In this document: piece by piece, positions 1 through 64,000 of the stretch | Layout of the letters: each line of letters starts with the position of its first letter | How positions within the stretch are numbered: position 1 is the stretch's first letter | DNA from: Halobaculum rubrum | Lineage (GTDB): Archaea; Halobacteriota; Halobacteria; Halobacteriales; Haloferacaceae | Length of the DNA: 64,000 bases | NCBI RefSeq assembly: GCF_019880225.1 | Contig: NZ_CP082284.1 | Span: 682,001 to 746,000, forward strand | Direction: 5' to 3' | Made by a program: the position numbers and the translations under genes | Notes under the pieces: generated by a model | What the model was told of the DNA's origin: nothing | Database searches by the model: none | The model's input: the letters and a program-made list of their open reading frames with translations, nothing else

Positions 1-309
1 CGCGCGCGCCTCCCCCTCGTAGTAGTCGTCGCCGAACGGGCCGGTCATCTCGACCTCGTCACCCTCGGACAGCGCCGCGAGGTGCGCGGAGAAGTCGCCG
101 CCGTCGAGGCCGACGGTCGTCTCGTAGGTGTTGTCGGTGTCCGGCGAGGAGATCGTGTAAAACCGGGACTCCTCCTCGCCGTCGACGACGGCGGTGAGTC
201 GCACGAACTGCCCGGGCTTCCCGTCGAATCCGGCGGGCGAGTCGAGCGTCACCGCGACCGTGTCGGGACCGACCTCCGTGACGGACCGCACCGCGACTGT
301 GGCGTCCAT
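1..309 (-). CDS. FAD-binding oxidoreductase, ferredoxin-NADP reductase family (partial)
   Basis: The N-terminal 103 residues are visible; the rest lies beyond the left edge. Translation from the ATG at 309 gives a flavin-binding beta-barrel with R49-F-Y-T-I-S-S-P56, the RxY(S/T) motif that contacts FAD in the ferredoxin-NADP(+) reductase superfamily, preceded by the usual PGQFVRL strand. It probably moves electrons between NAD(P)H and a ferredoxin or similar carrier. The gene runs leftward, divergent from korA. The NAD-binding half is not visible, so the exact subfamily cannot be named. Confidence 0.8.
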   Translation of the reverse strand, partial: MDATVAVRSVTEVGPDTVAVTLDSPAGFDGKPGQFVRLTAVVDGEEESRFYTISSPDTDNTYETTVGLDGGDFSAHLAALSEGDEVEMTGPFGDDYYEGEARA

Positions 310-503
310 GGAGGCGGTTCCCGCGCCGGGTACCCGAAGCTGTCGCTTCGCGGCGCCGATAGTCGTCGCTCGTCGAACTCCGCTCGTACGCCTGTCGTCA
401 CGGACCCACGCGGCGACGCCGGTCGGTGCAATTCCTGCCGTGAGGGAGACAGAACCGATCGATCGTCGGTCGAGTGGCCGAGAGACGGTCGTTCGATTCA
501 ACG

Positions 504-512
504 TTTATATAA
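504..512 (+). promoter_or_regulatory. TATA box region upstream of korA
   Basis: TTTATATAA lies in an AT-rich patch (about 500-560) about 92 bp before the korA ATG. This suggests a transcript with a 60-70 nt leader. A strong Shine-Dalgarno sequence GGAAGGAG (588-595) sits 8 nt before the ATG at 604, unlike the many leaderless genes in this window. It decides the start of korA against the longer upstream reading frame. Confidence 0.6.
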
Positions 513-603
513 TTATACACCGTTTCGGAAATCAAAACGCCAAAAATTCGCACTCACCCCATTCAGAAGGCTTTTCCACCGACCGTGGGAAGGAGTTACC
601 AGT

Positions 604-2370
604 ATGCCAGCGGACTTCAACTGGGCCATCGGCGGAGAGGCCGGCGATGGCATCGACTCCACCGGGAAGGTCTTCGCGCAGGCGCTCTCCCGTGCGGGTC
701 GACACGTCTTCACGTCGAAGGACTTCGCCTCCCGGATCCGGGGCGGCTACACCGCGTACAAGGTACGTACGTCAACCGAGAAGGTCCGGTCGGTCGTGGA
801 TCGACTGGACGTCCTCGTCGCGCTCACGCCCCGAACGATCGAGGAGAACCTCGACGAGCTCCACGAGGGCTCGGTCATCATCTACGACGGCGAGCGGACC
901 ACGATGGCCGACGTCGAGATCCCCGAGGGGATGGTCGGACTCGACGTCCCGCTCAAGCGTCTCGCGGAGGACGCCGGCGGCGCCGTCATGCGCAACGTCG
1001 TCGCGCTGGGCGCCGCCTGTGAGGCGACGAGCTTCGACATCGAGCACCTCGACTCCTCGCTGAAGAAGCACTTCGGCGACAAGGGACAGTCCATCGTCGA
1101 CAACAACAAGCAGGCGGCCCGGCTCGGTCAGGAGCACGTCCGGGACAACTACCCCGACGCCGACCTCGACTACGACCTGGATACGACCGACAACGACTAC
1201 ATCCTGCTCAACGGCGACGAGGCGATCGGCATGGGCGCCATCGCGGCCGGCTGTAAGTACTACGCGGGGTACCCGATCACGCCCGCGACGGACGTGATGA
1301 CGTACCTGAAGGGCCGCATCGAGCACTTCGGCGGCCACGTCGTCCAGGCGGAAGACGAGCTCGCGGCGATCAACCTCGCGCTCGGCGCCGCGCGCGCCGG
1401 CGCCCGCTCGATGACCGCCACCTCCGGCCCCGGCATCGACCTGATGGCCGAGACGTTCGGCCTGGTGGCGACCTCCGAGACGCCGCTCGTCGTCGTCGAC
1501 GTGATGCGCTCGGGTCCCTCCACGGGGATGCCGACCAAGCAGGAGCAGGGCGACCTCAACATGATGCTGTACGGCGGGCACGGCGAGATCCCGCGGTTCG
1601 TCCTCGCGCCCACCACCGTCAACGAGTGCTTCTGGAAGACCGTCGAGGCGTTCAACCTCGCCGAGAAGTACCAGACACCGGTGTACCTCGCGGCCGACCT
1701 CGCGATGGCGGTCACCGAGCAGACGTTCGAGCCGGACGCGTTCGACATGGACGCCGTCGAGATCGACCGCGGCAAGGTCGTCGACGAGGAGTCCATCGCC
1801 GACCACCAGACCGAGTCGGGCGGGTTCAAGCCCCACGAGATCACCGAGGACGGCGTCTCCCCGCGCGCGATACCCGGAACCGAGGGCGGCGCCCACATGT
1901 CCACCGGGCTGGAACACGACGAGCAGGGCCGCCGGACCGAGGACACCGAGATGCGCGTCGAGCAGGTCGACAAGCGCAACCGGAAGATCGAGACCGCCCG
2001 CGAGCGCGAGGACCTCTCCCCGCGCGAGTTCGGCGACCCGGACTCCGACAACCTCGTCGTCACGTGGGGGTCCAACGAGGGAACCCTCGTGGAGGCGCTC
2101 GAGTTCCTCGAGGAGGCGGACATCGACGTACGGATCCTCTCGGTGCCGTACCTGTTCCCGCGGCCGGACCTCACGGAGGAGTTCGAGGCGGCCGACGAGG
2201 TCGTCGTCGTCGAGTGTAACGCGACGGGGCAGTTCGCGGACGTCGTCGAGCACGACACGCTCCAGCGCGTGAAGCGGGTCAACAAGTACAACGGCGTGCA
2301 ATTCAAGGCGGACGAGCTCGCAGAAGACATCAAGGAGACCCTGGCGGCGAGCCAGGAGGTGGAAGCATGA
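604..2370 (+). CDS. korA: 2-oxoacid:ferredoxin oxidoreductase, alpha subunit
   Basis: 588-residue alpha subunit of a thiamine-dependent 2-oxoacid:ferredoxin oxidoreductase. The complex oxidatively decarboxylates a 2-oxoacid (probably 2-oxoglutarate) to the acyl-CoA and reduces ferredoxin; it replaces the NAD-linked dehydrogenase in the haloarchaeal TCA cycle. The N-terminal third is the fused gamma domain, beginning MPADFNWAIGGEAGDGID. The middle carries the alpha/pyrimidine-binding domain (YAGYPITPATD, TSGPGIDLMAE) and the C-terminus is domain II. The start is fixed by the Shine-Dalgarno at 588-595. The stop overlaps korB as ATGA, so the two are translationally coupled. The length fits haloarchaeal KorA (about 587) better than PorA (about 627), but substrate choice is inferred. 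Confidence 0.93.
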   Translation: MPADFNWAIGGEAGDGIDSTGKVFAQALSRAGRHVFTSKDFASRIRGGYTAYKVRTSTEKVRSVVDRLDVLVALTPRTIEENLDELHEGSVIIYDGERTTMADVEIPEGMVGLDVPLKRLAEDAGGAVMRNVVALGAACEATSFDIEHLDSSLKKHFGDKGQSIVDNNKQAARLGQEHVRDNYPDADLDYDLDTTDNDYILLNGDEAIGMGAIAAGCKYYAGYPITPATDVMTYLKGRIEHFGGHVVQAEDELAAINLALGAARAGARSMTATSGPGIDLMAETFGLVATSETPLVVVDVMRSGPSTGMPTKQEQGDLNMMLYGGHGEIPRFVLAPTTVNECFWKTVEAFNLAEKYQTPVYLAADLAMAVTEQTFEPDAFDMDAVEIDRGKVVDEESIADHQTESGGFKPHEITEDGVSPRAIPGTEGGAHMSTGLEHDEQGRRTEDTEMRVEQVDKRNRKIETAREREDLSPREFGDPDSDNLVVTWGSNEGTLVEALEFLEEADIDVRILSVPYLFPRPDLTEEFEAADEVVVVECNATGQFADVVEHDTLQRVKRVNKYNGVQFKADELAEDIKETLAASQEVEA

Positions 2371-3233
2371 GTTCCCAGGTAAGGTTCACCGACTTCAAAT
2401 CCGACAAGCAGCCCACGTGGTGTCCCGGGTGCGGCGACTTCGGGACGATGAACGGCATGATGAAGGCGCTCGCGGAGACGGGCAACGACCCCGACAACAC
2501 GTTCGTCGTCGCCGGCATCGGCTGTTCGGGCAAGATCGGCACGTACATGCACAGCTACGCCATCCACGGCGTCCACGGCCGCGCGCTTCCGGTCGGCGCG
2601 GGCGTGAAGATGGCCAACCCCGACCTGGAAGTGATGGTCGCGGGCGGCGACGGCGACGGCTACTCCATCGGCGCGGGGCACTTCGTCCACGCCGTCCGCC
2701 GCAACGTCGACATGAGCTACATCGTGATGGACAACCGCATCTACGGGCTGACGAAGGGGCAGGCCTCCCCGACCAGCCGGGAGGACTTCGAAACCTCCAC
2801 GACGCCGGACGGGCCCCAGCAGCCCCCCGTCAACCCGCTCGCGCTCGCGCTCGCCTCGGGCGCGACGTTCATCGCGCAGTCGTTCTCCAGCGACGCCCTG
2901 CGTCACCAGGAGATCGTCCAGCAGGCCATCGAGCACGACGGCTTCGGCTTCGTGAACGTGTTCTCGCCGTGCGTGACGTTCAACGACGTGGACACGTACG
3001 ACTACTTCCGCGACTCGCTGGTCGACCTCGCCGAGACGGACTACGACCCGACCGACCGCGACGCGGCCAAGGAGAAGGTCCTCGACGCCGACAAGGAGTA
3101 CATGGGCGTGCTCTATCAGGACGAGGACAGTCAGTCGTACGAGCAGACCCACGGCCTCGACTCCGACATGAGCGAGATCGACCACGAGGGCGCGCCCGAG
3201 GACGCGACGGACCTCGTGAGAGAGTTCTACTAA
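2367..3233 (+). CDS. korB: 2-oxoacid:ferredoxin oxidoreductase, beta subunit
   Basis: 288-residue beta subunit that binds thiamine diphosphate and the [4Fe-4S] cluster. Cluster cysteines C19-P-G-C22 and C53 (GIGCSGKIG) are visible. The ThDP/Mg motif appears as AGGDGDGYSIG followed by NRIYGLTKGQ. Length matches haloarchaeal KorB. It starts inside the korA stop codon (ATGA). No delta/ferredoxin subunit gene follows; haloarchaeal enzymes are two-subunit complexes and use a separate 2Fe-2S ferredoxin. Confidence 0.95.
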   Translation: MSSQVRFTDFKSDKQPTWCPGCGDFGTMNGMMKALAETGNDPDNTFVVAGIGCSGKIGTYMHSYAIHGVHGRALPVGAGVKMANPDLEVMVAGGDGDGYSIGAGHFVHAVRRNVDMSYIVMDNRIYGLTKGQASPTSREDFETSTTPDGPQQPPVNPLALALASGATFIAQSFSSDALRHQEIVQQAIEHDGFGFVNVFSPCVTFNDVDTYDYFRDSLVDLAETDYDPTDRDAAKEKVLDADKEYMGVLYQDEDSQSYEQTHGLDSDMSEIDHEGAPEDATDLVREFY

Positions 3234-3990
3234 CGGACCGCCGTTCACGGGGCCTTGCGCCTCCGAACGACTCGCTTCGCTCGTCTCCCGTGATCTCGTT
3301 CGTGCGTCGAGAGGGCTTCGCTCTCTCGCCGGTACCGGACGCCGGAGGGGTCCGGTCGGCAGTCGGGGCCGCCGGCGTATCCGCGAGGTGTTGGACGGCG
3401 AGTACGGCAGCTCGGTGCGGGAGGCCTCCGGATCGACCAACAGGCGCGAGGTCGGGAGCCCGGTCACAACTGATCCCCCGCTTCGTCACTCCGTCCAGTA
3501 CCCCGGAACCCGGCGGTTCCCGTGCGGCCCGCAGCTCGATAGCGGGATCCGAGGGACGGCTGTCGGATCCACGCAACTGGCATACGATCGTTCATTGCGT
3601 GCCAAGCGACAAGGCGATCCCCCGGGCCCCCACTTCCGATCACAGGAGCTCTCCGAACGGATTCACCGGTGTGAGGGAACGCAACGAACACGGACCGATC
3701 GGGGTACGCGAACCACATTCCAACGCGACGATATCCGTGATGGATGCTCCGATCGCGACGTGTGTGCTCAAACGCGTCGAGCCCGGGGCCGACGTCGAGG
3801 CGCGTTGAAGCGTGTCGGCCAACGCGGCAACGCGTGGCGCGCGACGGAAGCACGGTGCGTGGAGGCCGACAGGTGCGAGTCGAAGGCGAACAACAACCGC
3901 GGAACGGGGCGCAGGTCTGCTACGGGTCGTCCTCGAGACGTCGATTCAACGGATCCGGCGGCTGGGTCGGGGGTCGGGTCCGGCCCGTCG
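3234..3990. other. gene-poor stretch between korB and the Bat-like regulator
   Basis: About 750 bp with no reading frame that shows a recognisable domain or the acidic composition of neighbouring proteins; the open frames here are Arg/Ser/Pro-rich, typical of non-coding GC-rich DNA. Near the korB end are two short palindromic elements: CGACTCGCTTCGCTCGTC (about 3268-3285) and CGAGAG-GGCTTCG-CTCTCTCG (3308-3328). They resemble the GAGCGAAGCGAG repeats seen elsewhere in the window and could fold in the korAB mRNA 3' end. Confidence 0.5.
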
Positions 3991-4647
3991 TCAGGCGGCC
4001 TCGGCTTCAACCAACAGCGTGTTCGACACCAGCGCGGAGATCCCACGGCGGAGCCGCTCGGTGACAGCCTGATCCGAGATATCGAACGCGTCCGCAAGCT
4101 CCTGTGTCGATACGTCACGCGGCAGCGAGTAGTATCCCGATTCGACCGCGTACGTGAGCGTTTCACGCTGCTGTGGCGTCAGTCCGTACCACGGGCCAGC
4201 ATCGGGTCTCGTCGGATTGTAGATGTGCTTGATCGACACCTGAATGTCTCGTTCGATGTAGTACTCTTGAAACGCCGAGAGCGCCTCGTGGGTCGGAAAC
4301 CTGAGTTCAAAGCTCCACACCTCGGCCGTGCCGGTCGCGCTCAACATGGCCCCTCCCAGATCGAGGATCGCCTGCAACAGCGTCCCCTCAGACGGCTCCC
4401 AATCCAGCGCGTACAGCATCTCCCCGTCGTGTGAGTTGACGAGTTCGAGTTTTTCGACCGACGGGTGCGCTCGAGTCGCACGTTCGAACTCATCCCGAGC
4501 CCCGTTGTGAATGCGAACGAACGGTATCGCTTTCCCTCCCAATGGCACCATCGTCTCCACCGTGAGCTCTGTTACCCCTTCTACGTGGAGGATCTGCCCC
4601 AACTCGAACCCGTCAGCCGGAACAGTCAGATCGACGATAACAGCCAT
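3991..4647 (-). CDS. Bat-like helix-turn-helix transcriptional regulator
   Basis: 218-residue regulator of the haloarchaeal bacterio-opsin-activator (Bat/HTH_10) family. The last 60 residues form the HTH_10 domain, beginning LTPQQRETLTYAVESGYY and continuing through STQELADAFDISDQAVTERLRR, the usual helix-turn-helix core. The first 150 residues are a sensory-type domain without a recognised cofactor site. I chose the ATG at 4647 because a TATA-like GGTTTTATTC (minus strand, about 4673-4684) sits about 30 bp upstream, consistent with a leaderless mRNA. It is divergent from the small acidic protein at 4865, and two inverted repeats lie between them. The regulated genes are unknown. Confidence 0.85.
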   Translation of the reverse strand: MAVIVDLTVPADGFELGQILHVEGVTELTVETMVPLGGKAIPFVRIHNGARDEFERATRAHPSVEKLELVNSHDGEMLYALDWEPSEGTLLQAILDLGGAMLSATGTAEVWSFELRFPTHEALSAFQEYYIERDIQVSIKHIYNPTRPDAGPWYGLTPQQRETLTYAVESGYYSLPRDVSTQELADAFDISDQAVTERLRRGISALVSNTLLVEAEAA

Positions 4648-4758
4648 CGGTACCTTTCTATTCAGACGTAACCCGAATAAAACCCTAGTAGGGATACTAT
4701 ACCGAACGAAGTCGAACATGGTGTATCATGCTATTCGGTGCTACTTTCCCTCCAGCGG

Positions 4759-4774
4759 ACATATCAGAATATGT
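4759..4774. promoter_or_regulatory. inverted repeat ACATAT-CAGA-ATATGT
   Basis: Perfect 6-bp arms with a 4-bp spacer, in the divergent spacer between the Bat-like regulator (start 4647) and the small protein (start 4865). It is AT-rich against a very GC-rich background. It could be an operator or part of a promoter; no direct evidence shows which. Confidence 0.4.
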
Positions 4775-4806
4775 AGAAACTCACGACTGTGGGCGACCGA
4801 CCGTGT

Positions 4807-4823
4807 GTGCGATCCGATCGCAC
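4807..4823. promoter_or_regulatory. 17-bp palindrome upstream of small acidic protein
   Basis: GTGCGATC-C-GATCGCAC, perfect 8-bp arms around one central base, 41 bp before the ATG at 4865. It may be a regulator binding site or a leader hairpin for the small protein. Confidence 0.4.
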
Positions 4824-4864
4824 GCTACGTCGCCGTTGTTCCACAGGCGGAGTGTGGTTCCCAT

Positions 4865-5044
4865 ATGACAGCCAACTTCACAGCCGACGACAAAGTATCA
4901 AGTATAGAGGAGTTCGAGGCGGCGCTCGACGAGGTAATGCTCACCGCCCTCGAGAGCGGTATCGATCTGCGGGGAACGTGGGAGTACCGCACCGACGAGG
5001 AGGCGTCCGACGTGGAGGTCATGATCGTCGAACTCGCCGCGTGA
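4865..5044 (+). CDS. small acidic hypothetical protein (59 aa)
   Basis: A 59-residue acidic protein starting MTANFTADDKVSSIEEFE and ending VEVMIVELAA. Composition (about one third Asp/Glu) and a regular helix-then-strand pattern are typical of real haloarchaeal small proteins. I do not recognise the family. It lies alone, divergent from the Bat-like regulator, with two palindromes upstream. Regulation by the neighbouring HTH_10 protein is plausible because they share the spacer, but this is inference. Confidence 0.65.
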   Translation: MTANFTADDKVSSIEEFEAALDEVMLTALESGIDLRGTWEYRTDEEASDVEVMIVELAA

Positions 5045-5321
5045 TACTCGAGCCCTCGCCTGAAAGCGAACGTTGAGGTGTACTCCGTGGTGGGCCATCC
5101 GGATTTGGGTTCGTACACCGGCGGTGCCTAACACACGTTGATATCCCGGACGGAGTGAACAGGTACGGAAACCCCCACCACACCCCCAGGTAGTGCCGCT
5201 CGTCTCTCGGTGCAGGCGCTCGGACGGCCCGAGCTCGTACTCCGGGCGGATAGCATCGAGGAGCCGGGGACGGCTCTTCGACGGCCGACGAAACCCCGGG
5301 AACGTTGGGACCGATCGCGGG

Positions 5322-6164
5322 CTACCGTTCCCGCACGACCACGAACTCCGCCAGATCGCGGAGGTAGCCTCGGGCGTCGGACTCCCCGATCCCGGCGGTC
5401 TCCAGCGCCTCCAGCGCGGCGTCGGCCTGGTCCCGGGCGCGCTGGTCGGCCTCCTCGGGCGTGAGATCGGTTACCTGCAGGAGCGACGGGCGGTCGACGG
5501 CCTCGTCGACGCCGGTCGGCTTGCCGAGATCGTCGGCGTCGGCGGTCGCGTCGAGCACGTCGTCGCGGATCTGGAAGGCGACGCCGACGCGCTCGGCGTA
5601 GTCGCCGAACGCCTCGATCGTGAACCCGTCGGCGCCGGCCGCGACGGCGCCGAGCTCGGCGGCGGCGCGGAACAGCGCACCCGTCTTGCGGCGGGCGAGC
5701 GTCATGTACTCCTCTTCGTTGGTCGGCTTCGCGACCAACTCGGTGGCCTCGCCCTCGCCCAACTCGACCATCGCCTCGGCGACGACCTGCATCGCCTGCT
5801 CGTCCGCCGAGAACAGGGCGAACGCCTCGCCGAGCATGCCGTCCGAGCCGACGATCGCGGCGCCGTAGCCGAACTCCGCCCACGCGGAGGGGGTGCCGCG
5901 GCGCACGTCCGAGCGGTCGATGATGTCGTCGACGACCAGCGAGGCGTTGTGGACGAGTTCCACGCCGACCGCGAAGTCGACGGCGTCCTCGGGGGCGCCG
6001 CCGGCGGCCTCGCACGCGAGGAGCGTCACGGTGGGGCGGACCCGCTTGCCGCCCGCCAGCACGACGTGTTCGATCTCCTCGGAGAGCTGCGGCGGGTCGA
6101 CCGCCCCCGTCACCTCGGCGAGGCGCTCGTTCGCCATCGCGACCCGACGCTCCAGATACTCCAT
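5322..6164 (-). CDS. polyprenyl diphosphate synthase (short form)
   Basis: 280-residue trans-isoprenyl diphosphate synthase, which condenses isopentenyl diphosphate with an allylic diphosphate. GGKRVRP (38-44) is the IPP-binding loop, D79-D-I-I-D83 the first aspartate-rich motif followed by RRGTPS, and D201-D-V-L-D205 the second. The family is usually 320-350 residues; this one is shorter, with a trimmed N-terminus and C-terminal helices, so it may be a paralogue of the main geranylgeranyl diphosphate synthase rather than the main lipid-chain enzyme. The start is the ATG at 6164, divergent from the CBS protein. Chain length cannot be read from sequence with certainty. Confidence 0.88.
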   Translation of the reverse strand: MEYLERRVAMANERLAEVTGAVDPPQLSEEIEHVVLAGGKRVRPTVTLLACEAAGGAPEDAVDFAVGVELVHNASLVVDDIIDRSDVRRGTPSAWAEFGYGAAIVGSDGMLGEAFALFSADEQAMQVVAEAMVELGEGEATELVAKPTNEEEYMTLARRKTGALFRAAAELGAVAAGADGFTIEAFGDYAERVGVAFQIRDDVLDATADADDLGKPTGVDEAVDRPSLLQVTDLTPEEADQRARDQADAALEALETAGIGESDARGYLRDLAEFVVVRER

Positions 6165-6347
6165 TGACGCGTGTTCGGGCCCGGGCGGAAAAGAGGGTAC
6201 CGGATGGCGGTTGCCGTCACGACCCGGAGTCGCCACTGAACCGTCCGGGTCGTCCGGAGCATCCGGGCCGTCCGGCCGTGGCGAGTCCCCTCCTCGATGG
6301 TCCGTGGAGGGGAAACACCCATACCTCCCGTTTCCGTTCGTATCGGT

Positions 6348-6722
6348 ATGAGTTCCAACGGGAGAACGACCGTCAGAGAGGTAATGTCGTCGCCGCTGGA
6401 GACGATCGGGAGCGACGCGACGGTACGGGAGGCGGCCCGGAAGATGCGGGAGAAAGAGGTCAGCGCGCTGGTCGTTTTGACCTCCCCGCGGGCGATCGTC
6501 AGCAGCACCGACGTGATCGAGGCCGTCGCCGACGGCCGGAACGTCGCCGAGCTGCAGGTGGCGGACGTGATGACGACCGACGTCGAGACCGTCACCCCCG
6601 ACCTCTACATGGAGGAGGTCGCCGAGATGATGACGACGTACGGCATCAAACACCTCCCCGTCGTCGACGACGACTACGTCGGGATGGTCTCCTCGACCGA
6701 CGTCACCGCCTCCCGCTCCTGA
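6348..6722 (+). CDS. two-CBS-domain protein
   Basis: 124 residues made of a tandem CBS pair (TVREVMSSPLETIGSDATVREA and QVADVMTTDVETVTPDLYMEEV), each ending in the TDV strand typical of CBS motifs. Stand-alone CBS pairs bind adenosyl ligands such as AMP, ATP or SAM and act as energy or redox sensors; the ligand and partner here are unknown. The ATG at 6348 is preceded by a TATA-like CCATACC about 28-34 bp upstream. The gene is flanked by minus-strand genes on both sides and so is probably monocistronic. Confidence 0.88.
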   Translation: MSSNGRTTVREVMSSPLETIGSDATVREAARKMREKEVSALVVLTSPRAIVSSTDVIEAVADGRNVAELQVADVMTTDVETVTPDLYMEEVAEMMTTYGIKHLPVVDDDYVGMVSSTDVTASRS

Positions 6723-6877
6723 TCGCACGGCGAGCGGCGGACCGCAAACGGGGCGGATACCGCGTCCCGAGCGAGGCGGCTATCGTGGCCGAGCGGAGCA
6801 GGAGGCCGATAGCGCCAGCTCCGGGCGTGAGCGACGTGACCGCCGAGAACGGACGCGAGGAGGCAGCGATCGGGGAG

Positions 6878-7831
6878 CTACTCGAACTGGTCGATCAGCG
6901 CGGGCACCACGTCGAACAGGTCGCCGACGATCCCGTAGTCGGCGATGTCGAAGATCGGGGCGTTCGGGTCGGTGTTGATCGCGATGATCGTCTCGGCGCC
7001 CTTCATCCCGGCGACGTGCTGGACGGCTCCGGAGATTCCGATCGCGAGATACACGTCCGGCGTCACCTGCTTGCCCGACTGGCCGACCTGGCGGTTCTTC
7101 GGGAGCCAGCCGCTGTCGACGATGGGTCGCGAGGAGGACATCGTCGCGCCGGTGACCTCGGCGAGCTCCTCGATGAGTTCGAGGTTCTCCTCCTCCTCGA
7201 TGCCGCGACCGATCGAGACGAGGAACTCCGCGTCGGCGATGTCCACGTCGCCGGCGCCGACCTCCTGGAAGCCCTGAACGCGGGCGCCGGACGCCGACTC
7301 GTCGAAGTCGTACTCGAACGCATCGACGGGCACGTCGGCGGTCTCCTCGACGGCGGGCCACTCGCCGCCGCGCACGGTGACGGCGACGGGCTCCTCGCTC
7401 ACCTCGAGGGTCGTCTCGACCTTCGAGCCGTACATCTCGCGGGTCGCCTCCAGCCCGTCGTCGTACGCGAGGTCGACCGCGTCGGCGACCAGCGGCACGT
7501 CGAGGCGGTTCGCCACCGCCGGCGCGTAGTCGAGCCCGTTGACCGAGTTCGGCATGAGCACGGCCGTCGGACCGAGTTCCTCGAACAGCGCGACGGTCGC
7601 GCCGGCGTACAGGTCGTGGTTGAACTCCTCGCCCGCCTCGACCGTGTGGATCGCGTCGACGCCCGCAAGCGAGAGCCGGTCGGCGAACTCGTCCACGTCG
7701 CCGGCGATCACCGCGAGGTGGAGCTCCCCGCCGAGGTCGTCGGCCAGTTCGCGCCCGGCGCGGACCAGCTCGAAGCTCACGTCGCGCACGGCGCCGCGGC
7801 GGTGGTCGGCGACCGCGAGCACGTCGCTCAT
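6878..7831 (-). CDS. etfA: electron transfer flavoprotein, alpha subunit
   Basis: 317-residue EtfA. The C-terminal FAD-binding domain carries SSSRPIVDSGWLPKNRQVGQSG, then YLAIGISGAVQHVAGM and IIAINTDPNAPIFDIADYGIVGD, the family signature. ETF carries electrons from acyl-CoA or other dehydrogenases to the quinone pool. The gene overlaps the end of etfB by an ATGA junction (7828-7831). No FixCX-type genes are nearby, so a beta-oxidation or general dehydrogenase role is more likely than bifurcation, though the partner is not visible. Confidence 0.95.
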   Translation of the reverse strand: MSDVLAVADHRRGAVRDVSFELVRAGRELADDLGGELHLAVIAGDVDEFADRLSLAGVDAIHTVEAGEEFNHDLYAGATVALFEELGPTAVLMPNSVNGLDYAPAVANRLDVPLVADAVDLAYDDGLEATREMYGSKVETTLEVSEEPVAVTVRGGEWPAVEETADVPVDAFEYDFDESASGARVQGFQEVGAGDVDIADAEFLVSIGRGIEEEENLELIEELAEVTGATMSSSRPIVDSGWLPKNRQVGQSGKQVTPDVYLAIGISGAVQHVAGMKGAETIIAINTDPNAPIFDIADYGIVGDLFDVVPALIDQFE

Positions 7832-8619
7832 TCCGAGACCACCCCCTTCTCTCGGAGCACGGCAGCCAACTCCGCGGCCTGCTCGTCTGCCGCCCCGTCG
7901 AAGTACGTCGCGTCCGACTCCGTCTCCGGCTCGTACATCCCGGTGCGCGAGATGGGCGAGGCGACCGCGTCGGCGTCGAGCCCTAAGTCGGCGAGCCCGA
8001 ACTCGGCTATCTCCTTGCTCTGTGCCTGGCGGATACCGCGGAGGCTGGCGTACCGCGGCTCGTTCAGCCCCGTCTGGATGGTGAGGACCGCGGGAAGGTC
8101 CACGTCGGTCAGTTCCTCGATGCCGCCCTCCAGCTCGCGGTGGACGTGGGCCAGCGAGAGATCGTCCTCGGTCTCCAGGTGGTTGACGACCGCCGCCCAG
8201 TCGAAGCCGATCTCGTCGGCCAGCGAGACGCCGGTGGCGCCGAAGCCGTCGTCGGCCGCCTGCACGCCCGAGAGCACGAGGTCGGGCTCCTCCTCCTCGA
8301 CGACGGCCGCGAACAGGCGCGTCTTGGCCGCCACATCGAGGTCGGCGGCGGCGACGTCGTCGTCCCACACGCGGATCGCGCGGTCGACGCCCTTCGCGAG
8401 CGCCATCCGGATCGTCTCCTCGGAGCGCTCGGGACCGATCGTCGCGGAGACGACCTCCACGTCGTCGTACGTCTCAGAGAGCTGGACGGCCGCCTCGACG
8501 GCGTAGTCGTCCCACTCGTTGAGGTCGTATTCGAGGAACTGCTCCCCGATGTCTGTCCCCTCGATCTCGAAGTCGTCGGCCGCTTCCGCGACCTCCTTGA
8601 CCGTGACGAGGATCTTCAT
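7828..8619 (-). CDS. etfB: electron transfer flavoprotein, beta subunit
   Basis: 263-residue EtfB beginning MKILVTVKEVAEAADDFEI. It has LNEWDDYAVEAAVQL near residue 35, the AMP-binding region GVQAADDGFGATGVSLADEIG, and the recognition-loop strand LTIQTGLNEPRYASLRGI. It pairs with EtfA, encoded immediately downstream with a 4-nt overlap. The ATG at 8619 follows directly after the upstream gene's end, with about 85 bp separating it from the membrane HTH gene. Confidence 0.95.
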   Translation of the reverse strand: MKILVTVKEVAEAADDFEIEGTDIGEQFLEYDLNEWDDYAVEAAVQLSETYDDVEVVSATIGPERSEETIRMALAKGVDRAIRVWDDDVAAADLDVAAKTRLFAAVVEEEEPDLVLSGVQAADDGFGATGVSLADEIGFDWAAVVNHLETEDDLSLAHVHRELEGGIEELTDVDLPAVLTIQTGLNEPRYASLRGIRQAQSKEIAEFGLADLGLDADAVASPISRTGMYEPETESDATYFDGAADEQAAELAAVLREKGVVSE

Positions 8620-8707
8620 CGCGCAAGCGTTGCCACGGTCGGAGGTAAACAGTTTCGGAACCGTCGGCAACGGGTGACGCCTCGGTTCCGAGCGGCGGGT
8701 CCGCCCG

Positions 8708-10018
8708 CTACGGCTCGCTATCCCGTCCGGCGTTGCCGCCGGCCGTATCGGAGCCCGCCTCGTCGTCGGCCGCGTCGCCGTCGGCCAGCGAGATGAGGTT
8801 CTCGCGGCCGAGCCGCAGTTTCTCGACGCGTCCGTGGTCCGCCATCGCCGACAGCAGTTGCGACACCTTCGCGTCGGACCACCCGGTCTCCTCGACGATG
8901 CTTCCCTGTCGCATCCGGCCGTCGTGACGCTCGAGGAGGCGCTCGACGCGCTCCTCGTCCGAGAGCAGTTCCAGGTCTTCCTCGGGCTCGGAAGCGGTGT
9001 CCGCCGCCGCGACCGCGTCGGCCGCGGCGGCGGTGCCGGCGGCATCGCTCGCCGACCCACCGTTGGCTCCGGTTCGATCGGACGTCGTCGCTGTCGGTGT
9101 GCCGTCGCGTGCATCGCCGTCGTGGCCACCGCGGGCAGCCGATTCCGCATCCGAGTCGCCGGCCCCGGCCCCGTCGGTCCCCGAGTCGGCACCGCCGCCG
9201 CGGCGGTATACCAACACCGCGACGACGAACAGCAGCACGACGCCGGCGCCGGCGATCAGTTCGAGCAGGTACGACGAGTCGGGGGGCGGCGAGTCGCCGG
9301 GCTCGTATCGGACCGTGATGTCGCCGGCCTCGAACTCCTGTGGGCCCGCGGCGACGATCCGGCGGTCGCTGATCGAGTAGTCGAACCCCTGCGACACGTC
9401 GCTCACCTCGTAGTCAGCGGGCGGCTCGATGACGAGTCGCTGGGTGTCCGACAGCGATCCGAACCACGTTCCGTTGTTCGGGGCCCTGAACGCGTCGCCG
9501 AGCGCGAGAACGCCGTCGTCACCCGGCTCGAGGAACCCCGTCCAGGTGAACCGAAGCCGGAGGACGCCCGAGCCGTTCGTCAGCGTCGCCGTGCGGTTCA
9601 CCCGCCCGATCGACATCTCGCGTCCGGTCGCGTTCGAGGCGGCGGCCGCGGCGTTTCTGAACGGCTCGGCCGTCGGTCCGCCGTCCGCGTCGCCCGCCTC
9701 GTACGAGCGGGCGTACTCTCGGAAGGCGTCGCGGGCGGCGGCGTCCTCGAGCTGGATCCGCGTTTCGACGGTCCACCGTGCGGAGCCGTCCTCGCGGAGA
9801 GAGACGGTGAAGTTCGTCCGCGGCGTGCCGACCGACGACGCGACCTGCTGGGACACACCGCCTGACGGGGACCCGATCGCCCGCGGAGCGGTGTCGACCG
9901 CGCCGGTCGACGGACCCGCGGTGGCGAGTGCGGCGGCGGGCTGTACGGCCGCCGCCGTCGCGCCCGTGGCGACTGAGACGAGAACGACGAGCGCGGCGAG
10001 GAGGGCGACGTACCGCAT
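8708..10018 (-). CDS. membrane-anchored protein with cytoplasmic winged-helix domain
   Basis: 436 residues with a signal peptide (about 1-24), an extracellular beta-rich domain (65-240), one transmembrane helix (250-271), an acidic/Ala-rich linker, and a winged-helix DNA-binding domain at the C-terminus (about 355-415: LLERHDGRMRQGSIVEETGW then AKVSQLLSAMADHGRVEKL). The layout fits a one-component surface sensor that could bind DNA directly. Haloarchaea have many such proteins; ligand and targets are unknown. It is divergent from the secreted protein at 10291. Confidence 0.82.
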   Translation of the reverse strand: MRYVALLAALVVLVSVATGATAAAVQPAAALATAGPSTGAVDTAPRAIGSPSGGVSQQVASSVGTPRTNFTVSLREDGSARWTVETRIQLEDAAARDAFREYARSYEAGDADGGPTAEPFRNAAAAASNATGREMSIGRVNRTATLTNGSGVLRLRFTWTGFLEPGDDGVLALGDAFRAPNNGTWFGSLSDTQRLVIEPPADYEVSDVSQGFDYSISDRRIVAAGPQEFEAGDITVRYEPGDSPPPDSSYLLELIAGAGVVLLFVVAVLVYRRGGGADSGTDGAGAGDSDAESAARGGHDGDARDGTPTATTSDRTGANGGSASDAAGTAAAADAVAAADTASEPEEDLELLSDEERVERLLERHDGRMRQGSIVEETGWSDAKVSQLLSAMADHGRVEKLRLGRENLISLADGDAADDEAGSDTAGGNAGRDSEP

Positions 10019-10161
10019 GCTGTGTATGCGACTCTTGGCGTTTCGGCAAAACCCTTTCCATCGGGGGTCGCGATCGCGGCGCGGCACCGACTTCCGGAGC
10101 CCGTCCGTGTGTCCGCCGCCGGCCTCCGCGATCCGTCGGGGGGTCCGCCTTCGACCCGTCC

Positions 10162-10207
10162 AGTCCGCCGGTCCGACGACGGCCGGTCCGCCGGTCCGAC
10201 GACGGGA
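10162..10207. repeat. two-copy 23-bp tandem repeat
   Basis: Two adjacent near-identical 23-bp units sharing GTCCGCCGGTCCGACGACGG, in the spacer between the divergent genes starting at 10018 and 10291. It looks like a recent local duplication. Confidence 0.6.
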
Positions 10208-10290
10208 GGTCCGCGCGCTCGGCGGCCACCGACACGCGTCTCCCTCCGTGTGGACCGGTTTTTTATCCGATGACTCAGTACTCACCTCCC

Positions 10291-11634
10291 ATGCGAGCTC
10301 TCCCCGTCCTCGTTGCAGTCCTCCTCGTGGCCACCGCCGTCGGCGGCGCGCTCGCGGTCCCCGATCGGAATGAACCGACGGTCGGGGCAGGCAGCGGCCC
10401 CTCCACGCCGGCGGCGATCGGTCCGACCGCAGCCCACGACTCGGCCTCCGCGACCACCGTGGCCACGGTCAACGAGACCACGCCGATCCGTGTCCTCTCG
10501 CCGGAGGAGAACGTGAGCGTCGCCTCCGGTATCGACGTGGTGACCGTCGACGCCGGCACGGCGACCGGCTTCGGCGCGAGAGCGTCCGCCACACGCATCG
10601 AAACGATCGCGCTCCGCGAGCGCATCACGAACGCGAGCACCAGCGACGAGCGTCAGATCCGGATCCTCGACGGGCTGAACGAGGTCGACAAGGACGTCAT
10701 CACGCTCCACAGCCGGCACCGCGAGGCGGTCGCCGCCTACCACGCGGGCGACATCTCCGCGAAGGAGTTCCTCGTCGAACTGGCGCGGATCCGCGCGAGC
10801 GCGGCGGTGCTCGAGGAGCGAGTCCTCATGCTCGAGCGGCTCGCCGAGGAGACGGAGGAGTTCACGCTGGACGACGGCCGTGTGTACCCCGTGGTGTACG
10901 ACCTCCGCACGTTCGACGGGCCGGTCAGATCGCGGGCCGCCGCCGCGCTCGACGGCGACGCCGGGGCGTCGACGCGGGTGTACGTCGCGACGACGGAGTC
11001 GGGGATCGTCCTCTCGACGGTCGCGGACGGCCAGTTCGTCCGCGAGGCGTTCCGCGGCGACCTCCGCGAGCGCGACGGCACGACCATCGACGAGGAGACC
11101 GCCCAGAACGTCACGGCACGGAGCTACCCCGAAGTGTGGGCCGCCACCGGCGGATCGGTCGCGGGACAGGGCTCGGGCGGAACGTTCCTGTTCGACCTCA
11201 CGTACCCGAACGGGACGCTGACCGCGTTCATCGACGGCGGGACCGAGCGCGTGTTCATGGAACATCAGCGCGTCGACCTCGACGCCGTCTCCGTGGGCGA
11301 GGCCACCACGAGGACGCTCGATCTCACCCTGACGGTGAACCGAACGTTCCCCGGCGGCCCGCTGCGCGTCGTCGTCACCGACCCGCGGACGGGCGACCCC
11401 GTCGACGCGGTCGTGAAGATCGGCCGCGAGGGCGGCGAGAGCGTGGACATCGGGACGACGGGGGACGACGGCACCCTCTGGACCGTCTCTCCGCGCGGCG
11501 GGTTCGTCGTCACCGTCGTCGAGGTCGACTCGACGGAGGTCTCCACGGTCAGCGTCACGCCGACGGATCCGGTGACCGTCGAGGAGGCGTTCACCTCCGC
11601 GGACGGGACCGGCTCACCGAACGCCAGCGAGTGA
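10291..11634 (+). CDS. secreted hypothetical protein with helical and beta domains
   Basis: 447 residues. A signal peptide (MRALPVLVAVLLVATAVGG) leads to a helical, charge-rich region (about 95-180, IRILDGLNEVDKDVITLHS) and a C-terminal beta domain of the carboxypeptidase-regulatory-like type (VVVTDPRTGDPVDAVVKI). The ATG at 10291 is preferred over 10270 because the TATA-like TTTTTTAT at 10257-10264 is at the right distance for a leaderless start. I recall haloarchaeal DUF7094/DUF7096-type proteins beside membrane HTH genes, as here. No enzymatic motif is visible; a surface or envelope role is inferred. Confidence 0.75.
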   Translation: MRALPVLVAVLLVATAVGGALAVPDRNEPTVGAGSGPSTPAAIGPTAAHDSASATTVATVNETTPIRVLSPEENVSVASGIDVVTVDAGTATGFGARASATRIETIALRERITNASTSDERQIRILDGLNEVDKDVITLHSRHREAVAAYHAGDISAKEFLVELARIRASAAVLEERVLMLERLAEETEEFTLDDGRVYPVVYDLRTFDGPVRSRAAAALDGDAGASTRVYVATTESGIVLSTVADGQFVREAFRGDLRERDGTTIDEETAQNVTARSYPEVWAATGGSVAGQGSGGTFLFDLTYPNGTLTAFIDGGTERVFMEHQRVDLDAVSVGEATTRTLDLTLTVNRTFPGGPLRVVVTDPRTGDPVDAVVKIGREGGESVDIGTTGDDGTLWTVSPRGGFVVTVVEVDSTEVSTVSVTPTDPVTVEEAFTSADGTGSPNASE

Positions 11635-11709
11635 GATCCGACGCCGGACGGCTCGGTCCTCCCCGCGGCGAGCGTTTATCACCGATGACGGGACCACCTC
11701 CCGTCGTCG

Positions 11710-12264
11710 ATGGGGCGAGACACGTCGAGGAGTCCGACCGCACACCGGCCGGTAAGCGGTCGTGAGCAACGAGCGGTCGCCGGTCCGGTCGGCATCGCCC
11801 TGTTGGTGCTCGCGACGGTCGCGCTCTCCGCGGCGGTCGGAGCGGCGACGCTGTCGGCGACGGGCGTGACGCACTCCGAGAGCGGGGCACAGTCGGTCGC
11901 ATCGGGACAGCGTTCGGGACCGACCGCGGCCGTCGTCGACCTCGTCGTCACGGACGGGACGATCACCCTCACGCACCGCGGCGGCGACACGCTCGACGTT
12001 CGCCGACTGCGCGTCGTGATCCGCGTCGACGGGTCGCGCCTCCGCCATCAGCCGCCGGTCCCGTTCTTCGCCGCACGGGGGTTCGACAGCGGACCGACGG
12101 GACCGTTCAACCTCGCGAGCGACCACGCGTGGTCGGCCGGCGAGTCGACGAGCGTGACGCCCGCCGGAACGAACCATCCGGAGCTCCGACCGGGGTCCAG
12201 GGTCGAGGTGTCGCTGTTCGTCGGCTCGCAGCGACTGGCTGCACCGAGCGCGGTCGCCGGGTGA
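11710..12264 (+). CDS. type IV pilin-like protein
   Basis: 184 residues. The N-terminus has a polar leader ending REQRAVAG followed at once by a hydrophobic helix (PVGIALLVLATVALSAAVGA), the layout of archaeal prepilins cut by PibD just before the helix. The rest is a small extracellular beta domain with a conserved-looking LRPGSRVEVSLF near the end. A TATA-like GTTTATC (11674-11680) is about 30 bp before the ATG. It could be a pilin subunit or a secreted protein using the pilin signal. No pilus assembly genes are adjacent. Confidence 0.78.
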   Translation: MGRDTSRSPTAHRPVSGREQRAVAGPVGIALLVLATVALSAAVGAATLSATGVTHSESGAQSVASGQRSGPTAAVVDLVVTDGTITLTHRGGDTLDVRRLRVVIRVDGSRLRHQPPVPFFAARGFDSGPTGPFNLASDHAWSAGESTSVTPAGTNHPELRPGSRVEVSLFVGSQRLAAPSAVAG

Positions 12265-12288
12265 CGGTGGGGAGGACGCTCCGTCGCG

Positions 12289-12954
12289 TCAGTCGTCGCC
12301 CGGCTCGCGGTCCGCGTCGTCGACCGACCCGTCCGATTCGGGCACCGTCGCGACGCTCGTGATCGCCCGCGGCGAGCCGCGGTGACGCTGCTGGATGAAG
12401 TGGCGCGTCTCCTCGAAGCCCGCCTCGCGGAACATCTCCTCGGCCTCCTCGGCGTCGTAGAACAGCATGATCGCGTCCGCGAGCTTCTGGAACACGCGGA
12501 GCTTCGGGTAGTCCGGCCCGACGACGAGCACGGTGCCGCCGGGCTTGACGACGCGCCGGAACTCCCGGAGCGCGGCGACGGGGTCGGGCCAGTACTCGAT
12601 GGAGCCCGACGACCAGAGCTTGTCGAAGGAGTCGTCCGTGAACGGGAGCCGCTCGGCGTCGCCCATGTGGAATCGGACCTTGCCGTGCTTGCCGAACTTG
12701 CGGAACGCCTGCTCGAACTGGCCACGCGACTGGTCGAGCGCGTACACCTCGTCGACGTGGTTGAGCAGCCCCTCGGTTGCGAAGCCGGTGCCGGCCCCCA
12801 CGTCGAGCACGCGGTCGTCGCGGTCGGCGTCGAACCACTCCAGCGCCTGGTTTCGCATCCGGTCGTCCCAGATGTAGGGGTTGATCGTGTCGTAGACGCG
12901 CGAGAAGTACCGGTAAAACAGCCGCGCGTTGTCCTTGTCCTCGAGGATACCCAT
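12289..12954 (-). CDS. SAM-dependent methyltransferase (UbiE/MPBQ-like)
   Basis: 221 residues in a class I Rossmann methyltransferase fold. Motif I is VLDVGAGTGFATEGLL, the acidic residue ending motif II is in YALDQS, and motif IV/post-I is GDAERLPFTDDSFDKLWSSG followed by the post-motif VVKPGGTVLVVGPDYPK. It resembles methyl-phytyl/solanyl-benzoquinol methyltransferases, so menaquinone-type quinone methylation is a good guess, though not proven. The ATG at 12954 was chosen over an in-frame GTG 3 codons earlier; a TATA-like GGTTATGACC is about 25 bp upstream. Confidence 0.85.
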   Translation of the reverse strand: MGILEDKDNARLFYRYFSRVYDTINPYIWDDRMRNQALEWFDADRDDRVLDVGAGTGFATEGLLNHVDEVYALDQSRGQFEQAFRKFGKHGKVRFHMGDAERLPFTDDSFDKLWSSGSIEYWPDPVAALREFRRVVKPGGTVLVVGPDYPKLRVFQKLADAIMLFYDAEEAEEMFREAGFEETRHFIQQRHRGSPRAITSVATVPESDGSVDDADREPGDD

Positions 12955-13074
12955 TGCACTCACGTTGGGGAGGGCCGGTCATAACCCCCACGGAACCCCG
13001 GTCGCCCCTTCCGCAGGCGACTCCGCGGCGTCGGCATAGCCGACTACAAGTCCACCCGGGACGGACCGGCCCGC

Positions 13075-13860
13075 ATGAACCTCTCGGAGGCGACGTGGAC
13101 GGAGGTCCGCGACGCCGATATCGACGCCGCGCTGCTCCCCGTCGGGAGCACCGAACAGCACGGCCCGCACGCACCCCTGGGGACCGACGCGATGACGGCC
13201 GAAGCCGTCGCCGAGGCAGCCGTCGAGCAGTGGGGCGACGGCGACGCGAGCGATGTGGACGCCGACGCACGCGATACCGACGACTCCGTCGCCGCTGGCG
13301 ACCTCCTCGTGGCGCCGCCCGTCCACGTCGGCGTCGCCGAGGAGCACCGCGCGTTCGACGGCACGCTGTGGGTGTCGCCGGACACGTTCCGCGCGTACGT
13401 TCGCGAGACCGTCGAGAGTCTCGCACACCACGGCATCGACCGCGTCGTCCTCGTCAACGGCCACGGCGGCAACGTCGAGGCGCTCGCTGAGGTCGCCCGG
13501 CGCGTCTCGCGCGACGACCGGATCGACGCGTACGCGGTCTCGTTCACCTGGTTCGAGGCGGTCGGCGAGCACGCGAGCAGGATGGGTCACGGCGGCCCGC
13601 TGGAGACCGCAATGGTGCGCCACGTCGCGCCCGACCTCGTCCGCGAGGACCGCATCGAGGAGGGTCGCGACGGCGGGAGCCCGCGCTGGGGAGAGTGGGT
13701 TCGCGGGGTGAACCTCGCGCACGACAGCGACGAGTTCACCGGGAACGGCGTCGTCGGCGACCCCACCGAGGGGACCGCCGAACTCGGGGGAGCGCTGCTC
13801 GACCGGGCGAGCGAGGCGCTGCGTGACGTGGCTCGCGCGGTCGTCGAGCGCGAGCGGTGA
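13075..13860 (+). CDS. creatininase family protein (ArfB-like)
   Basis: 261-residue creatininase-superfamily amidohydrolase. Metal ligands sit in GSTEQHGPHAPLGTDAMT (residues about 24-41) and in LVNGHGGNVEAL (about 128-139). In archaea this family includes ArfB, which removes formate from a pyrimidine intermediate of riboflavin and F420 synthesis, and haloarchaeal members are often annotated so. A 20-residue acidic insertion (about 62-80) is haloarchaeal in style. MptD (pterin synthesis) lies about 650 bp downstream on the other strand, which is weakly consistent with a pteridine/flavin role. Confidence 0.82.
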   Translation: MNLSEATWTEVRDADIDAALLPVGSTEQHGPHAPLGTDAMTAEAVAEAAVEQWGDGDASDVDADARDTDDSVAAGDLLVAPPVHVGVAEEHRAFDGTLWVSPDTFRAYVRETVESLAHHGIDRVVLVNGHGGNVEALAEVARRVSRDDRIDAYAVSFTWFEAVGEHASRMGHGGPLETAMVRHVAPDLVREDRIEEGRDGGSPRWGEWVRGVNLAHDSDEFTGNGVVGDPTEGTAELGGALLDRASEALRDVARAVVERER

Positions 13861-13939
13861 GGCCGCCGCCGAACGCGAACGGCTCGAGAGGACCCGTCGG
13901 GGACGGGCAGCCGGAGCCGGGCGGCCGGGGGACGGCCGA

Positions 13940-14383
13940 CTACGCCTCCGCTTCTTCAGCGTCGTCCGCGTCGGCGTCGGCGTCGACGCCCTCGGCGTGG
14001 GCGTCCTCGAGGTCGCTTTTGATCTGCGGCACGACGCTCGTGAGATCGCCGACCTGCTCGTGGGTCTCCTCCAGCGTCTCGACCAGTTCCTGCAGGTCCT
14101 CGATCTCCGCGGCGAGCTCCTCGTCGTCCTCGAACGCGCCGGCGCGCTCGCCCAACACGTACTGTTTCTTCGCCTGCCGGAGTTCCTCGACGGCGTCGCC
14201 GGTGTCCAGCGCCGAGCGGAGGCCGTTGAGCGCGCCGAGAACGTTGTCGGCGTCCGTCTCCCAGACCGCGTCCGCATCCGGAAGCGTCGCCTTCGCGGCG
14301 CGGAGGTGGGCTTCCACGTCCGTGCGCATCTCGTCGGCCGCTTCCCCGAACAGGTCGTCGTCGTCGAAGGTAGACTGCGCCAT
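13940..14383 (-). CDS. DUF5790-type acidic coiled-coil protein
   Basis: 147 residues, very acidic, predicted almost wholly helical; the central region (about 85-125, EELAAEIEDLQELVETLEET) has coiled-coil heptads and the tail is an Asp/Ala/Glu-rich run. It starts MAQSTFDDDDLFGEAADEM, which I recognise as the haloarchaea-restricted DUF5790 family. The role is unknown. A TATA-like CTTAAGAA lies about 25-30 bp before the ATG at 14383. It follows the mptD gene on the same strand with a 130-bp gap. Confidence 0.78.
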   Translation of the reverse strand: MAQSTFDDDDLFGEAADEMRTDVEAHLRAAKATLPDADAVWETDADNVLGALNGLRSALDTGDAVEELRQAKKQYVLGERAGAFEDDEELAAEIEDLQELVETLEETHEQVGDLTSVVPQIKSDLEDAHAEGVDADADADDAEEAEA

Positions 14384-14514
14384 GGTCGCGCGTTCGCCGG
14401 GGACCTTCTTAAGCGGTCGCCCGAACGTGAAAGTGAAATCGGCGGCGGCGGCGACCGAACCGGTCGAATCCGGTCGTCGCCGTCGGCACCGAGACTGAGA
14501 ACCGATCTCGTGGG

Positions 14515-14865
14515 TCACTCGTTTCGTTCGACGACCTCCATGAGCTTCATCAACGGGTAGCCGTCCTCCATCTCCATGCGCGTGCGGACGGTGGCCCCCT
14601 CGTACGCGACGCGCATGTCGACGTCCATCAGGTGTCCCGACAGCTCGGTGTAGCCGTTCTCGTGGTCGATGTCGGCGGCGACGGCCTCGTCGTCGATCTC
14701 GACGGTCACCGACTCGCAGTACGGTTGGTTCTCGATCGACTCGGCGATCGCCGCCTCCAGCGAGCGCGTGCTCCGCGGGGAGACGGGCGTTCCAGCGAAC
14801 TGATGGTACAGCGACCCGAACTTGATGCCGGCCTCGAAACACGCCTGCTGGGCGTCGGTGGTCAT
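14515..14865 (-). CDS. mptD: archaeal dihydroneopterin aldolase family protein
   Basis: 116 residues of the MptD family, which in archaea cleaves 7,8-dihydroneopterin to 6-hydroxymethyl-dihydropterin and glycolaldehyde for pterin cofactor synthesis. Visible hallmarks are CFEAGIKFGSLYHQFAGTPVS at the start, the SIENQPYCESVTVEID strand and AMEDGYPLMK-like sequence near the end (EMEDGYPLMKLMEVV). Length equals the family norm. The start at ATG 14865 is the only one that keeps the conserved N-terminus. Confidence 0.85.
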   Translation of the reverse strand: MTTDAQQACFEAGIKFGSLYHQFAGTPVSPRSTRSLEAAIAESIENQPYCESVTVEIDDEAVAADIDHENGYTELSGHLMDVDMRVAYEGATVRTRMEMEDGYPLMKLMEVVERNE

Positions 14866-15026
14866 GGTCGACCGTCGGCGCCGTCGGGCAAAGGCGTACC
14901 GAGTGTCGGCGTGGGGCGGGGGCAGTGCGGACGTGCGAGTGACTCGCCCGAGCGACCTGTCAGCGCCGGTGAGAACGCCGGTCGAACCGCACCTTACTTA
15001 CCCGCGCTCGTCGGATATCGCACCGA

Positions 15027-15830
15027 ATGGACGAACCGGTACTGCTCACTGGAGCGGGCGGGCGCGTCGGCCGCGCCGTCCTGACCGGCATCGGCGGGGC
15101 GTACGACTGGCGCCTCCTCGACCGCGAGCCGGTCGCCGACGACGAACTGCCCGACGGCGTCACCGACGACGACGTGGTCGTCGCCGACGTGACCGACGAC
15201 GACGCCGTCCGCGAGGCCGTCGAGGGCGTCGGCGCGGTCGTCCACCTCGCCGGCGACCCGCGCCCGAACGCGCCGTGGGACTCGGTCCTCTCGAACAACA
15301 TCGACGGCACGCGGACGATGTTGGAGGCCGCCGTCGGCGCCGGCATCGACCGGTTCGTCTTCGCCTCCTCCAACCACGCGGTCGGGGCCTACGAGACCGA
15401 CGACCGCACCCCCCACATGTACCGCAAGGACGACGAGTTCCGCCTGAACGGCTCGGAACTCCCGCGCCCGTCGAACCTCTACGGCGTCTCCAAGGCGGCC
15501 GGCGAGACGCTCGGGCGCTACTACCACGACCACCACGACCTCTCGGTCGCGTGCGTCCGCATCGGCAACCTCACCAAGGATCACCCGCCCAAGGAGTACG
15601 AGCGCGGGCAGGCGATGTGGCTCTCCCACCGCGACTGCGCACACCTGTTCGACCGCTGTCTCCTCGCCGACTACGACTACGAGATCGTCTACGGCATCTC
15701 GGACAACGACCGGAAGTACTACTCAATCGAGCGCGCCCGCGAGGTGCTCGGCTACGACCCGCAGGACAACTCCGCGGAGTACACCTTCGGCGGCGAGCCC
15801 AAGGCGGAAGTCGAACCGGATTCCGCCTAG
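15027..15830 (+). CDS. azf: NAD-dependent glucose-6-phosphate dehydrogenase
   Basis: 267-residue extended short-chain dehydrogenase. The NAD site is LLTGAGGRVGRAVL and the catalytic pair Y-x-x-x-K is in SNLYGVSKAAGETLGRYY. Sequence features such as HLAGDPRPNAPWDSVL and YGISDNDRKYYSIERA match Azf of Haloferax volcanii, which oxidises glucose 6-phosphate with NAD+ in the haloarchaeal oxidative pentose phosphate route. TATA-like TTACTTA at 14994-15000 is about 27 bp before the ATG, giving a leaderless mRNA. It is divergent from mptD. Confidence 0.92.
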   Translation: MDEPVLLTGAGGRVGRAVLTGIGGAYDWRLLDREPVADDELPDGVTDDDVVVADVTDDDAVREAVEGVGAVVHLAGDPRPNAPWDSVLSNNIDGTRTMLEAAVGAGIDRFVFASSNHAVGAYETDDRTPHMYRKDDEFRLNGSELPRPSNLYGVSKAAGETLGRYYHDHHDLSVACVRIGNLTKDHPPKEYERGQAMWLSHRDCAHLFDRCLLADYDYEIVYGISDNDRKYYSIERAREVLGYDPQDNSAEYTFGGEPKAEVEPDSA

Positions 15831-15879
15831 GATCCCGTCCGTGTCCCGATTTCGTCCGCCGACCCTCCCGCATTCACGT

Positions 15880-16557
15880 TCAGAACAGTCCCTTCACGTC
15901 CTCCTCCTTCCGTCGCTCCTGTTCGACCAGTCCCGATAGCCGGTCGTACACCAGTCGCCGTTCCTGCGGCGTGTCCACGCGCAGGAGGTCGAACAGCAGG
16001 GCCGCGAACCGCGAGCGCCCCGCACGCTCCTCCTCGCGGGCGAACCGCGCCGCGTCCGCGACCGCGTCGGCGTCGAGGCCGTGCTCCGCCGCGAGCGCCT
16101 CGGCCGCCAGCCCCGCGGCCGCCAGCGACAGCGACTCGGGCGCGATACGGCCGCCCTCGTATCGCAGCGACGGCGCCGGCCCGCGTTCGACGCGCTCGGG
16201 GTCCGCGGCCAGACGCGCGAGCGCGTCGCGCGCTCCGGTAACGTCGACACCGCGGTACTCCTCCGGGATATCGGCGAGGTACTCCCGGGCGCTCTCGGCG
16301 AGGCCGACCGCGCCCGACCAGTTGCGGTCGCGGGCGTGGTGCCGTGCGGCGGTGAACTGGATCAGCCCGTGGAACAGCGCCTCGTCGCGGACGACAGACT
16401 CGGGGGCGTCGCCGGCGGCGACTGCGTCCTTCAGGTCGAGCCAGACGGCCTCCCACGGGTCGTGGGCGGCGTGGAACTCACCGGCCGTGTAGAGAGCGGT
16501 GCCGGCGCGAAGCGCCGCGACGCGTGCGGACTCGTCCGGGGCGTCGCTGGTGGTCAC
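15880..16557 (-). CDS. DUF309 family protein
   Basis: 225 residues. The N-terminal domain has the DUF309 pattern: LYTAGEFHAAHDPWEAVW, then about 40 residues on FHGLIQFTAARHHAR. This histidine-rich helical bundle family has no established activity. The start is a GTG at 16557 (MTTSDAPDESAR...); a TATATAC (minus strand, 16626-16633) lies about 70 bp upstream, suggesting a short leader. The C-terminal 100 residues, Ala-rich and helical, are an extension beyond the core family. Confidence 0.8.
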   Translation of the reverse strand: MTTSDAPDESARVAALRAGTALYTAGEFHAAHDPWEAVWLDLKDAVAAGDAPESVVRDEALFHGLIQFTAARHHARDRNWSGAVGLAESAREYLADIPEEYRGVDVTGARDALARLAADPERVERGPAPSLRYEGGRIAPESLSLAAAGLAAEALAAEHGLDADAVADAARFAREEERAGRSRFAALLFDLLRVDTPQERRLVYDRLSGLVEQERRKEEDVKGLF

Positions 16558-16655
16558 AGCGGGACTCGGGCGGGCGAGCGTTTCAGTCTGTCCGTGGCGG
16601 CGGCTCGTTCGCTGCTGAAATCTCCGTATATAGAGCGACAACCGCGCCGCACCGT

Positions 16656-16677
16656 GCGAGCGACAGAAGTCGCTCGC
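16656..16677. repeat. inverted repeat with 9-bp arms downstream of tRNA-Arg
   Basis: GCGAGCGAC-AGAA-GTCGCTCGC is a perfect stem with a tetraloop. It lies on the 3' side of the leftward-reading tRNA-Arg gene and within the 5' leader region of the DUF309 gene. It could form an RNA hairpin or be a copy of the GAGCGA-type palindromes seen across this window. Confidence 0.5.
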
Positions 16678-16695
16678 GGTGTGGCGGCGCGGTAA

Positions 16696-16789
16696 GAACG
16701 TCCGGACGGAGTCCACGCGAACGTAGTGAGCGTGGGCACGTCGGACGTGACTGAACGAACGAAGTGAGTGAAGGAACGTCCGGACGGAG
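16696..16789. repeat. direct repeat of the tRNA-Arg 3' end
   Basis: The 16-bp sequence GAACGTCCGGACGGAG occurs at 16696-16711 and again at 16774-16789, where it forms the 3' end of tRNA-Arg. The 62 bp between them contain CGAACGAAGTGAGTGAAG-type repeats. Such a partial tRNA end copy is what an integration/excision event at a tRNA attachment site leaves behind, although 16 bp is short. Confidence 0.55.
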
Positions 16790-16849
16790 ATTTGAACTCC
16801 GGTCCCTGGCTCCGCAAGCCAAGAGGATAGTCCACTACCCTACCCGGAC
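16777..16849 (-). tRNA. tRNA-Arg (GCG)
   Basis: 73-nt cloverleaf on the minus strand. Acceptor GTCCGGG pairs with TCCGGAC, followed by discriminator G. The anticodon stem is TTGGC/GCCAG around the loop TTGCGGA (anticodon GCG). The T arm is CGGAG-TTCAAAT-CTCCG. No intron, and CCA is not encoded. A TATA-like CATTTACG lies about 27-35 bp upstream. Confidence 0.93.
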
Positions 16850-16979
16850 TCGATTCGAACGACGCCGGGCCCACGTAAATGGATTCCGATCCGATCGACC
16901 CGTGCGACCGACCACCGTGACACAAACGCCGCCTTGTGCCTACATCGAGCTTTTGCACGCGGCCGGCGTCCCGTGAACC

Positions 16980-17483
16980 ATGGACAGACGAACCGTCCTC
17001 TCGCTCGCGGTCGGCGTCGGATCCGCTGCGCTGGCGGGTTACACCGGCGGCGACGGCGGCGGATCGGGTGGCGGCGGCGAGCCCGGCGAGTCGCCGGAGC
17101 CGACGGCGACGGAGACACCGAGCGAGGAGGGGGAGTTTCCGTGGATCACCGACCGCTCGTTCGAGCGGACCGGTGACGCGGCGGAGTCTGCCGAGTCCGC
17201 GTTCGTCTCCTTCGACACCGACCCCGTGACCGTCACGGGCGTCGTCCGAGGGAAGAACGGCTGCATGCGGGCGTCGCTCGCGGCCGCCGAGTACGACCCC
17301 GACACCGACGAACTCCGCGTCCGCGTGGAGACCGTCCGGGAGGGCGGCGACAGCTGTACCCAACAGATCGTCTACCGCGGCTACGAGGCGGCCGTCGAGT
17401 TCGCCGGAGGCCTCCCGACGTCCGTCGTCGTCGAACACGAGTCGATGGACGGGCTCCGAACCGTCACCGACGTGACGCGGTGA
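16980..17483 (+). CDS. lipoprotein-like secreted protein with altered lipobox
   Basis: 167 residues. It begins with the twin-arginine-like MDRRTVLSLAVGVGSAALAG and continues with a Gly/Ser/Thr/Pro-rich linker, the standard haloarchaeal Tat lipoprotein layout, but the lipobox cysteine is replaced by tyrosine: L18-A-G-Y21 from codon TAC where TGC/TGT is expected. The mature domain (about 55-167) has two cysteines (NGCMR and DSCTQ) that may form a disulfide. Function unknown. The ATG at 16980 lies 130 bp after the divergent tRNA-Arg. Confidence 0.75.
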   Translation: MDRRTVLSLAVGVGSAALAGYTGGDGGGSGGGGEPGESPEPTATETPSEEGEFPWITDRSFERTGDAAESAESAFVSFDTDPVTVTGVVRGKNGCMRASLAAAEYDPDTDELRVRVETVREGGDSCTQQIVYRGYEAAVEFAGGLPTSVVVEHESMDGLRTVTDVTR

Positions 17484-17628
17484 GCGCGTAGCCTCAAATA
17501 CGATCCCGACACAGCCCGCGTATGACGAGCGACACGCCCGCGGCGGGCGACGAAGTGGCCGCGAAGACACGCGAGGGGACGGACGGGAACGGGGACGACC
17601 CGCGATCGGGATCCGGACGAACGAGAAC

Positions 17629-17637
17629 CCTTATGCG
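17629..17637 (+). promoter_or_regulatory. TATA box of the RPA gene
   Basis: CCTTATGCG about 29-37 bp before the ATG at 17666. Its position supports that ATG as a leaderless start and argues against the longer frame opening at 17522. Confidence 0.5.
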
Positions 17638-17665
17638 CGGGAGTTGCCTGGATTCCGATACGACT

Positions 17666-19120
17666 ATGGGCGCTATCGAGGACGTCTACGACGACCTGGA
17701 CGCCGACGTCCCCTTCGAGGAGTTCGAGGCCGCCGTCGAGCAGAAGGTCGAGGACATGGGCGGGCTGGCCGACGAGGAGACCGCGGCGATGCTCATCGCC
17801 CACGAGCTGCGCGACGAGGAGGTCAACAGCGTCGCCGACATCGAGCCCGGGATGGACGACGTGAAGTTCCTCGCGAAGGTGATGACCGTCGGCGAGGTGC
17901 GCACCTTCGAGCGCGACGGCGAGGACGAGGACGGCCACGTCCTCAACGTCGAGGTGGCCGACGAGTCCGGCCGCGTCACGATCTCGCTGTGGGATCAGGT
18001 CGCCGTCGACGCGAAGGAGAACCTCCAAACGGGCGACGTGCTCCGAATCATGGGTCGCCCGAAGGAGGGGTACAGCGGGCTGGAGGTCGCCGTCGACAAG
18101 GTGGAGCCCGACCCGGACGCCGAAGTGGACGTGGAGGCCGTCGAGGAGTACCGCGTCGAGGACCTCACCATGGGTGCCTCCGACGTGGACCTGCTCGGCG
18201 TGATCCTCGACACCGACACCGTCCGCACGTTCGACCGCGACGACGGCTCCGAGGGGAAGGTGTCGAACCTGACCGTCGGCGACGAGACCGGCCGCGTGCG
18301 CGTCACCATGTGGGACGACACGGCCGACCGCGTCGAGGAGCTGGAGGCGGGCGAGACCGTCGAGATCGTGGACGGCTACGTCCGCGAGCGCGACGGCGAT
18401 CTCGAACTCCACGTCGGCTCCCGGGGCGCCATCGAGGAGGTCGACGCCGACGTGGAGTACGTCCCCGAAACGACCGACATCGCGGACCTGGAGCTCGACG
18501 ACGTGGTCGACATCGCCGGCGGCGTCATCGAGACGAGCGAGACGCGGACGTTCGACCGCGACGACGGCTCCCAAGGGCAGGTTCGCAACGTCCGCATCAA
18601 AGACGAGACCGGCGAGATCCGCGTCGCGCTGTGGGGCGACAAGGCCGACCGCGACATCGACCTCGCCGACCGGGTCGCGTTCACCGACGTGGAGATCCAG
18701 GACGGCTGGCAAGACGATCTGGAAGCCTCCGCCGGCTGGCGGTCCTCCGTCTCCGTGCTCGAACGGGCGAACGGGAGCGGGGGCGGCAGTCGCCCCGCCG
18801 GATCGGCCGATCGCGACGCCGGCCAGGGTGGGCTCGACTCCTTCGATTCCGACGCGTCGGGCGGCGCGAGCGACGACGGCGGGCCCGCCGCCGCGGCGAC
18901 CACCGCCGGCGACGTGACCGGCAGCGACGACGGCGACACGGACGAGGGCGGCGTCGTGGAGTTCACCGGGACGGTCGTGCAGGCCGGGGATCCGGTGGTC
19001 CTCGACGACGGCACGCAAACCCGGTCGATCGAGACCTCGGCGAAGCTCCGCCTCGGGGAGGAGGTCACCGTCCGCGGCGTCGAGCGAAACGGCACTATCG
19101 ACGCCGACGACGTGTTCTGA
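17666..19120 (+). CDS. rpa2: replication protein A-like single-stranded DNA-binding protein
   Basis: 484 residues. After an acidic helical start (MGAIEDVYDDLDADVPFEEF) come three similar OB folds, at about 60-155, 165-265 and 275-370, each with a TFxRDxG...G-x-V-x-x-V/L...DE(T/S)GxxRVxxW core. A Gly/Ser/Asp linker then leads to a smaller C-terminal OB-like strand set (FTGTVVQAGDPVVLDDGTQ). It coats single-stranded DNA in replication and repair. The order RPA-histone-deacetylase matches the H. volcanii region containing rpa2, which guides the symbol. The start was chosen from the TATA box at 17629. Confidence 0.9.
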   Translation: MGAIEDVYDDLDADVPFEEFEAAVEQKVEDMGGLADEETAAMLIAHELRDEEVNSVADIEPGMDDVKFLAKVMTVGEVRTFERDGEDEDGHVLNVEVADESGRVTISLWDQVAVDAKENLQTGDVLRIMGRPKEGYSGLEVAVDKVEPDPDAEVDVEAVEEYRVEDLTMGASDVDLLGVILDTDTVRTFDRDDGSEGKVSNLTVGDETGRVRVTMWDDTADRVEELEAGETVEIVDGYVRERDGDLELHVGSRGAIEEVDADVEYVPETTDIADLELDDVVDIAGGVIETSETRTFDRDDGSQGQVRNVRIKDETGEIRVALWGDKADRDIDLADRVAFTDVEIQDGWQDDLEASAGWRSSVSVLERANGSGGGSRPAGSADRDAGQGGLDSFDSDASGGASDDGGPAAAATTAGDVTGSDDGDTDEGGVVEFTGTVVQAGDPVVLDDGTQTRSIETSAKLRLGEEVTVRGVERNGTIDADDVF

Positions 19121-19187
19121 GGGGGATCCGTCGCTCACCGCGCGGCCCGCGGACCGCGTGCGGTCGCGGACCACGCCAACGGAAAGC

Positions 19188-19196
19188 GTTATACAC
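19188..19196 (+). promoter_or_regulatory. TATA box of histone-deacetylase operon
   Basis: GTTATACAC, 22-30 bp before the histone start, the usual haloarchaeal distance for a leaderless mRNA. Being the only promoter seen before the deacetylase gene, it probably serves both. Confidence 0.55.
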
Positions 19197-19217
19197 GACA
19201 CACACCGGCGTATGTGT

Positions 19218-19652
19218 ATGACTGTCGAGTTGCCGTTCGCGCCCGTCGACGACGTCATCCGACGGAACGCGAGCGACCTCCGGGTCAGCGCCGGTGCGGC
19301 CGAGGAGTTGGCCGGACGCGTGCAACGGCACGGAGCGTCGCTGGCGACCGACGCGGCCGAGCGGGCGGCCGCGGACGGGCGAAAGACGCTGATGCCGGCT
19401 GACTTCGGGGTCGAGCAGGTGGTCGAACGCTCGACGCTGACGCTCCCCGTCGCGCCCGTCGACCGGATCGCGCGCCTCGACATCGACGACTCCTACCGCG
19501 TCTCGATGGACGCCCGCGTTGCGCTCGCGGACATCCTCGAGGACTACGCCGATAACGTCGCTCGCGCGGCCGCGTTGCTCGCGCGCCACGCCGACCGACG
19601 GACCGTCCAGGCCGACGACATCGAGACGTACTTCGCGCTCTTCGAGGGATAG
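19218..19652 (+). CDS. hstA: archaeal doublet histone
   Basis: 144 residues holding two consecutive histone folds. Fold 1 begins LPFAPVDDVIRRNASDLRVS; fold 2 begins LPVAPVDRIARLDIDDSYRVS. Each ends with an R-x-T-(L/V)-x-x-x-D pair helix (GRKTLMPADF, DRRTVQADDI). Haloarchaeal histones are such fused doublets and are acidic compared with bacterial or eukaryotic DNA-packing proteins. The ATG at 19218 is preferred; an in-frame ATG two codons earlier (19212) is also possible given the TATA box at 19188. The next gene begins 2 bp after the stop. Confidence 0.93.
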   Translation: MTVELPFAPVDDVIRRNASDLRVSAGAAEELAGRVQRHGASLATDAAERAAADGRKTLMPADFGVEQVVERSTLTLPVAPVDRIARLDIDDSYRVSMDARVALADILEDYADNVARAAALLARHADRRTVQADDIETYFALFEG

Positions 19653-19654
19653 CG

Positions 19655-20662
19655 ATGCGGTTCGGCTACAGCGAGGCGTGTCTCGACCACGATACCGGCG
19701 ATCGACACCCCGAGAACCCGGACCGCCTCCGCGCGATCAAGGAGGGACTCAAGCGCAAACACGGCGTCGAGTACGTCGAGTCGGATCCCGCCCCCCGCGC
19801 CGCGATCGACGCGGTCCACGACTCCGGCTACGTCGACGAGATCGTCGACTTCTGTGCGTCCGGCGGCGGCAACTGGGACCCCGACACCGTGGCGTCCGAC
19901 GGCACCTGGGACGCCGCGCGCGCGGCCGCCGGTCAGGCGCAGTGGGCCGCCGAGGAGGCGCTCGCGGGCAGCCCCGGCCGCGACACCCCGTTCGCGCTCG
20001 GCCGCCCCCCGGGGCACCACGCCGTGTACGACGACGCGATGGGCTTTTGCTTCGTCAACAACGTCGCAGTCGCCGCCCAGTCGGCGCTCGACGACGGCGA
20101 CGCCGATCGCGTCGCGATCTTCGACTGGGACGTCCATCACGGTAACGGGACGCAGGACATCTTCCTGGACCGCGGCGACGTGCTCTACGCGTCGATCCAC
20201 GAGGACGGCCTCTACCCCGGCACCGGCGACGAGACCGAGATCGGCGAGGGGGACGGCGAGGGGGCGACGCTGAACGTCCCGCTGCCGGCGGGCGCGGGGG
20301 ACGCCGACTTCCTGCTGGCCATCGACGACCTGCTCGCCCCCGTGCTCGACCGCTTCGACCCCGACCTCCTGCTCATCTCGGCGGGATTCGACGCTCACCG
20401 CCACGACCCCATCTCGCGGATGCGAGTCTCCTCGGAGGGGTACGCGCTGCTGGCCGACCGCGTGCGCACGCTCGCCGGAGAGATCGACGCCGGGCTCGGC
20501 TTCGTGCTGGAGGGGGGATACGGGCTCGACACGCTCGCCGAGGGCGTCGCGATGGTCCACGAGACGTTCGACGGGCGGCCGCCGATCGAACCCGAAAAAG
20601 AGCCAGAGGAGAAGAGCGTCCCGCTGGTGGAGGACCTCCGCGAGCGGTTCGATCTGGACTGA
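19655..20662 (+). CDS. hdaI: histone deacetylase family hydrolase
   Basis: 335-residue zinc amidohydrolase of the HDAC/acetoin-utilisation/acetylpolyamine deacetylase superfamily. The catalytic His pair is in RPPGHHAVYDDAMGFCFVNN. Zinc ligands Asp and His are in FDWDVHHGNGTQ and the third Asp in SAGFDAHRHDP. A C-terminal GGYGLDTLAEG closes the active site. Being 2 bp behind the histone and under the same promoter suggests co-expression. Whether it deacetylates histones, other proteins or small molecules is not shown by the sequence. Confidence 0.92.
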   Translation: MRFGYSEACLDHDTGDRHPENPDRLRAIKEGLKRKHGVEYVESDPAPRAAIDAVHDSGYVDEIVDFCASGGGNWDPDTVASDGTWDAARAAAGQAQWAAEEALAGSPGRDTPFALGRPPGHHAVYDDAMGFCFVNNVAVAAQSALDDGDADRVAIFDWDVHHGNGTQDIFLDRGDVLYASIHEDGLYPGTGDETEIGEGDGEGATLNVPLPAGAGDADFLLAIDDLLAPVLDRFDPDLLLISAGFDAHRHDPISRMRVSSEGYALLADRVRTLAGEIDAGLGFVLEGGYGLDTLAEGVAMVHETFDGRPPIEPEKEPEEKSVPLVEDLRERFDLD

Positions 20663-20704
20663 CGGGCGGTCGCCACGCTCGCGGGAGGGGCCCTCCGGCG
20701 GGGA

Positions 20705-22159
20705 CTACACCGACGGCTCGAAGTACTCGCGGAGGTCGGCGCCGAACTCCTCCGTCAGCGTCGCGATCTCCTCGCCCGCGAGGACGTCGTACCCGCGTTC
20801 GAGCGCCGATTCCACGCGCGCGCCGAGCGCGGCGTCGAGGATCCGGTCCGATTCGAGGACGGCGACCGCGTCGCGTTCGGCGGGATCGCGCTCGCGCTCG
20901 ACGACGTAGCGGCCGTCGGCGACGAACGGGCCGTACGTGTCGGGGTCGGCGGCGTACTTCCCGTAGAAGCCGGCCGCGTGATCGCGGACGTGAATCGGCG
21001 GTCCCTCGTGGCGCTGTATCGCGGGGAGTTCGCGGTCGGCGAGTTCGACGAGTAACACCGCGCGCCGGCGGCGTGCTCCCCCGTCATCCTCCTCCGCCTC
21101 GTTTCGCTCGACCGCGAACGTCGCGGCGCGGAGCGCGTCGAACCCCATCCCGTCGAGTTCGCGTTCGACGCCCGCCAGCGAGCGCCGGAGCTGCGGGTAC
21201 AGCTGGTCGTCGACGATGTCGGGCGCGTCGAAGACGACCGCCAGCGGGTCGGTCCCGCGGCGGTCGACGTGCTCGCGGACCTCAGCTGCATCGAGCGGTG
21301 TCGGGTCCGCCGGAAAGAACGGCTCCGTCCGCGGATCCGCGAGCAGGTCGCGCGCGTGATGCTGGAGTCGCGCGAGGTTGTCGCCCGAGAGCACGGCCGC
21401 GACGTTGCGCTCGGGGTCGGTCGGGTCGACGACGACGAGCGGGTCGTCGAACTCCGCGGTCCCGTGGTCCTCGGGGTCGAGCCGGACCGGCGGGTGCCAG
21501 TCGGCGACCGCCGCCAGCGTCTCGCGGGCGCCGCCGTGTTCGACCACGAGCAGTTCGGTGAGATACCCCGAGAACCCCCGCGTCCGGAGGTCGCTACCGT
21601 AGACGCCGACCCCCTTCAGGAACGCCTTGAGGACGCGAACGTCGCCCGCGAGGTCGGCGGTCAGCCGGTCGAGGAGGTACTCGTTGTGAAACGGGGTTCG
21701 GTCGACGGCCGAGCGGATCTCGGTCGCGGCGTCGACGCCGTAGCAGGGGACCAGATCCACGTCGAACCCGTCGGCGGTGCCGACGACGTACGGGTGCTCG
21801 GCGTACTCCTCTTCGCCGTCGGGGAGCACGGCGTGGCCGACGCGCAGCCCGAATCGCTCCAGTTCCTCCCGGGACAGGTCCGTCGGGAACCGGACGAACA
21901 GGTCGATGTCGCGGTCGCCAGCGAGCCACGTGCCGCGGGCCGTCGATCCGACGGTGAGCACGTCGGCCCCGTCGGCGGGCGACGGGAGGGCCGCGACGGC
22001 GTCGCGGGCGCGGTCGGCGAGGTCGGCGGCGGCCGCATCCAGTCGCGCGCGCTCGTCGGTGTCGGGGGTGACCCGCTCGCGCACCGCCGCGAGCACCGCG
22101 TCGAGGTCGTCGCCGGCGACGGCTGTGTCATCGCGGTCGTCGGCGTCCGGGTCGGTCAT
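20705..22159 (-). CDS. cca: archaeal CCA-adding enzyme (tRNA nucleotidyltransferase)
   Basis: 484-residue class I CCA-adding enzyme that builds or repairs the 3' CCA end of tRNA; needed here because the tRNAs in this window do not encode CCA. The nucleotidyltransferase signature is VGSTARGTWLAGDRDIDLFVRFP with the third carboxylate in GFDVDLVPCYGV. HNEYLLDRL, FLKGVGVYGSDL and GFSGYLTELLVVEHG are conserved in archaeal Cca. The ATG at 22159 faces the two intron-bearing tRNA genes. It is convergent with the deacetylase. Confidence 0.95.
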   Translation of the reverse strand: MTDPDADDRDDTAVAGDDLDAVLAAVRERVTPDTDERARLDAAAADLADRARDAVAALPSPADGADVLTVGSTARGTWLAGDRDIDLFVRFPTDLSREELERFGLRVGHAVLPDGEEEYAEHPYVVGTADGFDVDLVPCYGVDAATEIRSAVDRTPFHNEYLLDRLTADLAGDVRVLKAFLKGVGVYGSDLRTRGFSGYLTELLVVEHGGARETLAAVADWHPPVRLDPEDHGTAEFDDPLVVVDPTDPERNVAAVLSGDNLARLQHHARDLLADPRTEPFFPADPTPLDAAEVREHVDRRGTDPLAVVFDAPDIVDDQLYPQLRRSLAGVERELDGMGFDALRAATFAVERNEAEEDDGGARRRRAVLLVELADRELPAIQRHEGPPIHVRDHAAGFYGKYAADPDTYGPFVADGRYVVERERDPAERDAVAVLESDRILDAALGARVESALERGYDVLAGEEIATLTEEFGADLREYFEPSV

Positions 22160-22317
22160 ACGTCGGGGTTCCCTCGGGCGGGTAACGAGCGTGTCGGTCC
22201 CGAACGAGGGCGGCGACGGCGGACGGGTCCGGGCGGTGATCCGGTGTGCGAACCACCCGCTTGCGCCGGGGCGAAACGAAAGCACTTTCAAATTCACTCC
22301 AGTAGTTGTAGGTGCGA

Positions 22318-22420
22318 GCCGAAGTAGCTCAGCTGGTAGAGCGCCTCGCTGTTACGGGATTCAGGTCCCCTGTCTCCCGCAGAAACGAGGTGGTCCCAGG
22401 TTCGAGTCCTGGCTTCGGCG
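22318..22420 (+). tRNA. tRNA-Asn (GTT) with 30-nt intron
   Basis: 103-nt gene. Acceptor GCCGAAG/CTTCGGC plus discriminator G; D arm GCTCAGCTGGTAGAGC; anticodon stem CCTCG/CGAGG with mature loop CTGTTAA (anticodon GTT at 22351-22353); T arm CCAGG-TTCGAGT-CCTGG. An intron follows position 37 and spans about 22355-22384; inside it CGGGA/TCCCG and CAGG/CCTG pair to give the helix of a bulge-helix-bulge splice site. Exact ends could shift by one base because A residues flank the 3' site. A TATA-like ACTTTCAAATTC is about 25-35 bp upstream. Confidence 0.88.
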
Positions 22421-22524
22421 CTTCTTCGGTCTCGCTTCGCCCCGTAGCTTCGGGTCTCTCAGAGGGCAGCATCCGTCACCGGAAAGGAAACTACTTGACC
22501 GCGGCCCGACAACGACGGCCACGA

Positions 22525-22628
22525 GGGCCCGTAGCTTAGTCCGGTATAGCACCCGGCTCATACTCCGGCCGGTTTCGGCCGCCGGATGAGACACCGGGCG
22601 GTCGAGGGTTCGAATCCCTCCGGGCCCA
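22525..22628 (+). tRNA. tRNA-Met elongator (CAT) with about 30-nt intron
   Basis: 104-nt gene. Acceptor GGGCCCG/CGGGCCC plus discriminator A; anticodon stem CCCGG/CCGGG with CTCATA...A loop (anticodon CAT at 22559-22561). The intron occupies about 22563-22592 and contains TCCGGC/GCCGGA; CTCAT of the anticodon loop can also pair with ATGAG in the intron, as in other haloarchaeal tRNA-Met introns. T arm GAGGG-TTCGAAT-CCCTC. CCA is not encoded. An AT-rich ACTACTTGACC precedes it. Confidence 0.88.
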
Positions 22629-22792
22629 GTTCCGCGACACGACGAGGAGCGCGCGGCCGCGAGGCCGCGATGCGAACGGGGGGTGGAGCGAGCCGTGAGC
22701 GAGGCGACCGGTCGGTCGTCGTCCGACCGGGAATCGGGCTCACCGTTTTTCCCGCCGCCGTCCGTGGATCCGCACATGACGGAGGGACATCC

Positions 22793-23761
22793 GTGAGCGC
22801 CGCCGACCTGATCGTGGTCGCCGACGACCCGAAGTACGACCCGGATCGCATCCGTGAGGTGGTGGACTGCCGCGTCCGGACGGCCGATCTCTCGACGCCG
22901 ACGGCGGTGCGTGAGCACGCCGCCGACGCGGACGCCGTGGTCGTGAACGTCGGCGTCTCCGTCAGCGCGGACGTGCTGGCGGACCTGGACCTGCGCGTGC
23001 TCGCCCGCGGGGCGGTGGGACTCGACGGGATCGACGTGCGGGCGGCCGCCGACCACGGCGTACAGGTGGTCCACGTGCCCGAGTACTGCCTCGAGGAGGT
23101 GGCCGACCACGCGGTCGGTCTGTTCACGTCGCTCGCGCGCGGCATCCCGGCGTACGCCGACCGTGCGGAGGCGGGCACGTGGGACTGGGACCCGCCGTAC
23201 CCGATCGAGCGGCTCGCGGACTGCACGGTCGGCCTCGTCTCCTTCGGGCCGATCGCCCGTCGATTCGCCGACCGAGTCGCGCCGCTGGTCGACGAGGTGG
23301 TCGCGGCCGACCCGTACGTCGACGAGGACGTCCTCCGCGAGCACGGGGTGGAACGCGTCGACTTCGAGACGCTGTGCCGACGTGCGGACCACCTCTCGGT
23401 CCACGCGCCGCTGACCGAGGAGACGCGCGGGATGGTCGACGCGGACGTCCTGGACGCGCTCCCGCCACACGCGGTCGTCGTCAACACCGGCCGCGGGGGC
23501 GTCGTCGACGAGGTCGCTCTGGAGTCCGCGCTCGACGCCGGCGACGTCGCCGCCGCCGGCCTCGACGTGCTGGAGACGGAGCCGCCGGGCGAGGACCACC
23601 CGCTGTTCGGGCGCGAGGACGTCGTGGTCACGTCGCACGTCGGCTGGTACTCGGAGCAGGCGAAACGCGACCTGAACGAGTCGCTGGCGCGGGACATCCG
23701 CCGGGCGTTCCGCGACGAGGAGCCGCGTGGGCTCGTCGACCCCGACGCCGACTGGCTGTAA
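22793..23761 (+). CDS. D-2-hydroxyacid dehydrogenase family protein (C-terminal-binding-protein type)
   Basis: 322 residues in the D-isomer-specific 2-hydroxyacid dehydrogenase fold. The catalytic trio is visible: Arg in VNTGRGGVVDE, Glu in DVLETEPPGEDHPLF and His in VTSHVGWYSEQA. The nucleotide-binding region is CTVGLVSFGPIARRFADRV, in which the usual GxGxxG is reduced to SFGPIA, so cofactor binding may be altered. The start is a GTG at 22793 with a good Shine-Dalgarno GGAGGG at 22781-22786. Substrate unknown; phosphoglycerate dehydrogenase, lactate dehydrogenase-like and CtBP-like relatives all remain possible. Confidence 0.85.
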   Translation: MSAADLIVVADDPKYDPDRIREVVDCRVRTADLSTPTAVREHAADADAVVVNVGVSVSADVLADLDLRVLARGAVGLDGIDVRAAADHGVQVVHVPEYCLEEVADHAVGLFTSLARGIPAYADRAEAGTWDWDPPYPIERLADCTVGLVSFGPIARRFADRVAPLVDEVVAADPYVDEDVLREHGVERVDFETLCRRADHLSVHAPLTEETRGMVDADVLDALPPHAVVVNTGRGGVVDEVALESALDAGDVAAAGLDVLETEPPGEDHPLFGREDVVVTSHVGWYSEQAKRDLNESLARDIRRAFRDEEPRGLVDPDADWL

Positions 23762-23779
23762 CGGCGGGCCCCCGTCCGC

Positions 23780-24616
23780 TCAGCGATAGGTGTCGCGGAC
23801 GGTCCGCGCGAGCAGGCCGTCCCGCTCGAAGGCGATGTAGACGGCGACGAACGCGCCGTCGGGTGGCCGGAGGACGAACACCTCGCGGGGGTCGTCGTCC
23901 AGGTCGTCGTTCACACGCTCGACCAGCGGCTCCAGCGGCGTCGTCCCCGACCGGAACTCCCCGAACAGGTCGCGCGCGCCGGCCTCGCTGAACACGTACA
24001 GCGCGCCGTTCGCCTCGCCGTCGGTGTCGCGCGTGACGCGCGAGCCCATGCCGTCGCCGGCGGCGCTGGCGTCGCGCCACGCGTCGCGGGCGGCCTCGAA
24101 CATCGGCTCGGCGTCGTCGATGAAGCGGTAGCGGCTCTCGCGCTCGACCGTCAGCGACTCGACGCGCGCGAGCGGGGTGTCGTCGCCGCCCCCATCGCCC
24201 CCGGCCGCCGTGTCGGGCCACCGCAGCGTCGCGGTGACGACGTACCCGGGCTCCAGCGCCGCGACCGCGTCGGCGACGGCGTCGGCGGAGTCGTCGGCCG
24301 CGACCCGAACCGGCTCGAACCCCTCGTCGGGTTCCGGTCCGGGGCCGGGATCGGGGGTATCGAGGTCGACGAACACCAGCGTCCCCTCGGTTCGGTCGAG
24401 CACGCGGTAGCGACGGGGACCGAGGCTGTCGGTATCCGTCGCCGTGGAGCGCGCGTCGGAGTCGGGGTCGCCGCCGGCGCCGTGGTCAGTCGCGTCACTC
24501 GACGCGTCGCCGGGGTTCGATTCCGCGGCGCCGGTCGCGTCGTCGGCGGCCTCGGCCCAGTCGTCGTCGCCGGCCCACGGGTCGACGGCGTCGCGGTCGT
24601 CGTCGCGCTCGGTCAT
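23780..24616 (-). CDS. DUF6663-like hypothetical protein
   Basis: 278 residues. The first 65 are a disordered acidic linker (MTERDDDRDAVDPWAGDDDW...). The rest begins RRYRVLDRTEGTLVFVDLD and is an alpha/beta domain in which RESRYRFIDDAEPMFEAA and ALYVFSEAGARDLFGEF stand out. I place it tentatively in the haloarchaeal DUF6663 family. No catalytic motif or membrane segment is visible. It converges with the dehydrogenase gene 18 bp away and is divergent from the PsiE-like gene. Confidence 0.68.
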   Translation of the reverse strand: MTERDDDRDAVDPWAGDDDWAEAADDATGAAESNPGDASSDATDHGAGGDPDSDARSTATDTDSLGPRRYRVLDRTEGTLVFVDLDTPDPGPGPEPDEGFEPVRVAADDSADAVADAVAALEPGYVVTATLRWPDTAAGGDGGGDDTPLARVESLTVERESRYRFIDDAEPMFEAARDAWRDASAAGDGMGSRVTRDTDGEANGALYVFSEAGARDLFGEFRSGTTPLEPLVERVNDDLDDDPREVFVLRPPDGAFVAVYIAFERDGLLARTVRDTYR

Positions 24617-24701
24617 GGTCGGGGTAACCGGCCGGAGGGGCAAGCGCATGTCGCTTCGCAGTTCCCCCAGCGTTTACGCGGATGGACGCCCAGGAACCGA
24701 T

Positions 24702-25211
24702 GTGCGAATCGAGGACGCGGTCGAGCCGTCCGAGCAGGGGATGAAGCTGCTGGAGGTCGGCACGGCGTACTTCCTGATGGTGCTGTTCGCCATCGGGTTC
24801 GTCGACCTCCTACTCGTTCTGGTGGAGTTGCTATTGAGCGGCGAGTTCACGGACCCGAACCAGGTGATCGACATCATCGACACCGTGCTCGTGTTGCTGA
24901 TCATCGTCGAGATCCACCAGACGGTGGTCGCGTTCTCGCGCAACGAGCCGGTCGTCCGGATCGTCATCAGCGCGGCGCTGATCGCGATCACCCGGAAGGT
25001 CATCTCCTTCCGCCCCGGCGAGTACGCCAGCATCGACGACGCGTTCGTCGCGGCGTCCGCGTTCTCCCTCCTGCTCGCGGTGCTGGTCGCCGCGTACTTC
25101 GTCGTCCGGCGGGTGAACACCGGGGCGACGGTGCCGGACCCGTTGGCCGACGGAAACGACGCGGCGGGCCCCGGACGGGAGTCCGTCGGGGATTCGAACG
25201 AGGGCGGGTGA
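24702..25211 (+). CDS. PsiE-like membrane protein
   Basis: 169 residues with four predicted transmembrane helices (from about residue 21: LEVGTAYFLMVLFAIGFVDL, then VIDIIDTVLVLLIIVEIHQT, IVISAALIAITRKVISF and FVAASAFSLLLAVLVAAYFV). The layout and the E-I-H-Q-T segment resemble the phosphate-starvation-inducible PsiE family. GTG 24702 is preferred over ATG 24648 because TATA-like CGTTTACG at 24671-24678 would place transcription start at about the GTG. The function of PsiE proteins is not established. Confidence 0.75.
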   Translation: MRIEDAVEPSEQGMKLLEVGTAYFLMVLFAIGFVDLLLVLVELLLSGEFTDPNQVIDIIDTVLVLLIIVEIHQTVVAFSRNEPVVRIVISAALIAITRKVISFRPGEYASIDDAFVAASAFSLLLAVLVAAYFVVRRVNTGATVPDPLADGNDAAGPGRESVGDSNEGG

Positions 25212-25281
25212 GCGGGGTCCGACCCCGTCGCCGGCGACGGGAGCCGCCAACGCTACCTCCGAGCGCGCCGGAGGAAGAGCC

Positions 25282-26037
25282 GTGTTGAACGCCGAGTTCC
25301 GCGACCGCGGGGTGTACCTTCGGGACGCGGACGCGCTCGTCGTCGCGGACCTCCACGTCGGCCGCGCGGCGGCCTCCGACGTGGCCTACCCGCTGGGCGA
25401 GGCGTCGGACCTGTCCGAGCGCCTCCGGTCGCTGCTCGATCGGTTCGGTCCGACGGAGGTCGTGATCGCCGGCGACGCGGTCCACCGGTTCGACCGCGTC
25501 CCGGTCGCCGACGAGCGGACGCTCTCAGAGCTCCTCGACGCCTGCCGGGACGCCGGCGCGCGACCCGTGTTCGTTCGTGGGAACCACGATACCGCTCTCG
25601 GCGACGTGGTCAGCGGCGATACGCCTCTCGGCGACACGACGCGCTCGGATACGTGGGACGGCCGTATCCACGACGCCTACGAACTCGACGCGAGCGTCCG
25701 GGACGCGCCGGTCGTCGTCCGGCACGGCCACGACGCGCCGCCGACCGAGGAGCCGGCCGGGCTGTACGTCGTCGGCCACGACCACCCGACGATCGACATC
25801 GAGGGCAAGCGTCGGCCCTGCTGGCTGTACGCAGAGCGCGCGTTCCGCGGCGCCGACGTGCTCGTGCTGCCGGCGTTCACCCGCCTCGCCGCCGGCGTCG
25901 AGGTGAACGACATGTCCGCCCGGGAGTTCCAGTCGCCGTTCGTCACCGACGCCGACGCGCTCCGCCCGATCGTCGCCCGTGCGGACGGCGACGCCGTGGA
26001 GTTCCCGCCGCTGGGCGAGTTCCGTCGGCTGCTGTGA
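25282..26037 (+). CDS. metallophosphoesterase
   Basis: 251-residue calcineurin-like phosphoesterase. All metal motifs are present: DLHVGRA (D-x-H), GDAVH (GD), GNHD, and the late HGHD and GHDHP histidines. It belongs to the archaeal SbcD-like/ICC-type group usually found near helicases; the natural substrate is unknown. The start is GTG 25282, with Shine-Dalgarno GGAGG at 25270-25274. The ORF starts MLNAEFRDRGVYL, matching the usual N-terminus. Confidence 0.88.
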   Translation: MLNAEFRDRGVYLRDADALVVADLHVGRAAASDVAYPLGEASDLSERLRSLLDRFGPTEVVIAGDAVHRFDRVPVADERTLSELLDACRDAGARPVFVRGNHDTALGDVVSGDTPLGDTTRSDTWDGRIHDAYELDASVRDAPVVVRHGHDAPPTEEPAGLYVVGHDHPTIDIEGKRRPCWLYAERAFRGADVLVLPAFTRLAAGVEVNDMSAREFQSPFVTDADALRPIVARADGDAVEFPPLGEFRRLL

Positions 26038-26163
26038 GGGTCCGGTCGGAACCGTTGCGACTCGGGTCCCTCCGGTGCCGGATCGCTCCCGCCCCGCTCC
26101 GTCCCCGAGCGGCGTCGCTGCCGCTGCCGAAACGGCTACCCTGTTGCACCCAGACACGCCCGT

Positions 26164-27366
26164 ATGAGCGACGCCGACGCCGGACACGACGCGGGCGAGG
26201 GGACAGACGCCGACGCGCCGGCGGACCCGATGGACGACGTGTACCGCGTGCTCGGCCCCAACGGCGAGGTCGTCGGAACGGTCCCGGATATCCCCGACGA
26301 GACGCTGGTCGACATCTACCGCGACATGGTGACGGCCCGTCGCTTCGATGAGCGGGCGATCAGCCTCCAGCGACAGGGACGGATCGGCACCTACGCCGCC
26401 ATCGAGGGGCAGGAGGCGAGCTCCGTCGCCGCCACCCACGCCCTCCGGGACGACGACCCGGTCTTCTATCAGTACCGCGAGCACGGCGCAGTCATCGCTC
26501 GCGGGTTCCCCGCAGAGTACCTCGCCTACTGGATGGGCCACGAGGCGGGTACCGCCGGCCTCGCGGATATCGACGTGTTCCCGCTCAACATCGGCATCGG
26601 CGCGCACCTCCCGCACGCCGTCGGCGCGGCGATGGCGTTCGACTACCGCGGCGACGACCGCGTCGCGTGTGCCCACTTCGGCGACGGCGCCACCTCGGAG
26701 GGCGACTTCCACGAGGCGATGAACTTCGCGGGCGTGTTCGACGCGCCCGGCGTGTTCGTCTGTCACAACAACCAGTGGGCCATCTCGATCCCCCGCGAGG
26801 ACCAGACCGCGAGCCCGACGCTGGCGGCGAAAGCCGAGGCGTACGGCTTCGAGGGCGTCCGCGTCGACGGGATGGATCCGCTCGCGGTGTATGCGGTCGT
26901 CGCGGAGGCGGCCCGGAAGGCGCGAGCCGACGGGGAAGCCGGCGGCGACCGTGGGAGTGACGCGGCCGCCGAGGACGCGAACGACGGTTCGGGCTACGAC
27001 CATCGCCCCACGCTGATCGAGACCCTCGAGTACCGGTTCGGTGCCCACACCACCGCCGACGACCCGAGCCAGTACCGCGACGACGAGGAGGGTGACGCCT
27101 GGCGTGCGTGGGACCCGATCCCCCGAATGGAGGGGTTCCTCCGGCGGGAGGGCATCGCCGACGACGACCTGATCGAATCGGTGCGCGAGGAGGCCGACGA
27201 CCGGGTCGCCGAGGTCATCGACGCCGCCGAGCGCTTCGAGGCCGACCCCGCCGACATGTTCGGGGACGTGTACGCCGAGACGACCCCCGAACTGAAGCGT
27301 CAGAAGGAGGGGTTGCTGGCGGCGATCGAACGCCACGGCGCCGAGGCGTTCCTGCGCGAGGAGTAG
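26164..27366 (+). CDS. 2-oxoacid dehydrogenase E1 component, alpha subunit
   Basis: 400-residue thiamine-diphosphate enzyme subunit of the pyruvate/branched-chain 2-oxoacid dehydrogenase E1 alpha family. The ThDP motif is FGDGATSEGDFHEAMNFAG ending CHNNQWA; a conserved ETLEYRFGAHTTADDP follows. An acidic insertion (about residues 255-285) and an acidic N-terminal tail are halophilic additions. No E1 beta, E2 or E3 gene is adjacent, which is unusual since these genes normally form an operon. It may pair with a beta subunit encoded elsewhere. Confidence 0.9.
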   Translation: MSDADAGHDAGEGTDADAPADPMDDVYRVLGPNGEVVGTVPDIPDETLVDIYRDMVTARRFDERAISLQRQGRIGTYAAIEGQEASSVAATHALRDDDPVFYQYREHGAVIARGFPAEYLAYWMGHEAGTAGLADIDVFPLNIGIGAHLPHAVGAAMAFDYRGDDRVACAHFGDGATSEGDFHEAMNFAGVFDAPGVFVCHNNQWAISIPREDQTASPTLAAKAEAYGFEGVRVDGMDPLAVYAVVAEAARKARADGEAGGDRGSDAAAEDANDGSGYDHRPTLIETLEYRFGAHTTADDPSQYRDDEEGDAWRAWDPIPRMEGFLRREGIADDDLIESVREEADDRVAEVIDAAERFEADPADMFGDVYAETTPELKRQKEGLLAAIERHGAEAFLREE

Positions 27367-27466
27367 GCGGAAGCGGGGAACCGTCCCGACGGGGAGGCAA
27401 CCGTCCGCCGCTGTCGGGCCGTCCCGAAACGACCATCCGTCGCCCGTCGTTCAGTGCAGGTAGTCG

Positions 27467-29014
27467 ATGGTCACTCTGCCGAGCACCCACGTCAACTACC
27501 GGGTGAGCGTCGCGTACGTCGGGACGGTCCTCAAGTACATCGGCGTCACCCCGCTGTTTCCGCTCCTCCTCGCCCTCTATTACGGCGAAGACCCGCTGCC
27601 GTTCGTGGCGACGAGCGTCGTCATGGTCGGGGCGGGAACCCTCATGGAGCAAGTTCGCGATAACGGCGAACTCGGGAACCGGGAGGGCTTTCTTCTGGTC
27701 AGCCTCGCGTGGCTGCTCGTGCCGGTCGCCGGGACTGTGCCGTATCTCGTCGCCGGGACGGGAACCGTCGCGGGCCCGGTCAACGCCCTCTTCGAGAGCA
27801 TGAGCGGGTTCACGACGACCGGCGCGACCGTCCTCGGGGAGATCTCGGTCGAGCGCCACGGGCGCGCGATGCTCATGTGGCGCCAGCTCACGCAGTGGCT
27901 GGGCGGGATGGGGATCCTCGTGTTGATGATCGCCATCCTCCCGCAGCTGTCGGTCGGGGGGGCACAGGTCATGCGTCAGGAGGCACCGGGGTTATCGCTG
28001 GAGAAGCTGACGCCGCGGATCCAGGAGACTGCGCGCGCGCTGTGGGGGATCTACGCCGGTTTCACGCTCTTGGCGGCCCTCGTCTACTACGTCCTGCACC
28101 TGACCGGAGTGGCGCCGAACATGGATCTGTACAACGCGGTCGCGCACGCGCTCACGACGCTGCCGACCGGGGGGTTCTCGCCGGAGGCCCGCAGCGCCGA
28201 GGCGTTCGCGCCGGCGATCCAGTGGGCGATGATGCCGTTCATGGTCGTCGCGGGGACGAACTTCGCGCTGTTCTGGTACGTGCTTCGGGGAGAGCCACGG
28301 CGGCTGATCGACAACGCGGAGTTCCGTGGGTATCTGCTCGCGATGGTCGTCGTCGGGGCGGTCGTCTCGGCGGTGCTGTTTCTCGGTGTCGGCCTCGCCG
28401 AGACGCCGACCGCGATCGACGCGATCCCGGGGAACCTCGAGAACGCGCTCCGACAGGGCCTGTTCCAGGCGATCGCGATCGTCACGACCACCGGATACGC
28501 GAGCATGGACTTCAACACGTGGGACGCCTCCGCACAGACGATCCTCCTGTTCGCGTACTTCCTCGGCGGCTCGGCGGGGTCGGCCGCGGGCTCGATCAAG
28601 ATCGTCCGCTGGGTGCTGGTTCGGAAGGACATCGGACGGGCGCTGTTCACCTCCGTTCACCCCGAGGCCGTCAGGCCGATCCGACTCGGCGAGGAGGTCG
28701 TCGACGACGACACGATCCGTGACGTGTTCGTGTTCGTCGTGCTGTTCCTCGCGCTGTTCGCGCTCTCGACGGCGCTGCTGTTCCTCGACAGCCTCCGGAC
28801 GCCCGACGTCTCGCTGACCGGGCTGGAGGCGATGAGCGTCGCGATCGCGACGCTGGGGAACGTCGGGCCGGGCTTCGGCCCGGTCGGACCGATGAACAGC
28901 TTCCTGTCGTTCTCCCTCCCGGCGAAGCTCTACATGGTGTTCCTGATGTGGATCGGCCGGCTCGAGGTGCTCTCGGTGCTGGTCGTGTTCACGCCGGCGT
29001 TCTGGAGCCGGTGA
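27467..29014 (+). CDS. trkH: TrkH-family potassium uptake transporter
   Basis: 515-residue membrane protein with the four-fold pore structure of TrkH/KtrB: filter segments SMSGFTTTGAT, TTLPTGGFSPEA, IVTTTGYASMDF and IATLGNVGPGFG, each between two hydrophobic helices. It imports K+, the main compatible cation in a salt-in halophile. The next gene, 124 bp downstream on the same strand, encodes an RCK-containing K+ channel, so this pair is a potassium module. No separate TrkA gene lies between; gating may use RCK proteins from elsewhere. Confidence 0.95.
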   Translation: MVTLPSTHVNYRVSVAYVGTVLKYIGVTPLFPLLLALYYGEDPLPFVATSVVMVGAGTLMEQVRDNGELGNREGFLLVSLAWLLVPVAGTVPYLVAGTGTVAGPVNALFESMSGFTTTGATVLGEISVERHGRAMLMWRQLTQWLGGMGILVLMIAILPQLSVGGAQVMRQEAPGLSLEKLTPRIQETARALWGIYAGFTLLAALVYYVLHLTGVAPNMDLYNAVAHALTTLPTGGFSPEARSAEAFAPAIQWAMMPFMVVAGTNFALFWYVLRGEPRRLIDNAEFRGYLLAMVVVGAVVSAVLFLGVGLAETPTAIDAIPGNLENALRQGLFQAIAIVTTTGYASMDFNTWDASAQTILLFAYFLGGSAGSAAGSIKIVRWVLVRKDIGRALFTSVHPEAVRPIRLGEEVVDDDTIRDVFVFVVLFLALFALSTALLFLDSLRTPDVSLTGLEAMSVAIATLGNVGPGFGPVGPMNSFLSFSLPAKLYMVFLMWIGRLEVLSVLVVFTPAFWSR

Positions 29015-29138
29015 GAGCCGTCGACAACCCGCGGCGCCCTCGGCAACGAATCCGCGGTCGACGATCCGACTCTCGGTCTCTCGGTGGGTTCGGCAGAAAC
29101 TGATTCGTAGGAGCCCCCGCAAGCGGCGGACAGTACTC

Positions 29139-30827
29139 ATGCCCGATATCCCGTGGTCGTCTCGGACCGACGATCTCTCGCGCCGGAGTCGGCTCATCAT
29201 CTACTACGTCGCCGGCTTGGCTGCGCTCGTGTTGCTGTACACCCTTCTCTACAACACCGGGATGCGGGCGTTGGAGGGGCGGCCACAGTCGATCTTCCGG
29301 TCGTTCCAGACCGTCACGGAGACGATGACGACCACCGGCTACGGCGCCGACTCGCCGTGGGAGTCACCCTGGATGAACCTCTTCATGGTGTTCATGCAGT
29401 TGAGCGGCATCGGCGTCGGCTTCTTCACCCTCCGGGTGATCGTCATCCCGCTGTTCACCGGCGCGGAGGTCGACCTCGACAGCCGGCTGTCGCGGAAGAA
29501 CGACCACGTCGTCATCTGCGAGTACGACCGCGACTCCGCCGTTCTGCTCGACGAACTCGAGGGGCTCGGGATCGACTACGTGCTCATCTCCTCGGACGAG
29601 GAGGAGGCGATCGACCTCTCCGACGAGGGGTACTCGTCGATCCACGGCTCCCCGCAGGAGGCGAGCGCGTTCGAGCGAGCGAGCATCGGGAACGCCCGGG
29701 CGGTGATCACCGACGCCGACGAGGCGAACGTGGACACGATCCTCACGGTTCGGTCGCTCCGCCCAGACGTGGAGGTCATCGCGTTGACCGACGACAGCTC
29801 CCTGCGGGACGTGCTGCTGGCGACCGGCGCCGACAGCGTCCTCTCCCCGCGTGCCGTCCTCGGCCGGCGTCTCGCGCAGAAGGCCATGTCGCTGTACACC
29901 TCGGAACTCCACGACACGGTCGGCCTCGCCGAGGGACTGGAGGTGACGGAGATCTCCGTCAGCCACGGCAGCCCGCTCGAGGGCGTCAGTATCCGGAACT
30001 CGCGCATCCGCGAGCGGACCGGCGCCAACGTCGTGGGCGCGTGGATCGACGGCGAGCTCCAGCTCCCGCCGGACCCCGACGCGGTCATCGGCGCGAACAC
30101 GGTCCTGCTCGTGTCCGGCGACCACGAGGCGCTGGAGGAGCTCGGGGAGACGGCGCGGCCGGTCGGACGGCGCCGCCGCGACGAGGGGGTCGTCATCGCG
30201 GGGCTCGGCGAGGTCGGCGGGGCGGCCCTATCGGTCGTCGAGGAGGAGGACGGGGACGTGCTGACGACGACCGTCGACGTGACCGACGACCCGGGCGTCG
30301 ACGTCGTCGGCGACGTGAGCTCCCGCGAGACGCTCCGGGAGGCGGGCGTCGAGGACGCCGGGGTGATCCTCGTGTGCGTCCCGGACGACTCGACGGCGCT
30401 ACTGACGACCGTGCTCGCGCGGTCGCTGAACCCCGACATCGAGATCCTCGTGCGGATGAGCGACGCGAAGGCGACGACGAAGGCGCTGCGCGCCGGCGCC
30501 GACTACGTGCTCTCGGTCCCGCGGATCAGCGCCCGGATGGTCGCCCGGGAGCTCCGCGGCGAGGAGGTGTTGGGCGCCGGCAGCCAGATCCGGATCGACC
30601 GGGTGTCCGCCGAGCCGTTCGCGGGGAAGACGCTGGCGGAAAGCGGGATCTCCGAGCGGACCGGCTGCCGCGTCATCGGTATCGAGCACGAGGGGGAACT
30701 CACCGTGACTCTCGACCCGGAGCGAACGATCGCGGCCGGCGACCGACTGGTGATCGTCGGAACCGACGAGTCGGTCCAGCGCTTCCTCACGGAGTTCGAC
30801 GTGTCGCCGAAGCCGCTCGAAGAGTAG
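29139..30827 (+). CDS. two-TM potassium channel fused to tandem RCK (TrkA) modules
   Basis: 562 residues. Two transmembrane helices (about 18-40 and 78-102) flank the pore loop with filter T64-T-T-G-Y-G-A-D71. Two RCK units follow: first N-domain from HVVICEYDRDSAVLLDEL, with its C-domain from about 268 (LEVTEISVSHGSPLEGVSI); second N-domain from GVVIAGLGEVGGAALSVV, with its C-domain at the end (GAGSQIRIDRVSAEPFAGK). The design is MthK-like but with both RCK halves covalent. In the first RCK the Rossmann GxGxxG is degenerate (CEYDRDS), while the second keeps GLGEVGG. Likely K+ flow is gated by nucleotide or ion binding. Confidence 0.9.
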   Translation: MPDIPWSSRTDDLSRRSRLIIYYVAGLAALVLLYTLLYNTGMRALEGRPQSIFRSFQTVTETMTTTGYGADSPWESPWMNLFMVFMQLSGIGVGFFTLRVIVIPLFTGAEVDLDSRLSRKNDHVVICEYDRDSAVLLDELEGLGIDYVLISSDEEEAIDLSDEGYSSIHGSPQEASAFERASIGNARAVITDADEANVDTILTVRSLRPDVEVIALTDDSSLRDVLLATGADSVLSPRAVLGRRLAQKAMSLYTSELHDTVGLAEGLEVTEISVSHGSPLEGVSIRNSRIRERTGANVVGAWIDGELQLPPDPDAVIGANTVLLVSGDHEALEELGETARPVGRRRRDEGVVIAGLGEVGGAALSVVEEEDGDVLTTTVDVTDDPGVDVVGDVSSRETLREAGVEDAGVILVCVPDDSTALLTTVLARSLNPDIEILVRMSDAKATTKALRAGADYVLSVPRISARMVARELRGEEVLGAGSQIRIDRVSAEPFAGKTLAESGISERTGCRVIGIEHEGELTVTLDPERTIAAGDRLVIVGTDESVQRFLTEFDVSPKPLEE

Positions 30828-30851
30828 CCCCGGTCGACCGCGAGTGCTCGC

Positions 30852-32174
30852 TCACCGCAGGTCGTCGAAAACGGCGTCGGCGGCGACCCGTCCGCTCTTC
30901 ATGGCGCCCTGGATCGACGACCACTCGGTGTAGTCGCCGGCGAGGTACACCGGTCCCTCGGGGTCGCTCGCGTCCGGTAACTCCCCGTGGACGCCCGGCG
31001 GCTGTACGAACTGCGCGAACTCGAGACGGTCGGTGTGGATCGCCTCCAGCCCGTCGAAGCTGCGCTCGGGGTACCACGCCGACAGCGCCGCGCGCGTGTC
31101 CGCCGCGAGGTCGTCGCCGTCGCGGAAGCGCGCGTCGTCGCCGAGGAACGTGGCACACAGCAGCTGCTCGCCGTCGGGGGCATACTCGGGCGCCACGTCG
31201 GTGAGCGGAACGACGACGTTCGGCGACGGGTGGTCGCTGTTCAGGAGGATCTTCCTCCCCGTCGAGACAGGCGTCGCGTCCGACAGCCGGTAGTACTGGG
31301 TCGTCGACGGGACGCCCTCCGTCGGCACAGCTTCGACATCCGTCAGATCGCGTGCCGTCTTCGGGTCGGTGGCGACGACGACCGCGTCGGCGTCGACGGC
31401 CCGGTCCGTCGTCTCGACGGTGGCGCCACCGTTCGCGCCGGCAGCGGCGTCGGCCCCGCCGGTGACCCTGTCGCGGTCGATCGCCTCGACGCCCTCGCCG
31501 GTGACGATCGTCGCGCCGGCCGCCTCCGCGGACGCGCGGAGTTGCTCCGGGATCGCGCCCATCCCCGACGCGGGCACGCCGATCCGGCCGTCCGAGAGCG
31601 CACGGAAGGTGTACGCGAACACGTGCTTGGAGGTCGACAGCGAGCGATCGAGCGTGATCCCGCCGTAGAAGGGCGCCACGAAGTTCTCGACGTACTTCTC
31701 GGAGAAGCCCCACTCGCGGAGGTACTCGCGGATGCTCGCGTCCGCCCCGTCGAAGAACCACGACTCGTCGCGCTTCGAGAGGTCCTGCCGGAGCGCGAGG
31801 GTCCGAAGCTTGTCTGTCGTCGTCACCCGGCGGTTGAACGCGGACTCGACCAGCGACCGCGGGTCGCGAAGCGGATCCGAGAGCACGCTTCGGGTACCCT
31901 CCTCCGTCGAGCAGATGACGGCGCCGGGACGGAACCCCCGCAGGTCGAGCGCGGCCACGTCGAGTTCCCGCTGGACCGCGGGGTAGCCGGTGAACAGCAC
32001 CTGAAACCCGCGATCGAGGGTGAACCCGTCCTCGTGGCGCGTGCGAACGCGGCCGCCGACCTCGGGGCGGCGCTCGTAGACGGTGACCTCGGCGCCCGCG
32101 TCCGCGAGATGCCGCGCGGCGACCAGCCCCGCGAGCCCCGCGCCCGCGACGACGACGTTCGGGGAATCCGACAT
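30852..32174 (-). CDS. FAD-dependent amine-oxidase/phytoene-desaturase-like protein
   Basis: 440 residues of the flavin amine oxidase/phytoene desaturase superfamily. The Rossmann site VVVAGAGLAGLVAARHLADAGAEVTVYE is at residues about 6-33, with GGRVRT soon after and the closing motif VYLAGDYTEWSSIQGAMKSG at the C-terminus that positions the FAD isoalloxazine. The substrate is unknown; carotenoid-type polyenes are a fair guess from the family. A TATA-like CCTTTGTG (minus strand, about 32196-32203) supports the ATG at 32174 as a leaderless start. Confidence 0.88.
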   Translation of the reverse strand: MSDSPNVVVAGAGLAGLVAARHLADAGAEVTVYERRPEVGGRVRTRHEDGFTLDRGFQVLFTGYPAVQRELDVAALDLRGFRPGAVICSTEEGTRSVLSDPLRDPRSLVESAFNRRVTTTDKLRTLALRQDLSKRDESWFFDGADASIREYLREWGFSEKYVENFVAPFYGGITLDRSLSTSKHVFAYTFRALSDGRIGVPASGMGAIPEQLRASAEAAGATIVTGEGVEAIDRDRVTGGADAAAGANGGATVETTDRAVDADAVVVATDPKTARDLTDVEAVPTEGVPSTTQYYRLSDATPVSTGRKILLNSDHPSPNVVVPLTDVAPEYAPDGEQLLCATFLGDDARFRDGDDLAADTRAALSAWYPERSFDGLEAIHTDRLEFAQFVQPPGVHGELPDASDPEGPVYLAGDYTEWSSIQGAMKSGRVAADAVFDDLR

Positions 32175-32212
32175 ACCGGCGCTTGGATCGCGCGACACAA
32201 AGGCGTATTCGG

Positions 32213-32327
32213 TCGCGTCGCCGGATCATCCGTGGTTGCGTCGCCGGATCGTCCGTGGTTGCGTCACCGGATCGTCCGTGGTTGCGTCGCCGGATCGTCC
32301 GTGGTTGCGTCACCGGATCGTCCGTAG
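32213..32327. repeat. five-copy 23-bp tandem repeat
   Basis: Units of TTGCGTC(G/A)CCGGATCGTCCGTGG start at 32213, 32236, 32259, 32282 and 32305, and a sixth is cut after TTGCGTC. Units 2+3 and 4+5 alternate GCC/ACC, so the array probably grew by duplicating a 46-bp pair. It lies between the divergent flavoprotein and threonine-synthase-like genes. No part looks coding; the frames through it give Arg-rich repeats. Confidence 0.9.
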
Positions 32328-32412
32328 TTGCGTCTGCGCCCCGTCACCGATCGTACCCGGAGCCGGTCTCGAACCAGCACATCCATGCGGCGGCGGCCCC
32401 AATCGCGGACGA

Positions 32413-33612
32413 ATGCAGACGACGGACGCGTTCGACGGCCTGTCGTGCACCGACTGCGGGGAGTCGTTCGGCGTCGACGAGCACGGCCGCTGTCCCGACT
32501 GCGGGGCGCCGCTGTCGCCGACGTACGACCTCGACGCGGTCGAGGCCGGTTCCTTCGGCGACCGCGGGGACCGCGGACCGGGACAGTACCGCTTCGACGA
32601 CCTCCTGCCGTTCCCGGCGGAGACCGCGATCACCGCCGGCGAGGGCGACACGCCCCTCGTGCGGACGGACCGCCTCGCCGACGAGCTCGGCGTCGCCGCC
32701 GCGTACGTGAAAGACGAGAGTCGCAATCCGACCGGAACCGTCCTCGACCGCGGGATGAGCCTCGCGGTGACTGCGGCCGGCGAGCGGGGGCTGGAACCGC
32801 TCGCGCTCGCGGCCGCCGGCAACGCCGGCCAGTCGGCGGCCGCCTACGCCGGGCGCACCGACCTGCGCTCGTACGCGTTCGTCCCTTCCAGAACCGCGTT
32901 CTCCAACAAGGCGATGGTGAACGTCCACGGCGGCGAGATGCGCGTCGTCGGCGGGCGCTACGGCGACGCCGCCGACGCGGTCGACGACCAGTTGGCCGCG
33001 GAGTACCACTCGCTGCAGGAGTTCACGACGCCGTACCGTCACGACGGGGCGAAGACGATCGCCTACGAGTTGCTTGACGCGGTCGCCGGCGGGGACGCCG
33101 CCGCCTCCCTCCCCGACGCGGTCGTCCTCCCCGCGAGCACGGGCGAACTCGTTGTCGGCGTCGTTCGGGGGTTCGAGGACCTCGTCGACCTCGGGCTCGC
33201 TCAGGAGGTCCCGGACGTGTACGCCGTGCAGCCCGCCGGCTGCGCGCCGATCGCGACCGCGTTCGAGTCCGGCGCCGACGCGGTCGAGGCGTGGGCCGGT
33301 CCCGACACCATCGTCGGCGAGCTGGAGATCGAGGACCCGGCTGGCGGCGACCTCGCGCTCGCGGCGCTGCGCGACGTGGACGGCGACGCGCTCGCCGTCG
33401 AGGACGACGACGCGCTGGAGAGCGCCGTCACCGTCGCGCAGACGGAGGTCATCGAAGTCGGCGGCGCCGGCGGCGTCGCCCTCGCGGGGGCGTGGCGACT
33501 CGCCGAATCCGGCACCTTCGGGGGCGACGACGAGGTCGTCGTCGTCAACCCGGACGCTGGCGTGAAGACGCCCGACGTGCTCCGGAGTCACCTGATGGGC
33601 AAGGGGATCTGA
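32413..33612 (+). CDS. threonine synthase-like PLP-fold protein lacking the PLP lysine
   Basis: 399 residues of the threonine synthase/beta-family PLP fold. An N-terminal zinc ribbon (C12-x2-C15, C27-x2-C30) is followed by SRNPTGTVLDRGMSLAVT. In threonine synthase this is NPTGTFKDRG, whose Lys forms the Schiff base with PLP; here Val110-Leu111 occupy F-K, so no PLP lysine is present. The phosphate-binding region is also altered (ASTGELVVG where GNGGN-like sequence is usual). It may be a non-catalytic or novel-activity paralogue; a true thrC elsewhere is expected. Confidence 0.85.
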   Translation: MQTTDAFDGLSCTDCGESFGVDEHGRCPDCGAPLSPTYDLDAVEAGSFGDRGDRGPGQYRFDDLLPFPAETAITAGEGDTPLVRTDRLADELGVAAAYVKDESRNPTGTVLDRGMSLAVTAAGERGLEPLALAAAGNAGQSAAAYAGRTDLRSYAFVPSRTAFSNKAMVNVHGGEMRVVGGRYGDAADAVDDQLAAEYHSLQEFTTPYRHDGAKTIAYELLDAVAGGDAAASLPDAVVLPASTGELVVGVVRGFEDLVDLGLAQEVPDVYAVQPAGCAPIATAFESGADAVEAWAGPDTIVGELEIEDPAGGDLALAALRDVDGDALAVEDDDALESAVTVAQTEVIEVGGAGGVALAGAWRLAESGTFGGDDEVVVVNPDAGVKTPDVLRSHLMGKGI

Positions 33613-33673
33613 CTGGGCGGCGGGTCCCCACCCGACGCCGCTCTGGTAGTGTTCGAGCCGGGAAGTATTTCCG

Positions 33674-33687
33674 TTAGACCCGTCTAA
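33674..33687 (+). promoter_or_regulatory. operator palindrome upstream of DtxR-type regulator
   Basis: TTAGAC-CC-GTCTAA, perfect 6-bp arms, 13 bp before the ATG and 4 bp after a TATA-like GTATTT (33665-33670). It covers the expected transcription start, the classic position for repression by a DtxR-family protein. Autoregulation of the following gene is the simplest reading. Confidence 0.65.
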
Positions 33688-33700
33688 TTCTCCCCAACCG

Positions 33701-34462
33701 ATGCTGAGCGACGTGATGGAGGACTACCTGAAGGCCATCTACGTGCTCCAAACCGAGAACGGGCCGCCGGTGTCGACCTCGGCCATCGCCGAGCGCGTCG
33801 GGAAGACGCCCCCGACGGTGACGAGCATGCTGGAGACGCTCGAGGAACGCGGACTCGTCGAGCGCGAGAAGTACAAGGGGACGGAGCTGACCGAGGAGGG
33901 ACGAACCGTCGCACTGGAGGTGATCCGGCATCACCGCCTGCTGGAGGCGTACCTCGCCGAACACCTCGACTACTCGTGGAGCGAGGTCCACGACGAGGCC
34001 GACGCGCTCGAACACCACATCAGCGAGGAGTTCGAGCGCCGCGTGGCCGCGACGCTGGGCGACCCCGCCGTCGATCCGCACGGCGACCCGATTCCGGGGG
34101 AAGATCTCGAACCACCGGGCGACGACGACGCCCGCCCGCTCACCGACGTCGCCGTCGGCGACCGGGTCGTCATCGCGCGCGTCAGCGACCGCGACGGCGA
34201 GGAACTGGAGTACCTCGACCGCGCGGGCATCACGCCCGAGACGACTATCGAAGTGCGAGACATCGCGCCGTTCGGAATGGTGACCGTCGAGATACTGCCG
34301 GATAGCGAGGGAGCAGACGCAGCCACTACTGACGACGCTGTCGACGACGACTCCGGCCGCGAACAGAGCCTTCCGGAGGCGATCGCCGCATCCGTTCGGG
34401 TCCGGTCGGTCGACGGCGCGGCCGACGCCGTGGCGACTGACGCCGGGGTGGGAGGTGCGTGA
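33701..34462 (+). CDS. DtxR/MntR-family metal-dependent transcriptional regulator
   Basis: 253 residues. The N-terminal winged helix (MLSDVMEDYLKAIYVLQTEN, then STSAIAERVGKTPPTVTSML) and the helical metal-binding/dimer domain (VIRHHRLLEAYLAEHLDYSW, ALEHHISEEF) are DtxR-family. A third SH3/FeoA-like domain lies about residues 145-210. The protein would bind Mn2+ or Fe2+ and repress genes when metal is sufficient. It is coupled by a GTGA overlap to a GDT1-type transporter, so manganese is the more likely signal, though this is inferred. Confidence 0.92.
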   Translation: MLSDVMEDYLKAIYVLQTENGPPVSTSAIAERVGKTPPTVTSMLETLEERGLVEREKYKGTELTEEGRTVALEVIRHHRLLEAYLAEHLDYSWSEVHDEADALEHHISEEFERRVAATLGDPAVDPHGDPIPGEDLEPPGDDDARPLTDVAVGDRVVIARVSDRDGEELEYLDRAGITPETTIEVRDIAPFGMVTVEILPDSEGADAATTDDAVDDDSGREQSLPEAIAASVRVRSVDGAADAVATDAGVGGA

Positions 34463-35160
34463 GCTTCTGGGAGATCGTCGTCGTCGCGGCGGTCGCACAG
34501 CTGGCGGTGCTACCCGGCGAGAAGGTCCAGTTCATCATCGCCGGGCTGTCGACGCGGTATCGCCCGGCGGTCGTCGTCGCCGCGGCGGGAACGGCGTTCG
34601 CCGGGTGGACGGCGCTGGAGATCTGGTTCGGCGCCGCGCTGCAGTCGGTGGTATCGCCGACGCTCCTGGACGGGTTCACCGCCGTGATGTTCCTCGCGTT
34701 CGCCGTGCTGCTCCTCCGGTCGGCGCCCGACAGCGGCGAGGGACTGCCCTCCACGGAGCCGGACGGTGGGCAGGTGCTCCCCGGGATCGACGGGACGGTG
34801 AACGTCTTCGGCCACGAGATCTCCGGCCGGCTCGGGAGCTTCCTCTCCATCTTCTCGATGATGGCAGCCGGGGAGTTCGGCGACAAGACCCAACTGGTGA
34901 CGATCAGCCTCGCCGCGCAGTACGGGGCGACCTCCGCCATCTGGTTCGGCGAGATGGCGGTCATCCTCCCGGTGAGCCTCGCGAACGCCTATCTCTTCCA
35001 CCGGTTCAGCCACCGCTTCGACGTCCGGAAGGCGCACCTCGCCGGCGCGGCGCTGTTCGCGTTCTTCGGGCTCGACACGGTGTTGGCGCTGGCGACCGGG
35101 TTCTCGATCTGGGAGACGGTCGTCGGTGCCGTGTCGGCGGCCGTGCTGGCACTGGTGTGA
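34459..35160 (+). CDS. GDT1/TMEM165 (UPF0016)-family cation transporter
   Basis: 233 residues, about six transmembrane helices in two halves. The second half has the family motif E-x-G-D-K-(S/T): AAGEFGDKTQLVTI. The first half has a degenerate copy (VLPGEKVQFIIAGLSTRY) that lacks the Asp. Family members move Mn2+ and Ca2+ and in bacteria act as manganese exporters. The GTG start overlaps the DtxR stop by GTGA, tying synthesis of the two together, consistent with a metal exporter under metal control. Confidence 0.88.
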   Translation: MSFWEIVVVAAVAQLAVLPGEKVQFIIAGLSTRYRPAVVVAAAGTAFAGWTALEIWFGAALQSVVSPTLLDGFTAVMFLAFAVLLLRSAPDSGEGLPSTEPDGGQVLPGIDGTVNVFGHEISGRLGSFLSIFSMMAAGEFGDKTQLVTISLAAQYGATSAIWFGEMAVILPVSLANAYLFHRFSHRFDVRKAHLAGAALFAFFGLDTVLALATGFSIWETVVGAVSAAVLALV

Positions 35161-35236
35161 CAGCGGCGGCGACGGTGCGGGATGGGCTGAACGCGAACCG
35201 GGGCGTTATTCACGGCAGCGTGCCTCGGCACCGAAC

Positions 35237-35923
35237 GTGTCAGTCGTCGCCTCACTGGTCGCCGGCGTCGTGTTCGGCCTCGCGCTGGCCGCGCCGCCGG
35301 GACCGATGAACGCCGTCATCGCCGAGGAGAGCGTTCTCCGCGGGTGGACCGCCGGCTTCCGGGCCGGCCTCGGCGCGGCGACCGCCGACGCGATCTTCTT
35401 CGTGCTGTCGCTCGTCGGCATCGTCGGGTTCCTGAACGACGCGCCGCTCGTCAAGGGCCTCATGGTCGGCGTCGGCGGCGTGCTCATGCTGTACTACGCG
35501 TACGGCGCGGCCCGGGAGATCCGCGGCTCCTTCCTCGATGTCGACGCCGATCTGGTCGACGAGGAGTCGGCGGGGTTCCGGAAGGCGCTGGCGCTGGCGC
35601 TGGCGAACCCCTACCAGGTGCTGTTCTGGCTCACCGTCGGCGTCGGACTGCTCGAACCCGGGGAGATCGACGTGTTCGGCGCCGCCGACGTGACGGAGCT
35701 CGCGGGAACGCTCGTCGTCGAGACCGGAAGCCCCGCACTGTTGATCGGCTTCTTCGGCGGTATCGGGCTGTGGATAGCCGGCTTTCCGGGCGCGCTCGTC
35801 GCCGCCAAGCGGCGCGTCGAGGCGCTCGCACCGGTCGTCGCCGCGCTGTCTGCGCTGTTGCTCGGCGGCTTCGGCGTCGCCTTCCTGTTCGACGCGGCTC
35901 GGACCCTCGGTCCGCTGGTGTGA
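35237..35923 (+). CDS. LysE-family exporter
   Basis: 228 residues, six predicted transmembrane helices, LysE/RhtB superfamily. It starts VSVVASLVAGVVFGLALAAPPGPMNAVIAEES, whose PGP-containing loop is the family hallmark; NPYQVLFWL near residue 125 is another. The family exports amino acids or related small molecules; the substrate here is not readable. The GTG at 35237 has a TATA-like CGTTATTC (35204-35211) about 26 bp upstream, so it has its own promoter rather than being part of the DtxR operon. Confidence 0.85.
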   Translation: MSVVASLVAGVVFGLALAAPPGPMNAVIAEESVLRGWTAGFRAGLGAATADAIFFVLSLVGIVGFLNDAPLVKGLMVGVGGVLMLYYAYGAAREIRGSFLDVDADLVDEESAGFRKALALALANPYQVLFWLTVGVGLLEPGEIDVFGAADVTELAGTLVVETGSPALLIGFFGGIGLWIAGFPGALVAAKRRVEALAPVVAALSALLLGGFGVAFLFDAARTLGPLV

Positions 35924-36206
35924 CCCGTCGGAACCGGTTTCGACGCCGGAGCCGACACCGGTGCCGGTGCTGGGCGGAGTTCGGGGCGAACAGGCGACCG
36001 ATCCGGTCCCGACGCGCGTGGTCGCACACCCGCTGACGCGCCGGGTCAGTTGTCACCGCATCGGCGACGATGGTCCCGTTTCCGCACATAAACGCTCGCC
36101 TCGGCAGTCGTTCGCCCCGGCCGTTCGTGCTGGCCGTTCGCGCAGTCGGTCCGGACGGCTCGGCGACACGGCAACCCCTTTACATCCCCACGCGGAACCA
36201 GCGGCT

Positions 36207-37253
36207 ATGTTCGAGAAGTCGACGTGGATCAAGCTCCCGCGGAACGTCCTCGTCGGGCACGGCGTGCTCGACGACGTGGGGACGGCCGTCGCGGAGCTGT
36301 CGCTCGCCGGCACGCCCCTGCTCGTCACCTCGCCGACGCCGAACGACCTCGCCGGCGACCGACTGCGCGCGCAGTTCGACGGCGTCGAGACCGTCACGGT
36401 CGACTCCGCGAGTTTCGGCGCCGTCGCGGAGATCGTCGAAGCTGCCGAGGCCGCCGGCGCGACGTTCCTCGTCGCGCTGGGCGGCGGCAAGCCGATCGAC
36501 CTCGCGAAGATGGCCGCCGACGAACTGGGCGTCGGGTTCGTCTCGGTTCCCACCGCCGCGAGCCACGACGGGATCGTCTCCGGCCGATCGTCGATCCCCG
36601 AGGGCGACACGCGCCACTCCGTCGCCGCGGATCCGCCGCTCGCGGTCATCGCGGACACGGAGATCATGGCGAACGCGCCGTGGGAGCTCACCACCGCCGG
36701 CTGCGCCGACATCATCTCGAACTACACCGCCGTCAAGGACTGGCGGCTGGCGCGCCGGCTGAAGAACGTCGAGTACAGCGAGTACGCGGGCGCGCTCTCG
36801 GAGATGACCGCCGAGATGCTCGTCGACAGCGCCGACTCGATCAAACAGGGCCTCGAGGAGTCCTCGTGGATCGTCTCGAAGGCGCTCGTCTCCTCGGGCG
36901 TCGCCATGTCGATCGCCGGCTCCTCGCGGCCGGCCTCCGGCGCCGAGCATCTGTTCTCCCACCAGCTCGACCGGATCGCCGAGTCCCCCGGGCTCCACGG
37001 CCACCAGGTCGGCGTCGGGTCCATCCTCACGGAGTTCCTCCACACCGGCGAGAACGGCCAGTGGCGCGCCATTCGCGACGCGCTGGAGGCGATCGGCGCC
37101 CCGACGACCGCGACCGAACTCGGCATCGACGACGAGACCGTGATCGAGGCGCTCACGACCGCACACACGATCCGCGACCGCTACACCATCCTCGGCGACG
37201 GCGTCAACGAGGACGCGGCGGTCGAAGTCGCCACGTTCACCGGCGTTATCTAA
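36207..37253 (+). CDS. egsA: sn-glycerol-1-phosphate dehydrogenase
   Basis: 348 residues. The enzyme reduces dihydroxyacetone phosphate to sn-glycerol 1-phosphate, the archaeal lipid backbone of opposite chirality to bacterial lipids. Visible are the NAD(P) loop ALGGGKPIDLAKMAA, the substrate/metal region SVPTAASHDGIVSGRSSI, and metal ligands in AGCADIISNYTAVKDW and HGHQVGVGS. Length fits the family. TATA-like CCTTTACA (36177-36184) is about 24-30 bp upstream of the ATG, so the mRNA is probably leaderless. Confidence 0.95.
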   Translation: MFEKSTWIKLPRNVLVGHGVLDDVGTAVAELSLAGTPLLVTSPTPNDLAGDRLRAQFDGVETVTVDSASFGAVAEIVEAAEAAGATFLVALGGGKPIDLAKMAADELGVGFVSVPTAASHDGIVSGRSSIPEGDTRHSVAADPPLAVIADTEIMANAPWELTTAGCADIISNYTAVKDWRLARRLKNVEYSEYAGALSEMTAEMLVDSADSIKQGLEESSWIVSKALVSSGVAMSIAGSSRPASGAEHLFSHQLDRIAESPGLHGHQVGVGSILTEFLHTGENGQWRAIRDALEAIGAPTTATELGIDDETVIEALTTAHTIRDRYTILGDGVNEDAAVEVATFTGVI

Positions 37254-37303
37254 GGTCTGCGATCGATCGCGAGGAACGGCGGTTCTCGCGACTCGGTCGT
37301 CTC

Positions 37304-38083
37304 TCAGTCGTCTCCGCGAGCCGCGCGCGTCGGCGGCCCGTCGGACGGGTGAGCGCTCCTCGCACCGTCCGGTCGCTCGTCGAGGCGCCGCAGCCGCTCG
37401 CCGAGCGGCGGGTGCATCGACAGCGACGCGAGCAGCCGACGGAGGCGACCCCCTGCCGGGGCCGTCCGACCGAGGTGACCACCGGCGGCGAGCCTGGCGA
37501 GCGCGTCGCGAAAGTCGTCGCCCGCGCCGCCGGCGGCGACCGCGTCGGCGTCGTACTCGGTCCAGCGCGCGACCCGCACCGAGAGGTACGCAAGCGGGAC
37601 CGCGAGGACCGCGCCAGCGACCAGTCCCGCGCGTCCGAACAGCGTCGCATCGACGGCCCACGCGACGGCGTACGCGCAGGGGATCCCGACCCTGAGGGGA
37701 ACGTGCCCTCTGGCGAGGTGTGCGTACTCGTGTCGTACGACCGCCGCGACGCCCTCGGAGTCGAGTTCGCGCAACAGCCCGGTCGAGACGAACACCCGAC
37801 CGTGACCGGCCGTCAGCCCCGCGGCGTACGCGACAACCCGTCCGTCGCGTCCGAGGACGCCGACGCGGTCGGCCGGGACGCCGGCGCGCTCGACCGCGCG
37901 GGCGGCCTCCTCGGGAAGCGCCGCCGGGCGCTCTGCCCGGAAGACGAGCGCCGGGGCGAGGCGAACCCCGAGGAAGCCGACCGCGATGAGCGCCCACAGT
38001 TCCCACCAGTCGCCCGCCCACGACAGCGCGGTCGACAGCACGGAGGGAACCGCCGGCGACGACACCGGTGGGAGGGAAAACAC
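37304..38083 (-). CDS. M48/M56-like membrane metallopeptidase
   Basis: 259 residues. A transmembrane helix near residues 27-46 precedes a gluzincin domain with zinc motif R-H-E-Y-A-H-L-A-R-G-H (HExxH) and a third ligand in RWTEYDADAVAAGG. Two further hydrophobic helices (about 132-170) lie between them, as in HtpX/BlaR-type peptidases. The start is a GTG at 38083 with a TATA-like GCCTACAC about 24-30 bp upstream. Substrate unknown; quality control of membrane proteins is usual for the HtpX group. Confidence 0.85.
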   Translation of the reverse strand: MFSLPPVSSPAVPSVLSTALSWAGDWWELWALIAVGFLGVRLAPALVFRAERPAALPEEAARAVERAGVPADRVGVLGRDGRVVAYAAGLTAGHGRVFVSTGLLRELDSEGVAAVVRHEYAHLARGHVPLRVGIPCAYAVAWAVDATLFGRAGLVAGAVLAVPLAYLSVRVARWTEYDADAVAAGGAGDDFRDALARLAAGGHLGRTAPAGGRLRRLLASLSMHPPLGERLRRLDERPDGARSAHPSDGPPTRAARGDD

Positions 38084-38131
38084 ACCAGTCGAGTCCGCGT
38101 CCGCGAGTGTAGGCTTTTCCCCGGGGTCGGA

Positions 38132-38647
38132 TCACAGCGGGTACTCCGCCACCTCCGGGTACATGAGGTCGTCCGGACGGTCGTGGACCCAGCGGACCGC
38201 CGCGATCTCGCCCTCCCGGGGTTCTGGATCGCCGGCGACGTAGTCGGCGTCGAAGGTGGCGATCAGCCGGAACAGGGTCGGCCTGTCGGGGGCGTCGACG
38301 GCGACGCGATGGAGCATCACCAGCCCGCGGAGGTCGACCTCGACGCCCGCCTCCTCGCGCGTCTCCCGAACGGCTGCCTCCGCGATCGACTCCCCCGGTT
38401 CGTCCTTCCCGCCGGGTTCCGACCACGCCGACTCGCCCTCGTGCCTGACCATCAGTGCGGCGCCGTCGTCGCGGCGGACCCATGCACCGGCTCCGCCGAG
38501 GGTGTCGGCGGCGAAGCGTTCCCGGTCCCGCTCCCACTCGGCGGGCGTCACCTCCCAGTGGGGCTCCGCGAGCGGGCAATCGCCCCACTCCTCGCGCAGG
38601 CGAGCGATCGCGTCGTCGACGACGGCGCGAGAGGCGTCAGTGACCAT
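38132..38647 (-). CDS. NUDIX hydrolase
   Basis: 171 residues with a complete NUDIX box, GKDEPGESIAEAAVRETREEAGV (pattern Gx5Ex7REUxEExGU), from about residue 79. The box binds Mg2+ and cleaves nucleoside-diphosphate-X substrates. A helical N-terminal extension (1-48) is present. Substrate preference cannot be read from the sequence. The gene ends about 48 bp before the start of the M48-like gene on the same strand, so co-transcription is possible. Confidence 0.9.
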   Translation of the reverse strand: MVTDASRAVVDDAIARLREEWGDCPLAEPHWEVTPAEWERDRERFAADTLGGAGAWVRRDDGAALMVRHEGESAWSEPGGKDEPGESIAEAAVRETREEAGVEVDLRGLVMLHRVAVDAPDRPTLFRLIATFDADYVAGDPEPREGEIAAVRWVHDRPDDLMYPEVAEYPL

Positions 38648-38756
38648 GGGCGCCGGTGACGGTCGGGGCCACAAAAGCCCGCCCGTGTCGATCGACGAGG
38701 TCGACGCCGGCGCCCGAACCCGAAGACGCAAGTCGGCGCCGCCCCAAACGCGCCCA

Positions 38757-39398
38757 ATGGCAACAGCGGACGCGAGCGGCCCGCTCGGCACCGTGAAAGA
38801 GTACCCGCGCGCCACGGTCGCCGTGGTGTCGGCCGTCGGCTACGCGCTCGTCATCGGAACGTTCGCGGGCGTCGTCCCCGACTCGGTGTTCCCGTCGCTC
38901 ACGCAAGGCGAGGTGAACCTCCTGAGCCACGCCATCGCCGCGGTCAACACCGTGACGACCGCGCTGCTCGTGCTCGGGTGGCGCTGGATCCGCGCGGGCG
39001 AGGTGCGAAAGCACGCCGCCGCGATGAGCGCCTCGTTCGGCCTGATCATGGTGTTCCTCGTCATGTACCTCGCGAAGGTCGGCGGCGGCCCGGGCGAGAA
39101 ACACATCATCATCCGGGAGACCGCGTTCCTCGGCGCGTACGCCGGCGCCGTCGAGGTCGCGTACCTCGCGATGCTCGCGATCCACATCCTCCTGTCGGTG
39201 GTGACGGTGCCGGTCGTCCTGTACGCGCTCGTCCTCGGGGCGACCCACACGCCCGAGGAACTCCGCACCGAGACCCCCCACAAGCGCGTCGGCCGGATCG
39301 CCGCGGGCACGTGGATCGTCTCGCTCTCGCTGGGCGTCGTCACGTACGTGCTGCTCAACTGGGTGTACGCCTACGAGTTCGTCCGCGTCGCCCGATAG
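38757..39398 (+). CDS. DUF420 membrane protein
   Basis: 213 residues with about five transmembrane helices. Histidines in LLSHAIAAVNTVTTALLVLGW and MLAIHILLSVVTVPVVLYAL and the sequence AGEVRKHAAAMSASFGLIMVF are typical of DUF420, a family found near haem-copper oxidases and believed to help their assembly. No oxidase genes are in this window. The start is ATG 38757, divergent from the NUDIX gene. Confidence 0.85.
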   Translation: MATADASGPLGTVKEYPRATVAVVSAVGYALVIGTFAGVVPDSVFPSLTQGEVNLLSHAIAAVNTVTTALLVLGWRWIRAGEVRKHAAAMSASFGLIMVFLVMYLAKVGGGPGEKHIIIRETAFLGAYAGAVEVAYLAMLAIHILLSVVTVPVVLYALVLGATHTPEELRTETPHKRVGRIAAGTWIVSLSLGVVTYVLLNWVYAYEFVRVAR

Positions 39399-39491
39399 CA
39401 CGTCGCGGAAGTACTGCCGCACCGTCGATGAGTTCCGGTCCCCGCGGCCGCGTCCCGAACCTCTTTGGTCGAACCCGCGAACCGGACGAGC

Positions 39492-40838
39492 GTGACGGAT
39501 CTCTCCGAGCGAACCGACTGGATCGGCGACGTGTTCACGAGCGACGCGGGGTGGGCCCTCCTGGAGAGCCTCGTGGACGTTGGCAACCGCATGGCGGGCC
39601 AGCCCGGCGAGCGCGAGGGGCTCGAACTCGTCCGCGACGCCCTCGCCGAGGCGGGCTGTCGCGACGCACGGATCGACGAGTTCGGGCTACAGGGGTGGGT
39701 TCGGGGCGAGGCTGCCATCGATGCCGACGGCCGGCCCGAACACTGCATCGCGCTGCCGCGCTCGCCCGCCGGCGAGGTGTCGGGCGAGTTCGTCGACCTG
39801 GGCCACGGACTTCCCTCGGACTTCGAGGATGGCGACGTCGAGGGCAACGTCGTGATGGTGTCCTCGGACACGCCCGACGACTTCGACCGCTTCGTCCACC
39901 GTACGGAGAAGTACTACTACGCCGTCGACCACGGCGCCGCCGCGTTCGTCTTCCGCAACCACGTGGAGGGGTGTCTCCCGCCGACCGGCTCGGTCGGCAC
40001 CGACGACGAGCCGATCGGCGATATCCCCGCCGTCGGCGTGAGCGCGGAGGTCGGCGCCAGGCTCGCCCGGCGCGCGGCGGGCGACGCCGTCACCGTCGAC
40101 GTCGACTGCGAGACGCCCGAGGCCACCAGCGGGAACGCGATGGCCGAGCTCGGTCCCGACACCGACGAAGAGGTCCTCGTCTCCTCGCACGTCGACGCCC
40201 ACGACATCGCGGAGGGCGCGATGGACAACGGCGCCGGAACCGCCACGATCGTCGAGGTCGCGAACGCGCTCGCGGGGATAGAGGACGAACTGGACACCCG
40301 GGTCCGGTTCGTCGCCTACGGCGCCGAGGAGGTCGGTCTCGTCGGCTCCGGCGTCGAGGCCGAGCGCGCCGACCGCGACGCGATCGAGGCGATCGTCAAC
40401 GTCGACTCCAACGTCTTCGGCCGGACGCTGTCGCTGTCGACGCACGGCTTCGACGACCTGACCGCCGCCGCCGAGCGCCTCTCGGACCGCTTCGACCACC
40501 CGGTATCGACCAGCGAGAAGCAGGTCCCCCACAGCGATCACTGGCCGTTCGTGATCCACGGGGTCCCGGGCTACATGGTCTCCGGCGAGACCGAGGGGCG
40601 CGGGCGCGGCTGGGGACACACCGAGGCCGACACCCTGGAGAAGCTGGAGCCGCGCAACCTCCGCGAGCAGGCGATCCTCCTGACCGCGCTCGTCGCGGAT
40701 CTGGCCGACGCCGACACCGACGTGGCCCGCCGCGAGCCGAGCGAGATCGCCGCCGCGCTGGAGGCGGAGGACAAGGCGACCGGGATGAAGGTGATCGGCG
40801 ACTGGCCGTACGACGACGACGGAATCGTTGTCGAATAG
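39492..40838 (+). CDS. M28-family metallopeptidase
   Basis: 448 residues. A PA-type insert domain (about 100-190) precedes the zinc peptidase core. Ligands are His/Asp in VSSHVDAHDIAEGAMDNGAG, Glu in AYGAEEVGLVGSG, Asp in IVNVDSNVF and a late His in GRGWGHTEADTLEKL. M28 enzymes are aminopeptidases or carboxypeptidases. There is no signal peptide, so it is probably cytosolic. The start is GTG 39492, about 25-30 bp after a TATA-like CTCTTTGG. Confidence 0.85.
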   Translation: MTDLSERTDWIGDVFTSDAGWALLESLVDVGNRMAGQPGEREGLELVRDALAEAGCRDARIDEFGLQGWVRGEAAIDADGRPEHCIALPRSPAGEVSGEFVDLGHGLPSDFEDGDVEGNVVMVSSDTPDDFDRFVHRTEKYYYAVDHGAAAFVFRNHVEGCLPPTGSVGTDDEPIGDIPAVGVSAEVGARLARRAAGDAVTVDVDCETPEATSGNAMAELGPDTDEEVLVSSHVDAHDIAEGAMDNGAGTATIVEVANALAGIEDELDTRVRFVAYGAEEVGLVGSGVEAERADRDAIEAIVNVDSNVFGRTLSLSTHGFDDLTAAAERLSDRFDHPVSTSEKQVPHSDHWPFVIHGVPGYMVSGETEGRGRGWGHTEADTLEKLEPRNLREQAILLTALVADLADADTDVARREPSEIAAALEAEDKATGMKVIGDWPYDDDGIVVE

Positions 40839-40930
40839 GGACACGCGATCGGGGGAGCGATAGCCGGGAACGCCGTTCCCGCGGGCGATACCCCGTTCGT
40901 TAAGTCGGCCCCCGGTCAACCTCCGGCACC

Positions 40931-41656
40931 ATGACCGAGTTCCGCGCGGCGCTGGCGGGCGACGACGGCAGCCTCCGCGAGGCGGTCGAGGCCGCCGGCG
41001 GCGCGGTCGTCGCCGGCGACGCCGACCCGGACGCGGTCGTCACCCTGGGCGAGCGCGCGCTCGTCGAGACCGCTCTCGGAGAGCCGTCCGCGCCGGTCCT
41101 CCCGGTCGACGCCGGCGACGGGCGACACGCCGTTCGCCGGGTCGACGCGGAGGCCGCGCTGGCCGCGCTGGCCGACGGGCGCGGGCGGACGGAGTCGCGG
41201 GCGACGCTCTCGGTGACCGTCGACGGCGACCGTCGAGCTCGGGCGGCGTTGGACGCGACGCTGATGACGGCCGAACCGGCGCGAATCTCGGAGTACGCCG
41301 TCAGCGAGGGCGACGACGGCGAACCGATCGCTCGGGTCCGGTCGGACGGCGTCGTCGTCGCGACGCCCGCCGGGTCGAGCGGCTACGCGCGCGCCGCCGG
41401 CGGCTCCGTGCTCGCGCCGGGAACCGGCCTGTCGGTTGTCCCCGTCTCGCCGTTCGCGACGACCGCCGACACGTGGGTGCTCGACGACGAGGCGGTGGTG
41501 CGCGTCGAGCGCGACGACTGCGACGTGGAGTTGATCCTCGACGGCGAGGCCGCCGGCGTCGTCGCCCCCGAGGTCGACATCCGGATCGCGGTCGACGGCC
41601 GCGTTCCGTTCGTTCGAGTGCCGCCGTCGGCCGTCTCGTCACGGGCGCGACGCTGA
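40931..41656 (+). CDS. NAD kinase-like protein without the GGDG motif
   Basis: 241 residues. The C-terminal half has the NAD/diacylglycerol kinase beta-sandwich signature DGVVVATPAGSSGYARAAGG and a late DGE strand. The N-terminal half is short and the GGDGT phosphate loop is replaced by VVTLGERALVE, and the NE/D motif region reads ALDATLMT. Catalysis as an NAD kinase therefore looks doubtful; a regulatory or altered role is possible. TATA-like CGTTAAGT at 40898-40905 supports the ATG at 40931. Confidence 0.72.
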   Translation: MTEFRAALAGDDGSLREAVEAAGGAVVAGDADPDAVVTLGERALVETALGEPSAPVLPVDAGDGRHAVRRVDAEAALAALADGRGRTESRATLSVTVDGDRRARAALDATLMTAEPARISEYAVSEGDDGEPIARVRSDGVVVATPAGSSGYARAAGGSVLAPGTGLSVVPVSPFATTADTWVLDDEAVVRVERDDCDVELILDGEAAGVVAPEVDIRIAVDGRVPFVRVPPSAVSSRARR

Positions 41657-41795
41657 CCCAGTCTGGGGGTTCGGCCTTCGGGGCGGCTCTCGGATCGACC
41701 TCTCCCCCATCCCGTTCCCGTCGCCTCGGTTCGCCCCGGCTCACCCCCGCACGGGATTGGAAAGCTTCTAATGAGTCGTGGACCGATTTCCCCCT

Positions 41796-42248
41796 ATGTT
41801 ACCGTCACCGCTGGAGTTCCTCGTCCCCCTCGGGGCGCTGGAGTCCGTGGCGGGGGTGTTGCCGTACGTCATCCTCGTTGTCGTGCTCGTGAACGTGGTC
41901 ACCCGGCTGCTCGCACAGCGGAGCTTCGAGCGCGCGGCCGCCGAGGGAGACGACGACGAAGCTCTGAGCCGGTATCTCCCCCACGAGACCGTGAACGTCC
42001 TGCTCATCGTGCTGTCGTTCGCGTTCATGATCGTCGAGCCGCACGGCGGGATGGTGCTGTCCGTGCTCGTCCTCGGGATGGTCATCTCGGACTTCTTCGA
42101 GTACGAGTCCCGCCGCGTCGAGGCCCGGAACGACCTGGAGATGGACAAGCCCAACAGCGCGATCGTCGCCTCGGTGCTGGTGATCGCGTACGCCGGCTAC
42201 CAGGCGCTGTTCTTCGTCATCGAGCCGATCTGGAACTCGATCATCTGA
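41796..42248 (+). CDS. DUF7313-like membrane protein
   Basis: 150 residues with four transmembrane stretches: VAGVLPYVILVVVLVNVVTR, NVLLIVLSFAFMIVEP, GMVLSVLVLGMVISDFF and IVASVLVIAYAGYQALFFVI. A short cytosolic ESRRVEARNDLEMDKPN loop precedes the last. I place it tentatively in haloarchaeal DUF7313; function unknown. TATA-like CTTCTAATG about 24-31 bp upstream supports the ATG at 41796 over the upstream in-frame ATG at 41778. Confidence 0.78.
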   Translation: MLPSPLEFLVPLGALESVAGVLPYVILVVVLVNVVTRLLAQRSFERAAAEGDDDEALSRYLPHETVNVLLIVLSFAFMIVEPHGGMVLSVLVLGMVISDFFEYESRRVEARNDLEMDKPNSAIVASVLVIAYAGYQALFFVIEPIWNSII

Positions 42249-42348
42249 GGGGTCGACTCGGCCGTCCGGGACGCCCCCGCGGCTGACCCGCTCGCTCCCC
42301 AACCGCCGGGAGGCGAACGACTTTCACTGTTCTCGCGCACGCGAGCAC

Positions 42349-43362
42349 ATGCCCAGCTACGACACCGCGCTGTTCGTCGGCGGCACCCGGTTCATCGGCC
42401 GGCACACCGTCGAGGCGTTCCTCGACGCCGGATACGACGTCACGACCGTCACACGCGGCGAACACGCCGACCCGTTCGCGGATCGGGAGGGCGTGAGTAA
42501 CCGGACAGGCGACCGGACCGTCCGCGAGGACCTCGAAGCCGCCCGCGATGCGGTCGACCCCGACGTCGTCGTCGACTTCGTCGCCCTCCACCCCGGCGAG
42601 GTACGCGAGGCGACCGACGTGTTCGCCGACGCACGGTACGTGTACGTCTCCTCCGGGTCGGCGTACGTCCCGGGGGACGTGCCGATGCGCGAGGATAAGA
42701 CAGAACTGCACCCCTGCGAGCCCGAGCAGGAGGAGGACGACGACGCCGGAACCTACGGCCCGCGCAAGGCCGAGGGCGACCGCGTCGTCTTCGCCGCCGC
42801 CGAGGCGGGCGTCGAGGCGATGGCCGTCCGGCCGATGCTCGTTCAGGGGCCCCACGACTACACCGAGCGCTTCGGCTATTGGGTGGACCGTGTCGCCGAA
42901 CACGACGAGGTGCTCGTCCCCGGTGATGGCGGATCGTTGCTCCACCGCGTGTACGTGGAGGACCTCGCCCGGGCGCTCCTGCTCGTCGCCGAGGAGGGCG
43001 AGCCCGGCGAGGCGTACAACGCCGCCGACCGGTCGGCGTACTCCCTCGATCGTTCGCTGGAGCTGATCGCCGACGCCCTCGACACGGACGTGACGCCGGT
43101 GCACGCGAGCGAACGGGAGCTCGCCGCCCACGACGTGGACCCGGGCGGGTTCCCGCTGTACACGCCCGAGCCGATGCTGGTGTCGACCGGGAAGCTCGCG
43201 GCGCTGGGATGGGAGTCGACGCCGCCGGCGGCGTACGTCGCCGAGACGGCGCGGGCGCACGTCGATGCGGGCGTCAGCGGTCCCGAGGAATCGCTCGACC
43301 GGGCAACCGAGGAGGCGGTGATCGCGGCCCTGCGCGACGGGAGCGGCGAGGACGACGAATAG
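42349..43362 (+). CDS. NAD-dependent epimerase/dehydratase family protein (copy 1)
   Basis: 337-residue extended short-chain dehydrogenase/reductase. The NAD site is LFVGGTRFIGRHTVEAFLDAG (GGTxFIG, as in isoflavone-reductase/RNA-binding CSP41-like members). The usual YxxxK is shifted to GTYGPRKAEGDR. The next gene is a close paralogue on the same strand, 95 bp downstream, so this is a tandem duplication. Substrate unknown; nucleotide-sugar epimerases are the nearest well-known group. Confidence 0.85.
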   Translation: MPSYDTALFVGGTRFIGRHTVEAFLDAGYDVTTVTRGEHADPFADREGVSNRTGDRTVREDLEAARDAVDPDVVVDFVALHPGEVREATDVFADARYVYVSSGSAYVPGDVPMREDKTELHPCEPEQEEDDDAGTYGPRKAEGDRVVFAAAEAGVEAMAVRPMLVQGPHDYTERFGYWVDRVAEHDEVLVPGDGGSLLHRVYVEDLARALLLVAEEGEPGEAYNAADRSAYSLDRSLELIADALDTDVTPVHASERELAAHDVDPGGFPLYTPEPMLVSTGKLAALGWESTPPAAYVAETARAHVDAGVSGPEESLDRATEEAVIAALRDGSGEDDE

Positions 43363-43457
43363 CGTCGCGCGTTCACCCGCACCCACCGACCGCGACGAAC
43401 CGGCGATCCCGCCGGGGGACCGCGAGGTTTTCGGCCGCCGCCCGCGAGGCCCCGCGT

Positions 43458-44450
43458 ATGGCAGACACCGCGCTCGTCGTCGGCGGCACCCGGTTCATCG
43501 GGCGACACGTCGTCGAGGACCTGCTCGACAACGGCTACGAGGTCACGATCGTCAACCGCGGGAACCACGAGAACCCGTTCTCGGACGTCGAGGGCGTCGA
43601 TCACGTCGAGGGCGACCGCCGGAACGACACCGACCTGAAGGCGGCGGCGCTCTCCGTCACGCCGGACATCGTGATCGACTGCGTCGCCTACTACCCCGAG
43701 GACGTGCGCGTCGCCACCGACGTGTTCGCCGACGTGGACGGCTACGTGTACATCTCCTCGGGGTCGGCCTACGGCGTCGAGGAGATCCCCAAACGCGAGG
43801 GCGAGACCGAACTGTGTGCGTGCACCGACGAGCAGGCGACCGACGACTCCCACGAGTCGTACGGCCCGCGCAAAGCCGAGGGCGACCGCGCGATCGCCGC
43901 GGCCGCCGAGGAGGGCGTCAACGCGATGAGCGTCCGCCCGTGCATCGTCTACGGCCCCCACGACTACACCGAGCGGCTCGACTACTGGGTCGACCGCGTG
44001 CTGAATCACGATCGCGTGGTCGTCCCCGGCGACGGCCAGAACCTCTGGCACCGCGCGTACGCCGAGGACGTGGCGAGCGCCCTGCGGATCGTCGCCGAGA
44101 AGGGCGAGCCCGGCGAGGCGTACAACGTCGGCGACCGCACGCTGGTCACGATGGAGGAGATGGTCGACCTGATCGCCGAGGCCGCCGATACCGACGTGGA
44201 GGTCGTCCACGCGGGCGGTCGCGAACTCGCGGCCGCCGATCTGGCGGCGGACGACTTCGTCCTCTACCGCGAGTACCCGCACGTGCTCGACACGACCAAG
44301 CTGGCCGCGCTCGGGTGGGAGTCGACGCCGCTCGCCGAGGCGATGGAGCGGACCGTCGCCGAGCACCGCGAGAGCGACCGCGACGGGAGCGAACACGACC
44401 CCGGCCGGGAGGCCGAGGAGCGCGTGCTCGGCGTGCTCGACACGCTGTAA
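43458..44450 (+). CDS. NAD-dependent epimerase/dehydratase family protein (copy 2)
   Basis: 330 residues, paralogue of the preceding protein with the same landmarks: LVVGGTRFIGRHVVEDLLDNG, SSGSAYGVEE, ESYGPRKAEGDRAIAAA and YGPHDYTERLDYWVDRVLNHD. The two differ most in the last 80 residues, the substrate-binding part, and so may have diverged in specificity. The ATG at 43458 follows CGCGT; no Shine-Dalgarno is obvious. Confidence 0.87.
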   Translation: MADTALVVGGTRFIGRHVVEDLLDNGYEVTIVNRGNHENPFSDVEGVDHVEGDRRNDTDLKAAALSVTPDIVIDCVAYYPEDVRVATDVFADVDGYVYISSGSAYGVEEIPKREGETELCACTDEQATDDSHESYGPRKAEGDRAIAAAAEEGVNAMSVRPCIVYGPHDYTERLDYWVDRVLNHDRVVVPGDGQNLWHRAYAEDVASALRIVAEKGEPGEAYNVGDRTLVTMEEMVDLIAEAADTDVEVVHAGGRELAAADLAADDFVLYREYPHVLDTTKLAALGWESTPLAEAMERTVAEHRESDRDGSEHDPGREAEERVLGVLDTL

Positions 44451-44540
44451 GCCGGCGGCGACGCCGCCTGCGACCGGGACGCGACTGCTGCTCACCGCGG
44501 ACGCGGCGGCGACGCGGTCGCCCGGGCGTCACTCTCGGCG

Positions 44541-45245
44541 TCAGATCTCGTCGAACTCGCGGTCGTGACTCATCTCGCGCACCTCGTCTTCCAGCCACTC
44601 GCGGAACCACTTCACGCGCTTGATGCGCTCGTGGGCGATGGACTCGGCGGTGTCGCTCTCGACGCGCGAGGCGTGCTCGCGGCCGCGCTCCAGCACGCGC
44701 TGGACCATCTCGGCGGCGTCCATGTGGGTGCGCGCCTCGTAGCCCATCCGGAGGATCATGAGCGTGGTGCCGTTCGCGCCGACCTTGTCGAGCAGGTCCG
44801 CCTCGATGAGACACCGCGTCTCCAGCGGGAGGTCGGACAGCGGCCCCTGGTAGGAGTGGTCCTCGACGGCCGAGCACACCTCCGCGACGAACGACTCGGG
44901 GTAGTCGCCGTGCGTCTCGAGGTACTGCCGGGCGACGCGGGCGCCCTCCTCGGCGTGGACGTCCTGCTCCGCCTCCAGCTTCGACACGTCATGAAACAGC
45001 GCGGCCACCCGCACCACGTCGGTGTCGGCGCCCTCCTTGGCGGCGATCGTCTCGGCGATCTCGACGACGTTCAGGATGTGGTTGAAGCGGTACTCCGCGG
45101 AGTGCCACGGGTACCACCGCATCCGGCCGCCGTCGTCCTCGCTTTCGACGGACGCGGCGAGGTACTCGCGGACGAAGTGCTCCATGTCCGCGACCTCCTC
45201 GGCGGTGACGCGCGAGCCCTTTATTTCGACGCCCACTGCGGCCAC
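44541..45245 (-). CDS. HD-domain phosphohydrolase
   Basis: 234 residues. The HD domain has His in RFNHILNVVEIAETIA and the HD doublet in VAALFHDVSKLEAEQD, with further ligands in HAEEGARVARQYLETHG and VEDHSYQG. HD proteins hydrolyse phosphoester bonds in nucleotides; the substrate is unknown. The start is uncertain: GTG 45245 is used here, GTG 45236 is three codons inside, and the first ATG in frame is at 45185. Haloarchaeal relatives start with a similar sequence near VGVEIKG. Confidence 0.8.
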   Translation of the reverse strand: MAAVGVEIKGSRVTAEEVADMEHFVREYLAASVESEDDGGRMRWYPWHSAEYRFNHILNVVEIAETIAAKEGADTDVVRVAALFHDVSKLEAEQDVHAEEGARVARQYLETHGDYPESFVAEVCSAVEDHSYQGPLSDLPLETRCLIEADLLDKVGANGTTLMILRMGYEARTHMDAAEMVQRVLERGREHASRVESDTAESIAHERIKRVKWFREWLEDEVREMSHDREFDEI

Positions 45246-45449
45246 CCCCTTGACGGATCGAGTTGGGAAGAAACGAATGTCGTTCTCATTACGGAACGAT
45301 ACGGCCTGTTCCGTCCTTAGTCGTTACGACAGGCCGGACTCGGCGAACCGGACCGAGGCGGTCGCCCCCGGACCGCGGATGTCAGTGGTCCGTCGGTCGA
45401 GACCGCCGCGTCGCGAACCGCTAAGTGCACCCGTCGCCCACGTCCGGGC

Positions 45450-46379
45450 GTGACCGATCAGCTGTATCTCGCGGACAGCACCGTCGGCGAGTTCGCGGCG
45501 ACCGTCGAGCGGTCGCTCGACGAGCGCGTCGTCCTCGACCGGACGCACTTCTACCCGACCGGCGGCGGCCAACCCAACGACACGGGAACGCTCCGGGTGG
45601 TCGACGCCGGCGGCGGTGCTGACGGCGCGGACGGGGACGGCGGCGACACCGATAGCGACGCCGGCGTCGACGCGGACGGTGACGACGCGGTCGGCACCGA
45701 GTTCGCCGTCACCGACGTGGAGAAGGCGGACACGGTGTACCATCACCTCGACGGCGCGGCGCCGCCCGCGGGCGCTCGCGTCCGTGGCGTCCTCGACTGG
45801 GATCGTCGACACGCCCACATGCGGTATCACACCGCCCAGCACCTCCTCTCGGCGGTCCTCCTCGACGAGTTCGACGCCCGGACGGTCGGGAACCAGCTGT
45901 ACGCCGACCGCGCGCGCCTCGACGCCGAGTACCCGAAGTTCTCCGAGGCCGACCTCGCCGACGTCGAGGCGCGCATGAACGCCCTCGTCGACGACGGGCT
46001 CCCCGTGCGCCACTACACGATGGACCGCGAGGTCGCCGAGGCGGAACTCGACGCCGAGCGCACGCGGATCGACCTGCTCCCGAGTTCGATCACGGAGCTT
46101 CGGATCGTGGAGGTCGGCGGGACGCGGAGCGGCCCGGGGAACGCGAGCGGGGAGGGGAGCGAGGCCGAACGAAGTGAGGCCTCGAAGCGAACGGGGAGTG
46201 AAGCGACCCGTGAACAGACCGACCCGCGAGCAGGCGACGCGGACGACCCGTTCGACCGCACCGCCTGCGCCGGCACCCACGTCGAGAACACCGACGCGAT
46301 CGGCGAGGTGACCGTCCAGGGCCGGACGACGCAGGGCGGCGAGACGGAGCGCGTCGAGTTCACCCTCGCGGACACCTGA
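45450..46379 (+). CDS. alanyl-tRNA editing protein AlaX
   Basis: 309-residue AlaX, a free-standing homologue of the AlaRS editing domain that clears Ser (or Gly) from mischarged tRNA-Ala. Zinc ligands are in MRYHTAQHLLSAVL (HxxxH) and in CAGTHVENTDAIG (CxxxH). A Gly-rich start RTHFYPTGGGQPNDTG matches the family. Two acidic or charged insertions are unusual: about residues 52-75, and about 232-254 (EGSEAERSEASKRTGSEATR), the latter encoded by a palindromic GAACGAAGTGAGG element. GTG start at 45450. The normal AlaX-M size is near 240, so the insertions account for the extra length. Confidence 0.9.
   Translation: MTDQLYLADSTVGEFAATVERSLDERVVLDRTHFYPTGGGQPNDTGTLRVVDAGGGADGADGDGGDTDSDAGVDADGDDAVGTEFAVTDVEKADTVYHHLDGAAPPAGARVRGVLDWDRRHAHMRYHTAQHLLSAVLLDEFDARTVGNQLYADRARLDAEYPKFSEADLADVEARMNALVDDGLPVRHYTMDREVAEAELDAERTRIDLLPSSITELRIVEVGGTRSGPGNASGEGSEAERSEASKRTGSEATREQTDPRAGDADDPFDRTACAGTHVENTDAIGEVTVQGRTTQGGETERVEFTLADT
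46151..46210. repeat. GAACGAAGTGAGG-type palindromic element inside alaX
   Basis: GAGGCC (46161-46166) pairs with GGCCTC (46178-46183) around GAACGAAGTGA, and the run continues TCGAAGCGAACGGGGAGTGAAG. The element is read in frame as a 20-residue Ser/Glu/Arg insertion between two conserved AlaX blocks. Similar sequence is found at 16716-16771 and 57050-57353. Confidence 0.6.
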
Positions 46380-46445
46380 CGGCCGAAGCGTCGACCGCGG
46401 CCGCTTGCCCCCGCGTTCGGTTTCAGCCGTGATATTCAGGGGGGC

Positions 46446-46455
46446 ACATATTTAC
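46446..46455 (+). promoter_or_regulatory. TATA box upstream of FlaD/E-actin cluster
   Basis: ACATATTTAC, the only AT-rich box in the 130-bp space before the FlaD/E-domain gene. It predicts transcription start near 46475-46480, which favours GTG 46492 or ATG 46510 as translation start over GTG 46471. Confidence 0.5.
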
Positions 46456-46509
46456 GCCGTTTCCGGATAGGTGGTAGCAGCGGCACAGGGAGTGCGGACG
46501 AACCAGGAC

Positions 46510-46968
46510 ATGCTCAGACCGAGCGATTACGACCCGAAGGAGTTGCGAGCGTTGACGGGAGCGGCGGCGCCGACGCACGCCGACGAGGAACCCGCCCGGT
46601 GGACACAGCCGGACGATTACCTCGGTCGAGCGGACGCGCGCGTGCGGGCGGCGCAGGTGGAAGACGCCTTCCTCCTTCAGGCGGCGGCCGGCGGCACGAG
46701 TAGGCCCTACCTGCCGAGTCTTCCCGACTCGGTGGTCGGGACCCGACTCGTGCTCGACTGGTTACGCTACCTCGTCGGCGTCGGCGGGCGCGAACGCGCC
46801 CGCGAGGCGCTCGCCTTCTATCGGGACGTGGAGTGGCTCGACGAGTCCGTCGAGGACGCCCTCGCGGCGTACCTCGAGGCCTTCGACGACACCGACGGCT
46901 CTCGGATCTCCGTCGACCATCACCGCACGAGCCTGCTGTTCGTCGCCCGCCTCGCCGCGCTCCGATAA
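46510..46968 (+). CDS. FlaD/E-domain protein upstream of actin homologue
   Basis: 152 residues. It starts MLRPSDYDPKELRAL, the usual opening of haloarchaeal FlaD/E-family proteins. The core (about 60-130) is PYLPSLPDSVVGTRLVLDWL, then YLVGVGGRERAREALAFYRD and VEWLDESVEDALAAYLEAF, which is the Arch_fla_DE domain found in archaellum-motor adaptors. The last third is polar. It ends 2 bp before the actin gene, so co-translation is likely. The start could also be GTG 46492 or 46471. No archaellin or motor gene is nearby. Confidence 0.8.
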   Translation: MLRPSDYDPKELRALTGAAAPTHADEEPARWTQPDDYLGRADARVRAAQVEDAFLLQAAAGGTSRPYLPSLPDSVVGTRLVLDWLRYLVGVGGRERAREALAFYRDVEWLDESVEDALAAYLEAFDDTDGSRISVDHHRTSLLFVARLAALR

Positions 46969-46970
46969 CC

Positions 46971-48044
46971 ATGGCAGCAGAATCCGAACCCGCAGACGAC
47001 GACAGTTTCGAGTCCAGCAACCCAACCCCCATCGGCGTGAAGCTCGGCTCCACGCGAACCGTGCTTCGGTACCCCGAGGACGCCGACAGCGACGAGCTCA
47101 CGACGGTGCGAACGCTCACGTGTCTCGCGCTGTACGAGGACGCGATCACGGGGGAGGAGAAGGCCCTGTTCGGGGAGCAGGCCGCCGCAGAGTACCCCGA
47201 CCGGGTCCAGTATATGCTCCGCTCCGGACTTCCGGAGGACGACGAGCGCGCGGAGCTCGCCGGCCGGTTCTTCCGGGAGCTGCTCTCGGCCAACGGCGTT
47301 CCCTCCGACTCGGCGGTCGTGTACGCCATCCCGACGATGGACAACGACGCCGGCCTCGAGAACCTCACCGAGGTCATCGAGTCCTCGGACATCGGCGCCC
47401 ACACGATGCGCGCGTACCCCGAGTCGCTGTGCGGCGCCATCCCCGCGATGGGCGCCGGGGTCGAGGCCGTCGACGACGTGTTCATCTCGGTGAACATGGG
47501 GTCGACGAACCTCGAGGCGTGCGCGTACCGCCGCGGCGACCAGCTCGTCCCGTTCTCCACCGGCTCGGTGACCGGCAACGACGTCGATCGGCGGATCGTC
47601 GCCAACGTCGAGGAGGAGACGCAGGGGCGCGTCCACGTCGACCTGACGACCGCCCGCGAGTACAAGGAGGAGCACGGGAACGTCGGGAACTTCGAGCCGT
47701 TCTCGGACGTGATCCAGCAGCCCGGCGGCGGCTCCCACGAGTACACCATCGAGGACAGCGTCGTCGACGCCCTCGACTGGTACCTCGACGCCGCCGTGAA
47801 CGAGGTCGCCAACGAGTTCCTGCCGGAGCTCGCCAACGACTACATGAAGGTGTACCAGCTCTCGCTGAACAACGACATCGCCGTCACCGGCGGGATGGCG
47901 TGCATCCCCGGCCTCGCCGAGGAGTTCGAGCGTCGGCTCTGTGCGGAGCTCGACCGCGACGTGAACGTGGTCGTTCCCGACGAGCCCGACCTCGCGGCCG
48001 CCGAGGGCGCCCGGCGCATCGCCGAGAAGCTCGCCGGCCAGTAG
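46971..48044 (+). CDS. actin/MreB-like cytoskeletal protein (salactin/volactin type)
   Basis: 357 residues. The actin fold is marked by phosphate-1 region G22-V-K-L-G-S-T28, phosphate-2 V174-N-M-G-S-T-N180, and the adenosine motif T306-G-G-M-A-C-I-P-G314. The Asp residues normally present in the first two (DxG) are replaced by Lys and Asn, so nucleotide handling may differ from MreB. Haloarchaeal actin homologues such as salactin (Halobacterium) and volactin (Haloferax) form dynamic filaments affecting cell shape and division. A 20-residue acidic N-terminal tail precedes the fold. It is sandwiched in a three-gene cluster. Confidence 0.88.
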   Translation: MAAESEPADDDSFESSNPTPIGVKLGSTRTVLRYPEDADSDELTTVRTLTCLALYEDAITGEEKALFGEQAAAEYPDRVQYMLRSGLPEDDERAELAGRFFRELLSANGVPSDSAVVYAIPTMDNDAGLENLTEVIESSDIGAHTMRAYPESLCGAIPAMGAGVEAVDDVFISVNMGSTNLEACAYRRGDQLVPFSTGSVTGNDVDRRIVANVEEETQGRVHVDLTTAREYKEEHGNVGNFEPFSDVIQQPGGGSHEYTIEDSVVDALDWYLDAAVNEVANEFLPELANDYMKVYQLSLNNDIAVTGGMACIPGLAEEFERRLCAELDRDVNVVVPDEPDLAAAEGARRIAEKLAGQ

Positions 48045-48051
48045 GGGCCCG

Positions 48052-48936
48052 ATGGGCGGCTTCGATCTCGGGGACGACGGTGACGACGACCACGACCGGC
48101 CGAACGACGCCGGCGTTCAGCCCGGCGACGACGGCGCCGGCGACGCCGACACCGTCGTCTCGCCCGCCGAGCCGTCGCCGCTCGAGGACCCCGATTCTCT
48201 CGGTTCGACACGTGAGTCCGCCAGCGGCGACGGTGGCGACGACGGATCCGGCACCCCCGTCGCGACCCACGACGCCGCGAGCGACGACGCGACCCCGGGA
48301 ACCGCGGCGAGCGACGACGCCGACCCGACCCCGGACACCGCCCGGATCGAGCCGCTGTTGTACGCCGGCGAGGAGGTCCGCGCGAGCCTCCCCGTCGCCG
48401 ACGGCCGCCTCGTCGCGACGACCCACCGCGTGCTCGCACACACTCCCGCGGCCGACGAGCGGGCGACCCTGCGCGCGGTCCAGCGCGTCAACGTGACCGA
48501 CGTGTCGCCGTCGTCGACCGCGACCGACTGGCTCGTCCGTCCCATCGCGTACACCGTCGTCGGCGGTCTGGCGATGGTTCTGGGCGGATCCGTCGTGTCG
48601 TTCGATTCGATGGGCGCGTCGATGCCCGACGCCGCCGGCGCGACCGGCGTCGGCGGGCTCCTCTCGATGATCGGCGGCGTGCTCTCGGCGCTCTCGCTCG
48701 TCGACGACGCGCTCCGGGTCGCCGGCGCGCTCTCGCTGTTGCTCGGGGCGGCGCTGTTGGGCGTCTACGCGGCCACCCGCGGCCGGGAGGTCGTCGTCGA
48801 CACCGAGGGCGACGCCGACACGCTCCGCCTCGACGCCGGCGGCGTCGGCGACGACGCGATCGCGCGGTTCCGTGCGGAAGCCGGGATCGACGACGAGTCG
48901 TCGAACGGGACGCTGACGCGGCTGTTCGGTCGCTAG
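48052..48936 (+). CDS. membrane protein with acidic linker and PH-like domain, downstream of actin
   Basis: 294 residues. Residues 1-95 are a disordered Asp/Ser-rich linker. A small beta domain (about 98-150: PLLYAGEEVRASLPVADGRLVATTHRVLAH) resembles the bacterial PH-like domain of short membrane proteins. Transmembrane helices lie at about 161-183 and in the next hydrophobic stretch to about 245, then a second beta segment (REVVVDTEGDADTLRLDAGG). It starts 7 bp after the actin stop, so it is probably in the same operon. A membrane-anchor or regulator role for the actin is inference. Confidence 0.75.
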   Translation: MGGFDLGDDGDDDHDRPNDAGVQPGDDGAGDADTVVSPAEPSPLEDPDSLGSTRESASGDGGDDGSGTPVATHDAASDDATPGTAASDDADPTPDTARIEPLLYAGEEVRASLPVADGRLVATTHRVLAHTPAADERATLRAVQRVNVTDVSPSSTATDWLVRPIAYTVVGGLAMVLGGSVVSFDSMGASMPDAAGATGVGGLLSMIGGVLSALSLVDDALRVAGALSLLLGAALLGVYAATRGREVVVDTEGDADTLRLDAGGVGDDAIARFRAEAGIDDESSNGTLTRLFGR

Positions 48937-49045
48937 CGCGAGCGCGCGGGCCGTCGGAGAACGCGAGACCGAACCCCGAGCGGCGGCGACGATCACGCCG
49001 CCGCCGATTCGCCGTGCTGGGTGTGCGTGTCGGGAGCGCTCCCGC

Positions 49046-50188
49046 TTACAGCTCGCCGAGCTTCCGGAGGAGCTGGCCGCGGTAGCGCTCGTCGGCGGTG
49101 ACGCCTTTCACCTCGAGGACGTTGCGCTCCAGTTTGTCGAGCGCGACGTGGAAGGCGTGCTCGGCGCCGTACCCCTCGCCCGAGCCGGCGACCTGGCCGT
49201 GCGTGGTGCGCAGGCGGATCTGCGCCTGGATGAGCGGCGTGCCGCGGAGCTTCTCTTTGTGCTCGTGGAAGCGGACGTGCGCGTGAACCACGCGCATCTC
49301 CTTGTACTTCTCCGCGACCTGCCCGATCGAGTTGCGGATGTCCTCACGCGAGAGCGTGTCGAGCAGGGCGACGTTCGTCACCTGCACGTCCATCGCGTCC
49401 TCCTCGGTGAAGGTGAGCGCGCGGAGCACGTCGGTCTTCGTGAGCACGCCCGCGACCAGGTCGTCGCGCTCCTCGGGCGTGACGACCAGACCGCTGATGT
49501 CGTTGTCCATCATCAGCTCGACAGCCTCGCGAACCGACTCGTCCGCGGTGACGGTGTGCACCGGCGAGGACATCATGTCGTACACCGGCAGGTCGAGCAT
49601 GCGGTCGATGTCGCCGCTGCGGTCGCCGCGCGTCTGTCGGTCGTCGTCGCGGACGACGAAGTCCACGATGTCGTGGGTCGTGAGGATACCCCCCAGGCGG
49701 CCGTTCTCGTTGACGACCGGGAGCCGCGAGATACCGTTCTCGCGCAGGCGGTTGATCGCCTGACCGACGTGGGCGTCCTCGAGGACGGTGACGACGTCGG
49801 CGGTGTAGATGTCCTCGACCGTCAGCGCGTCGAGGTTGTCGAGGACCGCGGCGAGGATGGCGTCGACGGTGATGATGCCGTACAGCCGCTCGCCCTCGTA
49901 GACGGGCGCGATCTTGACGTTACCCTCGACGAGGACGCGCGCGACCTCGCGCACGTCCTCGGTACGGGCTACCTCCGGGGCCGACGTCATCAGCGCCGCC
50001 GCCCTCGTGTCGTCGTCGACGCGCGAGTTGATCAGCTCGCGCTCGCCGATGACGCCCGCGTACTCGCCGTCCTCCATCACGATGATACCCTTCGGGTTCT
50101 CGCGGTCGAAGATGGAGCGGATCTTTCCGAGTCGTTTGCCCGCGTCCACCTCTACGAACTCCGGCACGGCGATGTCTGAGATATCCAT
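49046..50188 (-). CDS. four-CBS protein with HPF/RaiA-like C-terminal domain
   Basis: 380 residues. Four CBS repeats (VEVDAGKRLGKIRSIF, ALMTSAPEVARTEDVREVA, IYTADVVTVLEDAHVGQA and MMSSPVHTVTADESVREA regions) cover about 1-270. The last 100 residues (VTNVALLDTLSREDIRNSIG, then EMRVVHAHVRFHEHKEKLRG and QAQIRLRTTHGQVAGSGEGY) look like the sigma-54 modulation/HPF/RaiA ribosome-binding fold. CBS modules bind adenosyl nucleotides. The fusion suggests an energy-sensing translation factor; this role is inferred. Start ATG 50188. Confidence 0.8.
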   Translation of the reverse strand: MDISDIAVPEFVEVDAGKRLGKIRSIFDRENPKGIIVMEDGEYAGVIGERELINSRVDDDTRAAALMTSAPEVARTEDVREVARVLVEGNVKIAPVYEGERLYGIITVDAILAAVLDNLDALTVEDIYTADVVTVLEDAHVGQAINRLRENGISRLPVVNENGRLGGILTTHDIVDFVVRDDDRQTRGDRSGDIDRMLDLPVYDMMSSPVHTVTADESVREAVELMMDNDISGLVVTPEERDDLVAGVLTKTDVLRALTFTEEDAMDVQVTNVALLDTLSREDIRNSIGQVAEKYKEMRVVHAHVRFHEHKEKLRGTPLIQAQIRLRTTHGQVAGSGEGYGAEHAFHVALDKLERNVLEVKGVTADERYRGQLLRKLGEL

Positions 50189-50451
50189 AACTCCATTACG
50201 TGGGTACGATCCCCCTTGTATTGAAGCTTGGTTCGGATCCCATCGACTGGAGGTGTGCGGACAGGTATCAATACTCGCAGTTCGATCGGCCGACGGCGAC
50301 CAGTTCGTGGCGAGACCCCCTGCGAGGATCACTCGACAGGACGGCAGTATCGTGTTCGGGTCAGTTCGGTGACGAGCGCTGGGGCGGGCCGCCGTCGATA
50401 GCGGTTATTAACGGAGTCCGCAATCGTCCGCCCCGCTGCCGGACCGATCGA

Positions 50452-50871
50452 TCAGACGATGCCCTCGTCGTCGCCGATGGGCGTGACCGAGTAGTCGACC
50501 GTCTTGGTGTCGGTCGTCGCGCGGATCTTCCCGACGAACGTCGAGATCTGCTCCAGGTTCCCCTCCAGGATGAACAGCTCCATGCAGTTGTGGTCGCCGA
50601 CGTGGCTGTGGAAGTTCGAAGCGACGATGTTCTCGTGCTCGTGGCGCAGTTGCATCATGCGCTCTTCAACGTTGGTCCCCTCGTAGTCGAACACGACGGT
50701 GACGATGCCCATCAGCTCGCGGTCCTCGAGCTTGCGGTCCTCGAACTCCCCGAGGAGGTCCCTGGCGGCCTCCCGGAGGAACTCGCTGCGACCGGTGTAG
50801 CCGTGTTCCTCGGTGAACTCGTCGATCCGGTCGACGAGGCTGTCCGGCATCGAGACGCTGACGACGCCCAT
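50452..50871 (-). CDS. nikR: NikR-family ribbon-helix-helix metal regulator
   Basis: 139 residues. The N-terminal ribbon-helix-helix ([20 protein letters not shown], then [20 protein letters not shown]) binds DNA. The C-terminal ACT-like domain has the Ni ligands in [16 protein letters not shown] (His, His, Cys pattern of NikR). It represses nickel uptake genes when Ni2+ is bound in bacteria. No nickel transporter or nickel enzyme gene is in this window, so targets lie elsewhere. An imperfect inverted repeat overlaps its start region. Confidence 0.9.
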
Positions 50872-50900
50872 GTAATAACACAGGCCGGTTGAGTTACTAA
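50872..50900. promoter_or_regulatory. imperfect inverted repeat at the nikR start
   Basis: GTAATAAC (50872-50879) and GTTACTAA (50893-50900) match in 6 of 8 positions as an inverted repeat with 13 bp between. It lies directly upstream of the nikR ATG, where promoter elements must also sit. It is a candidate autoregulatory site. Confidence 0.35.
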
Positions 50901-50922
50901 GCTTTCCGTATCGGCGGTCGGA

Positions 50923-52596
50923 TCAGTCCGTGAGTTGGCCGACGGAGTCGCTGACGCGGTCGAGGCGGTCGCGCTGCTCGTCGGCCGCCTCGGCGATCTC
51001 CTCGACGTTCCGGCGGACCGCGGCCGCTTCGGTGCTGGCTTCCTCGACCAGCGAGGCGACCTCCTCGGTCGTCGACGCCTGCGAGTCGGCCGCGCGCGCG
51101 ACTTCCTCGACGCCGGAGGCCGCCTCCCGGATCGCCTCGGCGATCCTGTCGAGACGCTCCATCGCCTCGTCGACGCGGGCGACGCCGTCCTGGATGCGGT
51201 CCTCGGTCCGTTCGAGACTCTCGACGGTGTCCTCGGCGCCGGTCTGAATGTTCTCGACGAGCGACTCGATCTCGCCGGCGCGCTGTTGGGACTCCTCGGC
51301 GAGGCTCTTCACCTCGTCGGCGACGACGGCGAAGCCCTCGCCCGCCTCGCCCGCGCGGGCGGCCTCGATGTTCGCGTTCAGCGCCAGCAGATTCGTCTGG
51401 TCCGCGATCCCGTCGATGACCGACACGACTTCGTCGATCTCGCCCACGCGCTCGCGGAGGTCGTCGAGGTCGTCGGTCACCTCGTCGGTCGCGTTCTCGA
51501 TGTCCTCCATCGTATCCCGGGCGTCGCCCGCGGCGTCGACGCCCTCCTCCGCGAGCGTCTCGGCGTCGCCGGACACCTGTGCGACCTGCTCGGCGCTGGC
51601 GGCCACCTCCTCGACGTTCGCCGAGAGCGTTCCCACCTCGGCCTCGACGTTCCCCATCCGCTCGGCCTGCGTCTCCGCCAACTCCGCCAGTTCGTCCGCG
51701 TTCTCGGCGACGCCGCCGGCGGCGTCGCCGATCTGATCGAGCGGCTCCTCGACCTCCCGGGAGACCTCCTCGGAGAGATCGCGACGGCGGTCGATCTCCG
51801 CTTCCATCTGCTCGGCGTAGGAGTCGATGTACGTGTCCATCGCGACCTGCTGGTCGAGCAACAGCAGCTTCAACAACGGGAGCAGGTGGTCGGTGAACCG
51901 CGAGAGCGCCTCGTCTCCGGGCGCGTCCTCCTCGACGCCGGCCGCCTCCCGAGCCTCGTCGGCGAGCGCGTCCATCAGCCCCTCGTAGTAGATACTGTAT
52001 CCGGAGAAGTACACCCGCGGACCGAGGTCGAGCATTTCGTGAAGCTTCCCGACCCGCGCGCGTCGCCGAAAGTAGTCGGAGCCGTAGTTCCCGCCGCCGA
52101 GATCGGTCAGGTACTGTCGTTGCGTCCGCTTCAGCGCCTCGATCCCCTTGCTCGACCGGTCGAAGATGGCGTTCGTCTCCTCGTGGTCGGTGAAGTGGTC
52201 GTAGAACTCGTCGACCAGTTCCGGCGCGAGATCTTCCAACACCGGTTCGAGCGACGAAAGCGTCTCCTCGTCGCTCGGTGAGAGCCGGCCGAATCGCTTG
52301 CGAGCCTCGATGTCCGCGTCGTCGAGGCCGAGTCGGTCGGCCAACTCGCCGCCGTCGACGCCGCGGCGGTCGGCGTCGTCCACCATGAATTCGGACGAGC
52401 CGCCGGGCGGTCCGCCGGCGGGCGATCCGTCCGGGGGAGACCCGTCCGCGTCCGCGACGCCCCCGTCCGTCCGCGTCCCCGACTCTCCGCCCCGTTCCGT
52501 TCGGTCGTCCGCTCGCCCCGCGTTCTCCCGTGGCTCGGTCGTTCGACCGCTATCGCCGCGCGCGTCGGCTCCGTTCCGTGGTTCCCGCGATCCCAT
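50923..52596 (-). CDS. hemAT: HemAT-type aerotaxis transducer (globin-coupled MCP)
   Basis: 557 residues. A globin domain (about 80-255) with proximal His in V-G-K-L-H186-E-M-L-D binds haem and senses oxygen. A long coiled coil follows, with the signalling hairpin [30 protein letters not shown] (about 400-430), characteristic of methyl-accepting proteins. There is no transmembrane segment, so it is cytosolic. The N-terminal 70 residues (Gly/Asp-rich) are extra compared with Halobacterium HemAT; start at ATG 52596 is supported by a TATA-like box about 27 bp upstream, though 52386 is an alternative. It is divergent from cheY. Confidence 0.92.
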
Positions 52597-52622
52597 GTGT
52601 CCGGGCGTCCCCGACAGAGCAA

Positions 52623-52678
52623 CTTAACCCGAATGTCCCGATTATCACGCCCGGATCCGGCGGGTGAACGCTTATTTG
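52623..52678. promoter_or_regulatory. divergent promoters of hemAT and cheY
   Basis: On the minus strand, GGTTAAG (52623-52629) is about 27 bp before the hemAT ATG at 52596. On the plus strand, GCTTATTTG (52670-52678) is 22-30 bp before the cheY ATG at 52700. Both are leaderless-type positions and share a 103-bp spacer, so the two genes may be controlled together. Confidence 0.5.
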
Positions 52679-52699
52679 CGGGACGGCGGAGTGTCCGCC

Positions 52700-53062
52700 A
52701 TGGCGAGACGGATCCTCATCGTGGACGATTCCGGGTTCCAGCGCACGCTCATCCGAGGGATCCTCGAGGACGACTTCGAGATCGTCGGGGAGGCCGAGAA
52801 CGGCTCGGAGGCGGTCGCCCTGTTCGAGGAGACGCGGCCGGATCTGGTCACGATGGACATCATGATGCCGGAGGTGAACGGCATCGAGGCGACCAGCGAC
52901 ATCAAGGAGCGCGACCCCGGGACCTGTGTCGTGATGTGCACCAGCGTCGAACAGCGCGACCAGATGCGGCAGGCGGTGAAGGCGGGCGCCGACGGCTACG
53001 TCACCAAGCCGGTCGAGGAGGACACGTTGCGGTCGGAAGTCGAGAGCGCGCTGGCGTCGTGA
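52700..53062 (+). CDS. cheY: CheY-like response regulator
   Basis: 120 residues, a stand-alone receiver domain. The acidic pair D10-D11 (LIVDDSGFQRTLIR), the phosphorylatable Asp in LVTMDIMMPEVNG, the Thr/Ser switch (MCTS) and Lys in VTKPVEED are all present. In archaea CheY carries the signal from the CheA kinase to the archaellum switch through adaptor proteins. The gene sits divergently beside the aerotaxis transducer but away from other che genes, so it may be a dedicated or an orphan copy. Confidence 0.88.
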   Translation: MARRILIVDDSGFQRTLIRGILEDDFEIVGEAENGSEAVALFEETRPDLVTMDIMMPEVNGIEATSDIKERDPGTCVVMCTSVEQRDQMRQAVKAGADGYVTKPVEEDTLRSEVESALAS

Positions 53063-53144
53063 CCGCACGACCGGCCCGTTCACATCGAGGCGCCCGTTTC
53101 CGTTCGCGCCTCGCGCCGCTCGTCGTCGGTGGACCGCAGAGGAG

Positions 53145-53219
53145 TGGGTTGGGGCGGATTCGAACCGCCGACCTGCTCCGTGTGAAGGAGCCGTCATAAC
53201 CGGACTAGACCACCAACCC
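53145..53219 (-). tRNA. tRNA-Val (CAC)
   Basis: 75-nt cloverleaf on the minus strand. Acceptor GGGTTGG/CCAACCC plus discriminator A; anticodon stem GCTCC/GGAGC with loop TTCACAC (anticodon CAC); T arm GGCGG-TTCGAAT-CCGCC. No intron, no encoded CCA. Confidence 0.93.
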
Positions 53220-53322
53220 GCATCACGACGTACCCCGGTCGAACGCTTAAGGCTTGTCGTCCGCCGCGGGACCGGCGGGACCGACCCGAGGATTAATCCC
53301 GTCCGACGACGGACCAGCGGGC

Positions 53323-53574
53323 GTGACGAAGATCGAAGTCGACCTGCCCGACCGAATCGACAGCGAGATCTCTCGCCTCGCCGAGCAGGGGGAGTTCCTC
53401 AACCGCAAGGAGGCCATCGAGGACTTCCTCACGCGCGGCCTGCAGGCGTACGACGTAGAAAGCGACGAGGCCACCGAGGGGGAGGCCGACGGCGACCTCT
53501 TCACCGACGCCGTCGACGAGCAACAGGACCCCGCCGCCCTCGACGACGACATGGGCGACGAGCCGACGTTCTGA
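53323..53574 (+). CDS. ribbon-helix-helix protein
   Basis: 83 residues. The N-terminal VTKIEVDLPDRIDSEISRLAEQG then FLNRKEAIEDFLTRGLQAY is a ribbon-helix-helix DNA-binding unit (the strand KIEVDLP followed by two helices). The tail from about 50 is acidic and disordered. The GTG start at 53323 has a TATA-like GATTAATCC (53291-53299) about 25-32 bp before it. Target genes are unknown. Confidence 0.78.
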   Translation: MTKIEVDLPDRIDSEISRLAEQGEFLNRKEAIEDFLTRGLQAYDVESDEATEGEADGDLFTDAVDEQQDPAALDDDMGDEPTF

Positions 53575-53673
53575 TCCGGGCGCCGCCGTCGAGTCGGGCG
53601 GTCCGACTCACTCTCGCGACGCGCGCTCGGTCCGCTCGCTCGCGATCCGTGTTTCGACCGCCGAGCGCCAGCG

Positions 53674-53940
53674 CTACTCTCGACTCCGCCCGGATCGGTA
53701 CTCGTCGACCGTCTCGCGGGCCTGCTGGACCGCCTCCTTCGCCTCCCCCTCCGCCTTCCTCGACAGGTCCGTCAGGTCCGCCTCCAAGCGATCGAGCCGC
53801 GAGGGCTCCGGCTCCCTCTCGCGACCCACGATCTCGCGAACCCGCTCTTCGACCGGTTCGAGCTCCTCTTTGACCCCCTCCTTCGCGTGGTCCGCCGCAC
53901 GACCGAGATAGTATCGCGCGTCCTCGAAGTGCTTGGACAT
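53674..53940 (-). CDS. small helical charged protein (DUF7553-like)
   Basis: 88 residues, almost entirely helical and strongly charged: MSKHFEDARYYLGRAADHAK then EPVEERVREIVGRE and LEADLTDLSRKAEGEAKEAV. Amphipathic heptads suggest a coiled coil. It resembles the haloarchaeal DUF7553 family. Role unknown. The ATG at 53940 was chosen over an in-frame upstream start that would add a non-halophilic Arg/Pro tail. Confidence 0.7.
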   Translation of the reverse strand: MSKHFEDARYYLGRAADHAKEGVKEELEPVEERVREIVGREREPEPSRLDRLEADLTDLSRKAEGEAKEAVQQARETVDEYRSGRSRE

Positions 53941-54014
53941 GCCTGTCCCTTGGCTGACGACGGACAAACCGTTTGTGGGGGTCGCGGCCCGCGGTCGCCA
54001 CAACCACGGCGCCG

Positions 54015-54551
54015 CTACTCGTAGTCGGGGGCGTCCTCGGGGACGCCGTCGCGAGCGTTGACGGCGCGCGCGAAGGTGAACAGCGCGTCCGACAGGCGGT
54101 TGAGATACGCCACCGCCTCGGCGTTGACCGGCTCGTCGTCCGCGAGCTCGACCGCCCGACGCTCGGCGCGGCGCGCGACCGTGCGGGCGTGATGGAGCTT
54201 CGCTCCGGCCTCGCTTCCGGAGGGGAGCACGAAGCTCGTGAGCGGTTCCAGTTCCTCGTCCAGTTCGTCGATCCAGTCCTCGAGCTGTTCGGTGTGGTCC
54301 TCGCGGACGACGGGATCCCCCTCCTCGGGGTCGGGGTTGGCGAAGTCCGCCTGGAGGACGTGGAGGTGGTCTTGCACGGCGCGCAGCATCTCGTCGATGT
54401 CGTCGTATCCCGTCGGGCGGATCGTGCCGATCAGCGCGTTCGCCTCGTCGACGGTGCCGTACGCCTCGATACGACGGGAGGTCTTCGACACCCGCGACAT
54501 GTCGCGGAGGTCGGTCTTCCCCTCGTCGCCGCGGCCGGTGTAGATGGGCAT
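54015..54551 (-). CDS. PduO-type ATP:cob(I)alamin adenosyltransferase
   Basis: 178 residues. It starts MPIYTGRGDEGKTDLRD, the ATP-binding glycine-rich region of PduO-type adenosyltransferases, and continues with RIEAYGTVDEANALIG and the helical core with FVLPSGSEAGAKLHHARTV and RRAERRAV (Arg residues of the active site), then YLNRLSDALFTFARA. It adds the 5'-deoxyadenosyl group to the cobalamin cobalt. It follows the glutaredoxin-like gene with an 11-bp gap, so the two are probably one operon. Confidence 0.92.
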   Translation of the reverse strand: MPIYTGRGDEGKTDLRDMSRVSKTSRRIEAYGTVDEANALIGTIRPTGYDDIDEMLRAVQDHLHVLQADFANPDPEEGDPVVREDHTEQLEDWIDELDEELEPLTSFVLPSGSEAGAKLHHARTVARRAERRAVELADDEPVNAEAVAYLNRLSDALFTFARAVNARDGVPEDAPDYE

Positions 54552-54562
54552 CGGATCGGGAC

Positions 54563-54802
54563 TCAGGCGAGCGTTCGCTCGACGTACTCGAGGATGTTCG
54601 CCGACTCGTTCATCGTCACGCCGCGCTCGTCGTCGACGAGCACGGGGACGCCGCGTTGCCCGCTGACGCGGGCGACCTCGTCGCGCTTCGAGTGGAGCGC
54701 TTCCGTCCAGACGGTCTCGTACTCGACGTCGGCCTCCCGGAGCGCGTCGTGGACCTTCTCGCACCACGGACAACCGTCCAGCGCGTACAGCGTTACGGAC
54801 AT
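54563..54802 (-). CDS. glutaredoxin-like protein
   Basis: 79 residues of the glutaredoxin/glutathione-S-transferase N-terminal thioredoxin fold. The active-site C-P-W-C is in YALDGCPWCEKVHDAL; cis-Pro is in QRGVPVLVDDERGVTMNES. The ATG at 54802 is preferred over the upstream start. Upstream of the adenosyltransferase in the same direction, it may supply reduction for cobalamin activation, but that is only suggested by proximity. Confidence 0.88.
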   Translation of the reverse strand: MSVTLYALDGCPWCEKVHDALREADVEYETVWTEALHSKRDEVARVSGQRGVPVLVDDERGVTMNESANILEYVERTLA

Positions 54803-54941
54803 GCTCCGACCGTGGGTCGCCGGCGGCAAGTAGCTTGCCACGCCGGCGGCCGCGCTTCCCGGTGCGGTCGTCGAAACGGACGACCGCCACCGAATCCGCT
54901 GGTTCCCGAACGGTCAAGTGCCCGTCACCACACCGGCGCGT

Positions 54942-57086
54942 ATGCAGCACGGACTCGATATCGAGTCGTACTACGACCTGCGACTGCTCGCGGAGGTAGC
55001 GGTATCCCCCGACGGCGAGCGCGTCGCGTTCACCGCACAGGAGTCCGATCCCGCTGCCGACGAACAGCGGACGGGGCTGTACGTCGCGCCGACGGACGGG
55101 AGCCGCGAACCGCACCGCCTCACCCGCGCGTCCACCGCGGCGTCGCCGACGTGGGGGCCCGACGGCCACACGCTCGCGTTTCTCGCCGCCCGCGATGCCG
55201 ACCTCGATCGCACGCGCGGGCGCGCCGACGAGGGCGACGACGAGACGGACGAGGCGAACGTCGACGAGGATGACGAGGACGAGGAGAACGGTACCGACGG
55301 CGAGAACGGCGACGAAAAGCCGAAACAGCAGGTGTGGGCGTTCGACCTCGCGCGCGGCGGCGACGCCCGCCAGCTGACCGCCTTCGAGCGGGGGGTCACG
55401 GAGTTCGATCTCGCGCCCGACGGCGACCGTCTCGTCGTCGCCGCCCGCGACCCGACCGACGAGGAGGAATCGTACCTCGACCAGCGCGAGGACGGCGGCC
55501 CCATCGAGGTGACCCGCCTCCAGCACAAGCGCGACGGCGCCGGCTGGCTCGACGACGTGACGACGTACCTGTTCGTCGGCGACCTCGACGGCGAGGCCGC
55601 CGACGCCGAGTCGTTCGACCGCCTCGACGACGCCTACGGCGCCGGCTCGGCCGAGCCGCTCGCCGGGCTCCAGCCCGCGTGGGGGCCGACCGACCGTATC
55701 GCCTTCACCACCTGCGTCGACGACGACCCCGACGACTCCGGCGCCTACGACGTGTGCACGGTCGCCCCCGACGGGTCGGACTGCCGGGTCGTCACCGACG
55801 GGAGCCTCCGGTGTGCTTCCCCGACGTGGTCCCCCGACGGCGACCGGATCGCGTTCGACGGCAGCAACTACGACAACTGGTACGAGCCCAACGAGGCGTA
55901 CGTCGCGCCAGACGAGGCCGACGCCGCGTTCGAGTCCGTCTCCGCCGAGTTGGACCGCACGCTCGCGCGCGACGGGGCGCCGCGCTGGCTGGACGGCGAA
56001 ACGGTCGTCGTGCCGATCGCCGACGAGGCGTGGACCCGGCTCGCGGTGTGTCCGGTCGACGGCGAGCCGCGGCGGGCGTTCACCCGCCAGGGCCGCGATC
56101 GGACGATCGCGGCGTTCGATCTCGCGGGCGACACGGTCGCGCTCGGCCTCACGGGCGCCGACCAGCCGCCGGACGTGTACGCGGTCCCCGGCGCCGAGTT
56201 GCGCGAGGACGACGCCGGCGGCCCGACGAGGCGCCTCTCGGCGCTCAACGACGACTGGCTCGACGAGCGCGCCGACGCGCTGCCCGACTGCGAGGTCGTC
56301 GCCTACGAGAACAGCGACGGGGAGGAGATCGAGGCGGTCGTCTACTACCCGAGCGACTTCGACGCCGACGCGGACGACCCGGCGCCCGCGATCTGCTCGA
56401 TCCACGGCGGGCCGATGAGCTACGACGCGCCCGCATACCGCTTCACGCTGAACTACTGGACGAGCAGGGGGTACGTCGTTGCGAAGCCCAACTACCGCGG
56501 GTCGACCTCCTACGGCCGCGCGTTCTCGGAGTCGCTGAAGGGGAGCCGCGGGGAGTTGGAGTCCGACGACGTGATCGCGGCGATGGAGCACCTCGTCGAC
56601 GAGGGGGTCGCCGACCCCGACCGCCTGTTCTGCACGGGCTTCAGCTACGGCGGGATCACGACCGCGCACGTCGTCACACGGACGGACATGTTCGCCGCCG
56701 CCGCGCCCGAACACGGCATCTACGACTTCTACAGCAACTTCGGGACCGACGACAACCACAACTGGCACCAGTGGGAGTTCGGGATGCCGTGGGAGAACGA
56801 GGCGCTGTACCGCGATATCTCCTCGATCACTCGCGTCGACGAGATCGACACGCCGCTGCTCGTTACCGCGGGCGAGGAGGACTGGCGGTGTCCGCCGACG
56901 CAGGCCGAACAGCTGTACGTCAGCGTCCGCAAGCGGGGCGTCGACGCGAAGCTCGTGATCTACCCGGACGAACACCACAACATCGGGACACCCGAGCGGG
57001 CGACGCATCGCATCGAGGAGTTGACGGAGTGGTTCGAGAGCCACGATCCGGGCGTGGACGAAGGAGCGAGCGAAGCGAGCGACTGA
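54942..57086 (+). CDS. S9-family prolyl oligopeptidase-like peptidase
   Basis: 714 residues. A seven-bladed beta-propeller (about 15-410) with repeated SPDG/GPDG/SPTWSPDGD motifs precedes an alpha/beta-hydrolase domain. The catalytic Ser is in TGFSYGGITTAHV, the Asp in GEEDWRCPPTQAE and the His in YPDEHHNIGTP. S9C-type acylaminoacyl-peptidases or oligopeptidases have this plan. Acidic insertions (about 90-130) are halophilic. The last 13 residues (DPGVDEGASEASD) are encoded by the beginning of the tandem repeat that starts at 57050, so the original C-terminus was probably extended or replaced. Confidence 0.9.
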   Translation: MQHGLDIESYYDLRLLAEVAVSPDGERVAFTAQESDPAADEQRTGLYVAPTDGSREPHRLTRASTAASPTWGPDGHTLAFLAARDADLDRTRGRADEGDDETDEANVDEDDEDEENGTDGENGDEKPKQQVWAFDLARGGDARQLTAFERGVTEFDLAPDGDRLVVAARDPTDEEESYLDQREDGGPIEVTRLQHKRDGAGWLDDVTTYLFVGDLDGEAADAESFDRLDDAYGAGSAEPLAGLQPAWGPTDRIAFTTCVDDDPDDSGAYDVCTVAPDGSDCRVVTDGSLRCASPTWSPDGDRIAFDGSNYDNWYEPNEAYVAPDEADAAFESVSAELDRTLARDGAPRWLDGETVVVPIADEAWTRLAVCPVDGEPRRAFTRQGRDRTIAAFDLAGDTVALGLTGADQPPDVYAVPGAELREDDAGGPTRRLSALNDDWLDERADALPDCEVVAYENSDGEEIEAVVYYPSDFDADADDPAPAICSIHGGPMSYDAPAYRFTLNYWTSRGYVVAKPNYRGSTSYGRAFSESLKGSRGELESDDVIAAMEHLVDEGVADPDRLFCTGFSYGGITTAHVVTRTDMFAAAAPEHGIYDFYSNFGTDDNHNWHQWEFGMPWENEALYRDISSITRVDEIDTPLLVTAGEEDWRCPPTQAEQLYVSVRKRGVDAKLVIYPDEHHNIGTPERATHRIEELTEWFESHDPGVDEGASEASD

Positions 57087-57353
57087 GGCCACGGTGGACG
57101 GCGGCGAGGTCTTCGTGCCGAGCCGCCCACGAAGGGCGTGGACGAAGGAGCGAGCGAAGCGAGCGACTGAGGCCGGTGGACGGCGGCGAGGTCTTCGTGC
57201 CGAGCCGCCCACGAAGGGCGTGGACGAAGGAGCGAGCGAAGCGAGCGACTGAGGCCACGGTGGACGGCGGCGAGGTCTTCGTGCCGAGCCGCCCACGAAG
57301 GGCGTGGACGAAGGAGCGAGCGAAGCGAGCGACTGAGGCCACGGTGGACGGCG
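57050..57353. repeat. 3.6-copy 84-bp tandem repeat
   Basis: Units start at 57050, 57134, 57216 and 57300 (lengths 84, 82, 84, then a partial of 54). Each begins GGGCGTGGACGAAGGAGC, contains GAGCGAAGCGAGCGACTGAGG and, except the last, ends GAGCCGCCCACGAA. Copy 2 lacks 2 bp. A decayed fifth copy (GGCGAGGTCTCCGTGCC, from about 57407) lies farther on. The first copy overlaps the 3' end of the S9 peptidase, the rest is non-coding. It belongs to the same GAGCGAAGCGAG family seen elsewhere. Confidence 0.95.
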
Positions 57354-57381
57354 TTCACAAATCGCGGCGCGATGTGTCCGC

Positions 57382-57404
57382 TCACGAGACCGCAGGTCTC
57401 GTGA
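57382..57404. terminator. hairpin between convergent S9 peptidase and MFS genes
   Basis: TCACGAGACC-GCA-GGTCTCGTGA, perfect 10-bp stem with a 3-nt loop, between convergent genes. A stem this stable could protect or terminate both transcripts. No U-run follows, so a terminator role is uncertain. Confidence 0.4.
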
Positions 57405-57483
57405 ACGGCGAGGTCTCCGTGCCGCCACGCCCGTATCACACACAAGGAAGGGACAACGACTCTCGCGGGATGTCCTGTCACGA

Positions 57484-58656
57484 TCACAGATCGAGCCCGA
57501 GCGCCCGGTTCGCGCCGAGCAGCGCGAGACACGTCGCCAGCAGCGCGACGACGAGACCGTAGGCCGCCGGCCATCCGGCCGCGCTCGCGACGGCGCCGGT
57601 GACGACCGACCCGGAGGCGGCGAGGAGCATGTACACGGTTCGCAGTAGACCGAAGGCGTATCCGCGCTCGGCGTCCGTCAGCCGGTCCATGAACCGCGCC
57701 TGGATCGGGCCGGGCCAGGAGATCCCGGCACCGAGCACCGCGACGCCGGCGACGGTGCCGACGACTCCGGGCGCGAGCACCAGCGTCGCGATGCCGGCGC
57801 TCGCGAGCGTGACGCTGATCGCGACGGCGGCGTCCCGGGAGAGCGCGTCCGACACCCGGCCGTTCACCGGCTGGGCGACCGCGCTGATCGCGAACACCGC
57901 CCCGAAGGCGGTCGCCGCCGTCGACGGCGCGAGGTCGCGGTGCGCGACGAGAAACGTCGGCAGGAACGACGAGACGGCCTGAAAGGTGAACCCGCACAGC
58001 ACGGCTATCGCGGTCGTGTACGCAAGCGGCGGACGGGCGAGCACGTCGGCGATCCGTCCCGGGTCGACGGCCGCCCGGAGGTCGCGATCGGGGTTGGCCG
58101 GCGCGAGCGACGGGACGAACAGCAGCGTCGCGACGGCCGCCGGGACCGCGACGCCGGCGCCCGCGCCGACGGCGACCTCCCAGCCGTACCGGTCTGCGAG
58201 CACGCCCCCGATCCCGGGGAACGCCGCGCCGGCGACGGCGCCCGCGCCCGTGAGCACGCTCAACGCGCCGCCGCGCTCGTCGTACAGTCGCGACAGCAGC
58301 GAGGTCCCGGGCGAGAAGAACAGCCCGGCGCCCGCGCCGAGCACCAGCGTCGCCGCCCCGAACGCGAACATCGACGACGACAGCGCCACCAACGCGGTCC
58401 CGACGCCGGCGCCGACGATCCCGGCGAGGACGACCGGTCGTTCGCCGAGGCGGTCGGCGAGCACGCCGCTGGGGAACTGCAACAGCGCGTACGTCGCCCA
58501 CATTCCGGTGAGCGCCAGCCCGACCGTCGCCTCGGTCGTCCCGAAATCGACGAGAACGAACGGGACGACCGCCCCGAGAAGCACCCGCGCACCCAGTTGA
58601 CTGAAGTTTCCTGCGCTTACCGCCGCGAGCGCGAGGCGGCGGCGACCGCCGCTCAT
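57484..58656 (-). CDS. major facilitator superfamily transporter
   Basis: 390 residues, about 12 transmembrane helices. The MFS loop 2-3 motif is FPSGVLADRLGERPVVLAGI and its second-half counterpart is FMDRLTDAERGYAFGLLRT. The start overlaps the thioesterase stop by an ATGA junction. Substrate unknown; the family spans drug and nutrient efflux. Coupling to a hotdog thioesterase suggests an aromatic or fatty acid-type substrate, which is inference. Confidence 0.88.
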   Translation of the reverse strand: MSGGRRRLALAAVSAGNFSQLGARVLLGAVVPFVLVDFGTTEATVGLALTGMWATYALLQFPSGVLADRLGERPVVLAGIVGAGVGTALVALSSSMFAFGAATLVLGAGAGLFFSPGTSLLSRLYDERGGALSVLTGAGAVAGAAFPGIGGVLADRYGWEVAVGAGAGVAVPAAVATLLFVPSLAPANPDRDLRAAVDPGRIADVLARPPLAYTTAIAVLCGFTFQAVSSFLPTFLVAHRDLAPSTAATAFGAVFAISAVAQPVNGRVSDALSRDAAVAISVTLASAGIATLVLAPGVVGTVAGVAVLGAGISWPGPIQARFMDRLTDAERGYAFGLLRTVYMLLAASGSVVTGAVASAAGWPAAYGLVVALLATCLALLGANRALGLDL

Positions 58657-59039
58657 TCGGCCGCGTGCCGTTCGGCGGCCGCGCGGACCGCGTCCGGCAG
58701 CGGCTCGGGGCCGTCCTCGCCGATCGCGACCTGGACGGTCTCGCCTTCGGCGACGAGGTGCCCCTCGTAGTGCAGTTCGTAGCCGAAGGTGAGGCTGGTC
58801 GTCCCGACGTCGGTCACGTCGAGCACCGCGCGAACGGCGCCGATTCCCTCGATCGGCGCCCGGAACTCGATCGACAGCGACGCCAGCGCCGCCCGCGAGT
58901 CGGCCAGATCGATACCGACCTCCTCGCGGAAGAACGCGGTTCGAACCTCCTCCAAGTAGGTGGCGTAGACGGCGTTGTTCACGTGGCCCATCGGGTCGAG
59001 GTCGCGATAGCGGACCGGGATCGTCGTTTCGAAGGTCAT
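58653..59039 (-). CDS. 4-hydroxybenzoyl-CoA-type thioesterase
   Basis: 128-residue hotdog-fold acyl-CoA thioesterase. The active-site sequence VRYRDLDPMGHVNNAVYATYLEEVR carries the catalytic Asp in the D-x-M/x-GHVNN motif. Family members hydrolyse short or aromatic acyl-CoA. Its stop overlaps the MFS start (58653-58656), so the two are translationally coupled. The ATG at 59039 is the only start keeping the FETTIPVRYRD opening. Confidence 0.9.
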   Translation of the reverse strand: MTFETTIPVRYRDLDPMGHVNNAVYATYLEEVRTAFFREEVGIDLADSRAALASLSIEFRAPIEGIGAVRAVLDVTDVGTTSLTFGYELHYEGHLVAEGETVQVAIGEDGPEPLPDAVRAAAERHAAE

Positions 59040-59144
59040 ACGCGGAGGTCGACCGCCGGGGATTTCGGGCTATCGTTCCCCGGGCGCCCCGCTGGCCCGA
59101 CGGCGACCGGTGTCTTGAAAGTCTCCGCCCACACAACGACGGGT

Positions 59145-59315
59145 ATGAGCCTCGAGATGGAGTTCTCCTGCCCGCGCTGCGGCGAGGACCGGGACTTCTG
59201 GCGCGTCGCCGCGATGACGATCCACTTGGGCGAGAAGACGAAGTGGCGCTGCAACGAGTGCGACTACGGCCTCACGCGTATCAACGGCGACCGCGCGGAC
59301 CCTATCGAGGCGTAA
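59145..59315 (+). CDS. small zinc-ribbon protein
   Basis: 56 residues with a CPRC...CNEC pair (C-x2-C at about 9-12 and 36-39), a typical zinc ribbon. It starts MSLEMEFSCPRCGEDRDFWRV and ends with DYGLTRINGD. Family DUF7838-like small haloarchaeal zinc protein; role unknown. The ATG at 59145 sits in the short divergent space from the thioesterase. Confidence 0.8.
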   Translation: MSLEMEFSCPRCGEDRDFWRVAAMTIHLGEKTKWRCNECDYGLTRINGDRADPIEA

Positions 59316-59353
59316 CCGAGCGCCCCCTCGCGCGTCGGAGGACGCGCCCGTCG

Positions 59354-59965
59354 TTATCCCGGTAACAGATCCCCCAGCGCCGCGCCGACCGCCATCGGGA
59401 GCCCCGCCACGACCGTACTCCCGAGCGCGACCGTCGGGTCCGCCCAGTCGATCTGTCCCCACGCGGTCAGCCCGACGACGGCGGTGAACGCGGCGACGCC
59501 GAGGACTCCGACGAGTCGACGGGGAACGATCCCGAGGAACGGTCGGTGGACCCGCACGTCCTGAAAGTCCGCGACGTAGACGATCCCGACGACTAGCAGA
59601 ACCGTCACCAGCGCGGTCCCGACGAGGAACGCGGGATTCGCGCCCAAGTACGCCCCGATCTCCGTCGTGCCGCCCTCGACGAGCATCGGGACCCCGAACA
59701 GCACGCTCCCGAGGAACGCCTCCGCGATGTCGCCGCGGTCGAAGCCGCGGACGACCGTCCCGAACACCGACGGCTTCGGGGTCGCCAGATCGCGGGCGGT
59801 CCGCATCGCCCCGCGCACTCTCCGGCGCTCCTCCGTGTCGTCGACCACGTCCTCCAGCGTCTCCAGTTCCTCGATCAGGTCCTCGACGGTCGCTTCCGTC
59901 GACTCACTCCCGTCCGGGATATCCCCTTCGCCGTCCCGGCGGGCCGGTGCGTCGCTGTGGGTCAT
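59354..59965 (-). CDS. DUF2391 integral membrane protein
   Basis: 203 residues. A charged coiled-coil start (about 20-60, VEDLIEELETLEDVVDDTEE) precedes four hydrophobic helices: IAEAFLGSVLFGVPMLVEGG, PAFLVGTALVTVLLVVGIVY, LVGVLGVAAFTAVVGLTAWG and TVVAGLPMAVGAALGDLLPG. This matches DUF2391. Function unknown. The ATG at 59965 starts the protein; convergence with the zinc-ribbon gene leaves 38 bp. Confidence 0.82.
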   Translation of the reverse strand: MTHSDAPARRDGEGDIPDGSESTEATVEDLIEELETLEDVVDDTEERRRVRGAMRTARDLATPKPSVFGTVVRGFDRGDIAEAFLGSVLFGVPMLVEGGTTEIGAYLGANPAFLVGTALVTVLLVVGIVYVADFQDVRVHRPFLGIVPRRLVGVLGVAAFTAVVGLTAWGQIDWADPTVALGSTVVAGLPMAVGAALGDLLPG

Positions 59966-60069
59966 CGGTCGGGTCTGATCCCGGGCCCACGTAGTTCCGA
60001 CGGTGCGGGCGAGGGTCGGAGTGCGGTGGAACTGGCGAAAAACGGTGACGGGTGGACAGCGCGCCGCGA

Positions 60070-61104
60070 TCAGTCGTCGTTCGAGGTGATCGGCTCCGAG
60101 CGGTCCTCGGCGAAGCCCTCGGACTCCTCGATGCGGTCCTCCGCCTCGGGGTCGAACTGCGTCTCGATCTCCTGATACCGGTCGACGAACGACAGCGCGT
60201 GGTGGCTCTCGGTCTCGTGGCCGATGTAGCGCTCTTCGAGGTCGAACTGCGCCTCCTCGTCGTTCTCGGCGATGTTCTTCATGTCCTCGTAGACGGCGTG
60301 CGCGCCCGAGTGCAGCGCGTAGAGGGTGATGAACTGGTACTTGTAACCCAGGTCGCCCAACTCCTCGAACGTGAGCGGGTCCTCCTCGGCGCCCCACTCG
60401 AAGGAGGACGAGTAGTTGAACGCCAGATCCAGGTCGGGGTGCGTCTCGTGGATCGTCTCGGCGTACTCGACGGCGTCCTCGCGGCTCGGGTCCGGCATCT
60501 CCGGCCAGACCAGGTCGACGCCGGCGTCGGCGTAGATGCGGCCGCGCTCGAGGTGCTCCTCCCAGTCGCCGTTGGCCGACCCGTACGCGTCGGTGCGGGC
60601 GATGACGATCGTGTCCTCGCTTTGCTTGGCGTCGACGGCCGCCTCGAAGCGCGAGCGGGCCTGCTCGCGGGAGACGATCTTCTTGCCCGCGATGTGACCG
60701 CAGCGCTTGGGCGTCGTCTGGTCCTCGATGTGAACGGCGGCGACGCCGGCCTTCTCGTACTCGCGGACGGCGCGCCGAACGTTGTGGGTGCCGCCGTAGC
60801 CGGTGTCGCAGTCGGCGATGACCGGGAGGTTCGTCGCCTCGACCATCCGCTTGGCGTTCTCGACCATCTCGGTCATCGTCACCATCTCCAGGTCCGGGAA
60901 GCCGAACTGCCCGAGGACCGTCGAGTAGCCGGACATGTACGCGGCGTCGAGGTCGGCCATCTCCGCGAGCCGGGCGTCGAGCGCGTGGTACACCCCGGGG
61001 GCGAACACGTAGTCCTGCTCGTCGAGCATCTCGCGCAGTTTCGCGCCCTGCGGGTTGTCGATGTCCTTCGTGAAGACGTCCTGGTCGAGTTCTGAGGGGT
61101 GCAT
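60070..61104 (-). CDS. aceA: isocitrate lyase
   Basis: 344-residue short-form isocitrate lyase of the glyoxylate bypass, which cleaves isocitrate to glyoxylate and succinate. The catalytic motif K133-R-C-G-H137 is present, as are [21 protein letters not shown] and VHIEDQ. Length matches the haloarchaeal enzyme (about 345). The start codon at 61104 overlaps the stop of a small upstream ORF as TAATG, and that ORF overlaps another by ATGA. Malate synthase is not adjacent. Confidence 0.94.
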
Positions 61105-61310
61105 TATTCGGAATCCTCCATGAGCGCGATCTCGAACGGGTCGCGGCGACGGCGGCGCTCGGCGCGGTCGCGTCGGGTGTCTGCGGCGTCGGCGGTGTCG
61201 GTCGTCGTGGCGGTGCGGCCCGTTCGCGTCCCCAGGTCCGGGACCAGCGGCGCGTCCGTCTCCTCGGACGGTCGGGTGCCGGTTGTGGGGCGGATGGCGC
61301 GACGGCTCAT
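61104..61310 (-). CDS. small ORF overlapping the aceA start (68 aa)
   Basis: 68 residues from ATG 61310 to a TAA that shares bases with the aceA ATG (TAATG). The product is Thr/Asp-rich at first and then strongly basic ([21 protein letters not shown]), unlike typical acidic haloarchaeal proteins. It may be a translated leader that sets aceA expression rather than a stable protein. No homologue is known to me. The start shares bases with the stop of the 29-residue ORF (ATGA). Confidence 0.45.
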
Positions 61311-61396
61311 CGGTCGTCGCCCTCCGTGGGGAACAGGCTCAGTTCACGGTCGTCGATCTCGTCGAGGTCGGTCTTGGGGTTCGGGTTGAACGTCAT
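61307..61396 (-). CDS. 29-residue ORF at the head of the aceA transcript
   Basis: [19 protein letters not shown] continues [10 protein letters not shown] to a stop that overlaps the next ATG as ATGA. It is acidic and begins at ATG 61396. It is too short for a domain to be recognised. With the 68-residue ORF and aceA it makes a chain of three overlapping reading frames, each able to pass ribosomes to the next. Confidence 0.45.
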
Positions 61397-61530
61397 GGGG
61401 TGGGTCGTTCGGGTGGTGTGGGTGGCGTCGGTGGGTCGCGGTCGGTCGGCGTAGCCTGTGCATGTCCTGGGGCGGATTTGTGGTCGTGTACACCCATGCT
61501 GTGTCGCCTCACCTGTGTTCAGTCGGGAGG

Positions 61531-61546
61531 ATACAATAAATGTAAC
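61531..61546 (-). promoter_or_regulatory. AT-rich promoter region for the aceA chain
   Basis: On the minus strand, GTTACATTTATTGTAT, inside the most AT-rich stretch of this end of the window (about 61531-61610). It predicts a leader of about 110-120 nt before the 29-residue ORF. The same stretch has plus-strand TATA-like GGTATTAGTT (61602-61611) for crcB. Confidence 0.45.
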
Positions 61547-61669
61547 GAACTATAATGATAATATTCTATAACGGGTTTCTACGCATGGGGACTCCTTAAT
61601 TGGTATTAGTTGGCACGGCGTCGCGCGACGATCGACAGTCGGATACGATCCACCCGAGAGGACCCGCGT

Positions 61670-62068
61670 ATGTCGCGGGATCTCCGGGCGTTCGCGCTCA
61701 CGCTCGCGCTCGTTGCGGGCGGCGGCGCCGTCGGCGCATCGGCGCGTCACGCGGTCGGGACGGCGCTTCCCGGGCTCCGGGGGACGCTCGCGGCGAACGT
61801 TTCGGGCAGCCTGCTGCTCGGGTTCCTGCTGTACGAGGCGCTTCGCACCGACCGGCTGGGCGACCGCACGCGGACGCTGCTCGCGACGGGGGTGCTCTCC
61901 TCGTACACCACCTACAGCACCTTCGTCGTCGAAACCGCTCGGGCGGAGCCGCTCGTCGGCGTCGCGTACCTCCTCGCCAGCTACGGGCTCGGCTTCGCGG
62001 CCGCGCTCCTGGGGCGCGACCTCGCCGCCCGCGTCGATCCGCGGGACGACCGGGAGGTGGGAGCGTGA
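61670..62068 (+). CDS. crcB: CrcB-family fluoride exporter, subunit 1
   Basis: 132 residues, four transmembrane helices. The family signature is GGGAVGASARHAVG and ANVSGSLLLGFLLYE, then SSYTTYSTFVVETARA. Fluc/CrcB channels expel fluoride as a dual-topology dimer; archaea often encode two separate chains, as here. The ATG at 61670 follows the AT-rich spacer from aceA. I looked for the crcB fluoride riboswitch pattern in the leader and saw no match. Confidence 0.92.
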   Translation: MSRDLRAFALTLALVAGGGAVGASARHAVGTALPGLRGTLAANVSGSLLLGFLLYEALRTDRLGDRTRTLLATGVLSSYTTYSTFVVETARAEPLVGVAYLLASYGLGFAAALLGRDLAARVDPRDDREVGA

Positions 62069-62481
62069 GCGTCGCGACCGCCGCCGCCGCCCCGCTCGTG
62101 TCCGCAGCACCGCTCGCGGGCGTATTCGACCCCGCGCTCGTCGCGGTCGGCGGCGCGGTCGGGGCCGTCGCGCGCCACCTGCTCGGGTCGGCGGTCGACC
62201 GCGAGGAGTTCCCGCTGGGGACGCTGACGGTGAACGTCCTCGGGAGTTTCCTGCTCGGGCTGCTCGTCTTCTGGCCCGTCGGCGGCGACGCGCTGCTGCT
62301 GGCGGGAACCGGCGCCTGCGGCGCGTTTACCACCTTCTCGTCGTTCTCGGTGTCGACGGTGCAGTTGTGGGAGCGGGGCCACCGGAGCCGGGCCGCGCTG
62401 TTCGTCGCCGCCAACACCCTGCTCTCGGGCGGCGGAGTCGGGCTCGCCGCCGTCGTGGCCGCCGTCGCCGGCGTGGCGTGA
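62065..62481 (+). CDS. crcB: CrcB-family fluoride exporter, subunit 2
   Basis: 138 residues, partner of the preceding gene: GGAVGAVARHLLGSAV, TVNVLGSFLLGLLVF and CGAFTTFSSFSVSTVQLW. It starts with a GTG that shares its TG with the upstream stop (GTGA), a translational coupling that would keep the two subunits equal. This pair would form a heterodimer with opposite insertion. Confidence 0.92.
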   Translation: MSVATAAAAPLVSAAPLAGVFDPALVAVGGAVGAVARHLLGSAVDREEFPLGTLTVNVLGSFLLGLLVFWPVGGDALLLAGTGACGAFTTFSSFSVSTVQLWERGHRSRAALFVAANTLLSGGGVGLAAVVAAVAGVA

Positions 62482-62562
62482 CCGAACGGCGCGGGGCAGT
62501 TTCGGGTCGGCGAGCCTCCGGTGACCGAAACGCCCGAGTTCCCGCCCCGTGTGGTCGCAACT

Positions 62563-63003
62563 ATGTCACGACGCGTACTGGTTCCGCTCGATCAGTCCGA
62601 GCAGTCCACGGAGGCCCTCGATCACGCGCTGGAGGTTCATGAAGGGGCGACGCTCGTCCTCGTCAACGTCGTCGACCCCACCCGGTGGGTGTCCGCCGGC
62701 GACGGCGAGGGGATGGACCCGTACTACTCGAAGGAGTTGGAGGAGTCGGCGAAGGACGCGAGCGACGAACTGCTGGAGTCGTCCGCCGAGCGCGCCCGCG
62801 ACCGCGGCGTCGCCGTGGAGACGGTCCGACTCGTCGGCGGGCCCGCGAAGTCCATCCTCGAGTACCTCGAGGACGAGGGCGACGACATCGACCAGGTGGT
62901 GATGGGGAGCCACGGCCGGAGGGGGATCTCCCGGATGCTCATGGGCAGCGTCGCCGAGAAGGTGACGCGACGGTCGCCGGTTCCGGTGACGGTCGTCCGC
63001 TGA
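62563..63003 (+). CDS. universal stress protein (UspA family)
   Basis: 146 residues. The UspA fold starts RRVLVPLDQSEQSTEALDHAL and ends with the ATP-binding GSHGRRGISRMLMGSVAEKVTRRSPVPVTVVR (G-x2-G-x9-G(S/T) motif). It probably binds ATP; physiological role unknown. The ATG at 62563 is preferred over the in-frame GTG at 62521, which lacks a family match. Confidence 0.92.
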   Translation: MSRRVLVPLDQSEQSTEALDHALEVHEGATLVLVNVVDPTRWVSAGDGEGMDPYYSKELEESAKDASDELLESSAERARDRGVAVETVRLVGGPAKSILEYLEDEGDDIDQVVMGSHGRRGISRMLMGSVAEKVTRRSPVPVTVVR

Positions 63004-63099
63004 GAGTCGTCCGCTGAGACGGTCGACGGCGGACCGTCGACTGTCGCGATCGGTTCCGGTCGCCGACACCGATTAGCCGCTCGCGTGCCTCTCGGAACC

Positions 63100-64000
63100 G
63101 TGACCGCTCATCCCGGCTTCCACTCGCTCCACGAGGAGACCGTCGAGACGCTCCCGGTCGAGGGCTCGATCCCCGACTGGCTCGTGGGCAGCCTGATCCG
63201 GAACGGCCCGGGCGCGTTCTCGTTCCCCGACGGCAGCGCCGTGGACCACTGGTTCGACGGGTTGGCGATGCTGTATCGGTTCACGTTCGACCCCGGCAAC
63301 CGGGGCGGAGGCGTCGCCGACGAGGACGCCGGCGGCGCCGGACGCGTCGACGGCGACGCGGTCCACTACCGCAACCGCTTCCTCCGCACCGACGCCTACG
63401 AGGCCGCCCGTGCGGGCGCGTTCGACGGCGGCTTCGCGACCGGCGAGACGACCCTGCGCTCGCGCCTGCTCACCTTCCTCCGGGAGCCGTACGACAACAC
63501 GAACATCGTGGCCGAGCGCGTCGGCGACGACTACCTCGCGCTCACCGAGTCGCCCCGGCGGGTCCGGGTCGACCCGAACTCTCTCGACGTCCTCGGGCAC
63601 GACGAGTACGAGGGGGACGCGCCGACGGGCCAACTGGCCTGCGCGCACCTCAAGCGCGACCCGGCGACCGGCACCCTCGTCAACGTCGAGACGGCGTTCG
63701 GACGCACGAGCCGGTACCACGTCCACGCGTTGACGCCCGACGGCGAGCGTCGCCACGTCGGCAGCGTCGAGACGGAGAAGCCGGCGTACCTCCACAGCTT
63801 CGCGCTCACGCCGCGGTACGTCGTGATCGCGGAGTTCCCGCTCCGGCTCGACCCCCTCCGGCTGTTCAAACCCGGCAGGCAGGCGCCGTTCATCGAGCAG
63901 TTCGAGTGGGAGCCCGACCGCGGAACGCGGGTGATCGTGCTGGAGCGCACCACCGGCGAGGTGGTCGCCGACCCGGTGACGGACGCCGTCTTCGGCTTCC
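63100..64000 (+). CDS. carotenoid oxygenase (RPE65 family, partial)
   Basis: First 300 residues of a frame that stays open to the right edge. It starts (GTG 63100) VTAHPGFHSLHEETVETLPVEG. The RPE65/carotenoid cleavage dioxygenase landmarks GSLIRNGPGAFSFPDGSAVDHWFDGLAMLYRF and a later YLHSFALTPRYVVI (His iron ligand) are visible. The enzyme cleaves carotenoid double bonds to apocarotenoids or retinal, with Fe2+ bound by four His. A TATA-like GATTAGCC is about 25-30 bp upstream of the GTG. The C-terminal part is not visible. Confidence 0.85.
   Translation, partial: MTAHPGFHSLHEETVETLPVEGSIPDWLVGSLIRNGPGAFSFPDGSAVDHWFDGLAMLYRFTFDPGNRGGGVADEDAGGAGRVDGDAVHYRNRFLRTDAYEAARAGAFDGGFATGETTLRSRLLTFLREPYDNTNIVAERVGDDYLALTESPRRVRVDPNSLDVLGHDEYEGDAPTGQLACAHLKRDPATGTLVNVETAFGRTSRYHVHALTPDGERRHVGSVETEKPAYLHSFALTPRYVVIAEFPLRLDPLRLFKPGRQAPFIEQFEWEPDRGTRVIVLERTTGEVVADPVTDAVFGF

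Follow-up and report, generated by a model that had tools for sequence, protein, structure and literature searches.

REP and BIME sequences of bacteria are short, imperfect hairpin repeats of high copy number, mostly extragenic, often arrayed and often located near the 3' ends of genes. Rickettsia palindromic elements (RPEs) are also dispersed hairpin elements, and some of them lie in frame within protein genes. The k-turn and K-loop RNA motifs, targets of L7Ae, are built around tandem sheared-type G.A pairs. REPs are further defined by a tag, GTAG or CGTC, at one end of the hairpin (PMC3733652). In DNA, the mini-hairpin GCGAAGC has a Tm of 78 C and resists nucleases, a loop of 3 nt of the form GNA being the optimum (PMC4686876). 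In the haloarchaeon Haloferax volcanii, hairpins are reported behind genes, upstream of termination sites, where they can terminate transcription, one of them having been active in vivo (PMC7237163).

The locus described here is an 84-bp tandem array overlapping the 3' end of an S9 peptidase gene. A tandem repeat at a gene's end is by itself an ordinary finding; what is out of the ordinary is the family from which it comes. A sequence-only reading of the locus had overlooked that the 84-bp unit is one member of a family with a defined structure and copies throughout the genome. We think it rather probable that the array grew by local tandem amplification from a single resident copy of a REP-like hairpin element dispersed in haloarchaea, a subset of whose copies act as mRNA 3'-end hairpins.

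The array behind the peptidase gene

The window, the whole stretch of 64,000 nt that was analysed, is part of the 3.06-Mb genome of a Halobaculum-like haloarchaeon (G000:C1:682001-746000). Tandem Repeats Finder places the array at 57050-57353 with a period of 84, 98% matches and a score of 594, by a wide margin the strongest in the window. The region is laid out as follows.

54918..57086, plus strand: S9 prolyl-oligopeptidase-family peptidase gene (Pfam PF00326, residues 507-708), its 3' end overlapping copy 1
57050..57133, plus strand: copy 1, 84 bp; encodes the peptidase's final 11 residues and stop codon, the remainder non-coding
57134..57215, plus strand: copy 2, 82 bp; a 2-bp deletion, the AC of GGCCACGG being missing
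57216..57299, plus strand: copy 3, 84 bp
57300..57353, plus strand: copy 4, first part, 54 bp
57354..57407, plus strand: nested two-hairpin element inside copy 4, 54 bp, TTCACAAATCGCG...GGTCTCGTGAACG
57408..57432, plus strand: remainder of copy 4, a diverged hairpin II (aligned by eye)
57484-58584, minus strand: convergent MFS transporter gene, the array lying between it and the peptidase gene

The three full copies and the 54-bp partial one are as the sequence-only reading had counted them, while the decayed fifth copy that it saw beyond them is the remainder of copy 4, split off by the nested element. The latter sits in hairpin II, after ACGGCG, and hairpin II picks up again at 57408 as GCGAGGTCTCCGTGCC; five further loci in the 2.06 Mb of this genome that were surveyed are interrupted alike. 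The array is not due to chance, because its copies are near-identical and the same sequence recurs across the genome, where the 84-mer has 55 matches at E<=1, many of them within other small arrays. The motif GAGCGAAGCGAG, present in all array copies, had been said to occur in other places as well, and it does so, once more in the window and at 43 occurrences genome-wide. A second strong tandem array in the window (32211-32334; 23-bp unit GGTTGCGTCGCCGGATCGTCCGT, 5.4 copies, 94% matches) bears by eye no likeness to the hairpin element. The idea that the array marks a synteny breakpoint was dropped, as genome G109 shares both neighbours.

The peptidase takes its final 11 residues (GVDEGASEASD), rather than 13 as had been claimed, and its stop codon at 57084-57086 from copy 1. 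This element-derived C-terminus is not part of the S9 domain, whose last residue is 708. Among named relatives, the peptidases of Halobaculum gomorrense (88%) and of H. saliterrae (90%) come closest. At the peptidase locus a congener, G088, has a single copy, and G109 and G063 each have one copy into whose loop further hairpins are nested, the G063 sequence matching the H. gomorrense locus. Arrays arose independently in the present genome and in H. saliterrae, and at the Haloparvum locus nothing recognisable of the element was found. The near-identity of the copies, together with relatives having a single copy (G088) or a differently lettered array (H. saliterrae), bears out the earlier claim of recent expansion. 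Homologues with the same C-terminus and no repeat had been named as what would refute the rewriting, and the single-copy G088 has a tail of the same kind (EGANGVSD*); the peptidase tail is therefore older than the tandem expansion. It stems from an older resident element, the expansion coming later, downstream of the stop. That a repeat has rewritten a coding end would accordingly be right of the element itself, from which the C-terminus derives, and wrong of its tandem expansion.

A hairpin built of G.A steps and a GNA triloop

The 84-bp unit contains two hairpins, here given for copy 1.

57053..57093, plus strand: hairpin I, CGTGGAC-GA-AG-GA-GC-GA-GC-[GAA]-GC-GA-GC-GA-CT-GA-GGCCACG
57100..57127, plus strand: hairpin II, GGCGGC-GA-GG-(TCTTCGTG)-CC-GA-GCCGCC

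In hairpin I three G.A tandems are interspersed with 2-bp steps; it has a GAA triloop and one A.G mismatch in its outer stem. All pairs of hairpin II are Watson-Crick in G088 and in H. saliterrae. Dispersed elements share this plan, hairpin I being often followed by a second hairpin, either hairpin II or another. The grammar of hairpin I comprises a Watson-Crick stem, one to several modules, each made of a 5'-GA-3'/5'-GA-3' tandem and 2 bp, and a GNA triloop closed by C-G, GAGCGAAGCGAG being one instance of it. The letters of the stem vary by compensatory changes, and the G.A steps and the loop are constant. Since the complementary strand would have T.C steps, the fold is possible on one strand only.

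RNA folding recovered the predicted stem, GA-step and triloop in all eight units taken from different loci; the z-scores range from -0.75 to -5.9, so that energy alone is a weak argument for some units. In seven aligned copies 97.8% of the pair cells form and both sides change in 12 of the 13 pairs, a level of pairing reached by none of 500 shuffles; controls with slid partners are 23-40% paired. Columns without variation are chiefly those of the G.A steps, the triloop and the pair that closes it.

A non-circular test started from every GANCGNAGNGA core in the 2.06 Mb, pairing not being required for selection. Five flanking base pairs form at 66 of 234 such sites against 2.9 expected, and controls given different flanks or loops remain close to the expected number, with the exception of GANCGNCGNGA (12 against 3.0). 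Among the 66 there are 23 different 5-bp stems, and the inner pair, which played no part in the selection, is Watson-Crick in 65 (GC 30, AT 22, CG 13). Strict hairpins number 46, compared with 0-2 for each control grammar. The triloop is near-exclusive, with loops of 3 nt in 51 hairpins against 2, 3 and 0 for loops of 2, 4 and 5 nt, and C-G closes it in 46 of the 51; loops of 4 nt, GNRA included, showed no enrichment. Of the 256 possible 2x2 steps, GA/GA (TC/TC on the other strand) dominates hairpins with 6-bp stems. These tests of complementarity were used because reversed-pattern controls are invalid here: that for GANNGAANNGA (585 against 109) was discarded as evidence, codon usage alone raising GA..GAA, and that for GAGCGAAGCGAG is meaningless, the motif being identical when read backwards.

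Dispersal, placement and distribution

The hairpin census covered 2.06 of the 3.06 Mb, with gene calls from a simple predictor written for the analysis. It gives 90 hairpins at 52 loci, mostly intergenic. Twenty loci have two or more hairpins, in a single orientation in every one of the 20, and successive hairpins are often about 60-77 bp apart. Stem letters differ between loci and are mostly the same inside one array. A larger array of the family (G000:C1:1995022-1995504) has seven hairpins on one strand with a spacing of 77 bp. A pair of hairpins also occurs elsewhere in the window.

16711..16783, plus strand: two GA-hairpins, one a long rod, TCGGACGT-GA-CT-GA-AC-GA-AC-[GAA]-GT-GA-GT-GA-AG-GA-ACGTCCGG

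This pair lies in a divergent intergenic region beside an apparent tRNA gene. The rod has three G.A modules, and a related one is found in G109 at C1:2750141.

Thirteen of the 52 loci begin 0-6 nt past a co-oriented stop codon, where the null mean is 1.0 and no locus does so in antisense; TAA, TAG and TGA are followed alike. Overall, the orientation of loci relative to the upstream gene is balanced (21:22, by hand tally), and an RNA role therefore cannot explain most copies. Some copies lie in divergent promoter regions and some are antisense to both neighbours. A GAA-loop hairpin stands directly behind the stop codon of the thermosome gene both here (C1:839618) and in the G109 orthologue, with different sequences: it is of the GA-step type in the present genome and a plain 8-bp GAA-loop stem in G109. 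This pair of sequences hints that a hairpin behind the thermosome gene matters.

Hairpins within predicted genes are in sense orientation in nine of nine cases, at least three of which are probably overextensions of gene calls at their starts. One is a clear in-frame insertion.

45447-46379, plus strand: AlaX-like alanyl-tRNA-editing gene, containing the element insert
46116..46232, plus strand: in-frame element insertion in alaX, 117 bp or 39 codons, with two GA-hairpins

The uninserted alaX of G109 reads straight through, and tblastn alignments of most of the relatives listed are interrupted at residues 224-241 and continue from 251-268. One insertion has possible GGCG/GACGCGGA flanking repeats, the sole case and an ambiguous one of target-site duplication. 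With the alaX insert, nature provides a test of how much is tolerated near the CxxxH region.

Between congeneric species the element varies in position and copy number, and at all four loci whose flanks can be aligned to G109 it is absent there. When 197 genomes of the phylum were sampled, 14 had a stem-constrained pattern, every one of them from the window's own order, with one match for the reversed control; in most of 116 Halobacteria genomes a looser core is commoner than its reversed control. The same covariation is seen at 149 listed sites in five other genomes (four genera, three families), where the inner pair is Watson-Crick in 116 against 49 when shuffled and the outer pair in 126 against 77. 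No plasmid matched the element, and a pattern scan of viral contigs gave unspecific hits among the matches listed. Rfam returned nothing above the gathering score, its three chance-level matches lying outside the array. Searches of the open-access literature for repeats between haloarchaeal genes, for REPs and for palindromic elements turned up no account of this element, and a search for the exact motif there returned unrelated papers only.

Origin, function and relation to known elements

The element would spread by a single-stranded, hairpin-recognising process, either REP/IS200-like or replicative. Tandem growth could follow by slippage or unequal recombination among near-identical units. 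Copies just behind stop codons may be retained because the GA-hairpin would serve as an mRNA 3'-end structure, in termination or in protection from decay, and copies overlapping the end of a gene, or in frame within it, would give the protein a hydrophilic tail or insert. The search for a mobilising enzyme was negative: a REP-associated Y1/tyrosine transposase (RAYT), typical of GTAG families, was not found in this genome, nor was an autonomous transposon partner such as a MITE would have. The one Y1 transposase that was found is that of the following element.

C1:2591899-2592243: single IS605-type TnpA/TnpB element, end hairpins CCCACCCGTTTACGGGTGGG and CCCACGGCTTTAGCCGTGGG

Its TnpA was rejected as mobiliser, as these terminal hairpins are unlike the repeat and the hairpins of the element do not match the ends of the resident element.

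A simple local satellite, grown by slippage and having neither structure nor family, would account for copies that are near-identical and in register and for the separate array of H. saliterrae in the same place. It is refuted by the dispersed copies, the compensatory stems and the class-wide enrichment, and is scarcely credible. An assembly artefact, with repeats collapsed or expanded, is hardly more plausible: tandem repeats are error-prone and copy 2 of the H. saliterrae array has ambiguous bases, but the copies studied here can be told apart by the 2-bp deletion and the nested element, and comparable arrays are present elsewhere in this genome and in further species; the copy number given is that of the assembly. 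The hairpins might instead be ordinary intrinsic 3'-end or terminator structures that arose convergently behind genes and form no repeat family. The 13 loci immediately behind stop codons, the H. volcanii precedent and the differing post-stop hairpin of the G109 thermosome gene all point that way; near-identical multi-hairpin units at unrelated loci and in arrays do not, roughly half of the intergenic loci are antisense or divergent, and generic post-stop hairpins have no preference for GNA (16 GNA against 15 TNC). We consider such convergence improbable.

The strongest rival holds that the element is purely one of DNA, a single-stranded hairpin combining the d(C-GNA-G) mini-hairpin with sheared G.A tandems, recognised in replication, recombination or transposition and having no RNA function. 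Its C-G-closed triloops match the stable, nuclease-resistant GCGAAGC hairpin (PMC4686876), the want of enrichment for 4-nt loops such as GNRA agrees with it, and so do the copies in divergent promoter regions or antisense to both neighbours. The strand used by the hairpins also switches near orc1/cdc6 genes in the sampled part of the chromosome (Fisher p 0.011; one-break permutation p 0.02), but the boundary was chosen post hoc and the G109 hit list shows no clear repeat of it; this suggestive replication-strand bias is not used as support. In the same genome, pattern matches and orc1-like genes recur with a constant spacing of 36,470 bp (C1:286952-292732 and 323422-329202), which suggests a long duplicated segment. 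What a DNA-only element would not lead one to expect is the sense placement 0-6 nt past stops, 13 against 0 in antisense, and on balance we find it unlikely, if a serious contender. The closed GNA loop favours DNA and the stop-codon placement favours RNA; by analogy with the DNA mini-hairpin, whose optimum it is, a 3-nt GNA loop would fit a pure mRNA role awkwardly. Both roles may hold, as has been proposed for REPs (PMC3733652).

The reading we prefer, a dispersed element amplified locally, can be carried further. Tentatively, and with somewhat less than even confidence, Halobacteria may be suggested to carry a class-wide, undescribed, strand-specific family of elements built of four-base modules (two Watson-Crick pairs and a G.A tandem) and GNA triloops, with a dedicated process of spreading and use as mRNA 3' ends behind stops. 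Stretches of GAGCGAAGCGAG in haloarchaeal intergenic regions and protein tails, seemingly low-complexity noise, prove here to form the tip of a hairpin that covaries and keeps to a strict, unusual, non-canonical grammar. They offer a testable handle on the spread of short repeats in archaea that have no visible transposase, on haloarchaeal mRNA 3' ends, and on how proteins acquire in-frame inserts or, like the S9 peptidase, variable C-terminal tails. Annotators should be warned that variable tails may be element-derived.

Compared with known systems, the element resembles k-turns and K-loops in its tandem sheared-type G.A pairs but has symmetric 2x2 steps every four bases; identity with a k-turn was rejected, there being no 3-nt bulge beside the G.A pairs. 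Like the 3'-end hairpins of H. volcanii it occurs behind genes in a haloarchaeon, a likeness of position, and unlike them many of its copies are not in a 3' sense position. Its tip, GC-GAA-GC or more generally NC-GNA-GN', is exactly the motif of the d(GCGAAGC)-type mini-hairpins, which are known as oligonucleotides or local motifs, whereas here the tip caps a rod of G.A tandems genome-wide. With RPEs it shares dispersal as hairpins, some in frame in protein genes (here the 39 codons in alaX), but it differs in sequence, structure and host domain, and its in-gene cases are a minority. Of REPs it has the palindromic stem-loop of 20-40 bp, the high copy number and the mainly intergenic location, and like REPs and BIMEs it is often arrayed and often near gene 3' ends. 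By eye, no GTAG or CGTC tag is common to the 5' flanks of its stop-adjacent hairpins. It differs from REPs and BIMEs in its host, a haloarchaeon, and in having stem letters that vary by locus around fixed G.A steps and a fixed GNA loop.
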